The notes under the pieces: generated by a model
Told to the model about the DNA's origin: nothing
Databases searched by the model: none
Seen by the model: the letters and a program-made list of their open reading frames with translations, nothing else
In this document: positions 1-64,000 of the stretch, one piece after another
Layout of the letters: the number at the start of each line of letters is the position of its first letter
Numbering within the stretch: the stretch's first letter is position 1
Assembly: GCF_002157505.1 (NCBI RefSeq)
Contig: NZ_NFSC01000030.1
Span: 434,001 to 498,000 of the forward strand
Reading direction: 5' to 3'
DNA: 64,000 nucleotides
DNA from: Arthrobacter agilis
GTDB taxonomy: Bacteria > Actinomycetota > Actinomycetes > Actinomycetales > Micrococcaceae
Translations under genes and position numbers: made by a program

Positions 1-129
1 GCGCTGACGGGAGGAGCACCGCTGCTGCCGTTGCGGGTCGAATCGGATCGGCTCACGCTGCGGTCCGTCGAGCAGCAGGGCCAGTTCGCGTTCCTCACCT
101 ACGACGTCGCGCGGGCCTCCGGAACGTAG
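1..129 (+). CDS. C-terminal end of a gene cut by the window edge
   Basis: The first frame is open from base 1 and ends at a TAG at 127-129, giving the last 42 residues of a protein (ending VARASGT). The fragment has balanced, protein-like composition (for example PLRVESDRLTLRSVEQ), but it is too short for me to recognise a family. Its end overlaps the end of the convergent hydrolase gene by about 30 bases, which is plausible for tail-to-tail genes. Function unknown. Confidence 0.55.
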   Translation, partial: ALTGGAPLLPLRVESDRLTLRSVEQQGQFAFLTYDVARASGT

Positions 130-1088
130 GCGTCCCGCCAGCGCGCGAGTTCGTCGAAGAACCTGGACCGGGCCGGCTGCGGCGAGAGGGCGAGGTCATG
201 GATGCCGCCCTCGATGCGCACCAGGGTGACGTGCCGGCCGAGCCGGGGTGCCCGTCCTGCGATGTGGTCCACGTTGAGGACCACATCCGTCGACGAGATC
301 CGCTCCGGCTCCCGCACGGGGTTCGAGGTGGCGTCGGAACACGCGACGAACACGGGGCAGTCGATGGCGAGCCCGCGGTTGAGGAGCGCATGGCCGGCCC
401 GGATGGTGCGCAGCCAGCCCGCGACGACGGGGAACCCGCCGTGCGGCTTCCACGCCAGGTTGTAGTCCCAGTCACCGCCGGTCTCCCGGTGCAGGTAGCG
501 GCCGTAGGAGGTCCCGAGCTTCCCGACGACGGTCCGGGGCTTGAGCGTCCCGATCCGGTGGACCGCCGCCGTGCCCAGGGTGCGCTGGAACAGGCTGGCG
601 TTGAGGTCGAACCAGGGGCTGTTCAGGACGAGCGCGTCCACGATCCCGCGGCCGCGCCACCGGTGTGCCCAGAGGGAGGTGATCAGGCCACCGGTCGAGT
701 GCCCCATGACCACGAGGACGTCGTGGCCTTCGTCCTCGCGGATGATCCGCGCGGCCTCGTCGAGTTCCTCGTCGTAGTCCTCGAGCGAGGTGACGTAGTT
801 GGGTGTCTGGTGTTCACCGAGGGACCGTCCGTACTTCCGCAGGTCCAGGGCGTAGAAGTCGAACCCCGCCTCGCGCCATGCCTCGGCAAGATTCGTCTGG
901 AAGAAGTAGTCCACGAAGCCGTGGACATAGAGCACTGCTCGGCGTGAGCCGCCCGGGACGGCAGAGCGGACCAGTGTGGCGACGACCTGGCCCTCGTCGT
1001 CGGGCCGCAGCGGTAGCGCCCGCACTTCGTAGCCGGGACCGAGGAAGTCCTCGCGATACGCGTCCTGGTGCTCCGACTCCGTTGTCAT
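99..1088 (-). CDS. alpha/beta hydrolase (serine hydrolase, lipase/aminopeptidase-like)
   Basis: Predicted cytoplasmic serine hydrolase of 329 residues, of the lysophospholipase / Hydrolase_4 type; substrate unknown. An HGF oxyanion motif lies near residue 56, the nucleophile elbow GHSTGG has Ser131, and a late GGIHDLALS supplies the likely catalytic His. A longer in-frame start exists upstream, but ATG at 1088 follows a good Shine-Dalgarno (GGAGG, 6 bases away) and gives the usual N-terminus for such proteins. No signal peptide is visible. It is divergent from the 5'-nucleotidase gene, with 158 bases between the two starts that must hold both promoters. Confidence 0.85.
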   Translation of the reverse strand: MTTESEHQDAYREDFLGPGYEVRALPLRPDDEGQVVATLVRSAVPGGSRRAVLYVHGFVDYFFQTNLAEAWREAGFDFYALDLRKYGRSLGEHQTPNYVTSLEDYDEELDEAARIIREDEGHDVLVVMGHSTGGLITSLWAHRWRGRGIVDALVLNSPWFDLNASLFQRTLGTAAVHRIGTLKPRTVVGKLGTSYGRYLHRETGGDWDYNLAWKPHGGFPVVAGWLRTIRAGHALLNRGLAIDCPVFVACSDATSNPVREPERISSTDVVLNVDHIAGRAPRLGRHVTLVRIEGGIHDLALSPQPARSRFFDELARWRDAYVPEARATS

Positions 1089-1246
1089 GATGGTCCTCCC
1101 TGACCTGGATCCGGACGGAAGGCCCGGATGTACGCGTGCCGAACGGCGGACCTCCACGTTCATCCGGGAGTAAGCCCACCGTTCCCAGTGTGTCACCGGT
1201 CACGGATAAGCTGGCGCCACCGCACCACGACAGGAGCTGATTCCAC

Positions 1247-3049
1247 GTGTCAGAAAGTTTCATCAGGGGGCACCGCCGCGCCATCGCGGCAGTCGCCGTC
1301 AGCTGCGTCGCAGCACTCGCACTCGCGCCCGCAGCAACCGCCGCACCCGGTGGAAGCAAGGGCCCCGAGGACCCGACGGCCACCATCACCGTTCTGGGGA
1401 CCAGCGATCTCCACGGCTACATCGAGAACTGGGACTACTTCACCAATGCGGAGTACGACGACGCGGCCCACAACGACGTCGGGCTCGCCAAGGTCTCGGG
1501 CCTCATCAACCAGGTCCGCGCCGACCGCGGGAAGGAGTCCACGCTCCTCATCGACGCAGGGGACACCATCCAGGGCACCTCACTGACGGACTACTTCGCC
1601 ACGGTCGAGCCCGTCACGGAGAGCGGCGAGACCCACCCGATGGCCGCCGCCATGAACGCCATGGACTACGACGCCGCGGCGCTGGGCAACCACGAGTTCA
1701 ACTACGGCCTTCCGCTCCTGCGCAAGTACGAGGACCAGCTCGACTTCCCGCTCCTCGGCGCCAACGTCATGGACTGGGCCACCGGGGCGGAGGCCTTCAC
1801 GCCCTACGTCATCAAGACGGTCAAGCTCGCGGGACAGAAACCCATTCGGGTCGGCATCCTCGGCCTGACCAACCCGGGCATCGCCATCTGGGACAAGAAC
1901 AACGTCGAGGGCAAGCTCCGCTTCCCCGGGATCGTCGAGCAGGCCGAGAAGTACGTTCCCGAGATGAAGGCTGCCGGCGCGGACGTCGTCGTCGTCAGCT
2001 CGCACTCCGGCACCTCGGGCACCTCGTCCTACGGCGGCGACCTGCCGCTCGAGAACGCATCGACGCAACTCGCCGAGCAGGTACCCGGCATCGACGCGAT
2101 CCTCGTGGGGCACGCGCACCAGGAGATCCCCGAGCGTTTCGTCACGAACAAGCAGACCGGGAACCAAGTGCTGCTCACCGAACCGAAGAACTGGGGCATG
2201 CGCCTGTCCGTGATGGACTTCGAACTCACGAAGGTGCGCGGACAGTGGGACGTCACCTCGGCGTCGTCGGAACTGCTGAACGCCAACACCGTGCCCGCCG
2301 ATCCGAAGGTCTCGGCGATCATCGCCGAGCAGCACCAGCGCGTCATCGACTACGTGAACACCCCCATCGGCACCGCGACAGAGACCATGTCCGCCGCCGA
2401 AGCGCGGATCCGCGACACCGCCGTCATGGACTTCGTCAGCGAGGTGCAGGCCGGCGCCGTCGACAAGGCCCTGGAGGGGACACCGAACGCAGACCTGCCG
2501 GTCCTGTCCATCGTGGCGCCCTTCAACCGGGCGGCCGTCATCCCCGAGGGTCCCGTGACCATCCGCGACATGGCCGGGCTGTATGTCTTCCCGAACACGC
2601 TGTTCGGCGTTGAGATGACCGGCGCACAGGTTCGGGACTACCTCGAGTACTCGGCGAAGTACTTCAACCAGACCGCTCCCGGCGCTCCGGCGGACCCCGC
2701 GACGCTGACCAATGCCGCGGGAACGCCCGACTACAACTACGACATGATGTCCGGCGTCTTCTACAACATCGACATCAGCAAGCCCGTCGGTGAGCGCATC
2801 ACCAACCTGAGCTACAACGGTGCGCCGATCAACCCCGCCCAGCGCTTCGCCGTGGCCACCAACAATTACCGGCAGTCGGGCGGCGGGAACTTCCCGCACA
2901 TCGCCACGGCTCCGGTGCTGGTGAACCAGACCACGGAGATCCGCCAACTCCTGATCGACTACCTGATCGCCGAGGGCACCATCGACCCCTCGACCTTCTT
3001 CGAGGAGAACTGGAAGCTGACCCGCGAGGGCGAGCCCGTGTTCGAGTAA
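1247..3049 (+). CDS. secreted 5'-nucleotidase / 2',3'-cyclic phosphodiesterase family protein
   Basis: A 600-residue exported metallophosphoesterase that should release phosphate and nucleosides from extracellular nucleotides. It starts with GTG behind AGGAG. A Sec signal peptide occupies about residues 1-33, with an Arg-rich n-region and a hydrophobic AVAVSCVAALALA core ending at ATAAP. Dimetal ligands are visible in order: TSDLHG (D54, H56), IDAGDTIQG, GNHEFNYG (N148, H149), SSHSG and GHAHQE (about 288). The C-terminal 5'-nucleotidase substrate domain follows (NRAAVIPEG, VFPNTLFGVEMTG, TNNYRQSGGGNF). There is no LPXTG or membrane anchor, so it is probably released. A strong terminator follows. 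Confidence 0.93.
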   Translation: MSESFIRGHRRAIAAVAVSCVAALALAPAATAAPGGSKGPEDPTATITVLGTSDLHGYIENWDYFTNAEYDDAAHNDVGLAKVSGLINQVRADRGKESTLLIDAGDTIQGTSLTDYFATVEPVTESGETHPMAAAMNAMDYDAAALGNHEFNYGLPLLRKYEDQLDFPLLGANVMDWATGAEAFTPYVIKTVKLAGQKPIRVGILGLTNPGIAIWDKNNVEGKLRFPGIVEQAEKYVPEMKAAGADVVVVSSHSGTSGTSSYGGDLPLENASTQLAEQVPGIDAILVGHAHQEIPERFVTNKQTGNQVLLTEPKNWGMRLSVMDFELTKVRGQWDVTSASSELLNANTVPADPKVSAIIAEQHQRVIDYVNTPIGTATETMSAAEARIRDTAVMDFVSEVQAGAVDKALEGTPNADLPVLSIVAPFNRAAVIPEGPVTIRDMAGLYVFPNTLFGVEMTGAQVRDYLEYSAKYFNQTAPGAPADPATLTNAAGTPDYNYDMMSGVFYNIDISKPVGERITNLSYNGAPINPAQRFAVATNNYRQSGGGNFPHIATAPVLVNQTTEIRQLLIDYLIAEGTIDPSTFFEENWKLTREGEPVFE

Positions 3050-3082
3050 CTCCCGCGGCGGCGGCGGCGGAAGTCGTTACAG

Positions 3083-3122
3083 AACAGCAGGACGCGGACC
3101 TTCCGGTCTGCGTCCTGCTGTT
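3083..3122 (+). terminator. Rho-independent-type hairpin after the 5'-nucleotidase gene
   Basis: Two 18-base arms (3083-3100 and 3105-3122) pair with one G-T wobble around the loop TTCC, followed by CTTCGTTC. It lies 34 bases after the stop codon at 3049 and just before the next gene. Confidence 0.85.
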
Positions 3123-3142
3123 CTTCGTTCTAGATTTGGAGC

Positions 3143-3697
3143 ATGACCATCGACATCTCGACGGCGACGCCCGACGACGCCGCCGCACTCGCCGCGTGCG
3201 CCGCCGTCGCCTTCCCGCTGGCCTGCCCACCCGATGCGGACCCGGAGGACATCGAGCGGCACATCCGGACCCAGCTCTCCGCCGAGCGGTTCGCCGCGAA
3301 CATCGCAGCCCCTGGGCACACGATCCTGTGTATCCGGGACGGCGACGAAATCGCCGGGTACAGCATGATCGTGCTGGACCAGCCGTCGGATCCGGACGTC
3401 CTGGCGGCGCTGTCGATCTCGCCCGCCGTGGAGCTCAGCAAGTTCTACGTGCATCCCGGCCATCATGGCCGCGGGTCGGCCGCCGCCCTGATGACGGCGA
3501 CCCTGGAACGCGCCGCCGCGTCCGGACTGCCGGGCGTCTGGCTCGGCGTGAACCAGGAGAATGCCCGCGCCCTCCGCTTCTACACGAAGAGTGGTTTCCG
3601 CACCGTGGGCACCAAGCGGTTCCGGCTCGGGAACCGCTTCGAGGACGACTTCATCCTGGAACAGGCGCTGCCAGCCGGCGCGGACAGCGTCGCCTGA
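3143..3697 (+). CDS. GNAT-family N-acetyltransferase
   Basis: A 184-residue single-domain acetyltransferase using acetyl-CoA; the acceptor is unknown. The acetyl-CoA binding segment is visible as VHPGHHGRGSAAALM (motif A), preceded by the beta strand SKFYV and followed by WLGVNQENARALRFYTKSGF (motif B), the typical GNAT ending. The GGAG before the ATG is only one base away, too close to act as a Shine-Dalgarno. A TAGATT box ends six bases before the ATG, so transcription may begin at or next to the start codon (leaderless). The gene sits alone between a terminator and a convergent gene. Confidence 0.88.
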   Translation: MTIDISTATPDDAAALAACAAVAFPLACPPDADPEDIERHIRTQLSAERFAANIAAPGHTILCIRDGDEIAGYSMIVLDQPSDPDVLAALSISPAVELSKFYVHPGHHGRGSAAALMTATLERAAASGLPGVWLGVNQENARALRFYTKSGFRTVGTKRFRLGNRFEDDFILEQALPAGADSVA

Positions 3698-3716
3698 GTT
3701 CCAGCAGGCCCTGGCC

Positions 3717-4037
3717 CTAGTTGACCGTCAGCTCCCCCATACGGCCCCAGCCCTCGGCAGCGATGCGCTCGCTGATGATCTCCGGCGTCTCCACGAGTGC
3801 CTGCGGCATGTCCTCCATGGCCTGGGAGAAGTGGTCGCTGTTGACATGGGCTTCCGCGGCGTCGTCCTGGAACGCCTCGACGAGCACGAACCGGTTGGGG
3901 TCCTCGACGCTGCGGGACCAGTCGAACCACAGGTTCCCCGGTTCCCGGCGGGTGGCCTCCGTGAAGTCCCGCGTCAGGTCGATCCAGCGGTCGCTCCACT
4001 CGGGCTTCACGTTGAACTTGACGACGATGAAGATCAT
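3717..4037 (-). CDS. antibiotic biosynthesis monooxygenase (ABM) domain protein
   Basis: A 106-residue dimeric alpha/beta-barrel protein of the ABM/YgiN type. Members act as cofactor-free quinol monooxygenases or have unknown roles. The features are the beta strand MIFIVVKFNVKPE, the conserved EPGNLWFDWSRSVEDPNRFVLVEAFQD and a His-containing helix (AHVNSDHF). ATG at 4037 is chosen over an upstream in-frame start because AGGAAGG lies 10 bases upstream and the product then begins at the first beta strand. It converges on the GNAT gene. Confidence 0.85.
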   Translation of the reverse strand: MIFIVVKFNVKPEWSDRWIDLTRDFTEATRREPGNLWFDWSRSVEDPNRFVLVEAFQDDAAEAHVNSDHFSQAMEDMPQALVETPEIISERIAAEGWGRMGELTVN

Positions 4038-4142
4038 GGGATGGTGCCTTCCTGGTGGACGTACTGTGCTCGGGTACCGTTCCAACCTATAAGCTCCTGC
4101 GCTCCGGCGCATGCGCGCTTTCCGCGTACGGACGGGGAGTTG

Positions 4143-6485
4143 TCAGAGCGCGAGGCTGGGGTGCAGCTTCTCCAGTGACCATGAGCGGTGCCGTCGTGCC
4201 GCGACGACGGACAGGCCCGCCGCGAGCACGAAGAAGACCAGCAGCTGCGCTGCCGAGAGCCAGACGACACCGAGCTCCCCGCCCGCGATGAGGTGGCGCA
4301 GTCCTACGACGGCGTGCGTCATGGGCAGCAGCGGGCTCAGGAACTGGAAGAAGCCGGGCGCCGTCGCCACGGGGTAGGTGCCCCCTGCGGACGTGAGCTG
4401 CAGCATCAGCAGGACCAGCGCGACCAGCCTGCCGACGCCGCCGAGCAGGGCGACGAGTGACTGGTGGATGGCGGTGAAGACCAGCGCCGTGAGGATCGTG
4501 AAGGCCAGCAGGCCCACCGGGTGGGGCGTGGTCAGCCCGACGCCGGCCACCAGGACCCCGAGGAGCACCAGCGCCTGCAGCACCGCGAACAGCGCGCCCT
4601 GCAGGTAGCCGGCAGCCGACACCCGCCAGGAAGCGGCCGTCGAGGCCAGTGCGCGCGGTGACAGTGCCCGGAGCACGATGTAGGTCACGATGCCGCCGAC
4701 CCAGAGGGCCAGCGGGATGAAGTAGGGCGCCATGCCCTCGCCGTACGCGTCGACGGCATTGGCGTGCGTCCGCTCGACGGCGACCGGTGACGCCCCCACG
4801 CCGCTCAGTTCCGTGCGCTGGGCGTCTGAGTAGTCCGGCACCTGCCCCGCGCCCTGCTCGAGCTGCTGTGCAAGGTCCTGTGACCCGCTGGACAGGGTCC
4901 CGAGGCCGTCCTCGAGCCGGGTGGCGCCGTCGTACGCCTGTCCGGATCCGTCGACGAGGGCCGCTGCTCCCCCGGCCACCTGCTCCGCACCGCCGCTGAG
5001 CGTGGACGCTCCTGCAGCGAGGCGGTCGGCGCCGTCGGAGGCGGAGACGATGCCGTCACGCAGCGCCGGGGCGTTTGCTGCGAGGGTACCGGTCCCCGAC
5101 TGGAGTTGCTCGAGCCCGTCGGCGAGGCCTGCCGCTCCCTGTGCCACCTGCCCGGCGCCCGCGGCGGCATCGCCCGCACCGGTGGCGAGCTCGGAGGCGC
5201 CCGTAGCGAGGCGGCCGGCGCCGTCGGCGGCGGCGCTAGCTCCAGTGGCTGCGGTTCCTGCACCGGCGGCGAGGTCCGTGGCGGACGCGGCGAGGGTTCC
5301 CGTGCCGGCGGCCACCTGCTCGCTCCCCGAAGCCGCGGCGTCCGCGCCGGACGCGAGCTGCTGGAGTGCGGCGAGCCGTTCGACGTCGGTCAGGGCACCG
5401 TAGTTCGCGGCGAGCTGCGTGAGGCCATCGGAGACGGAACGCGCGCCGGTGGCTGCCTGCCCTGCGCCGGCCGAGAGCTGCGCCGCTCCGGCGGAGAGTG
5501 CCCCTGCTCCGTCGCCGACCTGCGCCACGCCGTCGGCGACGCTGCGCGTGCCGTCCGCGAGGGCCGTGGCCGAACCGGACAGGGAGGTAGCGCCGTCGGC
5601 GACCGCCTGCGTTCCCGCCGCTGCCTGCGCGGCTCCGTCGCGCACCGCTGCTCCTCCCGTGGCTGCCGATGCGGCACCCTCCGCGAGCTGCTGCGACTGC
5701 GGAACAAGGTCCGTCGTCGCCGCCTCGAGCTGCGCCAGCCCCGTGGCGAGCTCGGAGGCTCCTCCCGAGAGGTCCGCCGCTCCGCCGGCGACCTGCGCGC
5801 TGCCGGAGGACAGCTGGACGCTGCCGTCCACGAGGTTGCCGAGCCCGACGACGAGCGAGTCCGACCCTTCATCGGCACGCTGTGCGCCGTCGGCGATCCT
5901 GCCGGCACCCTCGCCGGCTTCGGTGAGCTCGCCGCGCAGGGAGGAGAAGCCCAGGTAGATGCTGTCGAGGTAGTCCTCGGTGGCGCCGGACTGCACCTGG
6001 CGCTGGAGGGTGGCGGCCACGGTGTTGCCGACCTGACCGACGATGTAGCTGTCGGCGTCGTTCGTGGTGATGTCGAGCATCGCCTGCGCCGGGGTGTCCC
6101 CGCCGACGGAGGCAAGCTTGGCCGAGAACCCGGACGGGATCTCGAGCGTGGCGGCGTAGGTCCCGTCATCGAGGCCCGCCTGCGCGTCCTCCCTGCTGGC
6201 CTCGACCCAGGTGAACGCGGCGTCGTCGGAGGAGGTGAGTATGCCTGTGAGGTCCGCGCCCGCCGAGATGGTGTTCCCGGTGCCGTCGGGGCCCGTAGCC
6301 GTCGCGGGCTGGTCCTCGTTCACGACGGCGGCCGTCAGATGGTCGAGGTTGCCCGTCGGGTCCCAGTTGGCTGCGAGGTAGAGCCCGCCGTACAGCGCGG
6401 GGATGATGGCGATCACCACCAGTGCGGCCCTGGACAGGAGGGAGATGCGGAAGCGGGAGAGTTCCGTGCGGAGCAGGGAGAACAC
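4143..6485 (-). CDS. YhgE/Pip family membrane protein (ABC-2 type)
   Basis: A 780-residue inner-membrane protein of the YhgE/Pip (phage infection protein) family. An N-terminal transmembrane helix (about residues 18-38, ALVVIAIIPALYGGLYLA) is followed by the family-typical WDPTGNLDHLTAAVVNEDQPA region. A very long extracytoplasmic stretch of short Ala/Gly/Asp-rich repeats (pattern xxLxxGAxxLxxG, about residues 190-560) is likely helical. Five or so C-terminal transmembrane helices of ABC-2 type follow. Its GTG start lies two bases after the stop of the upstream ATPase gene, so the pair is almost certainly co-translated. Family members have been linked to membrane stress and cell-envelope export; substrate unknown. 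Probably repressed by the divergent TetR protein. Confidence 0.9.
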   Translation of the reverse strand: MFSLLRTELSRFRISLLSRAALVVIAIIPALYGGLYLAANWDPTGNLDHLTAAVVNEDQPATATGPDGTGNTISAGADLTGILTSSDDAAFTWVEASREDAQAGLDDGTYAATLEIPSGFSAKLASVGGDTPAQAMLDITTNDADSYIVGQVGNTVAATLQRQVQSGATEDYLDSIYLGFSSLRGELTEAGEGAGRIADGAQRADEGSDSLVVGLGNLVDGSVQLSSGSAQVAGGAADLSGGASELATGLAQLEAATTDLVPQSQQLAEGAASAATGGAAVRDGAAQAAAGTQAVADGATSLSGSATALADGTRSVADGVAQVGDGAGALSAGAAQLSAGAGQAATGARSVSDGLTQLAANYGALTDVERLAALQQLASGADAAASGSEQVAAGTGTLAASATDLAAGAGTAATGASAAADGAGRLATGASELATGAGDAAAGAGQVAQGAAGLADGLEQLQSGTGTLAANAPALRDGIVSASDGADRLAAGASTLSGGAEQVAGGAAALVDGSGQAYDGATRLEDGLGTLSSGSQDLAQQLEQGAGQVPDYSDAQRTELSGVGASPVAVERTHANAVDAYGEGMAPYFIPLALWVGGIVTYIVLRALSPRALASTAASWRVSAAGYLQGALFAVLQALVLLGVLVAGVGLTTPHPVGLLAFTILTALVFTAIHQSLVALLGGVGRLVALVLLMLQLTSAGGTYPVATAPGFFQFLSPLLPMTHAVVGLRHLIAGGELGVVWLSAAQLLVFFVLAAGLSVVAARRHRSWSLEKLHPSLAL

Positions 6486-6487
6486 GG

Positions 6488-7327
6488 TTACCTGGTTTCT
6501 GGGTCTGGGGTGGGGCGGGACGCTGCGGCGCCCAGGGTATGGACGGTGACGGGACGCAGGGGCAGGGCGCCGAGACGGTGCCCGGGGTCCAGGACGTCGT
6601 CGAGTTCCTGCCAGTCCTGGCAGGTGGCGACGACGGTCAGCGGACCGCCGTCACGCCGGGCGTGCTCGAGGGTGAGCAGCGCGGCCCAGGCTGCGCGGCG
6701 CTCGTCGGCCGTGCGGAGCTGGTCGACGTCGTCCACCACGAGCACGTCGGGCCCCGACACGAGGGCGAGGACGAGGCTGAGCGTGAAGCGCGCCACGGGT
6801 GACGCATCGCGCACCAGTTCACCCCGGTGGAGGCGTGCCTGCGCCAGTGGCCCCGACGGTGCGTTCCCGCCGACCACGTCCTCGAGGGCGGCGAGCAGGT
6901 TGTTGGCGGCGGTGATGGTTTGGTCCACCCGCTCGCGGGAGCCCGACCGCCTCCACCACGGGCCCGCCAGCTCGAGCGCTTCGGCCACGTGGTGCCGCAC
7001 GGTGAGGGTCTCGTCGAGCGGCACCACGGTGGCGTTGCCCGTGAAGCCGACCCGGCGGCGCACCTCACCGGCGTGCCGTGGCAGTGCCAGGCCGAGGACC
7101 GAGAACCGCCCCGCCGTAACGGAGAGCCGTCCGGCGAGCGCCAGGGCCAGCGCGGTCTTGCCGGTCCCGGATGCTCCGCCGAGCACGGCGAGCGACCCGG
7201 CCGGGACGTCGAAACTGACGTCCTCGAAGATCGTCCTGCTGCCCGCCCGCAGGGTCAGGCCCTCGACGGCGATGGCAGGAGCAACGCTGTCCTGTTCAAC
7301 GGGGTTCGGGGGCAGGGAGATGACCAT
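6488..7327 (-). CDS. atypical ABC-type ATPase partnered with YhgE/Pip
   Basis: A 279-residue P-loop ATPase probably driving or controlling the YhgE/Pip protein encoded directly downstream. The Walker A motif (GGASGTGKTA) is intact. The ABC signature LSGGQ is absent: the equivalent place reads DASPVARFTLSL. The Walker B box is DVLVVDDVD, with Asp where the catalytic Glu normally stands. ATG at 7327 with GAGG upstream is preferred to an in-frame TTG at 7339. The missing signature may mean slow hydrolysis or a switch-like role rather than classical transport; that is inference. First gene of a two-gene operon. Confidence 0.85.
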   Translation of the reverse strand: MVISLPPNPVEQDSVAPAIAVEGLTLRAGSRTIFEDVSFDVPAGSLAVLGGASGTGKTALALALAGRLSVTAGRFSVLGLALPRHAGEVRRRVGFTGNATVVPLDETLTVRHHVAEALELAGPWWRRSGSRERVDQTITAANNLLAALEDVVGGNAPSGPLAQARLHRGELVRDASPVARFTLSLVLALVSGPDVLVVDDVDQLRTADERRAAWAALLTLEHARRDGGPLTVVATCQDWQELDDVLDPGHRLGALPLRPVTVHTLGAAASRPTPDPETR

Positions 7328-7344
7328 GGTGATCCTCAATTTCG

Positions 7345-7373
7345 ATACTCGGAGTATTCAATACCAATGGTAT
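7345..7373. promoter_or_regulatory. two adjacent 13-bp palindromes, probable TetR operators
   Basis: The 66-base divergent intergenic region holds two perfect 13-bp palindromes, ATACTCGGAGTAT (7345-7357) and ATACCAATGGTAT (7361-7373). Both have the form ATAC-N5-GTAT and their centres are 16 bases apart. They lie between the divergent starts of the ATPase gene and the tetR gene, so one TetR-family dimer per site could control both directions. The assignment to this TetR protein is inferred from position. Confidence 0.8.
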
Positions 7374-7393
7374 CGTAATTGCGGGAGGACGAG

Positions 7394-8035
7394 ATGACAG
7401 CACGCACGACAACCGACAGCACGACGGCGGGAAGGCCACGCCGTCGCCCGCGACGCGAGGACGTCCGCGCGGGGCTGCTCGTCGCGGCACTCGAGGTCTT
7501 CGAGGAGATCGGCTATGTCGCCGCCCGGCTCGACACGATCGCCGAGCGGGCGGGCTACACGAAGGGCGCCGTCTACTCGAACTTCGGCTCCAAGCAGGAA
7601 CTCTTCGCCACCCTGCTGAGCGAGCGGCTCGCCGATACCGCGGCGGACATCCTCACCCAGGTGGATCACCTGACCTCGCTCGACGAGACCGTCCTGCACA
7701 CCGCGCGCTACCTCGCCCGCGGCGTCCTGCGGGACCAGCGCTGGCACGCGCTCGTCGTCGAGTTCGCCCTCCAGGCGGGCCGGGACCCTGAGGTGGGTGC
7801 CGTGTTCCGCGAGCACTGGCGCACCCGGCGCTCGTTGCTGGCCACGACGCTGGCCGAGCGGGCGGCGACCTTCGGTGCGCCGTCGGACCCGGAGCACTAC
7901 ACCGTCTTCGCCACCATCCTGCTGGCCACGGTGAACGGCATGGCCATCGAGTGCGCCGCCGACCCCGGCGCCGTCACCGAGGAACAGGTGACCGAGAGCA
8001 TCGCGGCCGTCCTGCGCGCCGCCCTCGCGGCGTAG
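7394..8035 (+). CDS. TetR-family transcriptional regulator
   Basis: A 213-residue one-component repressor. After a basic N-terminus (GRPRRRPRREDVRAG) the helix-turn-helix reads IAERAGYTKGAVYSNFGSKQELFATLL, the canonical TetR pattern; the rest is an all-helical ligand and dimer domain without recognisable family detail. ATG at 7394 has GGGAGG upstream; an in-frame TTG at 7379 would overlap that site. It is divergent from the ATPase-YhgE operon and most likely regulates that operon and itself through the two palindromes between them. Confidence 0.92.
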   Translation: MTARTTTDSTTAGRPRRRPRREDVRAGLLVAALEVFEEIGYVAARLDTIAERAGYTKGAVYSNFGSKQELFATLLSERLADTAADILTQVDHLTSLDETVLHTARYLARGVLRDQRWHALVVEFALQAGRDPEVGAVFREHWRTRRSLLATTLAERAATFGAPSDPEHYTVFATILLATVNGMAIECAADPGAVTEEQVTESIAAVLRAALAA

Positions 8036-8098
8036 CAGCCCGCGCTGCCCTGGCGTAGCAGTAGGGTGTTCACGGACGAGGGCAGGAAGGGATAGGCA

Positions 8099-8542
8099 AT
8101 GGATTGGCACGTGCTGCTGGAGGCCGCCGTCGCGATTCTCGCCGCCTACGGGCTCTTCCTCCTCTTCCTGGGCCTCTACGCCAGGCGGCACCCGGAGATC
8201 CTGTCGCTGACCGACGTGCTGCGTCTCGGACCGGACCTCCTGCGACTCATCCGGCGCCTCGCCGCGGACCGGACCGTGCCGGGGCGTGCCCGGTTCCTGC
8301 TCGGCGCCCTCGTGGTGTATCTTCTGCTGCCGATCGACCTCGTCCCGGATTTCCTGCCCGTCATCGGCTACGCGGACGACATCGTGCTGGTTGCCGTCGT
8401 CCTGCGCGCCGTCGTCCGGAGCGCCGGACCGGAAGCGCTGGAGCGGCACTGGCCGGGGTCCGAGGGCGGCCTCCGCCTCGTGCGCGGGCTGGCGGGCGTC
8501 AGCGGTCCGGATACCGGTGGGTCCGGCCGCAACACTGCGTAA
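8099..8542 (+). CDS. DUF1232 (YkvA-like) membrane protein
   Basis: A 147-residue protein with an N-terminal membrane helix (LLEAAVAILAAYGLFLLFLGLYA) and a DUF1232 core recognised by LPIDLVPDFLPVIGYADD, the signature of YkvA-like proteins. The biochemical role of the family is not established. It lies 63 bases after the tetR gene in the same direction and could be read through from it, but nothing shows a functional link. The tail is Gly/Ser-rich and poorly conserved in character. Confidence 0.82.
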   Translation: MDWHVLLEAAVAILAAYGLFLLFLGLYARRHPEILSLTDVLRLGPDLLRLIRRLAADRTVPGRARFLLGALVVYLLLPIDLVPDFLPVIGYADDIVLVAVVLRAVVRSAGPEALERHWPGSEGGLRLVRGLAGVSGPDTGGSGRNTA

Positions 8543-8573
8543 CGCAAAGTCATGAAGCGTCTTTGAACGGGCG

Positions 8574-8579
8574 TAATCT
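8574..8579 (+). promoter_or_regulatory. candidate -10 box of a leaderless transcript
   Basis: TAATCT fits the actinobacterial TANNNT -10 pattern and ends seven bases before the ATG at 8587, where no Shine-Dalgarno is visible. Transcription would then start at or next to the initiation codon. No convincing -35 box is seen. Confidence 0.45.
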
Positions 8580-8586
8580 CCTCCGC

Positions 8587-9615
8587 ATGGAGCATTCCAC
8601 GGGATCGATCCCCACCCTTGACCTCAGTACCGCACGTTCCGCCGATGGTTCCTTCAACCCCGGCTTCATCGAGGAACTGCGCAATGCCGCGCACACCGTC
8701 GGCTTCTTCCACGTCGTCAACTACGGCGCTGCGCCCACCCAGGTGGACGACCTCTTCGATGTCACGCGTCGCTTCTTCGACCTCCCGCTCGAGGAGCGGC
8801 TGAAGATCCACAACCGCACGTCGCCCCACTTCCGCGGCTACGCAGGACTGGGGACCGAGATCACGCGCGGAAGGCCCGACGCCCGGGAGCAGATTGATTT
8901 CTCCCCCGAGCGCGAACCGCTCAGCGACTACCCCGCCGACGAGCCGTACTGGCTGCTCCAGGGGCCCAACCTGTGGCCGCGGGAGACCCTCCCCGAACTC
9001 GAGGAGCAGGCGATGGCCTGGGCCGGGCTGATGTCCCGGGTCGGCGCCGAACTGCTCTCGGCCATCGCCGTCGCCCTCCACCTTCCCGAGGACTACTTCG
9101 CCGAGCCTTTCGAGAGGACGCCCGCCTGGATGGCGAAGCTCGTCCACTACGTCGGAGGCGTGGTGGAGGGAGCCGGATCCCAGGGGGTAGGCGCCCACGC
9201 CGACTACGGCTTCGTGACCCTCCTGCTGCAGGACGAGGTGGGCGGCCTCGAGGTCCTCCCCCACAGCGCGAGCGAGTGGGTACCGGTCACACCGATCCCC
9301 GGGGCGCTCGTCGTGAACCTCGGCGAGATGCTCGAGGTCGCCACCGAGGGCTACCTCGCCGCTACCATCCACCGCGTCACCGCGCCCCCTGCGGGTGTCG
9401 ACCGCTACGCCGTCCCGTTCTTCTGGTCACCGCGCCTCGACGCCGTGATCGCGCCGGTGCCGCTCACGGACGACCTGAAGGCCGCGGCCCGCGGCATCAC
9501 GGACGATCCGGAGAACCCGATGCTGTCCACCTACGGGTCGAACGTCCTGAAGGGCCGCGTCCGCGCCCACCCCGACGTCACCGAACTCCACCACCCCGAA
9601 CTCGCCAGGAAGTAG
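8587..9615 (+). CDS. isopenicillin N synthase-like 2-oxoglutarate/Fe(II) dioxygenase
   Basis: A 342-residue oxidoreductase of the isopenicillin N synthase / 2OG-Fe(II) oxygenase family. The N-terminal DIOX_N region is seen in IPTLDLSTARSADG and NAAHTVGFFHVVNYG. The double-stranded beta-helix iron ligands are His and Asp of GAHADYGFVTLL and His of ATIHRVTAP, and the 2-oxoglutarate-binding Arg is probably in DRYAVPFF, where Ala replaces the usual second-position Ser. Many bacterial members act on small metabolites; the substrate here cannot be read. It starts with ATG without an SD, preceded by a TANNNT box. A long convergent terminator follows. Confidence 0.9.
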   Translation: MEHSTGSIPTLDLSTARSADGSFNPGFIEELRNAAHTVGFFHVVNYGAAPTQVDDLFDVTRRFFDLPLEERLKIHNRTSPHFRGYAGLGTEITRGRPDAREQIDFSPEREPLSDYPADEPYWLLQGPNLWPRETLPELEEQAMAWAGLMSRVGAELLSAIAVALHLPEDYFAEPFERTPAWMAKLVHYVGGVVEGAGSQGVGAHADYGFVTLLLQDEVGGLEVLPHSASEWVPVTPIPGALVVNLGEMLEVATEGYLAATIHRVTAPPAGVDRYAVPFFWSPRLDAVIAPVPLTDDLKAAARGITDDPENPMLSTYGSNVLKGRVRAHPDVTELHHPELARK

Positions 9616-9620
9616 GCGCA

Positions 9621-9665
9621 GGTACGACGACGGCGGCACCCACCGGGTGCCGCCGTCGTCGTACC
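9621..9665. terminator. long bidirectional hairpin between convergent genes
   Basis: Two perfectly complementary 21-base arms (9621-9641 and 9645-9665) around the loop ACC lie six bases after the dioxygenase stop and one base from the stop of the minus-strand DUF3253 gene. Arm composition is GC-rich with no T-run, the usual form in this genome. Confidence 0.88.
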
Positions 9666-9666
9666 G

Positions 9667-9921
9667 TCAGTGCACCCAGCGGATGCGGATGGGCCCGCGT
9701 GCGCCGGCTTCCACGGGCTCGCCGTGCTGCGTGACGTCCACGCGCCCCTCGCCTGCCAGTTCGAAGGCGATCCGTCGCGCCGCGGGCATCAGGTCCCGCC
9801 AGGCGTCCCCACCGATGCTGCGGGCCGCATCCGAGGGGCACAGAGTTTTGCCACTTCCGCGCTGCTCGGCGATCCGCAGGATCTCCGCTCGCAGGGAACC
9901 GTCCGCCGGTTGCTCATCCAT
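9667..9921 (-). CDS. DUF3253 domain protein
   Basis: An 84-residue cytoplasmic protein matching the pattern of DUF3253: LRAEILRIAEQRGSGKT, then CPSDAARSIGG, WRDLMPAARRIAFELAGEGRVDVTQ and a final GPIRIRW. The fold looks like a winged helix, but no function is established. The start ATG at 9921 overlaps the stop of the upstream reading frame (ATGGATGA), which implies translational coupling and decides the start against two longer alternatives. Confidence 0.8.
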   Translation of the reverse strand: MDEQPADGSLRAEILRIAEQRGSGKTLCPSDAARSIGGDAWRDLMPAARRIAFELAGEGRVDVTQHGEPVEAGARGPIRIRWVH

Positions 9922-10343
9922 CGCCGGGCCGCCTGTGCGGGGCGTCATCCTGCGGCGGCGACCCAGCACCGGCAGAGGTGCGCCCTGGACGACCGTCGGG
10001 TCCCTGGGACTTGGAAGGGTCGGGCCGCTTCGGGTGCAGCGCGTCGAGTTCCTTCAGCGCTGCGGTCCAGCGGGCCGCCCTCTCGGCCTCGGACTGCTCC
10101 CACCAGGGTGTCCCCCGTTCGCCGAGCCCTTCCTTGGCCAGCTGGACGGGTACGCCGCGCGCGGGGAAGCGCTGCGCCGTCGTCGCCCCTGGTGCTGTTG
10201 CGGACACCCGATCGTCCGCGTCCGAGGTGGGACATCAGCCGCGCCTTCACGTCCTCGGGCAGCAACGGATCGGTCCTGCGCCAGCGGCGTCCGCCGGAGA
10301 GGAAGTACCGCTCGTCGTCGGAGGTGCTGCCCTGATCGGTCAT
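9914..10343 (-). pseudogene. frameshifted small conserved protein (type often labelled biopolymer transporter Tol)
   Basis: Two frames together encode one recognisable actinobacterial protein of about 143 residues. The first (ATG at 10343) gives DDERYFLSGGRRWRRTDPLLPEDV and SHLGRGRSGVRNSTRGDDGAALPRAR. The second, shifted by one base, continues VQLAKEGLGERGTPWWEQ, EAERAARW, and ends at the TGA at 9914-9916. From my memory of relatives these parts are normally contiguous. The break lies near 10150-10175, in a stretch with CCCC and alternating GC (one extra base or two missing). The gene is therefore broken, or the base call is wrong, or ribosomes shift there. The Tol label has no support in the sequence. 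Confidence 0.7.
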
Positions 10344-10353
10344 GGTGCGTCCG

Positions 10354-10812
10354 TCAGCTCGAGGATCCTGGAGGCCCGACGATCAGCAGCACGGTGAAGA
10401 CGACCGAGATCCCGGCGATGGCGACCAGCAGTGCGGCGAGCGGACTCCGCAGCACCCAGGCCTGGAGGTTCTCGAGGGGGCTCCGGGGTGCCTCGGCGCC
10501 GGGGGCGAGGCGCCAGGCACGCGCGAGCTGACCGCGGCGTTCGAGCCACCACTCATACGGGACTGTGGCGAAGGGGACGACCGCCGAGGCGAGCCCCAGC
10601 AGGCCCGTCGCCACGGACCAGCGCTGGTTGATCCAGACGAAGACGGTCGTGACCACGAAGCACAGGAACACGAATCCATGCACCGCTCCCGCCGGCGGCA
10701 CGAGCGCCTCGGAGGTGCGTGTTCCGTACTTGAAGAACATTCCGAGAAGCAGGAAGGCCCAGGTCACCGCCTCCGCGACGGCGACGGTTCGGAATAGCGT
10801 GCGGGGATTCAT
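10354..10812 (-). CDS. DUF3817 domain integral membrane protein
   Basis: A 152-residue membrane protein. It opens with LFRTVAVAEAVTWAFLLLGMFFKYGT, the typical DUF3817 start, followed by two more hydrophobic helices (GAVHGFVFLCFVVTTVFVW and TGLLGLASAVVPFATVPYEWWLERRG). A fourth C-terminal helix (AALLVAIAGISVVFTVLLIVG) extends beyond the usual core. Start ATG at 10812 with AGGAG seven bases upstream; a much longer open frame upstream is a shadow of the helicase gene. It is the first gene of a short minus-strand operon with the frameshifted gene (10-base gap) and the DUF3253 gene. Function unknown. Confidence 0.85.
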   Translation of the reverse strand: MNPRTLFRTVAVAEAVTWAFLLLGMFFKYGTRTSEALVPPAGAVHGFVFLCFVVTTVFVWINQRWSVATGLLGLASAVVPFATVPYEWWLERRGQLARAWRLAPGAEAPRSPLENLQAWVLRSPLAALLVAIAGISVVFTVLLIVGPPGSSS

Positions 10813-10971
10813 GGAGGTTGCTCCTGCTCGATGGTCGGTGCTGCCAATTCTTCCATCCCCCGGGATCTGCACCTCCCCACGCTTCCCCGGTATGGGCTGG
10901 GTCACACGAACGTCGGTGGGACATGATGGACTGGGAGTATCCCGGCAGCACGACGGAAGGTTCCGCAGCAC

Positions 10972-13900
10972 ATGTTCCTGCTCGACGGCGGCCCCGAGGG
11001 TTCCGGCCCCGATCTCGTGTTCTCCGCGACCGACCTCGTTCTGGCCTCGGAGTGCGGGTACCGGCTCCTGCGCGTCCTCGACGAGAAGCTGGGACGGGCC
11101 GAGCGCGCCGAGTTCGCAGCGGACGAGATGCTGCAGCGTGCGGCCGCCCTCGGCGACCTGCACGAGCGCCGGGTGCTGGACGAGCTGGTGGCCGAGCACG
11201 GACTCTGGTCGCCGGGCAACCCGACGGGGGTGTACGACGTCGAACCGGCCGCGGCCATGGACCGCGGCATCCTGGCGGACAAGCACGAGGAGTCGATCCG
11301 CGCGCTGCGCTCGGGAGCATCCGTGGTGTTCCAGGCGGCCTTCTTCGACGGCACGTTCCACGGACGCTCGGACTTCCTCGTCCGGCAGGGGGACGGCTCC
11401 TACGCCGTCTGGGACACGAAGCTCGCGCGCCACGCGAAGGTCGGCGCCCTGCTGCAGCTCGCCGCCTACGGCGACCAGTTGCAAGCGGCCGGCGTCTCGA
11501 CATCGCCCGACGTGACGCTCGTGCTCGGTGACCGTACGCGCAGCGTCCACAACCTGTCCGACCTCCTGCCGGTGTTCCGCGAACGCCGCGCACGCTTCCT
11601 CGACCTCGTGCACGGCCACCGGGACCAGCCGGACCCCGTGGCCTGGGGGACGGCGGACCTCGCAGCCTGTGGTCGCTGCGACTACTGCTGGGAGCAGGTC
11701 GAGGCGACCCGCGACCTGCTGCTCGTCGCCGCGATGACCGGGGAGCGCCGGGCGAAGCTCCGCCGCGAGGGCATCTCGACGATCGAGCACCTCGCCGCCA
11801 TGGCGCCGCGCGTGGAGGATGCGTCCCTCACCCGGCTGCAGGAGCAGGCACGACTGCAGCTCGGCACTGCGGAGGTCGACGGCGGCGCCACCTACCGCGA
11901 TGCCGGAGGTCAGGAGCACACCGTCTCCTACCGCGTCCTCCCCCGCCACTCCCTGGCGTTCCTCCCCGCACCGAGCAAGGGAGACATCTTCTTCGACTTC
12001 GAGGGCGATCCGCTGTGGCAGGACCCCGCCGATGGCAGCTGGGGCATCGAGTACCTGTTCGGCGTCGTCGAACAGCCGGCCGACGACGCGGCGGAGCCGC
12101 CCTTCCGTCCGTTCTGGGCGCACAGCAGAGCGGAGGAGCGCAGGGCCTTCGTCCGCTTCCTCGACTATGTGGCGCAGCGCCGGAAGCAGTACCCGGACCT
12201 GCACGTCTACCACTACGCGGCCTACGAGAAGAGCGCGCTGCGCCGCCTGTCCCTCGTCCACGTCATCGGCGAGGACGCCGTGGACACGCTGCTGCGGGAC
12301 GGCGTGCTCGTGGACCTCTACGAGACCGTGCGCTCCAGCCTCCGGATCTCCGAACGCTCCTACAGCCTCAAGAAGCTCGAGCCCCTCTACATGGAAGGCG
12401 ACCTCCGTTCAGGTGATGTCACGGACGCCGGCGCCTCCGTCGTGGCCTACGCCGCGTACTGCGCCGCTCGTGACGCCGGCGAGAAAGCCGCTGCGGCGGA
12501 GATCCTGGCCGGGATCAGCGACTACAACCGCTACGACTGTGTCTCGACGCTCCGGCTCCGGGACTGGCTGCTCGGCCTCCGGGCCCGCCACGCGGCGGAT
12601 CAGCAGGAGGACCGGCAGGTGGAGCGGGATGCTCCGGCCGCCGAGGAGCGGCTCGCCTACGGGCCCGCCCCGGAGGAGGCGCGGCTGCTGGAACACCTCG
12701 CCCGGCTCTCGCCCGAGGAGGCCAGGCACCCCGACCAGCAGGCCGTCGCCCTCGTCGCGGCGGCGGTGGGCTACCACCGACGGGAGAGGAAACAGTTCTG
12801 GTGGTCGCACTTCGACCGCCTGGCGGCTCCCGCCGCCGAGTGGGAGGACTCCCGCGACGTGATGGTCTTCCGCACGCTGGAGGTCGTCGAGGACTGGGCC
12901 CGACCGACACCCCGCTCCAACCCCGCGCGGACACTGAAGGTCACGGCCCGCCTGCAGCCGGGTGCGGACTTCCGCGAGGGCTCCTCCTACTTCGCGATCT
13001 ACGACTCCCCCGTGCCCGCCGGCGCCGACGTCGCGGACAGCAGCGGCACCGGGCGCGGCGGGTGGTTCGGCGTCGAGGTGCTGGAACTGTCGGAGGACGA
13101 CGACGGCGTCACGGCGGTCCTCCGGGAGAAGCTGAAGCGCGGTGCAGAGGAACGACCCGAAGCGCCGGTGGCCCTCGCCCCGGACCAGCCCCTTCTGACG
13201 AAGTCCCTGCAGGAGGCGCTGGTGGTGCTTGCGGACCAGGTCGGCCGGGCGCTGCCCCGCATCCCCGCGGGTCCTGCACTCGACCTGCTGCGGCGCGTAC
13301 CGCCACGCCTCTCGCGCGGCGTCCTGCCTGCAGTCCCCCCGGGGAGCAACGGCTATGCGGAGGCGATCACCGCGGCGCTGCGGCTGCTCTCGGACTCATA
13401 CCTCGCGGTGCAGGGACCGCCCGGCACGGGCAAGACGCACGTCGGCGCCGAGGTCGTCGAACGGCTGGTGCGAGGCGGCTGGAAGGTCGGCGTCGTCGCC
13501 CAGTCCCACGCCGTCGTCGAGAATCTGCTGTGCCGCGCAATGGAGGCGGGGGTTCCCGCACACCTGGTGGCCAAGAGGACCGAGGACCCCGACGCGCCCT
13601 GGATCCAGCGGTCGGACGACGACGTCGCCCGCCTTCTCAACGAATCGGGCGGTTGCCTCATCGGTGGCACGGCCTGGACGATGACCGGCAGCAAGGTTCC
13701 GGCGGGCTCGCTCGACCTGCTGGTCATCGACGAAGCGGGTCAGTTCTCGCTCGCCAACACGATGGCCGTGGCGCAGGCCGCCCGTCGGCTCCTGCTCCTC
13801 GGGGACCCTCAGCAGCTTCCGCAGGTGACCCAGGGAACCCACCCCGAACCAGTCGATGCATCGGCTCTCGGCTGGCTCTCCGCCGGCCACGCGACCCTTC

Positions 13901-14526
13901 CGTCGGAGTTCGGCTACTTCCTCGCAGACACGTGGCGGATGCACCCGGACCTGTGCAGGGCCGTGTCCGGCTTCGCCTACGAGGGACGCCTCACCACTGC
14001 ACCGTCCGCGCGGGGCCGCCACCTGGAGGGGCCCGGACCCGGTGTCGAGTGCGTACCCGTCGAGCATTCCGGCAATGCCACGGCCTCGCCGGAGGAAGCC
14101 GAGGAGGTCGTCGCCCAGGTGCGGCGGCACCTCGATCTTCCCTGGACTCCGGACGCCGGCGCCACGCCCCGCCCGCTCGCGCCGACCGACATCCTCGTGG
14201 TGGCCGCCTACAACGCGCAGGTGCAGCTGGTACGGAAGGCACTGGCAGCCGCGGGGTACGGGGACGTCCGGGTGGGAACGGTGGACAGGTTCCAGGGCCA
14301 GCAGGCCGCCGTCGTGATCGTCACGATGGCAGCGTCCTCGGCTGCCGAGGCTCCGAGGGGCATCGGGTTCCTGCTCAACCGCAACCGCGTCAATGTGGCC
14401 GTCTCGCGGGGCCAATGGCGGGCCGTCCTCATCCGCTCGCCCCGGTTGACCCACCACCTGCCGTCGACGACGGCCGCCCTCGAGGAGCTCGGCGCCTTCA
14501 TCGGTCTCTGCGCCGGCGCCTCCTGA
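10972..14526 (+). CDS. TM0106-type RecB-like nuclease fused to SF1 helicase
   Basis: An 1184-residue protein combining DNA-cutting and unwinding domains. Residues 1-260 form a PD-(D/E)XK nuclease: GRSDFLV, VWDTKLA (catalytic D and K) and a QLAAYGDQ motif. Cys28 and the trio C233, C236, C239 (CGRCDYC) frame this domain exactly as in AddB/Cas4/Dna2 iron-sulfur nucleases. A second segment near residue 337 (DIFFDFEGDPLW) marks the RNase H-like domain of the TM0106 family. The C-terminal third is an SF1 helicase: Walker A GPPGTGKTH (about 815), VIDEAGQF (about 917), LLLGDPQQLPQV, VGTVDRFQGQQ and NVAVSRGQW. A role in DNA repair or defence is plausible but unproven. No close Shine-Dalgarno is seen. 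Confidence 0.9.
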   Translation: MFLLDGGPEGSGPDLVFSATDLVLASECGYRLLRVLDEKLGRAERAEFAADEMLQRAAALGDLHERRVLDELVAEHGLWSPGNPTGVYDVEPAAAMDRGILADKHEESIRALRSGASVVFQAAFFDGTFHGRSDFLVRQGDGSYAVWDTKLARHAKVGALLQLAAYGDQLQAAGVSTSPDVTLVLGDRTRSVHNLSDLLPVFRERRARFLDLVHGHRDQPDPVAWGTADLAACGRCDYCWEQVEATRDLLLVAAMTGERRAKLRREGISTIEHLAAMAPRVEDASLTRLQEQARLQLGTAEVDGGATYRDAGGQEHTVSYRVLPRHSLAFLPAPSKGDIFFDFEGDPLWQDPADGSWGIEYLFGVVEQPADDAAEPPFRPFWAHSRAEERRAFVRFLDYVAQRRKQYPDLHVYHYAAYEKSALRRLSLVHVIGEDAVDTLLRDGVLVDLYETVRSSLRISERSYSLKKLEPLYMEGDLRSGDVTDAGASVVAYAAYCAARDAGEKAAAAEILAGISDYNRYDCVSTLRLRDWLLGLRARHAADQQEDRQVERDAPAAEERLAYGPAPEEARLLEHLARLSPEEARHPDQQAVALVAAAVGYHRRERKQFWWSHFDRLAAPAAEWEDSRDVMVFRTLEVVEDWARPTPRSNPARTLKVTARLQPGADFREGSSYFAIYDSPVPAGADVADSSGTGRGGWFGVEVLELSEDDDGVTAVLREKLKRGAEERPEAPVALAPDQPLLTKSLQEALVVLADQVGRALPRIPAGPALDLLRRVPPRLSRGVLPAVPPGSNGYAEAITAALRLLSDSYLAVQGPPGTGKTHVGAEVVERLVRGGWKVGVVAQSHAVVENLLCRAMEAGVPAHLVAKRTEDPDAPWIQRSDDDVARLLNESGGCLIGGTAWTMTGSKVPAGSLDLLVIDEAGQFSLANTMAVAQAARRLLLLGDPQQLPQVTQGTHPEPVDASALGWLSAGHATLPSEFGYFLADTWRMHPDLCRAVSGFAYEGRLTTAPSARGRHLEGPGPGVECVPVEHSGNATASPEEAEEVVAQVRRHLDLPWTPDAGATPRPLAPTDILVVAAYNAQVQLVRKALAAAGYGDVRVGTVDRFQGQQAAVVIVTMAASSAAEAPRGIGFLLNRNRVNVAVSRGQWRAVLIRSPRLTHHLPSTTAALEELGAFIGLCAGAS

Positions 14527-14563
14527 CGGGCAGCAGGCCCCCTCCGATGCAGGCGGGTTAAAC

Positions 14564-14601
14564 GAAGAAGCAGGACGGACCGGAGTCCGTCCTGCTTCTT
14601 C
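14564..14601. terminator. bidirectional hairpin between nuclease-helicase and cold-shock genes
   Basis: Perfect 17-base arms (14564-14580, 14585-14601) with loop CGGA lie between two convergent genes. On the minus strand the hairpin is followed by GTTTAA. Confidence 0.9.
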
Positions 14602-14628
14602 TGAAAGATCTAGTTGAAGATCCGAGCC

Positions 14629-14832
14629 TTAGAGGGGCTGGATGTTCGACGCCTGGGGACCCTTGGGGCCCTGCTCGGTGTCGAAGCTGACCTTCTGGTT
14701 CTCGTCGAGCGAGCGGTAGCCGCTCGCGTTGATTGCGGAGAAGTGTGCGAACACGTCTGCGCTTCCGTCGTCGGGGGCGATGAATCCGAAGCCCTTTTCA
14801 GCGTTGAACCACTTCACGGTACCTGTTGCCAT
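14629..14832 (-). CDS. cspA: cold-shock protein (CspA family)
   Basis: A 67-residue single-OB-fold RNA chaperone. It begins [18 protein letters not shown] and shows RNP1 (KGFGFI) and RNP2 (VFAHF). The family binds single-stranded RNA and melts mRNA structure, especially after temperature downshift. The ATG is preceded by AAGGA 11 bases upstream inside an A-rich stretch. The gene stands alone, with a long leader upstream and a hairpin terminator downstream. Confidence 0.97.
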
Positions 14833-14991
14833 TTTTTGTTTATCCTTCTGAAATTCAGACGCGCTCCGACTTTCGGAACGCCCCAGTCGCGGCGTGCTTG
14901 TCCGCTTTTTCAGAGACGCGGCCTATCCCGCGAGGGCTAAACCGCGCGAAATACAAATGCGCAACACTACAACTGAGTCCTACTTAACCAA
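14833..14991 (-). promoter_or_regulatory. cold-shock gene promoter and long 5' leader
   Basis: On the minus strand TTGGTT (14986-14991) and TAGTGT (14964-14969) are 16 bases apart and could form a promoter, giving a leader of about 125 bases before the ATG. Long structured leaders are usual for cold-shock mRNAs. The box assignment is tentative; the region is clearly less GC-rich than the surrounding genes. Confidence 0.45.
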
Positions 14992-15043
14992 ACGTTGGAG
15001 GGTAATGGCAAGCAGAAGCGCAAGGTTCTTTTTTTTCGTGGCC

Positions 15044-16033
15044 TCAGGCACCGACGGAAATCATGGCGCCGGCCACCAACTCGAAGGAGCGCAACCATGC
15101 CTCGGTGCTGCCCGCCTGGGTCGCGATGATGAGTTCGTCCGCCCCGGTCTGGGCCGCGAAACGGTCCAGGTAGTCCCGCACGACGTCGGCCGTTCCCACC
15201 GCGCTGTACCGGGCCATGTCGGCCATCTGCTGGCCGCCCGGAGAGGCGAGGATGGCTTCGGACTCCTCGCGCGTGAAGGTCTGGCCGCGCCCGAGGAGGA
15301 GGCTCACGCGACGCAGCATCGCCTCGTGGAACTCGTGGTGCGCATCGTTCGCGCTGTCGGCCGCGATGACGTTGACCCCGGCGATGAAGTGCGGCTTGTC
15401 CACCTGCTCCGAGGGCTTGAACTCCCGGCGGTAGATCGCCGCGGCGTCCTGCAGGGCCTGCGGCGCGAAGTGGGAGGCGAACGCGAAGGGCAGGCCGAGA
15501 GCGGCGGCGAGCCGCGCGCCGAAGAGCGAGGACCCGAGGATGTACAGCGGGACGTTGGTGCCCTTGCCCGGGGTGGCCTGGACACCGGGAACACGGGTCT
15601 CCCCCGTGAGGTAGCCCTGCAGTTCGAGGACGTCCTGCGGGAAACTGTCGGCAGAGGCGGGATCGCGACGCAGGGCGCGGGCAGTGATCTGGTCGCTGCC
15701 CGGGGCGCGGCCGAGCCCGAGGTCGATGCGTCCGGGGTGCAGGCTCTCGAGGGTGCCGAACTGCTCCGCGATCGTCAGCGGTGAGTGGTTGGGCAGCATG
15801 ACGCCGCCGGAACCGAGCCGGATGCTCGAGGTGTGTGCGGCGACGTGGGCGATCAGGACGCTCGTGGCCGAGGACGCGATGCTGCCCATGTTGTGGTGCT
15901 CCGCGTACCAGATCCGGCGGTAGCCCCACGTCTCCGCGTGCTGCGCGAGCGACACACTGGACGCGAACGTCTCTGCCGGAGTGAAACCCTCGGCGACCTG
16001 CGCCAGATCCAGGATGGACAGGGGGACAGTCAT
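15044..16033 (-). CDS. LLM-class flavin-dependent oxidoreductase (MsnO8-type)
   Basis: A 329-residue TIM-barrel enzyme of the bacterial luciferase-like superfamily, expected to use reduced FMN from a partner reductase. Typical segments are [12 protein letters not shown] at the N-terminus, [43 protein letters not shown] and [14 protein letters not shown], which match the single-component MsnO8/YhbW-like subgroup. Substrate unknown. ATG at 16033 gives the family-typical start. It lies alone, divergent from a small coiled-coil gene. The 200 bases on its 3' side belong to the cold-shock promoter region. Confidence 0.9.
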
Positions 16034-16186
16034 GGATGCACCTCTCGATTTCCAGAACCACGACGGTGGTCATGGGCCTGTCAAGGGAACGGTTGCCTCG
16101 GCGCATCTATTTCCTGCATGCCCAGGCTCTTCGCGGCCGTGGCCGACATCACGCCGCAGCAGGCCACGCTCTGGGAGACTGGGACC

Positions 16187-16348
16187 ATGCCGAACACCGA
16201 CCTGCCGACCTCCGAAACCGCGCTCCGCGAGCGCCAGGACTCCCTCGTCCGCGCACTCGCCGTAGAACAGAACACCGCGCGCCTGCAGTCCCTCAGCGAC
16301 GAACTGGAAGCTGTGCAGCGGCGCCTGGAGCAGGTCCGCAACGCCTGA
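16187..16348 (+). CDS. small coiled-coil hypothetical protein
   Basis: A 53-residue charged protein, helical throughout, with heptad-like Leu spacing in ARLQSLSDELEAVQRRLEQ. GGGAG lies about a dozen bases upstream. An alternative start at 16118 would add 23 residues but has weaker coding character. I do not recognise a family and infer no function. Confidence 0.5.
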   Translation: MPNTDLPTSETALRERQDSLVRALAVEQNTARLQSLSDELEAVQRRLEQVRNA

Positions 16349-16387
16349 CGAGACGCAGGGCGTCCGATCGGCTCTACCCGCACCTGA

Positions 16388-16939
16388 TCAGGCCGGTCGC
16401 CTCGGGGTCTCGATGACGAGGACCCCTTCGGCTCCATCCGTCGACCGGTAGCAGTGCACCGTGTCGCCGGGCCAGGACCGCGGCCCGCCGGCGTCGACCG
16501 GCTGCTCGGCACCCTGAGGCCCTACCCGCGCACTCCCCCGCACCACGCGGAGGTGCTCCACGGTGCCCGGGGCGTGCGGTGGTGAGGTCCTCGTGCCGCC
16601 CGCGGCGATGGTGAGCCAGAAGACCTCCGTGGTCCCGCCGTCGTCGTGCAGGCGAACCGTCAGGAGCCGGGCGTCCACCACGCCGTCGGACACGCTGCGG
16701 CCCGTCTCGTCCCCCACGAGGCCTGTCAGCGGCACTCCCAGCGGGCCGGCCAGCGCGTAGAGGGTCTCGAGGGTCGCGTTGCGGGTGCCGGCCTCGAGTT
16801 CGGACAGCGTGCCCTTGCCGATCCCTGCCCGGGCGGCCAGGCCGCTCAGCGAGAAGCCCTTCTCCTGTCGCAGTGCCGTGATGCGGCGGGCGACGGCGGT
16901 TCGAAGTGATCCGGTCCGGTCGGGCTTGTCCTCGGGCAT
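16388..16939 (-). CDS. XRE-family regulator with C-terminal cupin
   Basis: A 183-residue regulator with a lambda-repressor-like helix-turn-helix at about residues 13-67 (ALRQEKGFSLSGLAARAGIGKGTLSELEAGT) and a cupin-like domain at the C-terminus (GTVEHLRVVRGSARVG, WPGDTVHCYRS). XRE-cupin proteins usually sense a small molecule and control a neighbouring transporter or catabolic gene. Here the neighbour is a divergent BenE transporter 84 bases away, with an imperfect palindrome between them. The start at 16939 gives a conventional N-terminus. Confidence 0.88.
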   Translation of the reverse strand: MPEDKPDRTGSLRTAVARRITALRQEKGFSLSGLAARAGIGKGTLSELEAGTRNATLETLYALAGPLGVPLTGLVGDETGRSVSDGVVDARLLTVRLHDDGGTTEVFWLTIAAGGTRTSPPHAPGTVEHLRVVRGSARVGPQGAEQPVDAGGPRSWPGDTVHCYRSTDGAEGVLVIETPRRPA

Positions 16940-16959
16940 CCCCGCATCCTACGCTTGCC

Positions 16960-16975
16960 GTTCCATATACAGAAC
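16960..16975. promoter_or_regulatory. imperfect 16-bp palindrome, candidate XRE-cupin operator
   Basis: GTTCCATATACAGAAC has inverted GTTC/GAAC ends around a TATA core (12 of 16 positions symmetric). It lies between the divergent regulator and benE starts, 20 bases from the regulator ATG. Binding by this regulator is inferred from position and from the usual GTTC/GAAC-type sites of such proteins. Confidence 0.5.
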
Positions 16976-17023
16976 ACTTCAACTGATCGACTGAGCGCCC
17001 GGCGCTCCGAACAGGAGACCCCG

Positions 17024-18214
17024 GTGCACACGAGTACGGCCGTCCGGCCCGGCCTGCACGAACCCGTCCTCGCCGGGGTCGTCACGGCCCTCGTCGGCTT
17101 CACGTCGTCCTTCGCCGTCGTCCTCGCGGGACTGCGGGCTACCGGCGCCACGCCGGAACAGGCGGCTTCGGGGCTACTCGCCCTGACCGCCGTCGTGGGC
17201 ATCGGGATCGTCCTGCTGTCGCTGCGGTACCGCCTTCCGGTCACCCTGTCCTGGTCCACGCCCGGTGCCGCCCTCCTGGCGGGAGCGAGCATCCCGGCGG
17301 GAGGCTGGCCGGCCGCGGTGGGCGCGTTCCTCGTCACGGGCATCCTGATCGCCCTGACCGGGGCGGTGCCCTGGCTCGGCCGCCTCGTCGCCCGGATCCC
17401 GCAGCACCTCGCCCAGGCCATGCTCGCAGGCGTGCTGCTGCCCCTCTGCCTGGCTCCCTTCCAGTCCCTGGGCTCCATCCCGCTGCTGGTGCTCCCGGTG
17501 ATCGCCGTCTGGCTGGCCGCCTCCGCGCTCGTGCCGAAGTGGGCCGTTCCGCTCGCCCTCGCCGCCGCCCTGGCGGTGATCGGCTTCCAGCTCACCCTGC
17601 ACGGGACCGTCATCGAACCGTCCTCCCTGGTGCCCACGCTCACCGTCACCCTGCCGACCCTCGACCCGGCCGCCGTCGTCGGCATAGCCCTGCCCCTCTA
17701 CGTGGTCACCATGGCGTCGCAGAACCTTCCCGGCGTCGCCGTCCTCGCGTCCTTCGGCTACCGGGCACCCTGGCGGCCGGCGCTGGCCGTGACGGGACTC
17801 GGCACCGCCGTCGTCGCGCCCTTCGGCGGGCACGCGGTCAACCTCGCGGCCCTGTCCGCGGCGCTGTCCGCCGGTGAGGGCGCGGGCGAGGACCGGGACC
17901 GCCGCTGGATCGCGGCCCTCACGGCCGGGGTCTCCTACCTGGTGCTCGCCGGAGTCTCGGGTGCCCTCGTCGTCGTCGTGGGTGCCGCGCCGGCAGGGCT
18001 CGTGGAGGCCGTGGCGGGCCTCGCACTCATCGGCACCATGGCGACGGCGGTGACAGCGTCCTTCGGGGACGCGCGGGGCCGGATGAGCGGTGCCGTGACG
18101 TTCCTCCTGGCAGCGTCGGGCCTGTCCGTCCTCGGAATCGGAGGGGCGTTCTGGGCACTCGTCGGCGGGCTGCTGGTCCGGGCGGCCCTGGAACGAAAGG
18201 CTCCGCGCGGCTGA
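17024..18214 (+). CDS. benE: BenE-family benzoate/proton symporter
   Basis: A 396-residue inner-membrane transporter with about twelve hydrophobic helices. BenE signatures include GVVTALVGFTSSFAVVLAGL near the N-terminus, SWSTPGAALL, and VTMASQNLPGVAVLASFGY followed by APFGGHAVNLAALSAA. The family is annotated as benzoate importers, but real substrates vary. The GTG at 17024 with AGGAG seven bases upstream is chosen; a TTG start at 16955 would run through the operator region. No aromatic-degradation genes lie next to it, so the substrate is uncertain. Confidence 0.88.
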   Translation: MHTSTAVRPGLHEPVLAGVVTALVGFTSSFAVVLAGLRATGATPEQAASGLLALTAVVGIGIVLLSLRYRLPVTLSWSTPGAALLAGASIPAGGWPAAVGAFLVTGILIALTGAVPWLGRLVARIPQHLAQAMLAGVLLPLCLAPFQSLGSIPLLVLPVIAVWLAASALVPKWAVPLALAAALAVIGFQLTLHGTVIEPSSLVPTLTVTLPTLDPAAVVGIALPLYVVTMASQNLPGVAVLASFGYRAPWRPALAVTGLGTAVVAPFGGHAVNLAALSAALSAGEGAGEDRDRRWIAALTAGVSYLVLAGVSGALVVVVGAAPAGLVEAVAGLALIGTMATAVTASFGDARGRMSGAVTFLLAASGLSVLGIGGAFWALVGGLLVRAALERKAPRG

Positions 18215-18224
18215 GCGGGTACGG

Positions 18225-19526
18225 CTAGACGGGCGTGTTCGGCGCCTGCGTCTCGTCGCCCTGCTCGCGCGCCTTGCGCTGGCGTGCGCGGTCCAGGGCG
18301 TTGATGACGGGCGCGGCCGTGATGCCGTGGACCACGATCGACAGGACGATGACGAGTCCGCCGATCCGCCATAGCGCCGTCTCGTCGGCCGTGAACTCGC
18401 CCTTCGAGAGCGCGTAGCTGAGGTAGTAGATGGAACCGATCCCGCGTACCCCGAAGAAGGCGAGCACAGTGCGTTCCTTGGGACCGGTCGGGGTCCGCGC
18501 CAGGCTCAGCCAGGCCGTGAGCGGGCGGACCAGGAGGATGAACGCGACGGCGACCACCACCTCCAGGGGGCGCAGGCCCTCGAACAGGCCCCGGGCGACG
18601 GCGCCGCCGAGCAGGACCAGCACGACGACGGTCAGGAGCCGCTCCAGCTGCTCGATGTAACTGTGCAGCACTCCGTGGTAGCCGTGGGTCTGCTCGCTGG
18701 CCCGGATCGTGACGGCGCACACGAAGACCGCGATGAAACCGTAGCCCTCCACGGCTTCGGTCACCCCGTACGTCAGGAACGTGGCCGCCAGGGCGACGAA
18801 GCCCTCCGAGTAGTTCGCGAGACGGACGCTCTTCAGCGGCGTCCGGAAGAAGATGCGGGACAGCAGCTTGCCCATGCCGAACCCGAGGGCGCACCCGATC
18901 ACCATGCGCCACAGCACATCGAGCAGGATCCACTCGGGGAACCAGGCGGACGGCGCCAGGCCGACCGTGCTGAACAGGATGGCGAGGTAGACGAAGGGGA
19001 AGGCCAGCCCGTCGTTGAGGCCGGCTTCGGACGTCAGCCCGAAACGCACCTCGTCCTCGGCACCGAGGTCCTCCTCCGATTCCGACGGCTCGCCGACCTG
19101 CACCTCGGAGGCCAGGACGGGATCGGTCGGTGCCAGGGCCGCGGCCACCAGCAGGGCCGAGGCCAGGCCGAGGCCGAGCAGCCACAGCCCCATGAGGGTC
19201 AGGACGAGGATGCACAGGGGCATCGCGATGGCGAGGAGCCGCCAGGTGGTGGACCAGCTGCGCCAGCCCACCCTGCGGTCGATGGCGAGCCCGGCTCCCA
19301 TGAGCGAGATGATCACGCACACCTCGCTGAGGTGGAGCGTGACGTCGCTGTACTTCAGGGGGTCGGGATCGGGCAGGTCGCGCGCGAAACTGAAGACCAG
19401 GATGCCCGCGGCGAGGAACACCATGGGCATCGAGACCGGCGCGCGCATGAGCAGCCGCGGCAGGAGCGCGGCTGCGAACACGGCGAGCCCCGCCGCCGCA
19501 TAGATGATGCTGGGTGCCTCGAACAC
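18225..19526 (-). CDS. CPA1-type cation/proton antiporter
   Basis: A 433-residue membrane protein with about twelve helices, of the sodium/hydrogen exchanger type, expected to exchange monovalent cations for protons and to control pH and salt balance. The ion-site motifs ALAPTDPVLASEVQVG and LTSEAGLNDGLAFPFVYLA are intact. An acidic loop (EPSESEEDLGAEDE) separates them and may be a regulatory insertion. Start codon GTG with AGAGG upstream. It is convergent with benE (10 bases) and divergent from the SNF2 gene across a 229-base region that holds a tandem repeat. Confidence 0.9.
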   Translation of the reverse strand: MFEAPSIIYAAAGLAVFAAALLPRLLMRAPVSMPMVFLAAGILVFSFARDLPDPDPLKYSDVTLHLSEVCVIISLMGAGLAIDRRVGWRSWSTTWRLLAIAMPLCILVLTLMGLWLLGLGLASALLVAAALAPTDPVLASEVQVGEPSESEEDLGAEDEVRFGLTSEAGLNDGLAFPFVYLAILFSTVGLAPSAWFPEWILLDVLWRMVIGCALGFGMGKLLSRIFFRTPLKSVRLANYSEGFVALAATFLTYGVTEAVEGYGFIAVFVCAVTIRASEQTHGYHGVLHSYIEQLERLLTVVVLVLLGGAVARGLFEGLRPLEVVVAVAFILLVRPLTAWLSLARTPTGPKERTVLAFFGVRGIGSIYYLSYALSKGEFTADETALWRIGGLVIVLSIVVHGITAAPVINALDRARQRKAREQGDETQAPNTPV

Positions 19527-19602
19527 GCACGACCTCTTTCGTTTCCGTCTACTCCGGCGTCTGTCAGTCCCCTTACCAACAGTAGGGCAGGTGTTCCGGC
19601 CC

Positions 19603-19680
19603 CATCATCCGGGCGCATCATTCGGGTGCATCATTCGGGTGCATCATTCGGGTGCATCATCCGGGTGCATCATCCGAGCG
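19603..19680. repeat. six tandem 13-bp repeats
   Basis: Six head-to-tail copies of CATCATTCGGGTG occupy exactly 78 bases; three are identical and the others differ by one to three bases (CATCATCCGGGTG, CATCATCCGGGCG, CATCATCCGAGCG). The array is in the divergent region between the antiporter and SNF2 helicase genes. The unit is not a multiple of three, so it is non-coding. It could be a protein-binding array or a slippage product. Confidence 0.95.
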
Positions 19681-19755
19681 CGCGGCGACGGCAACTGTGC
19701 CCGAAAGCGGGCTCCTGTGGCCGGGGGCGTCACCGTCGCGTGAGAGCATGGAATT

Positions 19756-22700
19756 ATGCCCAATTCCAGCCACCCCATGGTCGATGTCACCGACATCATC
19801 CGGATCGTGGGCGGGGCTGCGTTCCAGCGCGGACAGACCTACGCCAAGGACGGCGCCGTCAGCTCCCTCGCGTGGGATGCGGAGTCCAAGATCCTGACCG
19901 GAAAGGTCCGCGGCACCGCGCCCTCCGACTACCGGACCAAACTCCGCCTCGGAGTGAAGGGCGACGGCCGCTTCCGACCGCTCGAGAACTTCTGCAGCTG
20001 CCCCGTCGGCGCTGACTGCAAGCACGTCGCCGCCACCGCCCTTCAGAGCAACACCGAGAACCTCCTCGCGCAGCACGAGCGCGAACTCGGCGCACGGCCG
20101 GCGCCGCGCCCATCGGCGCCGGAAGGCTGGCAGGCGTCTCTCCTCGACCTCCTCGAAGCCGACGGCTCCGACGAGAGCCCGGCGGTGCCGCTGACGCCCC
20201 TCGGGCTCCAGTTCGAGCTGCGGACCCCCGAAGTGGCCGTCCAGCGGTGGGGGTCTGCTGCCCAGCGCCAGGGCCAGCGCACACTCAACACGCGCCTCGG
20301 CGTGCGGCCGGTCAGCCAGAACGGCAAGGGCAAGTGGATCAAGAACAACCTGTCCTGGGGCAGCATCAGCTACCAGACGTACGGGTTGAAGCTCGACCCC
20401 GACCAGCACCGCTGGTTCTCCCAGTTCCCGGCACTGCACCGCGGGACGGGCGTCAACTACTTCGGCAACAACGACTCCTGGCTGTACCTCGACGACTTCA
20501 GCAATCCGCTCCTATGGCAACTGCTGGACGAGGCGCAGCGCCTCGGGATCGCCTTCGTGGGGTCCAAGAAATCGGTGACCATCGAGCTCGCCACCCGCGC
20601 CACCCTGAAGCTCGACGCGACGGAGACGGAGGACGGCTCACTCCAGCTCTGCCCGGCCCTCGACGTCGACGGCCTGCCCCACCCCTCGGAGACCGCCTAC
20701 GTCATCAGTACCCACGGCATCTACACCGTCGCCCCCGATGACACCATCACGCTCGCGCCGACCTCACGGAGGCTGACGCCCAAGGACATCGAGCTCCTGC
20801 AGCGCGGTCGCGCCGTCGTCGTCCCCGAGGAGGAGAAGGCCCTCTTCCTGCAGGAGTACTACCCCAAGCTGCGGCAGTCCATCCAGGTGGAGAGCAGCGA
20901 CGGCACCGTCGAGCTGCCCGAGATCCAGCCTCCGGTCCTCGTCCTGACGACGGCCTACGGCGCCGACGGGTCCGTGACCCTCGACTGGCACTTCGACTAC
21001 CCGCTGGGTGACGCCGTGCAGCGCAGGCCGTTCCGTCGGGGCGGTCCGGGCAGCGACGGCTACCGCGATGCCGATGCCGAGGACGCGCTCGCAGCTGCTG
21101 CACGCCAGGTCCTCGGTGCCCTGCCCCTGAAATCCCAGAAGCTCGAGGACATGCAGGCCGTGGAGTTCGCCGAGGACGTGCTGCCGAAACTCCTGGAGCT
21201 CGACGGTGTGAGCGTGGAGGTCGTCGGTGAGAAGCCCGACTACCGGGAACTGACGGAGACGCCCACGCTGCGCATCAGCACGGTCGAGACGGACAACCGC
21301 GACTGGTTCGACCTGGGCGTGATGGTGACGGTCAGCGGCCGCACGATCCCCTTCGACTCGATCTTCCGGGCGCTGGCGCAGGGCCGGAAGAAGCTGAAGC
21401 TCGTTGACAACACCTATCTGTCCCTCGAACAGCCCGTCTTCGACCAGCTCCGCGAACTGATCGAGGAGGCCCGCGCGCTGAGCGAGTGGGACCCCGAGTC
21501 CGGCCTGCAGATCAGCCGTTACCAGGCGGGGCTGTGGGCGGACTTCGAGGACCTCGCCGAGGAGACCGAGCAGGCGCAGTCCTGGCGTGACGCCGTGAGC
21601 GGCCTGCTCGAACTCAAGGATGTCGAAGCCACCCCAGCGCCCGCCGGCCTCGTCGCGGAGATGCGGCCCTACCAGGCGGAGGGCTTCAGCTGGCTCGCCT
21701 TCCTGTGGCGGCACCAGCTCGGCGGCGTACTCGCCGACGACATGGGCCTCGGCAAGACCCTGCAGGCCCTCGCGCTCATGGCCTACGCGAAGGAGAGCAC
21801 GGGGCCCGACGCTCCGTTCCTCGTCGTCGCGCCCACCTCCGTGGTGCCCAACTGGTCCAAGGAGGCGCACCGCTTCGCGCCCGGCCTCAAGGTCGCCGCG
21901 ATCAGCGACACGCAGGGTGCCTCCGGCGTCCCGATCCGCGAGCAGGTGGGTGACGCCGACATCGTCATCACCTCCTACACCCTGTTCCGGCTCGACTTCT
22001 CCGCCTACCAGGACCTCTCGTGGTCCGGGCTCGTGCTCGACGAGGCGCAGTTCGTCAAGAACCGTGCGTCCAAGGTGCACCAGGCGGCCAAGGACTTCAA
22101 CGCGCCCTTCAAGCTCGCCATCACGGGAACGCCCATGGAGAACAACCTCATGGAGCTGTGGTCCCTGTTCAACATCGTGGCGCCGGGGCTGTTCCCCTCC
22201 GCCCGGAAGTTCACGGAGGACTACCGGACGCCGATCGAGAAGATCGGCGACAACCGGCCGCTGGTGCGGCTGCGCAAGCGCATCCGGCCGCTGATGATGC
22301 GCCGCACCAAGGAAGCCGTCGCGTCCGACCTCCCGCCGAAGCAGGAACAGGTCCTCGAGGTGGAGCTCCATCCCGAGCACAGGCGCATCTACGAGACGTA
22401 CCTGCAGCGCGAGCGGCAGAAGCTCCTCGGCCTGATCGAGGACATGAACCGCAACCGGATGATCGTCTTCCGGTCCCTGACCCTGCTGCGCATGCTCAGC
22501 CTCGATGCCTCGCTCGTCGACCCCGAGCACGAGGGCGTACCGTCCGCCAAGCTCGAGGTCCTGTTCGAGAACCTCGAGGACGTCCTCGCCGAGGGACACC
22601 GCGCGCTCGTCTTCAGCCAGTTCACGTCCTACCTCAAGAAGGCCGCCGAGCAGCTCGACGCCCGGGGCATCGAGTACGCGTACCTCGACGGCTCCACCCG

Positions 22701-23049
22701 CAGCCGGGGCGAGGTCATCGACTCCTTCAAGGACGGCAAGGCCCCGGTGTTCCTCATCAGCCTCAAGGCCGGCGGTTTCGGCCTCAATCTCACCGAGGCG
22801 GACTACTGCTTCCTCCTCGATCCCTGGTGGAACCCCGCCTCCGAGGCGCAGGCCGTGGACCGCACGCACCGCATCGGGCAGACCAAGAACGTCATGGTCT
22901 ACCGCATGGTGTCCAAGGGGACCATCGAGGAGAAGGTCATGAAGCTCAAGGAGCAGAAGGCCAAGCTGTTCACCTCGGTCATGGACGACGACGCCATCTT
23001 CAGCTCCGCGCTCACCGCCGAGGACATCCGGGGCCTGCTGGAGGCATAG
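19756..23049 (+). CDS. SWIM zinc-finger SNF2-family helicase
   Basis: A 1097-residue double-stranded-DNA translocase. A SWIM zinc finger near residues 80-91 (CSCPVGADCKH) is followed by a bacterial SNF2-associated region and the SF2 core: Walker A LADDMGLGKTLQA, VVAPTSVVPNW, DEAQ box LVLDEAQFVKN, AITGTPMENNLMELW, then motifs V/VI SLKAGGFGLNLTEADY and DRTHRIGQTKNVMVYR. The family resembles the RapA/HepA-type remodellers; a role in DNA or transcription-complex clearing is inference. ATG at 19756 has only a weak GGA upstream. It stands alone. Confidence 0.93.
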   Translation: MPNSSHPMVDVTDIIRIVGGAAFQRGQTYAKDGAVSSLAWDAESKILTGKVRGTAPSDYRTKLRLGVKGDGRFRPLENFCSCPVGADCKHVAATALQSNTENLLAQHERELGARPAPRPSAPEGWQASLLDLLEADGSDESPAVPLTPLGLQFELRTPEVAVQRWGSAAQRQGQRTLNTRLGVRPVSQNGKGKWIKNNLSWGSISYQTYGLKLDPDQHRWFSQFPALHRGTGVNYFGNNDSWLYLDDFSNPLLWQLLDEAQRLGIAFVGSKKSVTIELATRATLKLDATETEDGSLQLCPALDVDGLPHPSETAYVISTHGIYTVAPDDTITLAPTSRRLTPKDIELLQRGRAVVVPEEEKALFLQEYYPKLRQSIQVESSDGTVELPEIQPPVLVLTTAYGADGSVTLDWHFDYPLGDAVQRRPFRRGGPGSDGYRDADAEDALAAAARQVLGALPLKSQKLEDMQAVEFAEDVLPKLLELDGVSVEVVGEKPDYRELTETPTLRISTVETDNRDWFDLGVMVTVSGRTIPFDSIFRALAQGRKKLKLVDNTYLSLEQPVFDQLRELIEEARALSEWDPESGLQISRYQAGLWADFEDLAEETEQAQSWRDAVSGLLELKDVEATPAPAGLVAEMRPYQAEGFSWLAFLWRHQLGGVLADDMGLGKTLQALALMAYAKESTGPDAPFLVVAPTSVVPNWSKEAHRFAPGLKVAAISDTQGASGVPIREQVGDADIVITSYTLFRLDFSAYQDLSWSGLVLDEAQFVKNRASKVHQAAKDFNAPFKLAITGTPMENNLMELWSLFNIVAPGLFPSARKFTEDYRTPIEKIGDNRPLVRLRKRIRPLMMRRTKEAVASDLPPKQEQVLEVELHPEHRRIYETYLQRERQKLLGLIEDMNRNRMIVFRSLTLLRMLSLDASLVDPEHEGVPSAKLEVLFENLEDVLAEGHRALVFSQFTSYLKKAAEQLDARGIEYAYLDGSTRSRGEVIDSFKDGKAPVFLISLKAGGFGLNLTEADYCFLLDPWWNPASEAQAVDRTHRIGQTKNVMVYRMVSKGTIEEKVMKLKEQKAKLFTSVMDDDAIFSSALTAEDIRGLLEA

Positions 23050-23078
23050 CTCCCGCCGGGACCTGCGGACCGAGGCGG

Positions 23079-23108
23079 TCAGGCGCCGTCGGGCGCTCAG
23101 GCGCCGTC
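23079..23108. repeat. tandem duplication across a stop codon (18-bp period)
   Basis: TCAGGCGCCGTC occurs at 23079-23090 and 23097-23108, 18 bases apart. On the minus strand the second copy is the end of the hydrolase gene including its TGA, and the first is an in-frame repeat of the same ending beyond the stop. Confidence 0.8.
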
Positions 23109-23951
23109 GCGCAGTGAGGGGTCGAGCAGTTCCGCGAACGCGCGGGGTCGCGAGGCGATCCACCAGTGGCCACCGGGGACGGGGGTGACGGTGAGGTCCT
23201 CCACCCACTCCTCCAGCCCGTCGACGAGGTGCGGGGACAGGAACGGGTCCTTCAGCGGAACGATGACATGCACGGGAAGGGTGACGCGACGGCGCCGCGA
23301 AGGCTTCGCAGCCCGGGACATGTTGGTCCGGTACAGGGCGAGGCCGCGGAGGGGGTCCGCGCCGACGTTGCGCCGCGCCGCCAGCTCGTAGCGGCGGGTC
23401 AGGACGTATTTCCAGGACAGCTCGGGCAGGACCGGCAGCTGGAAGGCGCCGACGTACCAGCTGCGCAGCACCTGTCCGATCCCCTGGTGGACCAGCCGCG
23501 GGTCCCGGAAACGGCTGCGCAGCCAGCGGGAGAAATGGCGCAGGTCAGGACCGGAGATACTCGTATAGTCGGTGATCCTCCAGTCCGCGCGCTCGTCCTG
23601 CACGGCAGCCCAGCCCTGGATGGAGCCCCAGTCGTGGCCTACGAGCCGCACCCCGCCGGTAGCGCCGATCCCGTCCAGGACGGCGAAGACGTCGTCGACC
23701 AGTTCCGCCAGCGTGAAACCGGCGCCGTCGCGGGGGCGTGACCGGCCGGCGTTCCGCGTGTCGAACGCGACGAGATGGTGCGTGGGCGCGAGCTCCCGCA
23801 GGACCGGGTGGAACACCCGGTGGTCGTCGGGGTATCCGTGCAGGAAGAGCATCGTCGGAACGTCGGGGTGGGGGTCTCGTCCGTACTCGAACACGGCGAG
23901 GTCCGCTCCCTGAGTGCGAATTGTCCGATGCCTCTCGCGCAACACGTCCAT
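23097..23951 (-). CDS. epoxide-hydrolase-like alpha/beta hydrolase
   Basis: A 284-residue alpha/beta hydrolase. The oxyanion motif is HGYPDDHRVF. The nucleophile elbow is GHDWGS, so the nucleophile is Asp, as in epoxide hydrolases and haloalkane dehalogenases rather than esterases. The base His is in PGGHWW near the C-terminus, and a cap domain lies between. The likely reaction is hydrolysis of an epoxide or halide; substrate unknown. ATG at 23951 is used; a GTG three codons earlier is also possible. It is separated from the ECF operon by a repeat and may be co-transcribed with it. Confidence 0.88.
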   Translation of the reverse strand: MDVLRERHRTIRTQGADLAVFEYGRDPHPDVPTMLFLHGYPDDHRVFHPVLRELAPTHHLVAFDTRNAGRSRPRDGAGFTLAELVDDVFAVLDGIGATGGVRLVGHDWGSIQGWAAVQDERADWRITDYTSISGPDLRHFSRWLRSRFRDPRLVHQGIGQVLRSWYVGAFQLPVLPELSWKYVLTRRYELAARRNVGADPLRGLALYRTNMSRAAKPSRRRRVTLPVHVIVPLKDPFLSPHLVDGLEEWVEDLTVTPVPGGHWWIASRPRAFAELLDPSLRDGA

Positions 23952-23985
23952 GCGTCCCACCCTAGGCGCTGGTCGAGGCGGACGG

Positions 23986-24041
23986 GCGCCGGATCAGGAG
24001 GCGGGCGCCGGATCAGGGGGCGGCGCCGGATCAGGAGGCGG
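23986..24041. repeat. three tandem 18-19-bp repeats across a stop codon
   Basis: Units at 23986-24004, 24005-24022 and 24023-24041 share GCGCCGGATCAGGAGGCGG with one substitution and one missing base in the middle copy. On the minus strand the last unit contains the TGA of the ECF ATPase gene, and the two others lie just downstream. Confidence 0.9.
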
Positions 24042-25584
24042 TGCTGGTGCCGCGGATCCTGCCGTCCTCGAGCCAGATGGACCTGTGCGCGACGGCGTCG
24101 GCGAAGGCGGCATCGTGCGTCGCCAGGACGACGGCGCCTCCACCCGCGGCATGACGGGTCAGCAGGGTGGCGAGCATCGAACGGGTGGGCTCGTCGAGGC
24201 CCGCGGTCGGCTCGTCGAGCGCCCAGACCACCGGGCCCGTGGCCATGAGTGAGGCAAGGGCGACCAGGCGTCGCTGGACGAAGCTCAGTTCGTAGGGATG
24301 GGCATTCTGCAGCGCGCCCAGTCCGACGCGGTCGAGGGCTTCGGCGGCCCGCCGGGCGCCGTCGGCCCTGCGTGACCCGGTGGCCAGCGGACCGTAGGAG
24401 ACCTCGCGCAGCACGGTGCGCTCGAAGAGCTGCTGGTCGGTGTCCTGGAAGAGGTAACCGACCGTGGTGGCGAGGGCGCCCGTCGGCTGGCGGCGGATCA
24501 GGATTCCGCCTACCGTGACGGAGCCGCTGTCCGCCCGGTACAGCCCGTCGAGGTGCTGGAGAAGCGTCGACTTGCCCGAGCCGTTGGGTCCCCTCACCGC
24601 GACGATCTCCCCCGCCGAGACCGACAGGTTCACGCCCGTCAGGCCCGTCTGCGGGCGGGGCTCACCGGCGGCAGGGTAGCGGAAGGTGACATCGCGCAAA
24701 ATGACGAGCGGAGGGTCAAATTCACGGTCGGGTTCACGGGCGGGTTCACGGTGGGGCTCATGGGCGGGTCCGGGGACGGGACTGCGGCGGTCCCGGTCAG
24801 CTGCGATCCCGGGGTCGACGCGGGGAGGATCCCCTGCCGCGCCGATACCGTACCGCCGCAGTCCCGCCCGGAGCCCTTCGTCCAGCGCGCCGTCGAAGAC
24901 GGGGCGTCCGTCAGCCAGCGCGACGACGCGGGCGCCGGAGGGGGCGGACAGCGGGAGCATCGGCTCGCAGACCACCACGGCGGTGCCGTCCCGGCGAAGG
25001 GCCTCCAGGGCAGCCGCGACGTCCTGCACCGCGTCGTCGTCGAGCCCCTGGAACGGCTCGTCGAGGACGAGGATCCGGGGTCGCTGGACCACGGCAGCGG
25101 CAATGATGGTCCGCTGCAGCTGGCCGCCGGAGAGCCGGCGGGGGTCGCGGTCGAGCAGGGGTGTCAGCTTCAGGGCCGCTGCGACCTCCGCGACGAGCCG
25201 GCGCAGCCGCTCCGGAGGAACGCCGCGGTTGGACGGGCCGAAGGCTATCTCCTCCCCGACCGTGGCGGACATCATGGACAGCTGGCCCCACGCTCCCTGC
25301 GCCACGTAGGCGACCCTGCTGCTCCAGGCGGCGGGGTCGATCCGCGGATCCGTGGGGGTGCCTGTGAAACGGATCGTCTCGCCGTCCAGTGCTATCGATC
25401 CGCGGAAGACGGACCCGGCATCGGCGCCCGTCATCCCGGCGAGCAGCCGGGCCAGCGTCGTCTTGCCGGAACCCGAAGCTCCTGCAATGACGACGTACTC
25501 CCCCGGCCGCACCGTGAGGGCCAGACCGGCCAGGAGCGGCACGCCGTCGTCGTAGGCGAAGGTCTCGCTGTCGAGGGTGATCAT
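24031..25584 (-). CDS. ECF transporter ATPase with two fused ABC domains
   Basis: A 517-residue energizing subunit of an energy-coupling-factor importer, carrying both ATPase domains in one chain. Domain 1 (about 1-235): Walker A GASGSGKTT, signature RRLSGGQLQR, Walker B ILVLDEPFQG. A Pro/Arg/Glu-rich linker (about 250-285) follows. Domain 2: GPNGSGKST, a changed signature ELSFVQRRLVALA, Walker B VVWALDEPTAG and ATHDAAF. Its ATG overlaps the stop of the upstream ecfT gene (ATGA), so translation is coupled. The order S-T-A after a nucleoside hydrolase suggests nucleoside import. Confidence 0.92.
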   Translation of the reverse strand: MITLDSETFAYDDGVPLLAGLALTVRPGEYVVIAGASGSGKTTLARLLAGMTGADAGSVFRGSIALDGETIRFTGTPTDPRIDPAAWSSRVAYVAQGAWGQLSMMSATVGEEIAFGPSNRGVPPERLRRLVAEVAAALKLTPLLDRDPRRLSGGQLQRTIIAAAVVQRPRILVLDEPFQGLDDDAVQDVAAALEALRRDGTAVVVCEPMLPLSAPSGARVVALADGRPVFDGALDEGLRAGLRRYGIGAAGDPPRVDPGIAADRDRRSPVPGPAHEPHREPAREPDREFDPPLVILRDVTFRYPAAGEPRPQTGLTGVNLSVSAGEIVAVRGPNGSGKSTLLQHLDGLYRADSGSVTVGGILIRRQPTGALATTVGYLFQDTDQQLFERTVLREVSYGPLATGSRRADGARRAAEALDRVGLGALQNAHPYELSFVQRRLVALASLMATGPVVWALDEPTAGLDEPTRSMLATLLTRHAAGGGAVVLATHDAAFADAVAHRSIWLEDGRIRGTSTAS

Positions 25585-26336
25585 GCGACCGCGGCGATCA
25601 CGAGCCAGGCCGCCGAGAACACGCCGACGACGGCGACCATCGCGCGTCGCGCCCGCCGCTGGTGCGGGGTGTCCGTGTCCGGCAGGTAGCTCGTGCGTGC
25701 GCCGGGGGACGAGAAGCCCCGGGCCTCGAGCATCGAGTTGCGTTCCGATGCGTCCACGAGGAGCCCGATGACGAGCGGCGTCGTGACGGCCACCAGGGCC
25801 CGGAAGCGCGAGAGCGGCGCGCGGCCGACGACCAGTCCACGGGCCTGTTGAGCGCGCGTGACCTGCTGGGCCCGAAGTGCGACGTGGGGAAGGAGCCCGA
25901 CGGCGGATCCCACGATGAACACGAGTTTCCGGTTCCAGCCGCGATGCGTCATGGTGGCCAGGAGTTCGGGGATGTCCATCGTCATCGCCGCCGTCAGCAG
26001 CACTCCGGTGAACACGGTCATGCGCAGGCCCATTCCGGCCGCGAAGGTGAGGCCCTCCGCCGTGACCCGGGCGATGCCGAGGTCGACCAAGACCGTGCTG
26101 CCCTCGGGGAAGAACAGGCCGTGGAGCAGGAGCGACGAGAGGAGGAGCGGCCCGGCCACCAGCACGATCGCGAGGCCGATCTGGCGTGCCCTGCCGGACA
26201 GCAGGACCGCGGGGAGCACCCCGAACACCAGGACCGCGAGAGAGAACTCCCAGCGGTTCACCACGAGGACGAGCACCACCAGCAGGACCGCGGCGAGCAG
26301 TTCGGTCAGGGGGTTGTAGATCCTGCGGCGGGGCAT
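25581..26336 (-). CDS. ecfT: ECF transporter transmembrane subunit (EcfT)
   Basis: A 251-residue integral membrane coupling subunit. It starts with YNPLTELLAAVLLVVLVLVV, has five to six hydrophobic helices, and carries two Ala-Arg-Gly coupling motifs in the cytoplasmic helices (AQQARGLV and LEARGFSS), which contact the two ATPase domains. The gene is 19 bases after the S-component gene and overlaps the ATPase start by four bases. Confidence 0.92.
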   Translation of the reverse strand: MPRRRIYNPLTELLAAVLLVVLVLVVNRWEFSLAVLVFGVLPAVLLSGRARQIGLAIVLVAGPLLLSSLLLHGLFFPEGSTVLVDLGIARVTAEGLTFAAGMGLRMTVFTGVLLTAAMTMDIPELLATMTHRGWNRKLVFIVGSAVGLLPHVALRAQQVTRAQQARGLVVGRAPLSRFRALVAVTTPLVIGLLVDASERNSMLEARGFSSPGARTSYLPDTDTPHQRRARRAMVAVVGVFSAAWLVIAAVA

Positions 26337-26355
26337 GGCTCAGGCTGCGCGGCTG

Positions 26356-27192
26356 CTATTTTCCCGCGGGCTGGACAGCAGCGCGGGTCGGGGTGCCCGT
26401 CCGGGTTCCGAGGACCCGGTAGGTCCGTGCGAAGGGGAACTGGCGCACGGCGCGCTGCGGCAGGGCGTACACGATCAGGGCCACCAGGACGAAGACCACG
26501 ATCTTGTCCAGCGAGTCCGACAGCAGTCCCTGCTTGGTGGCGGCGACGAGCAGCTTGTCGCCCATCGAGCGGAACGCGGCGATGATGGCGTTGGTGCCGA
26601 AGGTCCCGGCCGCGCCGAACATGAACACGGCGACCGGGGCTGCCACAAGCCCGCCGATGGCGCCGACGATGACGCCGGCCACGGGCGCGAGGTACACGCG
26701 CCGGAACGCACCGTACCTGGCAGCCAGTCCTGCGAGCAGCCCGATGAGTGCGGCGCCCGCCGCGAAGGGCAGCGCGAAGGGGTTGAAGAGGCCCCAGATC
26801 GCGTTGCTGATCGCGCCGGTCGCGGCACCGGCGGCAGGACCGGCGAGGACGGCCACGAGGACGGTCCCGATGGCGTCGAGGTAGATCTGCATTCCCAGGG
26901 AGCCCGCGATCTGCCCGATGGCGATGTTCAGTGCGATCCCGAGCGGCATGACCACCAGGGAGCTCGTGGTCAGCATCGGCAGGATGCCTCCGACCAGCAG
27001 CGCACCGCCGCCGAGGAACCCGAACAGGGAGACCAGCGACGCCGTGCTGCCCATCCCGCCGGCGATCTCCGCCGGCTGGACGATCACGAGGAAGAGGTAG
27101 GTGGCAACGATGAGCGCTCCGCCCAGGGCGAGGAGCAGGCGCCGCGGGCGCTGTGCGGTGGACTCGGCTGCGAGGGTCAGGGATGAACTCAC
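26356..27192 (-). CDS. ECF transporter substrate-binding (S) component
   Basis: A 278-residue membrane protein with about seven hydrophobic helices. The segments QIYLDAIGTVLVAVLAGPAAGAATGAISNAIWGLFNPFALPFA and the location directly before ecfT and the ATPase identify it as the substrate-binding S component. GTG at 27192 with AAGGA upstream is selected; longer frames upstream run into repeats. Substrate is not readable from the sequence; the neighbouring nucleoside hydrolase suggests a nucleoside or base. Confidence 0.85.
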   Translation of the reverse strand: MSSSLTLAAESTAQRPRRLLLALGGALIVATYLFLVIVQPAEIAGGMGSTASLVSLFGFLGGGALLVGGILPMLTTSSLVVMPLGIALNIAIGQIAGSLGMQIYLDAIGTVLVAVLAGPAAGAATGAISNAIWGLFNPFALPFAAGAALIGLLAGLAARYGAFRRVYLAPVAGVIVGAIGGLVAAPVAVFMFGAAGTFGTNAIIAAFRSMGDKLLVAATKQGLLSDSLDKIVVFVLVALIVYALPQRAVRQFPFARTYRVLGTRTGTPTRAAVQPAGK

Positions 27193-27289
27193 GATATTCC
27201 TTGGGCGCGATGGAGGGAGGAGGACGCACCTCATGTCACCTCGGCGCCGGCCGCGCAGCACTGCGGGCAGCTACCAGTGTACCGGGGCG

Positions 27290-27415
27290 TTGCGCCGCCG
27301 CGCCGGGTGCCCAGAGCCGGGGGAACGCTCCCACGGGTTTGCGCCGCCGCGCCGGGTGCACGCTCGACGTCGCACGCTCGACCGGGTGCACGCTCGACCG
27401 GGTGCACGCTCGACC
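27290..27415. repeat. direct repeats in the gap between S component and nucleoside hydrolase
   Basis: A 21-base sequence starting TTGCGCCGCCGCGCCGGG occurs at 27290-27310 and 27339-27359. It is followed by a 16-base tandem unit CGCTCGACCGGGTGCA at 27375-27390 and 27391-27406, with partial copies at 27361 and 27407. The 232-base gap (27193-27424) has no gene. The repeats lie where a promoter, processing site or regulatory element for the ECF genes would be expected. Confidence 0.85.
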
Positions 27416-27424
27416 AGACAGGCC

Positions 27425-28459
27425 TCAGCCGTGCATCCTCGCGAGGTTCGACAGCCGGCGGACCAGAAGCTCGAACACCGCGGCAGGGTCGTTGCCCGTC
27501 ACGATTCGCGCATTCGGTGCCCGCTTCCACATTCCCGCGAAGTCCGCGACCGTCTGCCCGATGGTCAGCGGGGAATCCGTCTCGACGTCGACGGTTGCGA
27601 GCCGCTCCTCGAAGCCCGCCTCCCCCGTCGCCACCATCGCCGCGAAGAGGTCGTGCAGGTGGGCGATGTAGCCCTGGTCGTACAGGCGGTGGAACTCCAT
27701 GTAGAAGCGCAGGGCGTCGGACACGCAGGCGACGACGGCGTTGTCGCTGCCGCTGCGGGTCCCCTCCGGTTCGTCCGGGTCGAGCACCTGGGGCCCGGCC
27801 CCGGCCGCGCGTGCGACGGCGTCGACGTGGGCCGGCGTGCACTCGATGCGCTCGGTGGTCTCGAGCGCACACACCACAGGCAGCTTCTCCCGCGGCAGTC
27901 CCTCGTAGGCCGCGAAGACCTCCTTGGCCGCGTGGGGGTCCACATGGATGTTCCACTCGGCCACCGGCGTCGTGTTCCCCGGGTAGTTGAACGCCCCGCC
28001 CATGATCACGAGCCCCTTCAGGAGCATCGGCAACTCCGGTTCGGCACGGAGGGCCAGGGCGAGGTTGGTGAGCGGTCCGGTGACCAGCGCGGTGATCTGC
28101 CCGGGGTGGCAGCGGACGGCTTCGAGCCACACGTCGACGGCGTGGCGCCCCGAGATGGATTTCCGCGGCGGCGGCAGGACGGCGTACCCGATGCCCTGGT
28201 CTCCGTGCGTCTCCTCGGTGGTGACGAGCGGGACCTCGAGCGGGACCTCACTGCCGATGGCGACCTCGACGCCGGCATGTCCGCACAGTTCGAGCAGGGC
28301 AAGGTTGTTGAGGGCCACCTGCCGGGCCCCGACATTGCCGGCCGTGCAGGTGATGGCCTCGATGCTCACGCCGGGCGTCGCGAGCAGGTACAGGAGGGCG
28401 ACGGCGTCGTCGATGCCGGTATCGACGTCGAGCAGGAGGCGCTGCCGGGTATCCGCCAC
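27425..28459 (-). CDS. nucleoside hydrolase (IunH family)
   Basis: A 344-residue N-ribohydrolase that splits nucleosides into base and ribose. The calcium-binding signature LLLDVDTGIDDAVALL is at residues 8-23 (D11, D13, D15-16 region), TGPLTNLALAL and MGGAF follow, and a late DSPLTIGQTVAD fits the family. Start GTG at 28459, two bases after the gntR stop, so the two are co-translated. With the ECF transporter downstream it forms an uptake and salvage unit. Confidence 0.92.
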   Translation of the reverse strand: MADTRQRLLLDVDTGIDDAVALLYLLATPGVSIEAITCTAGNVGARQVALNNLALLELCGHAGVEVAIGSEVPLEVPLVTTEETHGDQGIGYAVLPPPRKSISGRHAVDVWLEAVRCHPGQITALVTGPLTNLALALRAEPELPMLLKGLVIMGGAFNYPGNTTPVAEWNIHVDPHAAKEVFAAYEGLPREKLPVVCALETTERIECTPAHVDAVARAAGAGPQVLDPDEPEGTRSGSDNAVVACVSDALRFYMEFHRLYDQGYIAHLHDLFAAMVATGEAGFEERLATVDVETDSPLTIGQTVADFAGMWKRAPNARIVTGNDPAAVFELLVRRLSNLARMHG

Positions 28460-28461
28460 CG

Positions 28462-29127
28462 TCAGTCCGCCGCGGTGGTACGGAGCAGCTGCAGGCGGAG
28501 CGTCCGGGCCGTCTCCATGTGTGTCCGCGCGATGGCGCGGGCGTCGTCGCTGCGCCGCTCCGCGATGGCGCTGATGAGCGACTCGTGCTCGAGCAGCACT
28601 TCCTGCCAGCGGTTCCCCACGGACAGCGTGGAACGCGGCGTGTGGATGAGGTGGGTCGAGAGCCGCTGCAGGAGGTCCATCAGGATGGGATTGCGCGCGG
28701 AGGCCCAGAGCGAGGTATGGAATTCGAGGTTGTTGGTGACCTTGGTGGTGTCATCGGGGGCGACGACGGCGCGGTCGCGTTCCAGCAGTGCCTCGAGCCG
28801 CATGATGTCCGCTGCTCCTCGGTTGAGGGCGGCCTGACCGGCGGCTTCCTCTTCGAGCATGACCCGGAGGTCGTAGATCTGGATGACTTCCTGGGCGTCG
28901 ATCTGGGGTACCTGGAGGCCGCGGGCCGCCCGTTCGAGCAGTCGCTCGTGCTGGAGACGGCTGAGGGCTTCCCGGACAGGGGTGCGTGACACCCCGAAGC
29001 GCTCCGAGATGACCACTTCCCGCAGTGCCGTTCCCGGCGGGTGGACACCGGCGAGGATCTCGCTGCGGAGGACGCGGAAGATGGTGTCACCGTCCACGCG
29101 CGCCGAAAGATCTGTCGACTCGGCCAT
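28462..29127 (-). CDS. GntR-family regulator (FadR/FCD subgroup)
   Basis: A 221-residue regulator. The winged helix reads GTALREVVISERFGVSRTPVREALSRLQHERLLE and the C-terminal FCD domain is helical with probable metal-site residues (EFHTSLW, HESLISAI, ARTHMETA). It is the first gene of the operon and presumably controls it in response to a nucleoside-related ligand. No clear operator palindrome is seen in the 96 bases before its start. Confidence 0.92.
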   Translation of the reverse strand: MAESTDLSARVDGDTIFRVLRSEILAGVHPPGTALREVVISERFGVSRTPVREALSRLQHERLLERAARGLQVPQIDAQEVIQIYDLRVMLEEEAAGQAALNRGAADIMRLEALLERDRAVVAPDDTTKVTNNLEFHTSLWASARNPILMDLLQRLSTHLIHTPRSTLSVGNRWQEVLLEHESLISAIAERRSDDARAIARTHMETARTLRLQLLRTTAAD

Positions 29128-29178
29128 GGCGCCCCTCCGTTCGTCGCTTGTCGGGTGGCAGGGCGGATGCCTGCGGAC

Positions 29179-29214
29179 GGTCCGGGCCGGGAGGTTGAAC
29201 TCCCGGCCCGGACC
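29179..29214 (-). terminator. terminator after aconitase
   Basis: Perfect 15-base GC-rich arms (29179-29193 and 29200-29214) around loop GTTGAA, 9 bases after the acnA stop, on the path of minus-strand transcription. Confidence 0.85.
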
Positions 29215-29223
29215 GCATGGACG

Positions 29224-32067
<2,844 letters not shown>

Positions 32068-32092
32068 GACGTTGGCTCCCTTCAGAGAGATT

Positions 32093-32139
32093 GTGGAATA
32101 GCTTCATCCTATTCCACGTCCAGCGTCACTGTATACAGT
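32093..32139 (-). promoter_or_regulatory. inverted repeats in the acnA promoter
   Basis: A perfect 12-bp palindrome ACTGTATACAGT lies at 32128-32139. A second inverted repeat, GTGGAATAG / CTATTCCAC (32093-32101 and 32109-32117, 7-base spacer), sits closer to the start and includes TAGGAT as a possible -10 box. This arrangement suggests a regulator-controlled promoter. The regulator is unknown; the sites do not match the AcnR consensus that I know from Corynebacterium. Confidence 0.55.
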
Positions 32140-32179
32140 CGTACACCAAGTCAGCCTACTGCCGATCGGACGGTAGCTC

Positions 32180-32443
32180 CTAGGCGTCGTGACGCATCGA
32201 GCCGTCCCGACCGGCACCGCCCTGCAGCCCGACGAAGACGTCGTCCTGATCCGAGGACTCGGCCCGGCTATGGTCCACCACGGGACCCGTCCCGGCTATC
32301 TCGCGGATGAGTTCGATCCCTGCGATCGCCTCTTCCTTCGAGGCGTAGAAAGTTGAGACTGCGACGAGCGTTCCATCCGGAGCGGTCAGTTTCACCCGGA
32401 AACCGTCGTCATGTGCGTCCACCAGTTTGAAGTATCCTGCCAT
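32180..32443 (-). CDS. YegP-like (DUF1508) small protein
   Basis: An 87-residue protein with one DUF1508 repeat: GYFKLVDAHDDGFRVKLTAPDGTLVAVS followed by YASKEEAIAGIELI. Other members have one or two such units and unknown function. A negatively charged tail follows. AGGAGG is close to the ATG at 32443. A 13-base motif also found upstream of the 41687-42226 gene lies 50 bases before the start. Confidence 0.88.
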   Translation of the reverse strand: MAGYFKLVDAHDDGFRVKLTAPDGTLVAVSTFYASKEEAIAGIELIREIAGTGPVVDHSRAESSDQDDVFVGLQGGAGRDGSMRHDA

Positions 32444-32493
32444 CGTCCTACCTCCTTGTAAGGGGCATTCCCGCGAACCTGCGGTCTCATATC

Positions 32494-32506
32494 ATAAGCA
32501 TACTTA
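32494..32506 (-). promoter_or_regulatory. 13-bp motif TAAGTATGCTTAT upstream of yegP-like gene
   Basis: On the minus strand TAAGTATGCTTAT stands 50 bases before the ATG and runs into TATGATAT, which could be a -10 box. The same element, with two differences, is at 42273-42285 at a nearly equal distance (46 bases) from another start. Confidence 0.45.
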
Positions 32507-32664
32507 CCGTCCTGTTATGCGGAGCCGGGTACCCGTTTTCCACGGAGGCGGACAAGCAGTGACATATGGGAGCGGGGGCACCGGCGGTCCAGTAGTGTTT
32601 CCCGGTGCCACCTCCGTTTCGACCAGGCGGTGCCGACGACAGCGCATCGACCAGAAGGAGCACG

Positions 32665-33126
32665 ATGACAGAGTCAAGCAGCGCCGGGAACCCCGCCGGC
32701 GCAGCCCTTCCCGCCGACCACCCGCTCGGGCCCGCAGTACCCATTCCGCCCCTCGAGAAGGAAGCACGGCGCAGCGGCCAGGAGCCCTCGCCGGAGGGCA
32801 CTGCCGCCCCGACCGGTCGCCGGGATTCCGCTTCGGACGTCTCCACCGGCACGTCCGGACCTGCCGGCGCCTCCCGCAGCAGGTCCGAACACGGCGACAG
32901 CGGTCGTCCCCACCGAGACAGGCGCGAGAACGCCCTCGACCCCTCGCCGGGATCCGGCGGGCACCACGGGACCTCCATCCGGGACGAGCAGCACACACAC
33001 GAAGCAGGCGTGGTGCCCGCCGCCTACGTCGGTGCAGGTACGCCGGAGCACCCCGACGAGAACCGCCACCCCGAGGACGCCGTCCTGGAGCCCGATTCCT
33101 GGGACCACGACACGGAGGAGGACTGA
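32665..33126 (+). CDS. hydrophilic, probably disordered hypothetical protein
   Basis: A 153-residue protein rich in Pro, Ser, Gly, Glu, Asp and His, with no hydrophobic core, ending in an acidic tail (PDSWDHDTEED). AAGGAG lies five bases before the ATG at 32665, which supports real translation. No family is recognised. It converges on an SDR gene. Such hydrophilic proteins in this group are often stress-related, but nothing in the sequence proves that. Confidence 0.65.
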   Translation: MTESSSAGNPAGAALPADHPLGPAVPIPPLEKEARRSGQEPSPEGTAAPTGRRDSASDVSTGTSGPAGASRSRSEHGDSGRPHRDRRENALDPSPGSGGHHGTSIRDEQHTHEAGVVPAAYVGAGTPEHPDENRHPEDAVLEPDSWDHDTEED

Positions 33127-33135
33127 CGCGAGGAG

Positions 33136-33927
33136 TCAGCGGCCCCGACTGGCGAGCCGCGCCACGACCGACGACGGCGCGACCCGCGCCAGTGCCGTGA
33201 GCGCCTTGTAGCGGAGGCTCGGGATGGAGACGGCCCTGCCCGCGGCCGTATCCCTCAGCGCTTCGCGGACCACGAGCCCGGCATCGAGCCACAGGGCGGC
33301 GGGGACGCTCGCCTTGTCCGCTCCCATGCGCTGGTGGAACTGGGTGTGGACGAAACCCGGGCAGACCGCCGTCACCCGGATACCCTCCCGCCCGTAGGTG
33401 AGGTTCGCCCAGCGGCTGAAGCTGATCATGGCCGCCTTGGCCGCGCCATAGGTACCCCTCGGGGTGAAGCCGGCGACGCTCGCCACGTTGATGATGGTTC
33501 CGGCCCCGCGGGGGCGCATCGACTGCAGGGCCGCATGGGCGAGGGCCAGGGGCACCTCCACGTGGATCCGGAGATGCCGGACCTCATCCTCGAGCGTATT
33601 GTCCGCGAACGGCTTGACCAGCCCGTACCCGGCATTGTTCACCAGCACCGTGACGGCACCCCGCACTGCGCCCGGTCCCCCCGCGGCGGGCTCCCCGGCA
33701 GCACGGATCCGGGCGAGCACCCGCGCCAAACCGTCGTCGTCGAGCAGGTCGGCGGCGACGGTCTCCACGTCGACATCCCACTTCTCCCGCAGGGTCGCCG
33801 CCGCCTGCTCGAGGGGACCGGGAGCCCGGGCCACCAGGACCAGGTTGCAGCCGCGGGCGGCGAACAGCTCCGCGAACTCGGCTCCGATGCCGGAGGTGGC
33901 ACCCGTGACAAGCACAGTCTCGGTCAT
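33136..33927 (-). CDS. SDR-family oxidoreductase
   Basis: A 263-residue classical short-chain dehydrogenase. It has the NAD(P) motif VTGATSGIG, NNAG, and the catalytic Ser in VASVAG with Tyr/Lys in YGAAKAA. The Arg pair in the cofactor region (LVARAPG) fits NADP preference. The C-terminus (SLRYKALTALARVAPSSVVARLASR) resembles that of DltE/YqjQ-like members. Substrate unknown. ATG at 33927. It is divergent from the formaldehyde dehydrogenase gene. Confidence 0.9.
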   Translation of the reverse strand: MTETVLVTGATSGIGAEFAELFAARGCNLVLVARAPGPLEQAAATLREKWDVDVETVAADLLDDDGLARVLARIRAAGEPAAGGPGAVRGAVTVLVNNAGYGLVKPFADNTLEDEVRHLRIHVEVPLALAHAALQSMRPRGAGTIINVASVAGFTPRGTYGAAKAAMISFSRWANLTYGREGIRVTAVCPGFVHTQFHQRMGADKASVPAALWLDAGLVVREALRDTAAGRAVSIPSLRYKALTALARVAPSSVVARLASRGR

Positions 33928-34110
33928 GCAGCCACCTTCCCCCGCACCAGCCACCTGCGCAAGACAGCCTGCTGACGATGCAACGTCGATGCGACCCTCC
34001 GGGTTGTACGGTCGCGCTATCGGCGTCACCGGGCATTCCTGCCCGTCGGACGCCGGGTGCAGCGCCCGGGCACACCGGACCCACCACGTGCAGGCACGAG
34101 AGGAAGTTCC

Positions 34111-35328
34111 ATGAGCGGTAACAGAGCTGTTGCGTACAAGGGACCAGGGAAGGTCGAGGTCATCGACATCGACTACCCCACCTTCGAACTCAAGGACGGA
34201 CCGGGGGTGAACCCGGCCAATATCGGCCGGAAACTCAATCACGGCGTGATCCTGAAGACTGTGACCACCAATATCTGCGGCTCGGACCAGCACATGGTCC
34301 GTGGCCGCACCACGGCGCCGTCCGATCTGGTGCTGGGCCACGAGATCACCGGCGAGGTCGTGGAAGTGGGGCCCGACGTCGAGTTCATCAAGGTGGGCGA
34401 CATCTGTTCGGTCCCCTTCAATATTTCGTGCGGCCGATGCCGCAACTGCAAGGAACGCAAGACGGGCATCTGCCTCAACGTGAACCCGGCCCGCCCCGGA
34501 GCAGCGTACGGGTATGTCGACATGGGGGGCTGGGTCGGGGGACAGGCAGAGTACGTCCTCGTCCCCTACGCGGACTGGAACCTGCTGAAGTTCCCGGACC
34601 GGGATCAGGCCCTCGAGAAGATCCTGGACCTCACCATGCTGTCCGATATTTTCCCCACGGGCTATCACGGCGCCGTGACATCCGGAGTGGGAGTGGGCTC
34701 CACGGTCTACATCGCCGGAGCCGGTCCGGTCGGTCTCGCCGCCGCCGTCTCGGCACAACTGCTCGGCGCCGCCGTCGTGATCGTGGGCGACCTCAACGAG
34801 GGCCGGCTGGCGCAGGCACGGAGCTTCGGCTGCGAGACGGTGGACGTGTCCAAGGGCGATCCCCGCGACCAGATCGAGCAACTGCTCGGCGTTCCCGAGG
34901 TCGACTGCGGCGTGGACGCAGTGGGATTCGAAGCACGCGGACACGGCAAGGGCTCGTCCAGCGAGGCCCCTGCCACGGTGCTGAACTCCCTCATGGACGT
35001 CACCGCTGCCGGCGGCGCCCTGGGCATACCGGGACTTTATGTCACGGGCGACCCGGGTGCAGTGGACGAGGCCGCGAAGGTGGGCTCCCTGTCCATCAGC
35101 CTGGGCACGGGGTGGGCAAAGTCACTGTCCTTCACCACCGGCCAGTGCCCGGTCATGAGATACAACCGGGGGCTGATGATGGCGATCCTGCACGACAAGG
35201 TCTCCATCGCCAAGGCCGTCAACGCCAAGCCGATCGGCCTCGAGGAGGCACCGCGCGGCTACGAGGAGTTCGATGCCGGGGCTGCAACGAAGTACGTGCT
35301 CGATCCGCACGGCTACGTGGCGGCCTGA
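34111..35328 (+). CDS. fdhA: glutathione-independent formaldehyde dehydrogenase
   Basis: A 405-residue zinc medium-chain dehydrogenase of the Pseudomonas putida FdhA type, oxidising formaldehyde to formate with tightly bound NAD. It starts NRAVAYKGPGKVEV, has the catalytic zinc ligands ICGSDQH and LGHEITGEV, a four-cysteine structural zinc site (CGRCRNCKERKTGIC), and the NAD fold IAGAGPVGLAAA. The insertion and C-terminus (CPVMRYNRGLMMAI) are subfamily-specific. GAGAGGAAG precedes the ATG. A hairpin terminator follows. Confidence 0.95.
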   Translation: MSGNRAVAYKGPGKVEVIDIDYPTFELKDGPGVNPANIGRKLNHGVILKTVTTNICGSDQHMVRGRTTAPSDLVLGHEITGEVVEVGPDVEFIKVGDICSVPFNISCGRCRNCKERKTGICLNVNPARPGAAYGYVDMGGWVGGQAEYVLVPYADWNLLKFPDRDQALEKILDLTMLSDIFPTGYHGAVTSGVGVGSTVYIAGAGPVGLAAAVSAQLLGAAVVIVGDLNEGRLAQARSFGCETVDVSKGDPRDQIEQLLGVPEVDCGVDAVGFEARGHGKGSSSEAPATVLNSLMDVTAAGGALGIPGLYVTGDPGAVDEAAKVGSLSISLGTGWAKSLSFTTGQCPVMRYNRGLMMAILHDKVSIAKAVNAKPIGLEEAPRGYEEFDAGAATKYVLDPHGYVAA

Positions 35329-35441
35329 CGGGCGCGTCGCGCCTCGAGGACGGGGAATCGACGCGGTAGGAACGCCGTCTTGACGTGGCGGTCAGACCCC
35401 TGTTGACGCGGTGATCACGCCGTATCGATGGAGCGGCGAGG

Positions 35442-35466
35442 GGCCCGGGCACGAGCTGTCCGGGCC
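35442..35466 (+). terminator. terminator after formaldehyde dehydrogenase
   Basis: A ten-base stem (35442-35451 with 35457-35466, one G-T pair) with loop CGAGC, followed by TTTCC. It is 113 bases after the stop. Confidence 0.7.
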
Positions 35467-35577
35467 TTTCCTACGCCCTCCCAGGACCGCAGAACGCAAG
35501 TGTGCCAGAGGATCCTCAAATGATCCACTTTTTCTTCCCTTGTTTTTCATCAATGTCAAGCACCACACCGTACCGGT

Positions 35578-36523
<946 letters not shown>

Positions 36524-36588
36524 TCCGACTGATCGGCGCCGTGCCGGAACCCATGCCTTCCGCGTGATCCGCCCGGCCTGACTCCGAA

Positions 36589-36621
36589 CTGAGCCCCCGT
36601 CTCCTCGAGACGGGGGCTCAG
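36589..36621 (+). terminator. terminator after the Rpf gene
   Basis: Perfect 14-base arms (36589-36602, 36608-36621) with loop CCTCG, 66 bases after the stop. It may serve both directions since the next gene is convergent. Confidence 0.85.
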
Positions 36622-36682
36622 TCGCTTAACGGCCTCGCGGCTCAGCCAACGGCTGCACCGGCCAGACGCCGGGAATGCGTCC

Positions 36683-37363
36683 CTAGCCGCAGGACGTGGC
36701 GTCGACGTCGATCGCGAGGTCGTGGGCCACCGAATAGTCGCGGTCGGGGGTGGAATAGGCGACGAGGATGTTGTCCGCACTCCCGTGGGTGACGCCCTCC
36801 GCCAGTTCGACGGTGACGATGATGTTGACGTGCGCATCGGGCTCGAACTCGTAACCGTCCGCGGGGACGGGCGGACCGATCGGCTCCGGCGGTTCGGTGG
36901 GGGTGGGCGCCGCGGCGTGTTCCTCGTGAGCGCCCGTGGCCGATTCGGCGCCCGGGTGGTGGTGCCCCTCGCGATTCGCGGTCTGCACCATGGACGAGAG
37001 GATGACCAGGCCCTGGGGATCGCCGAGCGTCATCTCGCCGAAGGTGAAGGTCTCCAGGGTCGGGTTGTGCAGCATGACCGTGTAGCGCAGGCGGCTGTCA
37101 TCGGGCTGCACGCCGCACAGCTCCGCGCCGTCGATGCCCACATCGAGCGGGTCGTCACCGAGGTCCTGCCCCACGGGCACAGCCTGGCTACCGTCCTGCG
37201 GAGTGCTCGTGGCTCCCGATCCGGACTGCTCCCGTCCCGAGGTGTTGACACCCAGGGGATTCTCCTCGGCCGTACCGCAGCCTCCGAGTGCCAGGGAGGC
37301 CGACAGCGCGACGGCGAGGAGTGCGATCCGGCGTCCGGGCGGCAGTGCAGTTCCGAGTTTCAC
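36683..37363 (-). CDS. lipoprotein with histidine-rich segment
   Basis: A 226-residue predicted lipoprotein. GTG at 37363 gives a signal peptide ending in the lipobox LALGGC, with lipidated Cys at about residue 24. The mature part has a conserved-looking domain (ELCGVQPDDSRLRYTVMLHNPTLETFTFGEMTLGD), a His/Glu-rich segment (REGHHHPGAES, AHEEH) and a Pro-rich stretch. No family is recognised. The His cluster could bind metal, but this is only a composition argument. It is convergent with the Rpf gene. Confidence 0.75.
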   Translation of the reverse strand: MKLGTALPPGRRIALLAVALSASLALGGCGTAEENPLGVNTSGREQSGSGATSTPQDGSQAVPVGQDLGDDPLDVGIDGAELCGVQPDDSRLRYTVMLHNPTLETFTFGEMTLGDPQGLVILSSMVQTANREGHHHPGAESATGAHEEHAAAPTPTEPPEPIGPPVPADGYEFEPDAHVNIIVTVELAEGVTHGSADNILVAYSTPDRDYSVAHDLAIDVDATSCG

Positions 37364-37452
37364 GATCGAACAACCAATCCTGTCAGCTGGCCGCCGGGGG
37401 CGAGGCTCCGGCGCTGGTACCTGGCATTCGTCGCACAGCCGCACCCGGCTTG

Positions 37453-37482
37453 GTCCTGCTCCGGGACGGTCCGGAGCAGGAC
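37453..37482 (-). terminator. terminator after SDR gene
   Basis: Twelve-base perfect arms (37453-37464, 37471-37482) with loop GACGGT, six bases past the stop of the minus-strand SDR gene. Confidence 0.85.
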
Positions 37483-37488
37483 CCTTCG

Positions 37489-38388
37489 TCAGGCGAGAGG
37501 CTTGCCGCCCGTGACGCCCAGGATCTCACCCGAGACGTACCGGGCGTCGTTGGAGGCAAGGAAGACATAGGCGCCCGCCAGTTCCGCCGGTTGCCCCATC
37601 CGCCCGAGCGGCGTCCCCTCCCCGAACGACTCGAGTTTTTCGCTGGTGGTCGTCGCCGGCTGCAGCGGAGTCCAGATGGGTCCCGGGGCCACGGCGTTCA
37701 CGCGGATGCCGCGCTCCCCCAGCAGCTGGGCCAGGCTGAAGGTCAGATTGTTCAGCGCGGCCTTCGTGGCGGCGTAGTCCATGAGGCTCGTCGACGGATG
37801 GTATCCCTGCACCGAAGTCGTGTTGATGATCGAGGAGCCCTCGGTGAGGTGGGGCAGGGCGGCCTGCGTCAGCCAGATGGTGCCGTAGACGTTCGTCTCG
37901 AAGGTGCGGCGCAGCTGGTCGGCGTCGATGTCGGGAAGGCCCTCGGGCTGGGCGATGTGGAAACCCGCATTGTTCACGAGGATGTCGAGCCCTCCGAGCC
38001 CCTCCACCACCTGGCGGATAGCCGAGGGCGCATATGCCTCGTCGCGCAGGTCCCCCGGCACAGCGAGTGCCGTCCGCCCTTCGGCACGGATCAGTTCGAG
38101 GCAACTGGCGCCGTCCTCCTCCTCCGCGGGAAGGTACCCGATCGCGACGTCGGCACCCTCGCGGGCGAAAGCGAGGGCCACTGCCCTGCCGATGCCGGAA
38201 TCGCCGCCGGTGATGAAGGCCCGCCGGCCCTGCAGCCGGCCGTGTCCCGTGTAGCTGTCCTCGCCGTGGTCCGGTCGCGGATCCATGCGCTCCGTGAAAC
38301 CGGGATACTCCTGCAGCTCGGGAGAAGCATCGACGGCGGGCCCTCGCGGGTCGTTCTGGTCGAGCGTGCCTGACGGATCGTTGCTCAT
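37489..38388 (-). CDS. SDR-family oxidoreductase, YhdF/YghA-like
   Basis: A 299-residue short-chain dehydrogenase with an extended N-terminus (YPGFTERMDPRPDHGEDSYTGHGRLQGR) typical of the YghA/YhdF/GsiA-like stress-related group. The NAD(P) motif ITGGDSGIGRAVA, NNAG, and Ser-Tyr-Lys (TTSVQGYHPS, DYAATKAA) are intact. Enzymes of this group are reported as oxidoreductases or glucose-1-dehydrogenase-like; substrate unknown. ATG at 38388 with AGGAG. Confidence 0.92.
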   Translation of the reverse strand: MSNDPSGTLDQNDPRGPAVDASPELQEYPGFTERMDPRPDHGEDSYTGHGRLQGRRAFITGGDSGIGRAVALAFAREGADVAIGYLPAEEEDGASCLELIRAEGRTALAVPGDLRDEAYAPSAIRQVVEGLGGLDILVNNAGFHIAQPEGLPDIDADQLRRTFETNVYGTIWLTQAALPHLTEGSSIINTTSVQGYHPSTSLMDYAATKAALNNLTFSLAQLLGERGIRVNAVAPGPIWTPLQPATTTSEKLESFGEGTPLGRMGQPAELAGAYVFLASNDARYVSGEILGVTGGKPLA

Positions 38389-38468
38389 GGTGCTCCTGTC
38401 GGTGGTGGACGCGGATACTAAGCCTACTGTCATTGTGTTTGTCGCGTCAGTCCTCTAGTAATTGACCT

Positions 38469-39704
38469 ATGACAGTGATCCTGAGGTCCCTTGAAACGGC
38501 TGTACCCGACACGATCCTGGTGCAGTCCCAGGTTCGGGACGCTTTCGCGGCGCAACCGGGCCTCACACGGCTGGGGCAGCGCCTGGTCGGGGCGGCCTTC
38601 GACTCCTCGGGGATCGAGACGCGGTACACCGTCATCGAGGAACTCACCCTCGATAAAGTCTTCGACGCCCCCGTCTTCTTCGACCGGGAGGAGATGCTGG
38701 TCCTCTCCCCGAGCACCAAGACCCGTAACGAGCTCTACGCCGAGGCGGGCGCGAAGCTCTTCGTCCAGGCGGGACGGAAGGCACTCGAGGCAGCTCGGGG
38801 CATCGAGGCGTCGGACATCACGCATGTCATCACCGTCTCCTGCACGGGTTTCTTCGCTCCGGGCCCCGACTACAAGGTGGTGCGCGCCCTGGATCTCAAC
38901 CCGTCGGTGCAGCGCTACCACCTGGGCTTCATGGGCTGCTATGCGGCTCTTCCGGCGCTGCGGTCCGCGAAGGCCTTCTGCGAGGCAGACCCGGACGCCG
39001 TCGTCCTCGTGATCTCCGCGGAGCTGTGCTCCCTGCACGTCCGCTCGTCGAACAACCCCGACACCATCGTGGGATCCTCCCTGTTCGCCGACGGTGCGGC
39101 GGCAGCCATCGTCTCCGCGCGGGACATCCCGCTGGACGGGCCGGCCCTCAGCCTGGACCACTTCGAGACCGTCCTCACGCCCGTCGGGGAGGAGTCCATG
39201 GCCTGGAACATCGGCGACGAGGGTTTCGAGATGGTCCTCGGCACGTACGTCCCCCACATCATCGACGATCACATCGTGGGCGCCCTCGAACCGCTCCTGG
39301 CCCGTGACGCATCGCTCCAGGGCCTCGACTACTCGGACATCGAGCACTGGGCCATCCATCCCGGGGGGCGCAGTATCCTCGACAAGGTCGAGGCGAAACT
39401 CGGCCTGAGCCAGGAACAGCTCGTCCCGGCGCGTGAGACCCTGCGGAACTACGGGAACATGAGCAGCGCCACCGTGATGTTCGTGCTCAAGAACATCCTC
39501 GGCCAGCCGGTCAGCGACGGGAACAACCGGATCTGCTCGATGGCGTTCGGCCCGGGCCTCACGGTCGAGACCGCGCTGCTCACCAGGATCGGCGCCGGTT
39601 CCTCCGCCGCCGCGGCAACGGACGCCGCGGCAACGGACACGGCGGTCAGCGACGCGCCCGTTCCCGAGGACCTCGCGCCCGTTCTCGCAGAAGCCGGCGC
39701 ATGA
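38469..39704 (+). CDS. type III polyketide synthase (chalcone/stilbene synthase family)
   Basis: A 411-residue homodimeric ketosynthase that extends an acyl-CoA starter with malonyl-CoA and cyclises the product. The catalytic triad is visible: Cys in LGFMGCYAALPAL, His in AIHPGGRS, Asn in NYGNMSSAT. It resembles the bacterial alkylresorcinol/alkylpyrone group. An Ala/Asp-rich tail of about 45 residues follows the core. No Shine-Dalgarno precedes ATG 38469. Its stop overlaps the next ATG (ATGA), so it is coupled to the methyltransferase and FAD monooxygenase: a three-gene tailoring operon. Confidence 0.93.
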   Translation: MTVILRSLETAVPDTILVQSQVRDAFAAQPGLTRLGQRLVGAAFDSSGIETRYTVIEELTLDKVFDAPVFFDREEMLVLSPSTKTRNELYAEAGAKLFVQAGRKALEAARGIEASDITHVITVSCTGFFAPGPDYKVVRALDLNPSVQRYHLGFMGCYAALPALRSAKAFCEADPDAVVLVISAELCSLHVRSSNNPDTIVGSSLFADGAAAAIVSARDIPLDGPALSLDHFETVLTPVGEESMAWNIGDEGFEMVLGTYVPHIIDDHIVGALEPLLARDASLQGLDYSDIEHWAIHPGGRSILDKVEAKLGLSQEQLVPARETLRNYGNMSSATVMFVLKNILGQPVSDGNNRICSMAFGPGLTVETALLTRIGAGSSAAAATDAAATDTAVSDAPVPEDLAPVLAEAGA

Positions 39705-40426
39705 ACCGAGCAGGGTTCCTCGCACAGCGGGACCCGGAGGCCATCGAGGAGATGGACCGGCCCGACTGCGACCCCCGGAAGCTCGAGCGGACCTACGCCC
39801 AGTTCGGTGTCGTCAATGCCGTGGTGTCGGGCTGGCGGCGCACCTATGCCTCGCTGCTCCGGCCGGCCTTCTCGCGGGACCGCACGAATACGCTGCTGGA
39901 CATCGGTTCGGGTGGCGGTGACGTACCGAGGGCGATTGCGCGGTGGGCCCGTCGCGACGGCTTCCGCCTGGAGGTGACGGCGATCGATCCCGACGAGCGT
40001 GCCCACGCCTATGCGTCGTCGCGCCCACCCCTGCCGGGGCTGTCCTTCCGGCGCGCCCTGAGTGCCGAGCTCGTCGCCGAGGGCGCGGTGTTCGACGCCG
40101 TGGCCTCCAACCACGTCCTGCACCACCTCGACCCCGCCGGGTTCACCGGCCTCCTCGACGACACGGAGCAGCTGGCACGTCGCGTCGCGGTCCACAGTGA
40201 CATCGCCCGGCACCCGCTCGCGTACGCCCTGTTCTCGGCAGGTACGCTGCCGCTCCCGGGCTCCTACATCCGCAGGGACGGCCTGACCTCCATCCGCCGG
40301 AGCTACACGCCGGACGAACTGCGTTCCTCCATCGGGGACCGCGACGGCTGGCAGGTACGCAGGGCGGTGCCCTTCATCAACCTGCTGGTCCTGGATCCGG
40401 CGTCGGGGGCACCGCGCCGTGCATGA
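39701..40426 (+). CDS. class I SAM methyltransferase of the polyketide operon
   Basis: A 241-residue methyltransferase. Motif I reads LLDIGSGGGDVPRAIA, followed by AIDPDERAH and SNHVLHHLDP. It probably methylates the phenolic product of the upstream type III PKS, as in MitM/SrsB-like clusters; acceptor atom unknown. The ATG overlaps the PKS stop, and its own stop overlaps the next gene's GTG by 8 bases. Confidence 0.9.
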   Translation: MNRAGFLAQRDPEAIEEMDRPDCDPRKLERTYAQFGVVNAVVSGWRRTYASLLRPAFSRDRTNTLLDIGSGGGDVPRAIARWARRDGFRLEVTAIDPDERAHAYASSRPPLPGLSFRRALSAELVAEGAVFDAVASNHVLHHLDPAGFTGLLDDTEQLARRVAVHSDIARHPLAYALFSAGTLPLPGSYIRRDGLTSIRRSYTPDELRSSIGDRDGWQVRRAVPFINLLVLDPASGAPRRA

Positions 40427-41555
40427 CGTGATCGTCGTCGGCGCCGGTCCGGTGGGGCTCTACACCGCACTGCTCCTGCGCCGGGCGGGCCTCGACGCCG
40501 TCGTGCTCGAACGCCGTACGGAACGAAGCCGCCACTCGCGGGCCATCGGGATCCATCCGCCGGCGCTGCGGGCCCTCGAGTCGGGAGGCATCGCCGACGA
40601 GTTGCGCGACCGCGGGGTCCTGATCCGCGAAGGAGTCGCACGGAGCGCCGGACGGCATGTAGGCACCATTTTCTTCGGCGCCCTGCCCGGCGACGAGAAA
40701 TACGTGCTGGCCGTGCCGCAGGCCGTCACCGAGGAGGTCCTCGAACGCCGGCTCGAGGAAGCCTTCCCCGGCACCCTGCGGCGCGGCGTCGCCGTCGTCG
40801 GTACCCGGGACGTCGGTGGTTCCGTGCTGGCTACCACGAGGACGCAGCGGGAGGACGGTGTCCTCGAAGCGAAGCTCATCGTCGCCGCGGACGGGGCCCG
40901 GAGTCCGCTCAGGGACGCCGCAGGGATCCGCGCGCCGGTGCGGCACTACCCGGACTGCTATGTGATGGGGGATTTCCGGGAGAGCACGCAGGACGGCGAC
41001 GACGCCGTCCTCTACCTCGAGACCGGTGGCATCGTCGAGTCCTTCCCCCTCCCCGGCGGCATCCGTCGCTGGGTGGTCCGCGTCGGCTGCCCGGTGGAAC
41101 GCCCGACGGCGGAGGACCTCACCCAGCTCATCCTCGAACGGACGGGCGTCGACGTCGATCCGGTCACCAACTCGATGCTCAGCGCCTTCGAGGTCCAGTC
41201 ACGGCTCGCCGACCGTTTCGTCTCGGGGCGCATGGTGCTGGTGGGCGACGCGGCCCACGAGGTATCTCCCATCGGCGGACAGGGCATGAACCTGGGCTGG
41301 CTCGACGCCGTCCAGCTGGTACCGATCATCACCGCGTCGGTGCGGAACGGGCAGGACGTCGCCGGAGAACTGGCGCTGTACGAGAAGGAACGCCGCGCCG
41401 AGGCCGCGGTGGCACGCCGAAAGGCAGCCATCAACATGGCGCTGGGACGCCCGCTGCCGGCACCGCTCATGCGCTTCCGCAACGCGATCCTCGGGTCGCT
41501 CATCAGGAACGACGCGATCCACGGGGGCGTCGCGCGCGCCTTCACCATGCAGTAG
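40419..41555 (+). CDS. FAD-dependent monooxygenase of the polyketide operon
   Basis: A 378-residue aromatic-hydroxylase-type flavoprotein. It has the dinucleotide fold VIVVGAGPVGLYTALLLRRAGL, the RAIGIHPPAL segment, the DG motif region (IVAADGARSPLR) and the GD motif MVLVGDAAHEVSPIGGQGMNLGW. Expected to hydroxylate the phenolic product to a hydroquinone or quinone. The GTG start overlaps the end of the methyltransferase gene. The last codons and TAG are duplicated immediately downstream. Confidence 0.92.
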   Translation: MHDVIVVGAGPVGLYTALLLRRAGLDAVVLERRTERSRHSRAIGIHPPALRALESGGIADELRDRGVLIREGVARSAGRHVGTIFFGALPGDEKYVLAVPQAVTEEVLERRLEEAFPGTLRRGVAVVGTRDVGGSVLATTRTQREDGVLEAKLIVAADGARSPLRDAAGIRAPVRHYPDCYVMGDFRESTQDGDDAVLYLETGGIVESFPLPGGIRRWVVRVGCPVERPTAEDLTQLILERTGVDVDPVTNSMLSAFEVQSRLADRFVSGRMVLVGDAAHEVSPIGGQGMNLGWLDAVQLVPIITASVRNGQDVAGELALYEKERRAEAAVARRKAAINMALGRPLPAPLMRFRNAILGSLIRNDAIHGGVARAFTMQ

Positions 41556-41583
41556 GAAACCGCGCCTTCACCATGCAGTAGGA
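41536..41583. repeat. 22-bp direct repeat across the monooxygenase stop
   Basis: GCGCCTTCACCATGCAGTAG plus GA occurs at 41536-41557 and 41562-41583 (26-base period). The first copy is the end of the FAD monooxygenase gene with its TAG; the second contains a further TAG in untranslated sequence. Confidence 0.92.
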
Positions 41584-41686
41584 GGTCCGTCGACGCAGAA
41601 ACCCCCGCAGCGTACCGCCGCCGGCACCTGGGGGTGCGGAGCGGCAGGGCACTACGGGGGTCGGCTGGCCCGGGAAACCGGAGGGC

Positions 41687-42226
41687 CTACTTCTTGAAGA
41701 GGCCCTTCTTGACGTTGGTCGGGCGCTGCATCTCGCCCTGCTTCGCACCCATCACCACGACGATGCCGCTGATGAGGGGCAGGAGCCACTGCGTGGCCTT
41801 GAGCTGGGACTGGGCCTTGGCCAGTTCGTCGCTGGCACCGGGGCGGGGCTCGGTCGCACCCTCGCCACCCTGCTCAGCGAGCTGGCCGACCTTCTTGCCG
41901 AGGATGCCGGAGTACAGCGAGAGTGCCATGCCCAGGACGGTGACGACGGACTTCCAGACGGTGTTCGAACCGACGGTGTCCTGTGAAGCCAAGCGACCCT
42001 TGTTTCCGAGGATCAGGCCGATACCGCCGACGGCGTGGACGGCGAACGCGGCGATCTGGACCGGCGTCCACTTGGCCCAACCGAGAGACGAGAGGCGCGT
42101 GCGCTCCCTGGGGTCCTTCGCCTTGCCGGTTGCACCGTTGAGTCCAACAGCGCCCATCAGGGTGCCACCGAACCATGCTGCGGCGCCGAGGTCGTGTGCT
42201 GATCGTGCCAAAAGGTTTCCTGCCAT
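41687..42226 (-). CDS. conserved membrane protein of unknown function
   Basis: A 179-residue protein with about four hydrophobic helices. The N-terminal motif SAHDLGAAAWFGGTLMGAVG recurs in actinobacterial hypothetical proteins; a second helix region is AVHAVGGIGLILG and the last is LLPLISGIVVVMG, followed by a basic tail (RPTNVKKGLFKK). AAGGAG lies about ten bases before ATG 42226. It is divergent from DUF3140, and the shared upstream region has the 13-bp motif. Function unknown. Confidence 0.8.
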   Translation of the reverse strand: MAGNLLARSAHDLGAAAWFGGTLMGAVGLNGATGKAKDPRERTRLSSLGWAKWTPVQIAAFAVHAVGGIGLILGNKGRLASQDTVGSNTVWKSVVTVLGMALSLYSGILGKKVGQLAEQGGEGATEPRPGASDELAKAQSQLKATQWLLPLISGIVVVMGAKQGEMQRPTNVKKGLFKK

Positions 42227-42272
42227 GATGTAGAGCTCCTTAAACGTTGGTTCGACCTACGCCTCTACATTT

Positions 42273-42285
42273 ATCAGCATGCTTA
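42273..42285. promoter_or_regulatory. 13-bp near-palindromic motif in a divergent promoter
   Basis: ATCAGCATGCTTA (minus: TAAGCATGCTGAT) lies 46 bases before the membrane protein ATG and 78 before the DUF3140 ATG. It matches 11 of 13 positions with the motif at 32494-32506. A GCATGC core makes it nearly symmetric. Confidence 0.45.
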
Positions 42286-42363
42286 GGATTAAGCTACGGG
42301 AAAACCGGACGGAAAGACCGGGTGGGATCCTTTCCGGGGAACTGCTACGAAAGGCCGACGCGC

Positions 42364-42708
42364 ATGACGGACGATACGAACGATCTCGACCAGGTGTGGC
42401 CCGAGTGGAAGGAAGCGGTCAACATGAGCGCGTCCCAGCTCGCGGCATGGCTGGAGACTGATGAATCACGGGCCGTGGGACAGAAGGACGGGGACTCCGA
42501 CGAGTCCGTGGGGCACAAATCGGGCAAGCGGATCATCGACATCCTGAACACGAAGCGCGACGACCTCAAGGACGACGACGTCAGGCACATGCACAAGGTC
42601 GTGGGCTACGTCCACCGCCATCTCGCCCAGCGACCCACCAAGGAGGACATCGAATCCTCGAAGTGGCGCTACTCGCTCATGAACTGGGGACACGATCCCC
42701 TCAAATAG
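42364..42708 (+). CDS. DUF3140 domain protein
   Basis: A 114-residue soluble protein. Recognised by VGHKSGKRIIDIL, DDDVRHMHKVVGYVHRHLAQRP and the near-terminal WRYSLMNWGHDP, the strongly conserved landmarks of DUF3140. The family has no proven role. AAAGG lies eight bases before ATG 42364. A bidirectional terminator follows. Confidence 0.92.
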   Translation: MTDDTNDLDQVWPEWKEAVNMSASQLAAWLETDESRAVGQKDGDSDESVGHKSGKRIIDILNTKRDDLKDDDVRHMHKVVGYVHRHLAQRPTKEDIESSKWRYSLMNWGHDPLK

Positions 42709-42732
42709 CAGCAGCACGGCACACGGAAGCGA

Positions 42733-42766
42733 CGAAGGGCGCCCCGCTGGTGCGGGACGCCCTTCG
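42733..42766. terminator. bidirectional hairpin between DUF3140 and TUDOR-domain genes
   Basis: About 15-base arms (42733-42747 and 42752-42766) with one mismatch around TGGT, between convergent stops. Confidence 0.8.
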
Positions 42767-42780
42767 CTGCTACAGGTCGG

Positions 42781-42984
42781 CTACTTCTTCGATAGCGCGC
42801 TTTCCTTGTGCGCAGCCTTCTTGCCGGACTTCGAGCTCTCGACCGTGTAGTACGGCTCGTCCTTCGACGCGTTGAACTTCTGGTCGTCGAACGTGAATTC
42901 CTTGTCGTGCTTTTCCACGATCTTGCCCTCGGTCGTGCCCTGGGACGTATTCCAGGTGACCGTGTCGCCCTTGCTGAATGACAT
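42781..42984 (-). CDS. hypervirulence-associated TUDOR domain protein (DUF2945)
   Basis: A 67-residue basic protein. It opens FSKGDTVTWNTSQGTTEGKIV and contains a late KKAAHKESAL, the pattern of the DUF2945/HVA-TUDOR family. GGAAGGAG precedes ATG 42984. Function is unknown in bacteria; the fold is an SH3/Tudor-like barrel. Confidence 0.9.
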   Translation of the reverse strand: MSFSKGDTVTWNTSQGTTEGKIVEKHDKEFTFDDQKFNASKDEPYYTVESSKSGKKAAHKESALSKK

Positions 42985-43047
42985 CGTGCTCCTTCCTCGA
43001 GGCGGTAGTGCTTCCGACACTCTCACCTGGCGGAACGAAACGGAAGC

Positions 43048-44739
43048 CTACTCAGCGAGGTGCGTGGGTGCGAAGAGCCGCAGGAGCGTCTCCACGACGA
43101 CGACGTTGGGACCCTCGGCCGCGAGGCTCTCGCGAAGGGCCGTGCCGACGTCCTCCGGCGCCACGCGACGGGCCGGCACCCCGAAGGATTCGGCGAGGGC
43201 CACGAAATCGGGCCGGGCGAGTTCGGTCGCCGTGGCCTTGCCGAACGCACCCTCCATGTATTCGCGGAGGATGCCGTAGCCGCCGTCGTCGACGATCAGC
43301 CAGGTGACGGGGATGTCGTGCTGACGGGCCGTCGCCAGTTCGGCGATCGAGTACATGGCCGATCCGTCGCCGGACACTGCGAGGACCCTCGCGGGAAGCC
43401 CCCGGGACTCCAGGCCGACGGACCCACCGATGGCTCCGGGGAAACCGAAGCCCAGGCCCCCTGCGCCCTGCGCCGAGTGGAACTGGCCCTCGCGGGCGTC
43501 CCAGCAGCTCCAGGCCCAGTACGCCGAGATCGTCATGTCCCAGAAGGTCTGCATCGCCGCGGGAACGGCGTCCCGGATGTCGCGCATGAACGCCCGCTCC
43601 TTGGCGAGGTCCTGCGCGTCGAGCCTCGAGCGGACCTTCGCGAGGGTCCCGGCCACGAGTGCAGCGGCGTCGTATCCGGGCTCGCGGCCCCGGTCGAGCG
43701 GCTCGAGTGCAGCGTCGAGGGCGGCGAGCGCCTGCCCGGCGTCGGCCCGGATACCCAGTGCCGGCCGGTTGGACTCGAGGACGCGCGGTTCAGCGTCGAT
43801 CTGGATGATGCGTCCGCGCGGTTCCAGGGTGAAGTAGTTGGACGTGACCTCGCCGAGCGACGAGCCGACGACGAGCAGGACGTCGGCGTCCTCGAGCACC
43901 TCGGTGACGTGCCGGTCCTCGACCCAGGACTGCAGGGAAAGCTCATGCGTCCAGGGGAAGGCCCCGTTGCCGCCCGGCGAGCACACCACGGGAGCGCCGA
44001 GCTTCTCGGCCACGGACAGGAGCCATTTCTCGGCCCGGCCCCGCCGTGTGCCGCCACCGGCGACGATCGCCGGCCGCCTCGAGTCCCTGAGCCACGCGAT
44101 GGCTTCCCGTACCAGCTCGATCCTCGGCGGATTGTCGAAGGGTTCCGCGAGCGCGTCCTCCACCATCGGGACCATCACGGGATCCAGCAGGACGTTCTGC
44201 GGCACCTCGACCCACACGGGGCCCTGCGGGGACGAGACGGCCTCGGTCCAGGCGTCCTGGATGGCGGAGGGGATACCGGAGGCGTGCTGGATCAGGCGCT
44301 GGCTCTTCGTGACGTTCGCCGCCGATGCCTTCTGGTCATCGAGCTGGTGCAGCATGCCCTTGCGGCGCGCCCCGAGGCCCTCGAGGGGGATCTGGCTCGC
44401 GACGACGACCATGGGCACGCCGGTCGCGTACGCCTCCTGCAGTCCCGCGAGCGAGGTCAGCGCGCCGGGTCCGGTGGAGAGGAACAGGACGCCGACGTCG
44501 CCGGTGGCCCGGGAGAAGCCGTCGGCGGCGAAGGCCGAGTTGTTCTCGACGCGCGACGACACGAAGCGGAGGTCGGAACGGGACAGGGCATCGAAGAGGC
44601 CGAGTGCGTGCTGGCCGGGGATGCCGAACACGGTCGTGGCGCCCAGGGCGGAGAGCGTCTCGATGACGAGGTCACCGCCGTTCCGCTGCCCGCTGACGGG
44701 AGTGGGGGGCGCGGAGGCTGCGCCGCCGGTGATGTCCAT
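43048..44739 (-). CDS. thiamine-diphosphate-dependent enzyme (acetolactate synthase-like)
   Basis: A 563-residue ThDP enzyme with the three classical domains. The activating Glu is in RVENNSAFAADGFSRATG; the central domain shows AGGGTRRG and VGSSLGEVTSNYF; the ThDP/Mg motif is VSGDGSAMYSIAELATA ending near DDGGYGILREY. It resembles acetolactate synthase and benzoylformate decarboxylase relatives, but its tight coupling to agmatinase (its ATG directly follows the agmatinase TAG) argues for a role in guanidino or polyamine-derived keto-acid metabolism rather than valine synthesis. Exact reaction unknown. Confidence 0.9.
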   Translation of the reverse strand: MDITGGAASAPPTPVSGQRNGGDLVIETLSALGATTVFGIPGQHALGLFDALSRSDLRFVSSRVENNSAFAADGFSRATGDVGVLFLSTGPGALTSLAGLQEAYATGVPMVVVASQIPLEGLGARRKGMLHQLDDQKASAANVTKSQRLIQHASGIPSAIQDAWTEAVSSPQGPVWVEVPQNVLLDPVMVPMVEDALAEPFDNPPRIELVREAIAWLRDSRRPAIVAGGGTRRGRAEKWLLSVAEKLGAPVVCSPGGNGAFPWTHELSLQSWVEDRHVTEVLEDADVLLVVGSSLGEVTSNYFTLEPRGRIIQIDAEPRVLESNRPALGIRADAGQALAALDAALEPLDRGREPGYDAAALVAGTLAKVRSRLDAQDLAKERAFMRDIRDAVPAAMQTFWDMTISAYWAWSCWDAREGQFHSAQGAGGLGFGFPGAIGGSVGLESRGLPARVLAVSGDGSAMYSIAELATARQHDIPVTWLIVDDGGYGILREYMEGAFGKATATELARPDFVALAESFGVPARRVAPEDVGTALRESLAAEGPNVVVVETLLRLFAPTHLAE

Positions 44740-45735
44740 CTACTGATCCTCGGAGGCGGGAGTGAGCGTGTCGGCCATCAGCGTCACGAGGTCGTAGGCG
44801 ACGTGGGACGCTGCGACGCCGGTGAGTTCGGCATGGTCGTAGGCGGGGGCGACCTCGACGACGTCGGCGCCGACGAGGTTCAGGCCGCGCAGTCCGCGCA
44901 GGATCTCGAGCAGTTCCCGGCTCGTGATGCCGCCCGCTTCGGGAGTTCCGGTACCGGGCGCATGGGCCGGGTCGAGCACGTCGATGTCCACCGACACGTA
45001 GAGGGGGCGGTTCCCGATGCGCGCCCTCAGCTTGTCGACCACCTCGTCCACGCCCTGCCGGTAGACGTCGGAGGACGTCACGATGCCGAAGCCGAAGCGG
45101 CGGTCGTCCTCGAGGTCCCGCACGCCGTAGAGCGGGCCGCGCGTCCCGACGTGAGAGATGGCCTCGGTGTCGAGGATGCCCTCCTCCACGGCCCGCCGGA
45201 AGGGCGTGCCGTGGGTGTACTCGGCACCGAAGTAGGTGTCCCAGGTGTCGAGGTGGGCATCGAAGTGCAGCATGGCGACCGGGCTTCCGGCGCGTTCCGC
45301 GGCTGCACGGAGCAGGGGCAGGGCGATGGTGTGGTCGCCGCCGAGGGTCACGAGGCGCGTTCCGTCCGCCGTCAGGTCCAGCGCGTTCTGCTGGACCGTC
45401 TCGATGGCCTCGTGGATGTTGAACGGGTTGACGGCCATGTCGCCGGCATCGGCGACCTGCACGCGCTCGAACGGCGAGACGTCGAGCGCCGGGTTGTACG
45501 GCCGCAGGAGGCGTGATGCCTCGCGGATGTGGTTGCCGCCGAAGCGTGCTCCGGGCCGGTAGGACACCCCCGAGTCGAAGGGAACGCCGACGACGGCGAT
45601 GTCAGCGCGGTCCACCTGGTCCAGGCGTGGCAGGCGCGCGAAGGTCGCCGCACCCGCGTACCGGGGGATGCGGGAGGAATCGATGGGGCCGAGGTGGCCG
45701 CCTCCGGTGACGCGCAGTTCTTCCACAGCTTCCAT
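44740..45735 (-). CDS. speB: agmatinase / ureohydrolase
   Basis: A 331-residue binuclear manganese ureohydrolase. Ligand motifs are [17 protein letters not shown] and [19 protein letters not shown], all intact. Family members release urea from agmatine or guanidinobutyrate/guanidinopropionate; which is used here cannot be decided. ATG at 45735 gives the usual start ([21 protein letters not shown]); a TTG 16 codons upstream is less likely. First gene of a two-gene operon with the ThDP enzyme, divergent from an APC permease. Confidence 0.93.
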
Positions 45736-45889
45736 CCGATCCGGGCGAAAAGTTGCCCAATATGCATCAAAGGTTTTGCACAAGGCTATTCTCCTGTCCG
45801 ATCGCGGTCAAGGATCAGGACGAACACCCGTTGCCTCGTGAACCCATTAAGGAAGTGTTAAGACGCCCGAAGAACGGTTCCCGCGGCCC

Positions 45890-45895
45890 TACTGT
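45890..45895 (+). promoter_or_regulatory. candidate -10 box of a leaderless transcript
   Basis: TACTGT fits TANNNT and ends six bases before the GTG at 45902. No Shine-Dalgarno is visible in the bases before the GTG. Confidence 0.4.
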
Positions 45896-45901
45896 GATGC
45901 T

Positions 45902-47842
45902 GTGAGTTCAACATCGGTACGCCCCCTGCCGGCGCCGTCGAGCAAGCGCCTCGAGCGCTGGCTGCTCAACGAGTCCAGCCAGCCCACCGCCCACCAGCCC
46001 GAACCGGAGCGGACGCAGCCCTGGTGGAAGGTCATGTGCCTGACCGGTGTCGACTACTTCTCGACCCTCGGCTACCAGCCGGCCATCGCCGCCGCCGCCG
46101 CCGGGGTCCTCTCCCCTCTCGCCACCCTCATCCTGGTGGCCGTGACGCTCTTCGCCGCGCTCCCCGTGTACAAGCGCGTGGCAGCGGAGAGTCCGCGCGG
46201 CGAGGGCTCCATCGCGATGCTGGAGAAGCTGCTGCCCAAGTGGCGCGGCAAGATCTTCGTGCTGGTACTGCTCGGATTCGCCGCGACCAGCTTCCTCATC
46301 ACCATGACGCTGTCTGCCGCGGATGCCAGCGCCCACCTCATCGAGAACCCCTTCGCCCCGTCCTGGCTGCAGGGCCAGGAGATCCTTCTCACCGTGGTGT
46401 TCCTCGGCCTGCTGTCCGCCGTCTTCCTGCGGGGCTTCCGTGAGGCCATCGGCATCGCGGTCGCGCTCGTGGCGATCTTCCTGCTGCTGAACCTGTGCGT
46501 CGTCGTCGTCGCCGCGGTGCGCATCGTCGAGCAGGGCGGGCTGGTGGGGAACTGGTGGTCCGCGCTCAACACGCAGCACGGCAATCCGCTCGTGATGGTG
46601 GGGCTCGCCGTCCTGATCTTCCCGCGCCTCGCCCTCGGCCTCTCGGGCTTCGAGACCGGCGTCGTCGTGATGCCCCAGATCGACGGCAGGCCCGGCGACA
46701 CGGAGGAGAACCCGGCGGGCCGCATCGACGGCGCCCACAAGCTCCTCACATCCGCAGCGCTCATCATGAGCGGCTTCCTCGTCGCCTCGAGCTTCGTCAC
46801 CACCCTGCTCATCCCCGCCGAGGCCTTCGCGGAGGGCGGGCCCGCCAACGGCCGGGCACTCGCCTACCTCGCGCACCTGTACCTCGGGGACGGCTTCGGT
46901 ACCGCGTACGACATCTCGACGATCGGCATCCTCTGGTTCGCCGGCGCTTCCGCCATGACCGGTCTGCTCAACCTCGTACCGCGCTACCTGCCGCGCTACG
47001 GCATGGCCCCGGCGTGGGCCAAGGCGGTCCGCCCGCTCGTGCTGGTCATCACGCTGATCGCCATCCTGGTCACGTTCTTCTTCAAGGCCGACGTCGAAGC
47101 CCAGGGCGGCGCGTACGCCACCGGCGTCCTCGCCCTCATCACGTCGGCCTCCGTCGCCGTCACCCTCTCGGCCCGCCGCAAGCACCAGCGGGGGCGAACC
47201 ATCGGTTTCGGTATCGCCGCCGCTGTCTTCGTGCTCACGACGGCGGTCAACATGGTCGAGCGCCCCGACGGGCTCAAGATCGCCACCTGCTTCATCCTCG
47301 GCATCATCGTCATCTCGTTCGTCTCCCGCTCACGCCGCGCCTTCGAGCTGCGGGCCACGAGCATCCGCCTCGACGAGACGGCACTGTCCTTCGTCAGCTC
47401 GCAGGACGACGGCGAGATCCTGCTGATCGCCCATGAGCCCAAGCGGCTGAGCAGCTCCGCCTACCGCCACAAGCTCCAGCACGCCTGCGCGGTCTCCCAC
47501 TTCCCGAACACCGCCAAGCCCCTCTTCATCGAGGTGACCGTCGACGATTCCTCGGAGTTCGAGACGGAGCTGCAGGTGCGCGGCGTGGTGCGCCACGGCT
47601 TCCGCATCCTGGAGGTCCACAGTTCCAACGTGCCGAACACCATTGCCGCGGTGATGCTCCACATCCGCGACATCACCGGGCTCATGCCCCACGTCTACTT
47701 CCGGTGGACCGAAGGCGACCCTGTCGCCAACCTGTTCAAGTTCCTGTTCACGGGCGAGGGCGAGATCGCCCCGGTGACGCGCGAGGTCCTGCGCGCCGCG
47801 GAGCCCGACGTGACCAAGCGCCCGTGGGTGCACGTCGGCTGA
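45902..47842 (+). CDS. APC-family permease with C-terminal cytoplasmic domain
   Basis: A 646-residue transporter. About twelve hydrophobic helices span residues 45-490. The first membrane region reads [23 protein letters not shown], and a conserved [19 protein letters not shown] follows. The C-terminal 150 residues are soluble ([38 protein letters not shown]). This form is common in actinobacteria as an amino-acid/polyamine or potassium-like permease. Position opposite agmatinase suggests polyamine-type cargo, which is inference. Start codon GTG; possibly leaderless. Confidence 0.88.
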
Positions 47843-47849
47843 AGGCCGA

Positions 47850-48428
47850 CTATTTCCCCGACGCCGCGGGCACGAGCGTCCACAGCACGACGGCCGTGCG
47901 TCCGTCCGGATTCAGCCACGTGTGCGGTTCGCGGCCGGGGAAGGTCACGGTGTCCCCGGCGTCCAGTTCGTACCGGTCGTTCGAGAAGATCAGCACGAAC
48001 CGACCCTCGACGACATGCAGGGTCTCCACCTCGCAGTCCACGGAGTAGAGCTCGTCCTCTCCCCGGCCGTGCGGTTCGACGACGGCACGGATCATCTGCA
48101 GCCGGCGCTCCGAACGCGCCGTCATCAGGCGCTCGTTGATGCCCTCCCCGCCGAGGCTGATGCGCGGGGCTTCCGCAAGGCGCGTCAGGTGTGTCTCCGG
48201 CACGAGGAACAGGTCGCCGATGGAGATCGACAGCACCTGGCACAGCGTCACGAGCGAGGCGACGGACGGCGATGTGAGGTCCCGCTCGACCCTGCTGAGG
48301 AAGCCCTTGGTCAGGCCCGTGGAGGCGGCGACCTGCTCGATGGTCATGCGCTGGGCCTGGCGCGCGGCCCGGATGCGCGAGCCGATGGCGACCGGCGTGT
48401 TCGTCGGCTCGACGGGCAGGGCCTTCAT
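47850..48428 (-). CDS. XRE-family regulator with cupin sensor
   Basis: A 192-residue regulator. HTH_3 motif at about 15-70 (GSRIRAARQAQRMTIEQVAASTGLTKGFLSRVERD) and a cupin_2 domain at the C-terminus (ETLHVVEGRFVLIF, LDAGDTVTFPGREPHTWLNP). PuuR-like proteins of this architecture repress polyamine catabolism. It ends 7 bases from the permease stop (convergent) and is divergent from the sodium:solute symporter, which it most likely controls. ATG at 48428 with GAGAGGA. Confidence 0.92.
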   Translation of the reverse strand: MKALPVEPTNTPVAIGSRIRAARQAQRMTIEQVAASTGLTKGFLSRVERDLTSPSVASLVTLCQVLSISIGDLFLVPETHLTRLAEAPRISLGGEGINERLMTARSERRLQMIRAVVEPHGRGEDELYSVDCEVETLHVVEGRFVLIFSNDRYELDAGDTVTFPGREPHTWLNPDGRTAVVLWTLVPAASGK

Positions 48429-48513
48429 GCTTGTCCTCTCGTACGGCAATCCCGGAAGCTTACCCGTTCCCCGACGGACATCCGGCCGACACACGAACTT
48501 GCGATGATTGACG

Positions 48514-48566
48514 CGTGACGCCCGTCACGAGTAGCTTACGGGTCAACAATAGTTGCCTTTGAGGCA
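48514..48566. promoter_or_regulatory. inverted repeats upstream of the sodium:solute symporter
   Basis: Three inverted repeats lie between the XRE-cupin and symporter starts: CGTGAC-GCCC-GTCACG (48514-48529), CAAC-AATA-GTTG (48544-48555) and TGCCT-TTG-AGGCA (48554-48566). One or more is likely the operator for the divergent regulator. AAAGGA is seven bases before the symporter ATG. Confidence 0.6.
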
Positions 48567-48587
48567 TCAGGACCAAAGGACCTCTTC

Positions 48588-50084
48588 ATGCAAGCACTCA
48601 ACATCGGCATCGTGGTGGCGTACCTCGTCGCCATGCTGGGCTTTGGATGGTGGGGCAAGTCCCGCACCCGGAACGCCAGCGACTACCTCGTGGCGGGCCG
48701 GCGCCTCGGTCCGTTCCTCTACACGGGCACCATGGCTGCCGTCGTCCTCGGCGGGGCATCCACCGTGGGTGGCGTCGGCCTCGGGTACCAGTACGGCATC
48801 TCCGGCATGTGGCTCGTGGTGGCCATCGGCACCGGCGTCCTGCTGCTCAGCCTCCTGTTCGCTCCCACCATCCAGAGGCTGAAGATCTACACGGTCTCCC
48901 AGATGCTCACGCTGCGCTACGGGCACCGCGCCACCCGGGTCTCCGGCATCGTGATGCTCGCCTACACGCTGATGCTCTGCGCCACCTCCACCGGCGCCTA
49001 TGCCACGATCTTCGTGGTGCTCTTCGGCTGGGACCGGGCCGCATCCATCGCCGTCGGCGGCGTGATCGTCCTGATCTACTCCACGGTCGGCGGCATGTGG
49101 TCCATCACTCTGGCGGACATGGCGCAGTTCGTCATCAAGACCATCGGCGTCTTCGCCCTCATGCTTCCCTTCTCGCTGGCCGCGGCCGGAGGTTTCTCCG
49201 GGATCGCCGAACGGGCCGGGGACGAGTTCTTCAGCATCACGGGCATCGGCGCGCAGAGCATCATCACCTACTTCGTGGTCTACACGCTCGGGCTCCTGAT
49301 CGGCCAGGACATCTGGCAGCGCGTCTTCACGTCCCGCACGCCGGAGATCGCCCGCTGGGGTGGTTCGGCCGCCGGGATCTACTGCATCCTCTACGGTGTC
49401 GCGGGTGCCGTCATCGGCATGAGCGCCAGCGTCATCCTGCCGGCCATCGAGTCACGGGACGACGTCTACGCGGACATCGCCCTGAACGTCCTGCCGATCG
49501 GCATCGGCGGGCTCGTCCTCGCCGCGGCCGTGGCCGCCATGATGTCGACGGCGTCCGGGGCACTGATCGCCGCCGCCACCGTCGCACGGACCGACGTCGT
49601 CCCCTTCGTGGCCGGCTGGTTCGGCAGGGGCGCCGAGGAACGCGCGACGTCGGACCACGACGTCCGGTCCAGCCGCTGGTGGGTCCTCGGCCTCGGCATC
49701 GTCACGATCGCCCTCGCCGTGATCGTGCAGGACGTGGTGGCGGCCCTGACCATCGCGTACGACATCCTCGTCGGCGGGCTCCTGGTGGCCATCCTCGGCG
49801 GCCTGGTCTGGCGCCGGGGCAACGGCCTCGGAGCAGGAGCATCGATGGCGGCGGGCACGCTCGTCACCCTCGGCGTCATGGCCTATCTCGAGATCACCGC
49901 GGAGAACCAGTACGACGGCATCTACGCCAACGAGCCGATCTACTACGGGCTCGCGGTGTCGGCGATCGTGTACGTCGTCGCCTCGCTGGCCACGCGCCCC
50001 ACGGACCCGGACGTCATGGCTGCATGGGACCGGCGCGTCGCCGGGCAGGTCCCGGACGATGTCCCGGTCGAAGCCGGCTCCTGA
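48588..50084 (+). CDS. sodium:solute symporter (SSS family)
   Basis: A 498-residue Na+-coupled importer with about thirteen helices. Typical segments are SDYLVAGRRLGPFLYTGTMAAVVLGGASTVGGVGLGYQYG, VIVLIYSTVGGMWSITLADMAQFVIK and AAVAAMMSTASGALIAAATVARTDV. Substrate cannot be read directly; with agmatinase and XRE-cupin genes nearby it may import a guanidino compound or polyamine. A perfect hairpin terminator follows 30 bases after the stop. Confidence 0.93.
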   Translation: MQALNIGIVVAYLVAMLGFGWWGKSRTRNASDYLVAGRRLGPFLYTGTMAAVVLGGASTVGGVGLGYQYGISGMWLVVAIGTGVLLLSLLFAPTIQRLKIYTVSQMLTLRYGHRATRVSGIVMLAYTLMLCATSTGAYATIFVVLFGWDRAASIAVGGVIVLIYSTVGGMWSITLADMAQFVIKTIGVFALMLPFSLAAAGGFSGIAERAGDEFFSITGIGAQSIITYFVVYTLGLLIGQDIWQRVFTSRTPEIARWGGSAAGIYCILYGVAGAVIGMSASVILPAIESRDDVYADIALNVLPIGIGGLVLAAAVAAMMSTASGALIAAATVARTDVVPFVAGWFGRGAEERATSDHDVRSSRWWVLGLGIVTIALAVIVQDVVAALTIAYDILVGGLLVAILGGLVWRRGNGLGAGASMAAGTLVTLGVMAYLEITAENQYDGIYANEPIYYGLAVSAIVYVVASLATRPTDPDVMAAWDRRVAGQVPDDVPVEAGS

Positions 50085-50114
50085 CGGTTTCCGGCCCAGC
50101 AGGGGCTCCAGGTC

Positions 50115-50150
50115 GGAGAAGGCTCCCGGCACGTGCCGGGAGCCTTCTCC
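50115..50150 (+). terminator. perfect 36-bp palindromic terminator
   Basis: The 36 bases are a complete palindrome (18-base arms starting GGAGAAGGCTCCCGGC), 31 bases after the symporter stop. The remaining bases to 50281 hold no recognisable feature. Confidence 0.9.
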
Positions 50151-50281
50151 ATATCAACCCTCACGCCGGGCTCCGCCGCAGCCGCGGCGCCGGACCGATC
50201 CCGGACCCTCGGAGTGCCGCGTGCACATGTCGCCCCTGAGTGCGCGCATCGGCCCTCCGTGAGCACGTCCCCCAGGCGCCG

Positions 50282-51589
50282 TCAGCGCCCTGCCGCGGAG
50301 GAACCGCCCGTGCCACCGAGACGATCGCTGTCCTGGTCGCCGCGCCCTTCGACCCTGCGGTCCTGGGTGCCCGGCCGATCCGTCGATTCCTCCGCGGCCA
50401 CCGAAGCGGCAGCCAACGCCGAGTCCTGCTCCTCCTTGGGCGTCGAGCTCAGCCCGTGCCCGGTCTCGTCCAGGGCCGTGAGCCGCTCGGCCTTGTCGAC
50501 CTCGGCCTCCGTGATCTCGTCGTCCTTCTCCTGGTTCCAGGCCTTGATGGCAGCCCAGCCCACCGCGGCCACGGGAACGGAGAGGATCGCACCGATGATG
50601 CCGGCGAGGATGGTGCCCGCCGTCAATGCGAGCAGGATGACGAGGGCATGGACCTGCAGCGTGCGACCCATGACGACGGGCTGCAGGAAGTTGCCCTCGA
50701 GCTGGTTGACCACGATGACCACGATGATGACCATCAGTGCCACGAACGGCCCATTGGCCACCAGTGCGATCAGTGCGGCGAGGACGCCGGCGAGGGTCGC
50801 TCCCACCAGGGGGATGAAGGCACCGATGAAGACGATCGCAGCCAGCGGCAGCGCGAGCGGGACCCCGAGCAACAGCAGCGCCACCCCGATGAAGACGGAG
50901 TCGACCAGGGCCACGATGGCCGTGCCGCGCACATAGCCGCCGAGGACGGCCATGCCGCTGTAGCCGACACGACGGGCCTTGACCAGGCGCCTGCCCTTGA
51001 AGGCCCGCAGCAGAAACGCCCAGATCTTCTCGCCGTCCTTGAGGAAGAAGAACAGGATGACCACCATGAGCAGTGCGCCGGCGGTGAAGTTGCCGGCCGC
51101 ACTGAGGCCTGAGATCGCGCCCGCGCCGACGGTGCTGCTCGTCGCGAAGTCGACGGCCCAGTCGCGGGCCTGCTGGATCTGCGCGTCGTCGATGGGGATG
51201 GGGCCGTTCTGGGCCAGGGCGTAGAGCCTGTCGACGCCCTCCGTCGCGGAGGACGCGAGTTCACCGGCCTGGCCCACGACGGCGAACACGATCCCGGTGA
51301 TGAGTCCGCCGAAGACGAGCAGCAGCAGCAGGAACGACACCGCGGTCGCCGCGGAAGCGCCCCAGCCCCTGCGGCGCAGCAGACTCACGAACGGACCGAT
51401 CGCGGCCGCGAGAATCAGTGCCAGCAGCATCGGGATCACAACGAGCCGTACCTGGATCAGGGCGTACACGGCCACGACGGCGAGCACCAGGAGCAGGAGT
51501 ACCTGCGCCGCGCGGATGCTGGCGTGGCCCAGGCTGTCGTGCCAGGGGCCCTTCGGGGCGGACGTTTCCGCCCGCACGAATGGAGTCAT
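50282..51589 (-). CDS. AI-2E family (PerM-like) transporter
   Basis: A 435-residue membrane protein with about eight helices. Matches are PMLLALILAAAIGPFVSLLRRRG, the large central domain, FIGAFIPLVGATLAGVLAALIAL and QLEGNFLQPVVMGRTLQVHAL. The family name comes from autoinducer-2 export claims, but many members have other roles, including cation exchange. About 70 residues of charged, low-complexity C-terminus. The ATG overlaps the stop of the acyl-CoA ligase gene (ATGA), so they are translated together. Confidence 0.9.
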   Translation of the reverse strand: MTPFVRAETSAPKGPWHDSLGHASIRAAQVLLLLVLAVVAVYALIQVRLVVIPMLLALILAAAIGPFVSLLRRRGWGASAATAVSFLLLLLVFGGLITGIVFAVVGQAGELASSATEGVDRLYALAQNGPIPIDDAQIQQARDWAVDFATSSTVGAGAISGLSAAGNFTAGALLMVVILFFFLKDGEKIWAFLLRAFKGRRLVKARRVGYSGMAVLGGYVRGTAIVALVDSVFIGVALLLLGVPLALPLAAIVFIGAFIPLVGATLAGVLAALIALVANGPFVALMVIIVVIVVNQLEGNFLQPVVMGRTLQVHALVILLALTAGTILAGIIGAILSVPVAAVGWAAIKAWNQEKDDEITEAEVDKAERLTALDETGHGLSSTPKEEQDSALAAASVAAEESTDRPGTQDRRVEGRGDQDSDRLGGTGGSSAAGR

Positions 51590-53316
51590 CGATTGTCACC
51601 TTTTCCTTCGGCACGAGGGCCATCGTTGAGCAATTGGGTGCGCACCTCGCGCCGGAGGACCTTGCCGATCAGGGACCGGGGCAGGTCCTCGGCCTGCACG
51701 ATGATGCGCGGGACCTTGTAGGCGGCGAGCGCCGCCCAGCAGGAGGACCGGAGCGCCTCGACATCGAGGCTCGCACCAGGGGTGAGGACGACGACGGCAG
51801 CGACGTCCTCGCCCCCGCCGGGCCGCGGGAGCCCGACGACAGCGGCATCCGCGACGTCGGGATGAGCCCTGAGCACGTCCTCCACCTCGGACGGTGCCAC
51901 GTTGAAGCCACCGGTGATGATCAGTTCCTTGATGCGGTCGACGATCGAGATGAAGCAGTCCTCGTCCATGCGGACGATGTCACCGGTGCGGAACCAGCCT
52001 CCGTCGAGCAGGGCCGCGGAGGTCTCGTCGGGCCTGCGCCAGTAGCCCCCGAACACCTGGGGCCCACGGATGAGCAGCTCGCCCGCCTCGCCCGGCGCGC
52101 GGTCCCGGGTGGGGTCCTCCGGGTCGACGATCCGCACATCGGTGCCAGGGAACGGGACCCCGACGGTCCCCGGGCGCCGGGTGGGACCGATCGGGTTGCC
52201 TGCCGCCACCGGCGAGGTCTCCGTCAGTCCGTAGCCCTCGATCAGGTAGCCCCCCGTTGCCGCCTCCCAGGTCTCGACCGTGGACTGCGGGAGGTTCATG
52301 GCACCCGAGATCGCGAACCGGATGCTCCGGAGGTCCACTCCGCGCTCCACCGCCCCGGCTGCGAGCCTGTGGTAGATGGGCGGTACGGCAGGCAGGAACG
52401 TGGGCGGGCTCTTCCGGACGGCGTCGAGCACCAGCCCGACGTCGAACCGGGGGAAGAGGACGAGGCGGGCGCCGATGCTCATCGCGAACGTCAGGCACAG
52501 CGTGAGGCCGTAGGCGTGGAACATCGGCAGGACGGCGTAGACGGTCTCGCGCCCCGCCTCGAGGCCCGGCACCCAGGCGCGGCCCTGGGCGGCGTTGGCG
52601 AGCAGGTTCCGATGCGTGAGGATCGCGCCCTTGGGTGCGCCGGTGGTGCCGCTGGTGTACTGGAGGACGGCCGTGTCCTGCGGCGCCGGGCGGGGATGCC
52701 GGTGCGGCAGGGGCCGGTGACGGAGCAGGTCCCGCCACGGCACCACGGTCCGGGAACCGGCCGGTTTCTCCGTCGTCGTGAGCGCGGTCCTCGCTTCGCG
52801 GGCCCGGCGGACAGGCAGTTTCAGGGCGAGCCGGCGCAATGCAGGCATCGCCCGGACGAGGTCGACCGTCACGACCGAGGTGACCGGGATGTCCTGGGGC
52901 AGCCGCTGGACGCGCGCGGCCACCCGGTCCCAGACGATCGCCACCTTCGCCCCGTGGTCCTCGAACTGGTGCCTCAGCTCGCGGTCGGTGTAGAGCGGGT
53001 TGTGCTCGACGACGATCGCCCCGAGGCGGAGGACGGCGTAGAAGGCGATGATGTGCTGGGGGCAGTTCGGCAGCACGAGGGCCACGCGGTCGCCGGCGGT
53101 GACACCGAGCGACCGGAGGCCTGCCGCCGCGCGCGCCACCGCCTCACCCAGGGTGCGGTACGTCGTCGGAGCCCCGAAGAATTCCAGAGCCGTCGCCGTG
53201 CCGTAGGTGCGGACCGAGGAATCGAGCAGGTCGGAGAGCGTGCCGTCGGGCACGTCGAAGGACCGGGGGACGCCGGGTGCGTAGCTCGCCATCCACGGCC
53301 GGGCTGCCAAATCCAT
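51586..53316 (-). CDS. long-chain acyl-CoA ligase (AMP-forming)
   Basis: A 576-residue ANL-superfamily enzyme activating a fatty acid to acyl-CoA through an acyl-AMP. Motifs: P-loop YTSGTTGAPKGAILTH, YGLTETSPV, GWFRTGD, the hinge DRIKELIITGGFNVAP and the catalytic Lys in PRSLIGKVLRR. ATG at 53316 with AGGAAG eight bases upstream. Coupled to an AI-2E-family permease; the link between them is unknown. Confidence 0.93.
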   Translation of the reverse strand: MDLAARPWMASYAPGVPRSFDVPDGTLSDLLDSSVRTYGTATALEFFGAPTTYRTLGEAVARAAAGLRSLGVTAGDRVALVLPNCPQHIIAFYAVLRLGAIVVEHNPLYTDRELRHQFEDHGAKVAIVWDRVAARVQRLPQDIPVTSVVTVDLVRAMPALRRLALKLPVRRAREARTALTTTEKPAGSRTVVPWRDLLRHRPLPHRHPRPAPQDTAVLQYTSGTTGAPKGAILTHRNLLANAAQGRAWVPGLEAGRETVYAVLPMFHAYGLTLCLTFAMSIGARLVLFPRFDVGLVLDAVRKSPPTFLPAVPPIYHRLAAGAVERGVDLRSIRFAISGAMNLPQSTVETWEAATGGYLIEGYGLTETSPVAAGNPIGPTRRPGTVGVPFPGTDVRIVDPEDPTRDRAPGEAGELLIRGPQVFGGYWRRPDETSAALLDGGWFRTGDIVRMDEDCFISIVDRIKELIITGGFNVAPSEVEDVLRAHPDVADAAVVGLPRPGGGEDVAAVVVLTPGASLDVEALRSSCWAALAAYKVPRIIVQAEDLPRSLIGKVLRREVRTQLLNDGPRAEGKGDNR

Positions 53317-53431
53317 AAGCCTGCTTCCTGTTATCCGTTCGACTGTATCGCGGGTCGTGGGCTTCCGGTACCTGACCCACCGGGACCGGAACCTGTGACC
53401 CGGGGGCCCGGAGCGGTCCGGTAGGATGGAT

Positions 53432-53541
53432 GGTCGAAGGGGAGTAGCTCCGCGTCCCGAGGACGCGCGGCCTGTCGACATACTGGCGCCATGGGTGCCC
53501 GGCAGTCCACCGGATCCACCCGGCGAGCGAGACCTTCGGCC
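53432..53541 (+). promoter_or_regulatory. yybP-ykoY manganese riboswitch
   Basis: The hallmarks of the yybP-ykoY class are present in order. Helix P1 forms between GGTCGAAGG (53432-53440) and CCTTCGGCC (53533-53541) with one G-T pair. L1 has GGGGAGTAGC (53439-53448), the middle has GACATACT (53477-53484) and L3 has GCGAGACC (53527-53534). A GC-rich hairpin lies between L1 and the ACATACT element. The class senses Mn2+ and turns genes on. It is 84 bases before the start of the ferritin-VIT gene, in the same direction. A TAGGAT just upstream (53422-53427) could be the -10 box. Confidence 0.93.
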
Positions 53542-53563
53542 GAATCAGCGCACCTGCGTTCCC

Positions 53564-53588
53564 CGGCCGGAGCCTCCCGCTTCGGCCG
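53564..53588 (+). promoter_or_regulatory. expression-platform hairpin of the Mn riboswitch
   Basis: CGGCCGGAG (53564-53572) pairs with CTTCGGCCG (53580-53588) around a 7-base loop containing CTCC. The 5' arm can alternatively pair with the P1 3' strand of the riboswitch (CCTTCGGCC, 53533-53541), whose sequence is nearly identical to the 3' arm. No T-run follows, so control is more likely through the GGAG ribosome site at 53615-53618 than by termination. The mechanism is inference. Confidence 0.5.
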
Positions 53589-53625
53589 TGGCGCGCACGG
53601 GCACCCCGACCACCGGAGCATCCCC

Positions 53626-54723
53626 GTGACATCCCCTGAGCAGTCCCCCTCCCGGAACGACATCAAGCGCTGGCGCCAGTACCTCGCCGACGAACGCGGC
53701 GAGGCTGCCACCTACCGCGACCTCGCCCGCCGCAGGACGGGCGAGGAGCGCGAGATCCTCCTCGGCCTCGCCGAGGCGGAAGGCCGCCACGAGGCCCACT
53801 GGCTCCAACTGCTCGGCAACGACGTCGGACGCCCCCTGAGGCCCTCCATCCGCAACCGGATCCTCGGCGTGCTCGCCCGGCGCTTCGGGTCGGTCTTCGT
53901 CCTGGCCCTCGCACAGCGTGCCGAAGGCCGCTCCCCCTACGCGACCGATCCCTCCGCCACGAGCGCCATGGTGGCCGATGAGCAGATCCACGAGGAAGTG
54001 GTGCGGGGCCTGGCAACCCGCGGCCGCAACCGGCTGTCCGGGAACTTCCGGGCGGCGGTCTTCGGCGCGAATGACGGACTCGTCAGCAACCTCGCACTGG
54101 TCATGGGCATCGGTGCCACCGGCGTCTCTCCATCGTTCATCCTGTTCAGCGGGCTGGCCGGGCTGCTGGCCGGTGCCCTGTCGATGGGCGCCGGCGAATA
54201 CGTGTCCGTCCGGTCCCAGCGCGAGCTGCTGTCGGCGACACGCCCCACGCAGATCACCCTGACGGCGGCTAAGGAACTCGACATCGCGGCGAACGAACTG
54301 GTGCTCGTCTACCGCGCGAGGGGGATGACGCCGGCGGCGGCCGAGCACCGCGCGGCCGAGCGTCTCGGCCTGTACAGCTGCGACTGCGACCCGAGCTTCT
54401 CCCTCCAACCGGAGGAGGACGACGCCGTCGACGAGCACGAGGCGGTCGGCACGGGCCTCGGCGCCGCCGCGTCGAGCTTCTGCTTCTTCGCCTCGGGTGC
54501 CGTCATCCCGGTGCTCCCGTACCTCGTGGGCCTCAGCGGCGTGACGGCCGTCGTCGTCGCGTGCGTCCTGGTGGGACTGGCGCTGCTGGCCACGGGTGCG
54601 GTCGTCGCCCTGCTGTCGGGCGCCTCACCGCTGCGGCTGGCGCTCCGGCAGCTGGCGATCGGGCTCGGTGCGGCCGCCGTGACCTACCTGCTCGGCCTGC
54701 TCTTCGGCACGTCCGTGGCCTGA
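53626..54723 (+). CDS. ferritin-like/VIT1 fusion transporter (MbfA type)
   Basis: A 365-residue protein. Residues 10-150 form a rubrerythrin/ferritin-like four-helix domain with Glu and His ligands (DERGEAATYRDLA, GLAEAEGRHEAHWL, DEQIHEEVV). The C-terminal VIT1/CCC1 domain has NFRAAVFGANDGLVSNLALVMG, SMGAGEYVSVRSQRE and three further helices. Related proteins (MbfA, plant-type VIT) export iron or manganese. GTG at 53626 follows GGAG by seven bases; longer frames would cover the riboswitch and are rejected. Placement under a Mn riboswitch predicts a manganese exporter. Confidence 0.93.
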   Translation: MTSPEQSPSRNDIKRWRQYLADERGEAATYRDLARRRTGEEREILLGLAEAEGRHEAHWLQLLGNDVGRPLRPSIRNRILGVLARRFGSVFVLALAQRAEGRSPYATDPSATSAMVADEQIHEEVVRGLATRGRNRLSGNFRAAVFGANDGLVSNLALVMGIGATGVSPSFILFSGLAGLLAGALSMGAGEYVSVRSQRELLSATRPTQITLTAAKELDIAANELVLVYRARGMTPAAAEHRAAERLGLYSCDCDPSFSLQPEEDDAVDEHEAVGTGLGAAASSFCFFASGAVIPVLPYLVGLSGVTAVVVACVLVGLALLATGAVVALLSGASPLRLALRQLAIGLGAAAVTYLLGLLFGTSVA

Positions 54724-54791
54724 TCCGGCAGTCCATGGCCCTCGTGCGCCCTGCGCGAACGGCGTTCCCCGGCGTCCGCTGGAGTGCTGGA

Positions 54792-55724
54792 ATGGTGCGC
54801 ATGGACGAGCAGGAGGCGCTCGACGCGTACTCGGCGGCGATCGTGCGCATCGCCGAATCCACGCTGCCATCGGTGGCGGCGGTGGCGGTGCACACCGCCC
54901 GCGGCTCCGGCGCAGGCAGCGCGTCCGTGATCTCGACCGATGCGCACCTGCTGACGAGCGCACACGTCGTCGCCGGCGCGCAGCGTATCGAGGTCGCGTT
55001 CGGCGACGGCTCCGTGCTGCCCGCCCATGTGGCCGGCAGCGACCCGCTCTCGGACCTCGCCGTTCTCGAGGCGGACGGCCGCACTCCCCCGCCGGTGCCC
55101 CTGGGGGACGCATCCAGGCTCCGGGTCGGACAGCTCGTGGTGGCGCTCGGCAACCCGCTCGGCATGGCAGGCAGCGTCACCGCGGGAATCGTATCCGCAC
55201 TCGGCCGATCCCTTCCGACGGTGTCCGGACGCGTGGTGGATGAAGTCATCCAGACCGACGCGACCCTGAATCCGGGCAGCAGCGGCGGTGTGCTCGCCGA
55301 CAGCGCGGGACGCATGGTGGGCGTCAACACCGCCGTCGCCGGTATCGGGCTCGGCCTGGCCATCCCCATCAACACGACGACGCGGGAGATCATCGACGCA
55401 CTCATCACCAGGGGCCGCGTGCGCCGTGCGTGGCTGGGCGTCGTCGGAGCCCAGATTCCGCTCATCCCCGAGATCGCGGCCCGCGTCGGCTCGCCCACGG
55501 GGATGCAGGTGGCATCCGTCGTCGCCGGAAGCCCCGCCGCCGGAGCCGGAGCCCGCGCCGGGGACGTGGTCATCTCGCTCGATCACGTACCCGTCCGCAG
55601 TGCCACGGGCATCCAGCGGCTGATGGTCGAGACCGCGATCGGCCGCCGCATGGAGATGACGGTGTGGCGCAACGGCGCCCTGGTGGACATCGTCGTGCAG
55701 CCCGAAGAGCTGCGCGTTGCATGA
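54792..55724 (+). CDS. trypsin-like serine protease with PDZ domain (HtrA-like)
   Basis: A 310-residue S1C-type protease. Triad: His in LLTSAHVV, Asp in SDLAVLE, Ser in TLNPGSSGG. A PDZ domain follows (about 215-305: AWLGVVGAQIPL, GSPAAGAGARAGDVVISLD). Unlike typical HtrA/DegP proteins no signal peptide or membrane helix precedes the protease domain in the 30 N-terminal residues, so it may be cytoplasmic. Start ATG 54792 with GGAG upstream; ATG 54801 is possible. Confidence 0.88.
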   Translation: MVRMDEQEALDAYSAAIVRIAESTLPSVAAVAVHTARGSGAGSASVISTDAHLLTSAHVVAGAQRIEVAFGDGSVLPAHVAGSDPLSDLAVLEADGRTPPPVPLGDASRLRVGQLVVALGNPLGMAGSVTAGIVSALGRSLPTVSGRVVDEVIQTDATLNPGSSGGVLADSAGRMVGVNTAVAGIGLGLAIPINTTTREIIDALITRGRVRRAWLGVVGAQIPLIPEIAARVGSPTGMQVASVVAGSPAAGAGARAGDVVISLDHVPVRSATGIQRLMVETAIGRRMEMTVWRNGALVDIVVQPEELRVA

Positions 55725-55790
55725 CCGGTGCCGGCGGTCCTGCGCCAGGTCCCACCCGGCGTTCCGTCCCGAGCGACGGGCCGCAAGCGA

Positions 55791-56261
55791 CTAGGCGGCG
55801 TCCCGCTCCCGCAGCACGTAGTCCTCGAGCTTGGCGAGTGTCGCCTCGATGCTGGCCGGATGGCGGCGCGTGAACCCGGTGAGCCGGAAGACGAATCTCC
55901 AGGGCACCGCCCGGCCGTCCCACTCCTCGCGCACCAGGGTGGCATCGCCGCGGGGCTCGAGCGTGTAGCGCCAGACGTGCGCCGAGAAGTGGCGCCAGGC
56001 GATGCGGCGGCCCTCCTCGAACTCGACCACGTGGTTGAGGATCCTGTACCGGCCACCCAGCTTCATGTCCATGCCGAACTTCGCACCCGGCGAGAGGCGG
56101 GACGGACCATTGGGCTGCTCGCCCCGCACCGTCCCCGACCCGTCGATCACGCTGTGCAGGGCAGGCGTCGCGAGGACCTCGAAGATGCGGGCCGCCGGTG
56201 CGTCGATGAGCCGCTCCCGGGAGATGAGGTAGGCGGAGTCCGGGCCGGGGGTCACTGTCAT
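55791..56261 (-). CDS. SRPBCC-family protein
   Basis: A 156-residue START/Bet v1-like helix-grip protein likely to bind a small hydrophobic ligand. It has SRERLIDAPAARIFEVLATPALHSVIDGSG at the N-terminus and a core ending WRYTLEPRGDATLVREEWDG. The C-terminal helix is SIEATLAKLEDYV. The ATG overlaps the stop of the alcohol dehydrogenase gene by four bases. Ligand unknown. Confidence 0.88.
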   Translation of the reverse strand: MTVTPGPDSAYLISRERLIDAPAARIFEVLATPALHSVIDGSGTVRGEQPNGPSRLSPGAKFGMDMKLGGRYRILNHVVEFEEGRRIAWRHFSAHVWRYTLEPRGDATLVREEWDGRAVPWRFVFRLTGFTRRHPASIEATLAKLEDYVLRERDAA

Positions 56262-57313
56262 GGCTTGAGCAGCACCTTGATGGCGCGCCGCTCGTCCATC
56301 GCCCGGTACGCCTCGGCGACCTCCTCGAGGGGCATCTCGACGTCGAACACCCGGCCCGGGTTGATCGTCCCGTCCAGGACGTCCTTCAGCAGTTCGGGGA
56401 TGTACGTGTGGGCCGGGGCCATTCCGCCGCCCACGGTGATGTTCTTGGCGAAGAGGAGACTGATCGGCAGTTCCGGCCCACCCGCGGGGACGCCGACGAA
56501 GCCGAGGTGACCGCCCGGACGCGTGCTGCGCAGTGCCTGGTCCATGGACTCCTTGGTCCCCACGCACTCGAGGACCGAGTCCGCGAGGACTCCCCCGAGC
56601 AGTTCGCGCACCTTCGCCACGCCCTCGTCGCCGCGCTCCGCGACGATGTCCGTCGCCCCGAACTCGCGGGCGAGTGCCTGGCGGTCCTCGTGGCGGGACA
56701 TCGCGATGATGCGTTCCGCACCGAGGCGCTTTGCGGCGAGGACCCCGCACAGACCGACCGCCCCGTCGCCCACGACGACGACGGTGCTGCCCGGGCCCAC
56801 TTTCGCCGATACGGCGGCGTGGTGGCCGGTGGACATGACGTCGGAGAGGGTCAGGAGGCTGGCGGTGAGGGCGGCGTCGGGATCGGTCACGCCCTCGACC
56901 CTGCGCAGCGTGCCGTCCGCCTGGGGGACGCGCACGGCCTCGCCCTGGCCGCCCTGCAGGAAATCGCCGTGCTCGTCGGTGCTGCCCCAGCCTGCGAGGT
57001 GGTCACAGGCGACGGTGACGCCGTTGAGGCATTGCGGGCACTTCCCGCAGCTGTCGACGAAGGGTGCGATCACGAAGTCGCCGACCGCCAGGTCGCGGAC
57101 GTCGTCGCCCACGGATTCCACGACGCCGACGAACTCGTGGCCGATCGCCTTGGGCTCCTTCGTGGGCCGGACGCCGCGGTAGGGCCAGAGGTCGGATCCG
57201 CAGACGCATGAGGCCGTGACCCGTACGACGGCGTCCGTGGGACGGATGACCGTGGGATAGTCGCGGTCCTCGACGCGGATGTCGCCGGGCCCGTGGATGA
57301 TGGTGGCGCGCAT
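56258..57313 (-). CDS. zinc-dependent alcohol dehydrogenase
   Basis: A 351-residue medium-chain dehydrogenase. Catalytic zinc ligands are in CVCGSDLW and IGHEFVGV; the structural zinc site is CGKCPQCLNGVTVAC; the NAD(P) fold is VVVVGDGAVGLCGVLAAKRLGA. It matches the actinobacterial zinc-dependent ADH group with HHAAVSAKVGPG. Substrate unknown. AGGAG seven bases before the ATG. Operon with the SRPBCC gene. Confidence 0.92.
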   Translation of the reverse strand: MRATIIHGPGDIRVEDRDYPTVIRPTDAVVRVTASCVCGSDLWPYRGVRPTKEPKAIGHEFVGVVESVGDDVRDLAVGDFVIAPFVDSCGKCPQCLNGVTVACDHLAGWGSTDEHGDFLQGGQGEAVRVPQADGTLRRVEGVTDPDAALTASLLTLSDVMSTGHHAAVSAKVGPGSTVVVVGDGAVGLCGVLAAKRLGAERIIAMSRHEDRQALAREFGATDIVAERGDEGVAKVRELLGGVLADSVLECVGTKESMDQALRSTRPGGHLGFVGVPAGGPELPISLLFAKNITVGGGMAPAHTYIPELLKDVLDGTINPGRVFDVEMPLEEVAEAYRAMDERRAIKVLLKP

Positions 57314-57343
57314 GAAAATCTCCTAAAAGCTTGCCTGACGCAA

Positions 57344-57372
57344 TCGATAGTTCCCCTGCCGCCACCTTACAA
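57344..57372 (-). promoter_or_regulatory. candidate promoter of the alcohol dehydrogenase operon
   Basis: On the minus strand TTGTAA (57367-57372), 17 bases and TATCGA (57344-57349) form a reasonable vegetative promoter 30 bases upstream of the ATG at 57313. Confidence 0.5.
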
Positions 57373-57457
57373 GCCGCCTGCCCGTCGCCGTACTGCCGGG
57401 GTACGCCTGCGGCCGACGTGAATTCGTGCTCCAGGTTCTCACGGGCCGGAAAAGGAA

Positions 57458-57489
57458 CAGCCTCCCCCGCACGGAGGCGGGGGAGGCTG
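57458..57489 (-). terminator. terminator after sucD
   Basis: Thirteen-base perfect arms (57458-57470 and 57477-57489) with a six-base loop. On the minus strand it is followed by TTCCTTTTCC, a T-rich tail, 16 bases after the sucD stop. Confidence 0.93.
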
Positions 57490-57505
57490 CCGGGTGGGGC
57501 GTGGA

Positions 57506-58408
<903 letters not shown>

Positions 58409-58420
58409 GTGGGGAACCCT

Positions 58421-59587
58421 TTACTTTCCGTAGGCCAGCGCGGCAGCCTTGTCGGCGCCTTCGTCCATGGTGTCGGCGATGGTCACCAGCGGGTGGTTGG
58501 CCTCGGCGAGGATGCGGCGGCCCTCTTCGACGTTGTTGCCGTCCAGGCGCACCACGAGGGGCTTGTTGGCCTCGTCGCCGAGGATCTCGAGGGCCTTGAC
58601 GATGCCATTGGCGACGGCGTCACATGCCGTGATGCCGCCGAAGACGTTCACGAAGACGCTCTTGACCTGGCTGTCGTTGAGGATGACGTCCAGTCCGGCG
58701 GCCATGACCTCGGCGGACGCTCCACCTCCGATGTCCAGGAAGTTGGCGGGCTTCACGTTGCCGTGCGCCTCGCCGGCGTAGGCGACGACGTCGAGGGTCG
58801 ACATGACCAGCCCGGCGCCGTTGCCGATGATGCCGACCTCACCGTCGAGCTTGACGTAGTTGAGGTCGTTCTCCTTGGCCTTGGCCTCGAGGGGGTCCGC
58901 GGCGTCCTTGTCCTCGAGGGCGGCGTGGTCCGCGTGGCGGAACCCGGCGTTCTCGTCGATGGTGACCTTGCCGTCCAGCGCGAGGATGTCGCCGCTGCCG
59001 GTCTTGACGAGCGGGTTGACCTCGACGAGCGTGGCGTCCTCCTTCACGAAGACGTCCCACAGCTTGAGGATCGTGTTCACGACGCCGTCGCGCAGTTCGG
59101 GTGCGAAGCCTGCGGCGTCGACGATCTCCTCGGCCTTGGCCTGGTCGATGCCGGTCCCGGCGTCCACCGCGATGCGCGCGAGCGCCTCGGGGCGCTCGAC
59201 GGCGAGCTGCTCGATCTCCATGCCGCCCTCGACCGAGCACATGGCCAGGTAGTTGCGGTTGGACCGGTCGAGCAGGACGGAGAAGTAGTATTCCTCGGCG
59301 ATGTCCGCGCCCTGCGCGATCATCACCGTGTGGACCGTGTGCCCCTTGATGTCCATCCCGAGGATGTCCGAAGCGTAGGAGAAGGCCTCGTCGGGGGTCT
59401 TGGCGACCTTCACGCCGCCGGCCTTGCCGCGACCGCCCACCTTGACCTGTGCCTTGACGACGACGACGCCGCCGATCTTCTCGGCTGCTGCCTTTGCTTC
59501 TTCTGGGGTGTGCGCCACGATGCCGGCGAGCACGGGAACTCCGTGTGCCTCAAAGAGATCGCGCGCCTGATATTCAAACAGGTCCAC
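58421..59587 (-). CDS. sucC: succinyl-CoA synthetase subunit beta
   Basis: A 388-residue ATP-grasp subunit. [19 protein letters not shown] at the start, [22 protein letters not shown], the [10 protein letters not shown] segment and [10 protein letters not shown] are conserved. It forms the nucleotide-binding half of the TCA enzyme with SucD. First gene of the sucCD operon. Confidence 0.97.
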
Positions 59588-59760
59588 GGGCTAGAGTCCT
59601 TCTACGTCGAAGTAGGTTTACACAAGGGACTTTAGCCCCTCGGGCCGAAGGCCTTCCCCAGACTATCGGTTTAGTGAGTAAGGCCACAGTTCTATCCGGC
59701 GTAGAAAACCGGCCCGGATTCGTTGAGGTTTTTTCCTCGATACCGAGACCTGGAACCGCG
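59588..59760 (-). promoter_or_regulatory. sucCD upstream region and pcrA 3' region
   Basis: The 173 bases hold no gene. On the minus strand they contain TAAAGT and TTGTGT elements that could be promoter parts for sucC, and a short stem CCGG...CCGG near 59697-59712 that could help end pcrA transcription. None is decisive. Confidence 0.3.
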
Positions 59761-62226
59761 TCAGGCGACCTTGGTCAGCGGCGCGTAGCGCAGCAGCAGC
59801 CGCTTCTCCCCGACGTCGAACCGCACCTTCGCCACGGTCTTGTCGCCGGCACCCTCGACGGACAGGACGGTGCCGTTCCCGAAACTGGAGTGGTTGACCT
59901 TGTCCCCGACCGCGACCGAGACGACTTCCTTCTGGGGCTGCACGCGTCCCACGCTCTTCGAGGGAGCCGGGGCGCTGCCGTTGAAGCCACCACCGCTGGC
60001 ACCCCAGTAGGACCCGCTGAACCGCGGCCCGCTGATGCTCCCGCCGGACGTCCAGGCCGGCTTCGCCGCGCCCTCGCGCTTCCAGGAGATGAGCTCCTCG
60101 GGGATCTCGCTGACGAACTGGCTGGCCGGGTTGTACTGGCTCTGGCCCCACATGCTGCGCACTTCGGACCGGGTGATGTAGAGGCGCTGGCGGGCGCGGG
60201 TCAGGCCTACGTACGCCAGGCGCCGTTCCTCCGCGAGCTCCTTCGGATCGGTCGCGGAACGCTGGTGCGGGAAGATCCCCTGTTCCATGCCCGTCAGGAA
60301 CACCACGGGGAACTCCAGGCCCTTGGCGGTGTGCAGCGTCATGAGTGTCACGACCCCCTGCCTGCGGGCCTCCTCGACGGCGCGCTGCACGTCGGCCGCG
60401 GAGCCGTCCGGGGCGTCGGGGATGGAGTCGGCGTCGGCCACGAGGGACACCTGCTCGAGGAAATCGCCCAGTGTCCCCTCCGGGTTGTCCCGCTCGAATT
60501 CGCGCACGACGGCGACGAGCTCGGCCAGGTTCTCCACCCGGGATTCGTCCTGGGGATCGTTGCTGGTCCGCAGTTGTTCGAGGTAGCCGGTCTGCTCGAG
60601 GACGGCTTCGAGGGCAGCCGAGGCGCCCGATCCGCTGGCGACCTCCGCGAGGTCGTCGATCAGCTTCACGAAGCCGGCCACGGAGTTGACCGAGCGCGTG
60701 GCCATGCCGGGTGCCTGGTCGGCGCGCCGGAGGGCCTCCATGAAGCTGACCCGCTCGCGCTCGCTGAGCGCCGCGATGGCGTACTCCGCGCGGTCGCCGA
60801 TGCCCCGCTTGGGTTCGTTGAGGATGCGGCGCAGGTTGACGACGTCGTCGGAGTTCACGAGGACCCGCAGGTAGGCGAGCGCGTCCTTGATCTCCTTGCG
60901 CTCGTAGAACCGGGTTCCGCCGACCACCTTGTAGGGCAGGCCGACGCGCAGCAGGATCTCCTCGATGGACCGCGACTGGGCGTTGGTGCGGTAGAAGACG
61001 GCGACGTCGCCGGGGCGGAGGTTCTCCTCGTCCTGCAGCCGGTCGATCTCCTCCGCGATGAAGCGGGCTTCCTCGTGCTCGTTCTCGCCCACGTAGCCGA
61101 TGATCTTCTCGCCGCTGCCCTCGGCGGTCCACAGCCGCTTCTCCGGCCGGTTGGGATTGCGGGAGATGACCGCGTTGGCGGCGCTGAGGATGTTCTGGGT
61201 GGAGCGGTAGTTCTGCTCGAGCAGGATGGTGCGTGCGCTCGGGTAGTCGTTCTCGAATTCGACGATGTTGCGGACGTCGGCGCCCCGGAAGGCGTAGATG
61301 GACTGGTCGGAGTCGCCGACGACGGTCAGCTCCGCCGGGTCCTCGGAGGACTCCCCCGGGACGCCGACGATCTCGCGGACCAGCGCGTACTGCGCATGGT
61401 TGGTGTCCTGGTACTCGTCGACGAGGACGTGGCGGAAACGCCGCCGGTAGTAGTCGGCGACGCCGGGGAACGCCCGGAACATGAAGACCGTCTGCGCGAT
61501 CAGGTCGTCGAAGTCCATGGCGTTGGCCTGGCGCATGCGCTGGGCGTAGCCCGTGTAGACCTCGGCCACGGCCTGCTCGAAGGGATCGGACGGGTCGGCG
61601 TCGGACGCGAAGGTCTCCTCGTCGATCAGCTCGTTCTTCAGGGCGGAGATCTTGTGCTGGATCGCCTTGGGCGCGAACTTCTTCGGGTCCAGGTCCAGCC
61701 CCTTGGCGACCAGTGTGATGAGGCGCAGCGTGTCCGCGGAGTCGTAGATGGAGAAGTTCGAGTTCAGGCCGACGGACGCGGCCTCCCGGCGGAGGATGCG
61801 GACGCAGGAGGAGTGGAAGGTGGAGATCCACATGCGCTTGGCGACGTCGCCGATGAGGCCCTCGATGCGCTCCCGCATCTCTGCAGCGGCCTTGTTGGTG
61901 AAGGTGATGGCGAGGATCTGCCCGGGGTGGGAACGGCCGGTCGCCAGGAGGTAGGCGATCCGGTGGCTCAGCACGCGCGTCTTGCCGGAGCCCGCGCCGG
62001 CGACGATCAGCAGCGGAGTCCCGCCGTGCTTCACCGCCTCCTCCTGCTGGGGGTTCAGGCCCAGGAGGAGCTCGTGCGCACGGTGCTCGTCGACGCCGAC
62101 CCGCGAGGGGACGTGCCCGGCCGCGGGATCCGCGGGCTCGGCCGATGCCGCCATCGCCGCCTCGCGTGCACGCTTCTTCTCGGCAGGCGTGGGCGGGGAG
62201 ACGTAGGGATCGAAGAGCATGTCCAT
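59761..62226 (-). CDS. pcrA: ATP-dependent DNA helicase PcrA/UvrD
   Basis: An 821-residue SF1A 3'-5' helicase of DNA repair. LNPQQEEAV, Walker A AGAGSGKT, TFTNKAAAEMRERI, DEYQDTN, GDSDQSIYAFRGAD, LEQNYRST, and late TMHTAKGLEF-like (TLHTAKGLEFPVVFLTG) and EERRLAYVGLTRA motifs are all present. A C-terminal Tudor-like segment (VGDKVNHSSFGNGTVLSVEG) binds RNA polymerase in other PcrA proteins. GGAGG before ATG 62226. Confidence 0.97.
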   Translation of the reverse strand: MDMLFDPYVSPPTPAEKKRAREAAMAASAEPADPAAGHVPSRVGVDEHRAHELLLGLNPQQEEAVKHGGTPLLIVAGAGSGKTRVLSHRIAYLLATGRSHPGQILAITFTNKAAAEMRERIEGLIGDVAKRMWISTFHSSCVRILRREAASVGLNSNFSIYDSADTLRLITLVAKGLDLDPKKFAPKAIQHKISALKNELIDEETFASDADPSDPFEQAVAEVYTGYAQRMRQANAMDFDDLIAQTVFMFRAFPGVADYYRRRFRHVLVDEYQDTNHAQYALVREIVGVPGESSEDPAELTVVGDSDQSIYAFRGADVRNIVEFENDYPSARTILLEQNYRSTQNILSAANAVISRNPNRPEKRLWTAEGSGEKIIGYVGENEHEEARFIAEEIDRLQDEENLRPGDVAVFYRTNAQSRSIEEILLRVGLPYKVVGGTRFYERKEIKDALAYLRVLVNSDDVVNLRRILNEPKRGIGDRAEYAIAALSERERVSFMEALRRADQAPGMATRSVNSVAGFVKLIDDLAEVASGSGASAALEAVLEQTGYLEQLRTSNDPQDESRVENLAELVAVVREFERDNPEGTLGDFLEQVSLVADADSIPDAPDGSAADVQRAVEEARRQGVVTLMTLHTAKGLEFPVVFLTGMEQGIFPHQRSATDPKELAEERRLAYVGLTRARQRLYITRSEVRSMWGQSQYNPASQFVSEIPEELISWKREGAAKPAWTSGGSISGPRFSGSYWGASGGGFNGSAPAPSKSVGRVQPQKEVVSVAVGDKVNHSSFGNGTVLSVEGAGDKTVAKVRFDVGEKRLLLRYAPLTKVA

Positions 62227-62312
62227 GGTCCTCCAATTCTAGGCGGTGCCCCCGACACTTCCTCTCGGCCCGCCTGGAGGGCGGCCGTTCCGCCGTCGCC
62301 CATACTGGGAGG

Positions 62313-62945
62313 GTGGCGAAGACCAGGGCGCAGATCAACCGCAAGCACGCAGCCGGCGCGACGGCGGCCGCACCCTCCCCGCCTCCCGGGGATCGGGCGG
62401 ACCGGAAGGACAACGGCAACCTGATCCTGATCGCGGCAGCCGTCGCGTCCCTGTTCCTCTTCTGGTACTTCCACCTGCTCACGCTGGGCCAGATGACTCA
62501 GCTCAGCGGGGGCCTCGCCATGCCGGACATGAGGGTCGGCGGGTACGACGTCGGGTCCGTGGAGCGCCTGCGCGGGGCGATGGACGACGACGCCCGCGGT
62601 CAGTTGAGCTACCTCCACAAGACGGCGGGCACGCTCTTCCCGCTCATCTTCGCGTTCGCCTGGCTCCTGCTCGTCCAGCTCCACGTGGGACGCCGCCGGC
62701 TGCGCTGGCTGCTGTGGTCCCCCGTGATCCTGTTCGTCGTCGTCGACCTGTGGGAGAACATCGCGATCGACGCGATGCTCGCGCGGGCCCCCGATGCCGG
62801 CGCCGTGGCGCTCGCCTCGACGCTGACGGTCCTGCGGTGGGTCCTGCTCGCCGTAAGCCTCGCAGCCGGTGCCCTGGCGGTCTTCCTGCCGCGGCGCGTG
62901 CGGCATCCGCGGACCGGCGCGGAAAGCAGGGCGAAGAACGGGTAA
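62313..62945 (+). CDS. conserved membrane protein
   Basis: A 210-residue protein with four predicted helices (LILIAAAVASLFLFWYF, TLFPLIFAFAWLLLVQL, WLLWSPVILFVVVDLWENIAI, WVLLAVSLAAGALAVFL) and a basic N-terminus. GTG at 62313 right after GGGAGG is used; a longer frame overlapping pcrA is rejected. No named domain is recognised, though the layout (a membrane protein with DLWEN in helix 3) is seen in other actinobacterial hypothetical proteins. Confidence 0.75.
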   Translation: MAKTRAQINRKHAAGATAAAPSPPPGDRADRKDNGNLILIAAAVASLFLFWYFHLLTLGQMTQLSGGLAMPDMRVGGYDVGSVERLRGAMDDDARGQLSYLHKTAGTLFPLIFAFAWLLLVQLHVGRRRLRWLLWSPVILFVVVDLWENIAIDAMLARAPDAGAVALASTLTVLRWVLLAVSLAAGALAVFLPRRVRHPRTGAESRAKNG

Positions 62946-62981
62946 GCTGGGACCGCCGGATCGCAGCATCAGCGGATCCGC

Positions 62982-63055
62982 GCCTCTGTAGCTCAGTAGG
63001 ATAGAGCGTCCCTCTCCTAAAGGGAAGGTCGTCGGTTCGATTCCGGCCAGGGGCA
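62982..63055 (+). tRNA. tRNA-Arg (anticodon CCT)
   Basis: A complete cloverleaf is readable. The acceptor arms are GCCTCTG and CAGGGGC with discriminator A. The D arm contains AGCTCAGTAGGATAGAGC. The anticodon stem TCCCT/AGGGA encloses CTCCTAA with anticodon CCT (reads AGG). The T arm is GTCGG-TTCGATT-CCGGC. CCA is not encoded. Confidence 0.97.
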
Positions 63056-63092
63056 CAGGCATCCCGGACGACGGAGGACGTCGCCGGGGACG

Positions 63093-63120
63093 AGGAGGAT
63101 GGGCACCCGCCCATCCTCCT
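63093..63120 (+). terminator. terminator after tRNA-Arg
   Basis: Twelve-base perfect arms (63093-63104, 63109-63120) around ACCC, followed by TCCCTTT, 37 bases after the tRNA. Confidence 0.9.
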
Positions 63121-63170
63121 TCCCTTTAACCGCATTCAACTAACCGCATTCACCTTCAGGAGGCGGACCG

Positions 63171-63587
63171 ATGACCGACGTCCCGACGATCACCGTCACC
63201 GCGCTGTGCCTGCTCGACGACCGCCGCCGCCTGCTGCTCGTGCGCAAGCGCGGAACGACGATGTTCATGCAGCCGGGAGGGAAGCCGGAGCAGGGCGAGA
63301 CGCCCGCGGAGACCGGCGTGCGTGAACTCTTCGAGGAACTGGGCCTCGTCGTCGGGCCCGGGGACCTCACCCTGGTCGGCTCGTGGGAAGGACCGGCCGC
63401 CAACGAGGCCGGTACCCGGCTGGTGGCCACCGTCTTCCTGTGCCCGCTGGCCGCGGAGCCCCTGCCGGCCGCCGAGATCGAGGAACTGGACTGGCTGGAC
63501 CTGGATTCCGAGCAGGACCGGCAGGACCTTGCACCGCTGCTGACGGACTTCGTCCTCCCGGCACTGCGCGGCGGAATCTCCCCCTAG
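63171..63587 (+). CDS. Nudix hydrolase
   Basis: A 138-residue enzyme with a canonical Nudix box, GX5EX7REUXEEXGU, beginning at GGKPEQGE (about residue 36) and ending REL-EEL-GL. It starts ITVTALCLLDDRRRLLLVRKRG. Members hydrolyse nucleoside-diphosphate derivatives; substrate unknown. AGGAGG is close to ATG 63171. The gene ends 22 bases from the convergent ABC exporter stop. Confidence 0.93.
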   Translation: MTDVPTITVTALCLLDDRRRLLLVRKRGTTMFMQPGGKPEQGETPAETGVRELFEELGLVVGPGDLTLVGSWEGPAANEAGTRLVATVFLCPLAAEPLPAAEIEELDWLDLDSEQDRQDLAPLLTDFVLPALRGGISP

Positions 63588-63612
63588 ACATCCTCCCGAG
63601 GCATCCTCCCTA
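63584..63612. repeat. short direct repeat between two convergent stops
   Basis: CCTAGAC occurs at 63584-63590 and again at the end of the interval, with two copies of CATCCTCCC between them. The first contains the Nudix TAG, the second the TAG of the ABC gene on the other strand. Confidence 0.5.
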
Positions 63613-64000
63613 GACGCCGGTGAGGGCCTCGGGCTCCTCGTCCATCGCCACGTTCTTCTGCACGGCGAACTGCGTGCGGTGCAGTTCCTCGTAGCGCCCG
63701 CCCAGGGCCAGCAGCTCGTCGTGTGATCCCCGTTCGACGATGGATCCGCCCTCGACCACGAGGATCACGTCCGCACTGCGGATGGTCGACAGGCGGTGGG
63801 CGATGACCATCGCGGTGCGGCCCTCGAGGGCCTCGCTGAGCGCCGCCTGCACAGCCGCTTCCGACGTCGAGTCCAGTGCCGCCGTCGCCTCGTCGAGGAT
63901 GACGACGCGCGGCTGGGCGAGGAGGAGGCGCGCGATGGTCATCCGCTGGCGTTCGCCGCCCGAGAGGCGGTAGCCACGTTCGCCCACCATCGTGTCGAGC
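63610..64000 (-). CDS. C-terminal part of an ABC exporter (MsbA/MDR-like), cut by window edge
   Basis: The last 130 or so residues of a fused membrane-ATPase ABC exporter. The frame is open to the window end: [19 protein letters not shown] (ABC signature), Walker [13 protein letters not shown], and the H-loop AHRLSTI. The terminal tail ([13 protein letters not shown]) is common in lipid or multidrug ABC exporters. The start and the transmembrane half lie beyond 64000. Confidence 0.93.

Follow-up and report, generated by a model that had tools for sequence, protein, structure and literature searches.

The 64-kb window (the whole stretch of DNA analysed) from Arthrobacter agilis carries a gene in which a ferritin-like domain appears to be fused to a VIT1-type transporter, preceded by a structured leader. 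The question raised by this locus is which RNA forms the leader, which metal it would sense, and what the encoded protein would export. The explanation we favour is that a Mn2+-sensing riboswitch turns on a Mn2+-exporting ferritin-VIT protein, and as a whole we regard it as reasonably probable.

The ferritin-VIT fusion gene extends over 53626..54723 (+), from a GTG start to a stop codon at 54721-54723, and encodes 365 aa. The start given in the list of open reading frames, ATG 53491, falls inside the aptamer described below and was rejected. GTG 53626 was preferred because of its Shine-Dalgarno segment (CCGGAGCA, 53613..53620, +, recognized from the sequence) and the orthologue alignments, which begin at residue 1-3 for 29 of the 36 genus orthologues. 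GGAG or AGGAG is present upstream of the start in 27/27 scored genus leaders, the start having been chosen partly for that. The neighbouring genes encode an AMP-binding ligase on the opposite strand and a trypsin-like/PDZ protein downstream. A tRNA gene at 62982-63055 (+, 67.7 bits) is the only gathering-level Rfam match of the window.

Letter-level reading of the window places a complete four-way-junction aptamer of the yybP-ykoY type at 53432-53541 (+). A preliminary description had proposed such an element from the motifs GGGGAGTAGC (53439-53448), GACATACT (53477-53484) and GCGAGACC (53527-53534), a 9-bp P1 helix and a distance of 84 bases to the gene. All of these were borne out, with P1 formed by 53432-53440 and 53533-53541, and exactly 84 nt between its end at 53541 and GTG 53626. 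The 5' strand of P1 is GGUCGAAGG (53432..53440, +), and 6 P1 pairs are kept in the consensus of 33 leaders. The L1 motif GGGGAGUAGC (53439..53448, +) includes GGAGU, found in 89/89 sequences with letters there, while the next A is found in 89/90. The inner P1 helix GCUC (53447..53450, +) pairs with GAGC at 53525-53528 and has both-side changes at 3/4 pairs. It is followed by the P2 hairpin (53451..53467, +), variable and covarying, with both-side changes at 7/7 pairs and 87.4% of cells paired; gaps are numerous there. The P3 arm (53469..53506, +) consists of P3 (53473-53477 with 53500-53504), the L3 segment ACAUACU (53478-53484) and an upper stem (53485-53499), and the P4 hairpin CCGG...CCGG (53510..53523, +) shows both-side changes at 4/4 pairs. 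Both conserved loops, L1 GGGGAGUAGC and L3 ACAUACU, are present in the window sequence.

A -10-like box TAGGAT (53422..53427, +), recognized from the sequence, ends 4 nt upstream of P1, and transcription would start around the first P1 base. TANNNT is located 8-10 nt upstream of GA[AG]GGGG in 141 of 168 scanned leader sequences, not all of which are distinct. No promoter was returned by a sigma-70 consensus scan.

Three observations place the element beyond chance. The pattern GGGGAGTAGC-N15-45-ACATAC has a single occurrence in the 3.88-Mb host genome (reversed control, 0), the leader is found upstream of 33/36 ferritin-VIT genes in the genus (34/35 genomes, two genomes with two copies), and its helices covary over 90 matches, as detailed below. 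The genus ferritin-VIT loci without the leader are L020, L024 and L048. With regard to second copies of the gene, L047 in genome G001 and L048 in genome G017, the leader is present on both G001 copies and missing from the second copy of G017. RNAalifold applied to the 33 aligned genus leaders resulted in a four-way junction that agrees with the yybP-ykoY architecture as presented in PMC11087558.

A covariance model, R1, was built from the 33 genus ferritin-VIT leaders only. It matches 91/245 genomes of the family (14/32 genera) and 129/345 genomes of the class (43/126 genera), these counts being lower bounds due to stricter search filters in the multi-genome searches; specificity of the model is judged from the genes found downstream. 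The window leader (53432..53542, +) scores 116.8 bits with E 1.3e-25 in a 71-kb search, being itself one of the 33 sequences used to build R1. Another match in the window, at 39100-39206 (-), was rejected (15.7 bits, E 0.15, no L1 motif seen). In an alignment of 90 diverse R1 matches, 97.0% of base-pair cells are paired, compared with 81.1% after shuffling, and both-side changes occur at 22/32 pairs; none of the 7 helices is without such a pair. The covariation score is 0.340, compared with 0.118 in shuffles and at most 0.058 when slid; since the alignment was fitted to R1, the covariation counts lean toward the R1 structure, and shuffles and slides serve as controls. L1, the GACA of L3 (90/90) and GAGAC are near-invariant in these matches, and the last four letters of L3 (UACU) vary within the actinobacterial branch.

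Distribution of the leader is patchy, which counts against the favoured explanation. It was found at 20 of 80 named relatives, including Arthrobacter, Pseudarthrobacter, Kocuria and others, and its presence changes 6 times on the protein tree, compared with 18 times when shuffled. The tree comprises the window protein and those of 78 relatives (79 in all), of which 78 rows were scored; L214 and L218 were left out, as the motif was not found in them. Considering also the 91/245 family genomes with an R1 match, most relatives do without the leader.

Assignment of the leader to its class was made by structure and not by score, because the cut-off of the Rfam model RF00080 was reached neither here nor in any of 20 chosen element-bearing loci. 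On the window leader, RF00080 scores 18.7 bits (gathering cut-off 45; E 0.0034, local search), an outcome which the preliminary description had named beforehand as refuting. No gathering-level match to RF00080 exists anywhere in the 64-kb window, and there is none at E <= 0.001 across the host genome. Over 345 class genomes, the cut-off was passed in 0 and E <= 0.001 was reached in 6, but the search is lossy and the 0/345 is a lower bound: C. glutamicum, one of 14 control genomes, was not flagged despite its published Rfam hits. Firmer evidence comes from direct cmscan with RF00080 on the 20 chosen loci, GDT1 and MntP loci included, which disclosed 4 matches below the cut-off and 0 above. For this reason, the low score was not taken as refutation. 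The elements considered here differ in this respect from those of C. glutamicum, three of which had at one time been Rfam yybP-ykoY entries with 43.7-49.9 bits, one upstream of terC, according to PMC3890552. The current RF00080 model seems short of actinobacterial seeds.

The identity of the RNA is supported instead by its structure, its conserved loops and the genes that accompany it, and the leader very probably belongs to the yybP-ykoY class of Mn2+ riboswitches. Members of this class (RF00080; E. coli alx and mntP, L. lactis yoaB, the C. glutamicum terC leader) likewise fold four helices into a four-way junction, keep the L1 and L3 loops conserved and use P1 as the switching helix, as far as described in PMC11087558, PMC9190785 and PMC9495176; ON-type logic is presumed for the leader. 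One difference is in the target, which is here a ferritin-VIT gene.

The genes following R1 matches were assessed at 158 loci. These comprise 90 of the 93 matches within the family and 68 of the 127 located elsewhere in the class. Altogether, the next gene is ferritin-VIT at 83 loci, GDT1/UPF0016 at 61, Na/Ca-exchanger-like at 9, MntP at 3 and TerC at 1, and it is cut off at 1. Family loci (n = 90) have ferritin-VIT (83), Na/Ca-exchanger-like genes (6) and one gene cut off by the contig end, and the extra-family loci (n = 68) have GDT1/UPF0016 (60 by tblastn and one, L178, by Pfam), MntP (3), Na/Ca-exchanger-like genes (3) and TerC (1). Pfam confirmed six representatives of the downstream genes. 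Since R1 was derived from ferritin-VIT leaders only and yet finds GDT1, MntP and TerC genes, this company is an independent sign of the RNA class. MntP, UPF0016 and TerC are named as Mn-exporter families in PMC9334652, and yybP-ykoY precedes 328 of 333 screened UPF0016 genes according to PMC7380456. Genes downstream of R1 matches are thus mostly manganese-exporter genes. At one of the 83 ferritin-VIT loci, L134, only a short N-terminal ferritin-VIT stretch matches behind the leader, and the gene may be interrupted.

The same RNA branch stands upstream of GDT1/UPF0016 and MntP in other actinobacteria, as known for yybP-ykoY, although these proteins belong to other Pfam families (PF01169 and PF02659) than ferritin-VIT and are practically absent from the host family. 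GDT1 exceeds the cut-off in 0/245 family genomes, with 1 weak match, and MntP in 5/245, one of them strong, while ferritin-VIT is present in 243/245. Two terC genes were found in the host genome, outside the window, and they could also handle manganese; no Na/Ca exchanger was detected in this genome at E <= 0.001. The exporter search covered GDT1, MntP, ferritin-VIT, TerC and the Na/Ca exchanger.

The protein was described at first as a fusion of a ferritin-like domain with VIT1. Its VIT1 part is certain: PF01988 matches residues 141-357 with 187.8 bits (cut-off 28.1), and the same part is similar to the VIT1 crystal structure 6iu3 (phmmer E 3.7e-8) and has a Foldseek match with E 2.7e-5. Matched chains of the VIT1 structures 6iu3 and 6iu4 (224-234 residues) align to the VIT part only. 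D150 and M187 are invariant in this part. Sequence libraries do not support the ferritin-like part, as the only Pfam hit of residues 1-141 is a meaningless 0.077, and nothing significant came up when PDB was searched with this domain by hmmsearch. Residues 1-141 are predicted to form a helical bundle (pLDDT 80.8), for which Foldseek found di-iron/ferritin-superfamily matches with a probability of up to 0.97 and E 0.19 or worse. In 33 sequences, E23, E26, E52, H55, E100, E119 and H122 are invariant, and these residues may bind metal. The label "ferritin-like" is retained on account of the predicted bundle with its structural matches and the invariant E/H residues.

The same two-part build, an N-terminal ferritin-like domain and a C-terminal VIT/CCC1 domain in one chain, is reported for MbfA, the membrane-bound ferritin of alpha-proteobacteria (PMC7762939, PMC4902296); the likeness was judged by architecture. 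MbfA is regulated by Irr, and the ferritin-VIT gene is preceded by a riboswitch of the Mn2+ class. According to the same sources, MbfA of Bradyrhizobium and Agrobacterium is an iron exporter, which raises the alternative that the RNA senses Mn2+ while iron is what the ferritin-VIT protein exports. An excess of Mn2+, or a mis-loaded divalent metal, would then trigger iron export and keep the Fe:Mn ratio. The invariant ExxH and DExxH motifs would fit a di-iron site, which speaks for this alternative as well, and so do leaderless relatives of the gene.

Upstream of leaderless ferritin-VIT genes we observed a dyad, TTN[ACG]GG-N3-5-CC[TCG][AC]A, which we take to resemble operators of the DtxR/MntR family. 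The DtxR family includes iron sensors. An iron-box consensus scan led to a count of this dyad at 79 loci with enough upstream DNA. Within 250 nt upstream, it occurs in 44/59 leaderless genes and in 0/20 genes with the leader (mononucleotide-shuffle expectations of 1.2 and 0.5, respectively), a contrast that is descriptive only, as the pattern had been chosen with these very sequences in view. The dyad is mostly located 140-230 nt before the match start, for example in L241, L230 and L243. A swap between the site of a metal-sensing protein and an RNA switch is possible.

Against iron export stand the manganese genes GDT1, MntP and TerC, found behind this RNA in other parts of the class, together with the near absence of GDT1 and MntP from the host family. 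We therefore consider iron export rather unlikely, and export of manganese by the ferritin-VIT protein probable.

A shift of ligand within the actinobacterial branch, to another divalent ion (Ca2+, Co2+, Fe2+) or to pH, would turn the targets into general divalent-cation exporters. It would accommodate the variable last four places of L3 (UACU), the Na/Ca-exchanger-like next gene at 9/158 loci, and the pneumococcal yybP-ykoY element, a Ca2+ binder in control of a Mn/Ca ATPase according to PMC9495176. However, hardly any variation is seen in L1 or in the GACA half of L3, and 65 of the 74 loci with another, uncut next gene have GDT1 (61), MntP (3) or TerC (1), making such a shift quite improbable. 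That the element is not a riboswitch at all, whether because the leader binds a protein or because its resemblance is due to chance, would agree with the RF00080 score below the cut-off, but it is hardly credible given helix covariation, near-invariant loops and one functional kind of downstream gene at loci drawn from 43/126 genera with a match.

Na/Ca-exchanger-type genes behind R1 matches were seen in several actinobacteria. PF01699 was detected in 4/4 scanned (L138, L162, L180 and L183), and the remaining 5 (L079 and L122-L125) were assigned by similarity to L138 and L162. It is possible that they represent further manganese (or calcium) exporters.

Returning to the Mn2+ riboswitch, we addressed the way in which it could act on the gene. 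The P1 3' strand (segment A, CCUUCGGCC, 53533..53541, +; located by sequence and folding) is followed by its complement, segment B (GGCCGGAGC, 53565..53573, +), and the A:B hairpin is incompatible with P1. In all 27 scored genus leaders, 8/8 A:B pairs are possible; this scoring left out 6 of the 33 leaders (5 without a long enough locus and 1 without the protein motif), the window row used flanks of its near-twin L003, and the start of L011 looks misplaced. Folding without a metal term assigned A:B a probability of at least 0.8 in 20/27 leaders, and A:B forms in the unconstrained fold of a longer stretch of the window, while two rows of the near-twin L003, folded as a shorter stretch, gave 0.10-0.13 only. 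Beyond the genus, the duplex of A with downstream sequence beats 100 dinucleotide shuffles (p <= 0.05) in 68/82 ferritin-VIT, 35/50 GDT1, 2/3 MntP and 8/12 other leaders. The letters engaged in A:B pairing differ between genera (147 leaders).

As the P1 3' strand has a conserved alternative partner, its helix exchange with segment B is likely, the exchange with the expression platform being seen at the level of complementarity and folding. A similar relation is described for L. lactis in PMC11087558, where P1.1 and a terminator are mutually exclusive, as are P1 and A:B here. In our leaders, a run of at least 4 T after the A:B hairpin is rare compared with known yybP-ykoY systems, occurring in 5 of 147 (3.4%; control windows 1.6%), and no intrinsic terminator was found in the window. 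These two features make a translational outcome more likely than termination, even though the modelled release of the Shine-Dalgarno segment is weak. In constrained folding, the mean unpaired value of this segment is 0.36 compared with 0.27; it is higher in 19/27 leaders, with no effect in the second subgroup of the genus.

A four-segment model was also considered, in which segment C (GCUUCGGCC, 53579..53587, +) could have either of two partners, B and the Shine-Dalgarno segment. In this model, formation of A:B would let C hide the Shine-Dalgarno segment, and formation of P1 would let B:C free it. The model fits the window by eye, and it was rejected on the weak effect in constrained folding; the second subgroup of the genus showed no segment C. 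Because the mean Shine-Dalgarno effect is small, and none was observed in the second subgroup, only the A:B exchange is kept as supported.

Taken together, transcription of the leader would begin close to the first P1 base. Mn2+ would fill a pocket made of L1 and L3, as suggested by their conservation, holding P1 closed and barring A from B. Without Mn2+, A would leave P1 and form a long hairpin with B; the pairing itself is conserved, and its presumed effect is to turn the gene off. The gene would most likely be kept off through a hidden ribosome-binding site; a few lineages may use a U-tailed terminator instead. At high Mn2+ the gene would thus be turned on, and the ferritin-VIT product would then presumably export Mn2+, replacing GDT1 and MntP, which are nearly missing from the family. 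The data support the element itself, its conservation and the alternative pairing, and Mn2+ as ligand, the ON direction and the effect on the gene are inferred.

We lean slightly towards a broader proposal, according to which VIT transporters form an unrecognised class of bacterial Mn exporters. Ferritin-VIT of Micrococcaceae would have assumed the role of GDT1 and MntP, its control being swapped between a Mn2+ riboswitch and a DtxR/MntR-type operator, with the ferritin-like domain maybe acting as a metal-loading or Mn-oxidising intake. The portion of a 2022 review considered here (PMC9334652) names MntP, CDF, P-type ATPase, UPF0016 and TerC as bacterial Mn exporters, and VIT is not named there. 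PMC10986025 describes a fall of two Rhodococcus genes during phage infection, one of the VIT family and one of UPF0016. Among the matches listed from open-licence PMC papers, none joins yybP-ykoY with a VIT or ferritin-VIT gene.

If the proposal holds, the VIT transporter family would join the short list of bacterial manganese exporters, and a job would be assigned to the protein carried by nearly every genome of the family. An under-modelled branch of the Mn2+-riboswitch class, located on a gene family that PMC9334652, in the portion considered, does not list among Mn exporters, is well supported. Within a riboswitch that has been studied thoroughly, this is an actinobacterial branch of considerable size whose scores with the present Rfam model stay below threshold, and the 129 R1-matched genomes of the class can serve as immediate test cases.

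In addition, both host terC genes have a weak R1 match upstream, at L288:1155-1263 (24.8 bits) and L287:2350-2460 (21.5 bits), on contigs C20 and C21, which counts in favour of the manganese explanation. Their leaders carry the GGGGAGUA, GUCAAUACG/GUCAACACG and GAGAC motifs and look yybP-ykoY-like; cmscan, with E up to 5, gave no listing of RF00080 for them. A regular-expression search did not reveal the terC leader motifs in L293, L300-L306 and L311-L318. The L288-type leader, with L1 and GAGAC motifs, recurs in genus relatives L290-L292 and L294-L299 (L289 being its own copy), and the L287-type leader recurs in genus relatives L308-L310, with a related one in L307.
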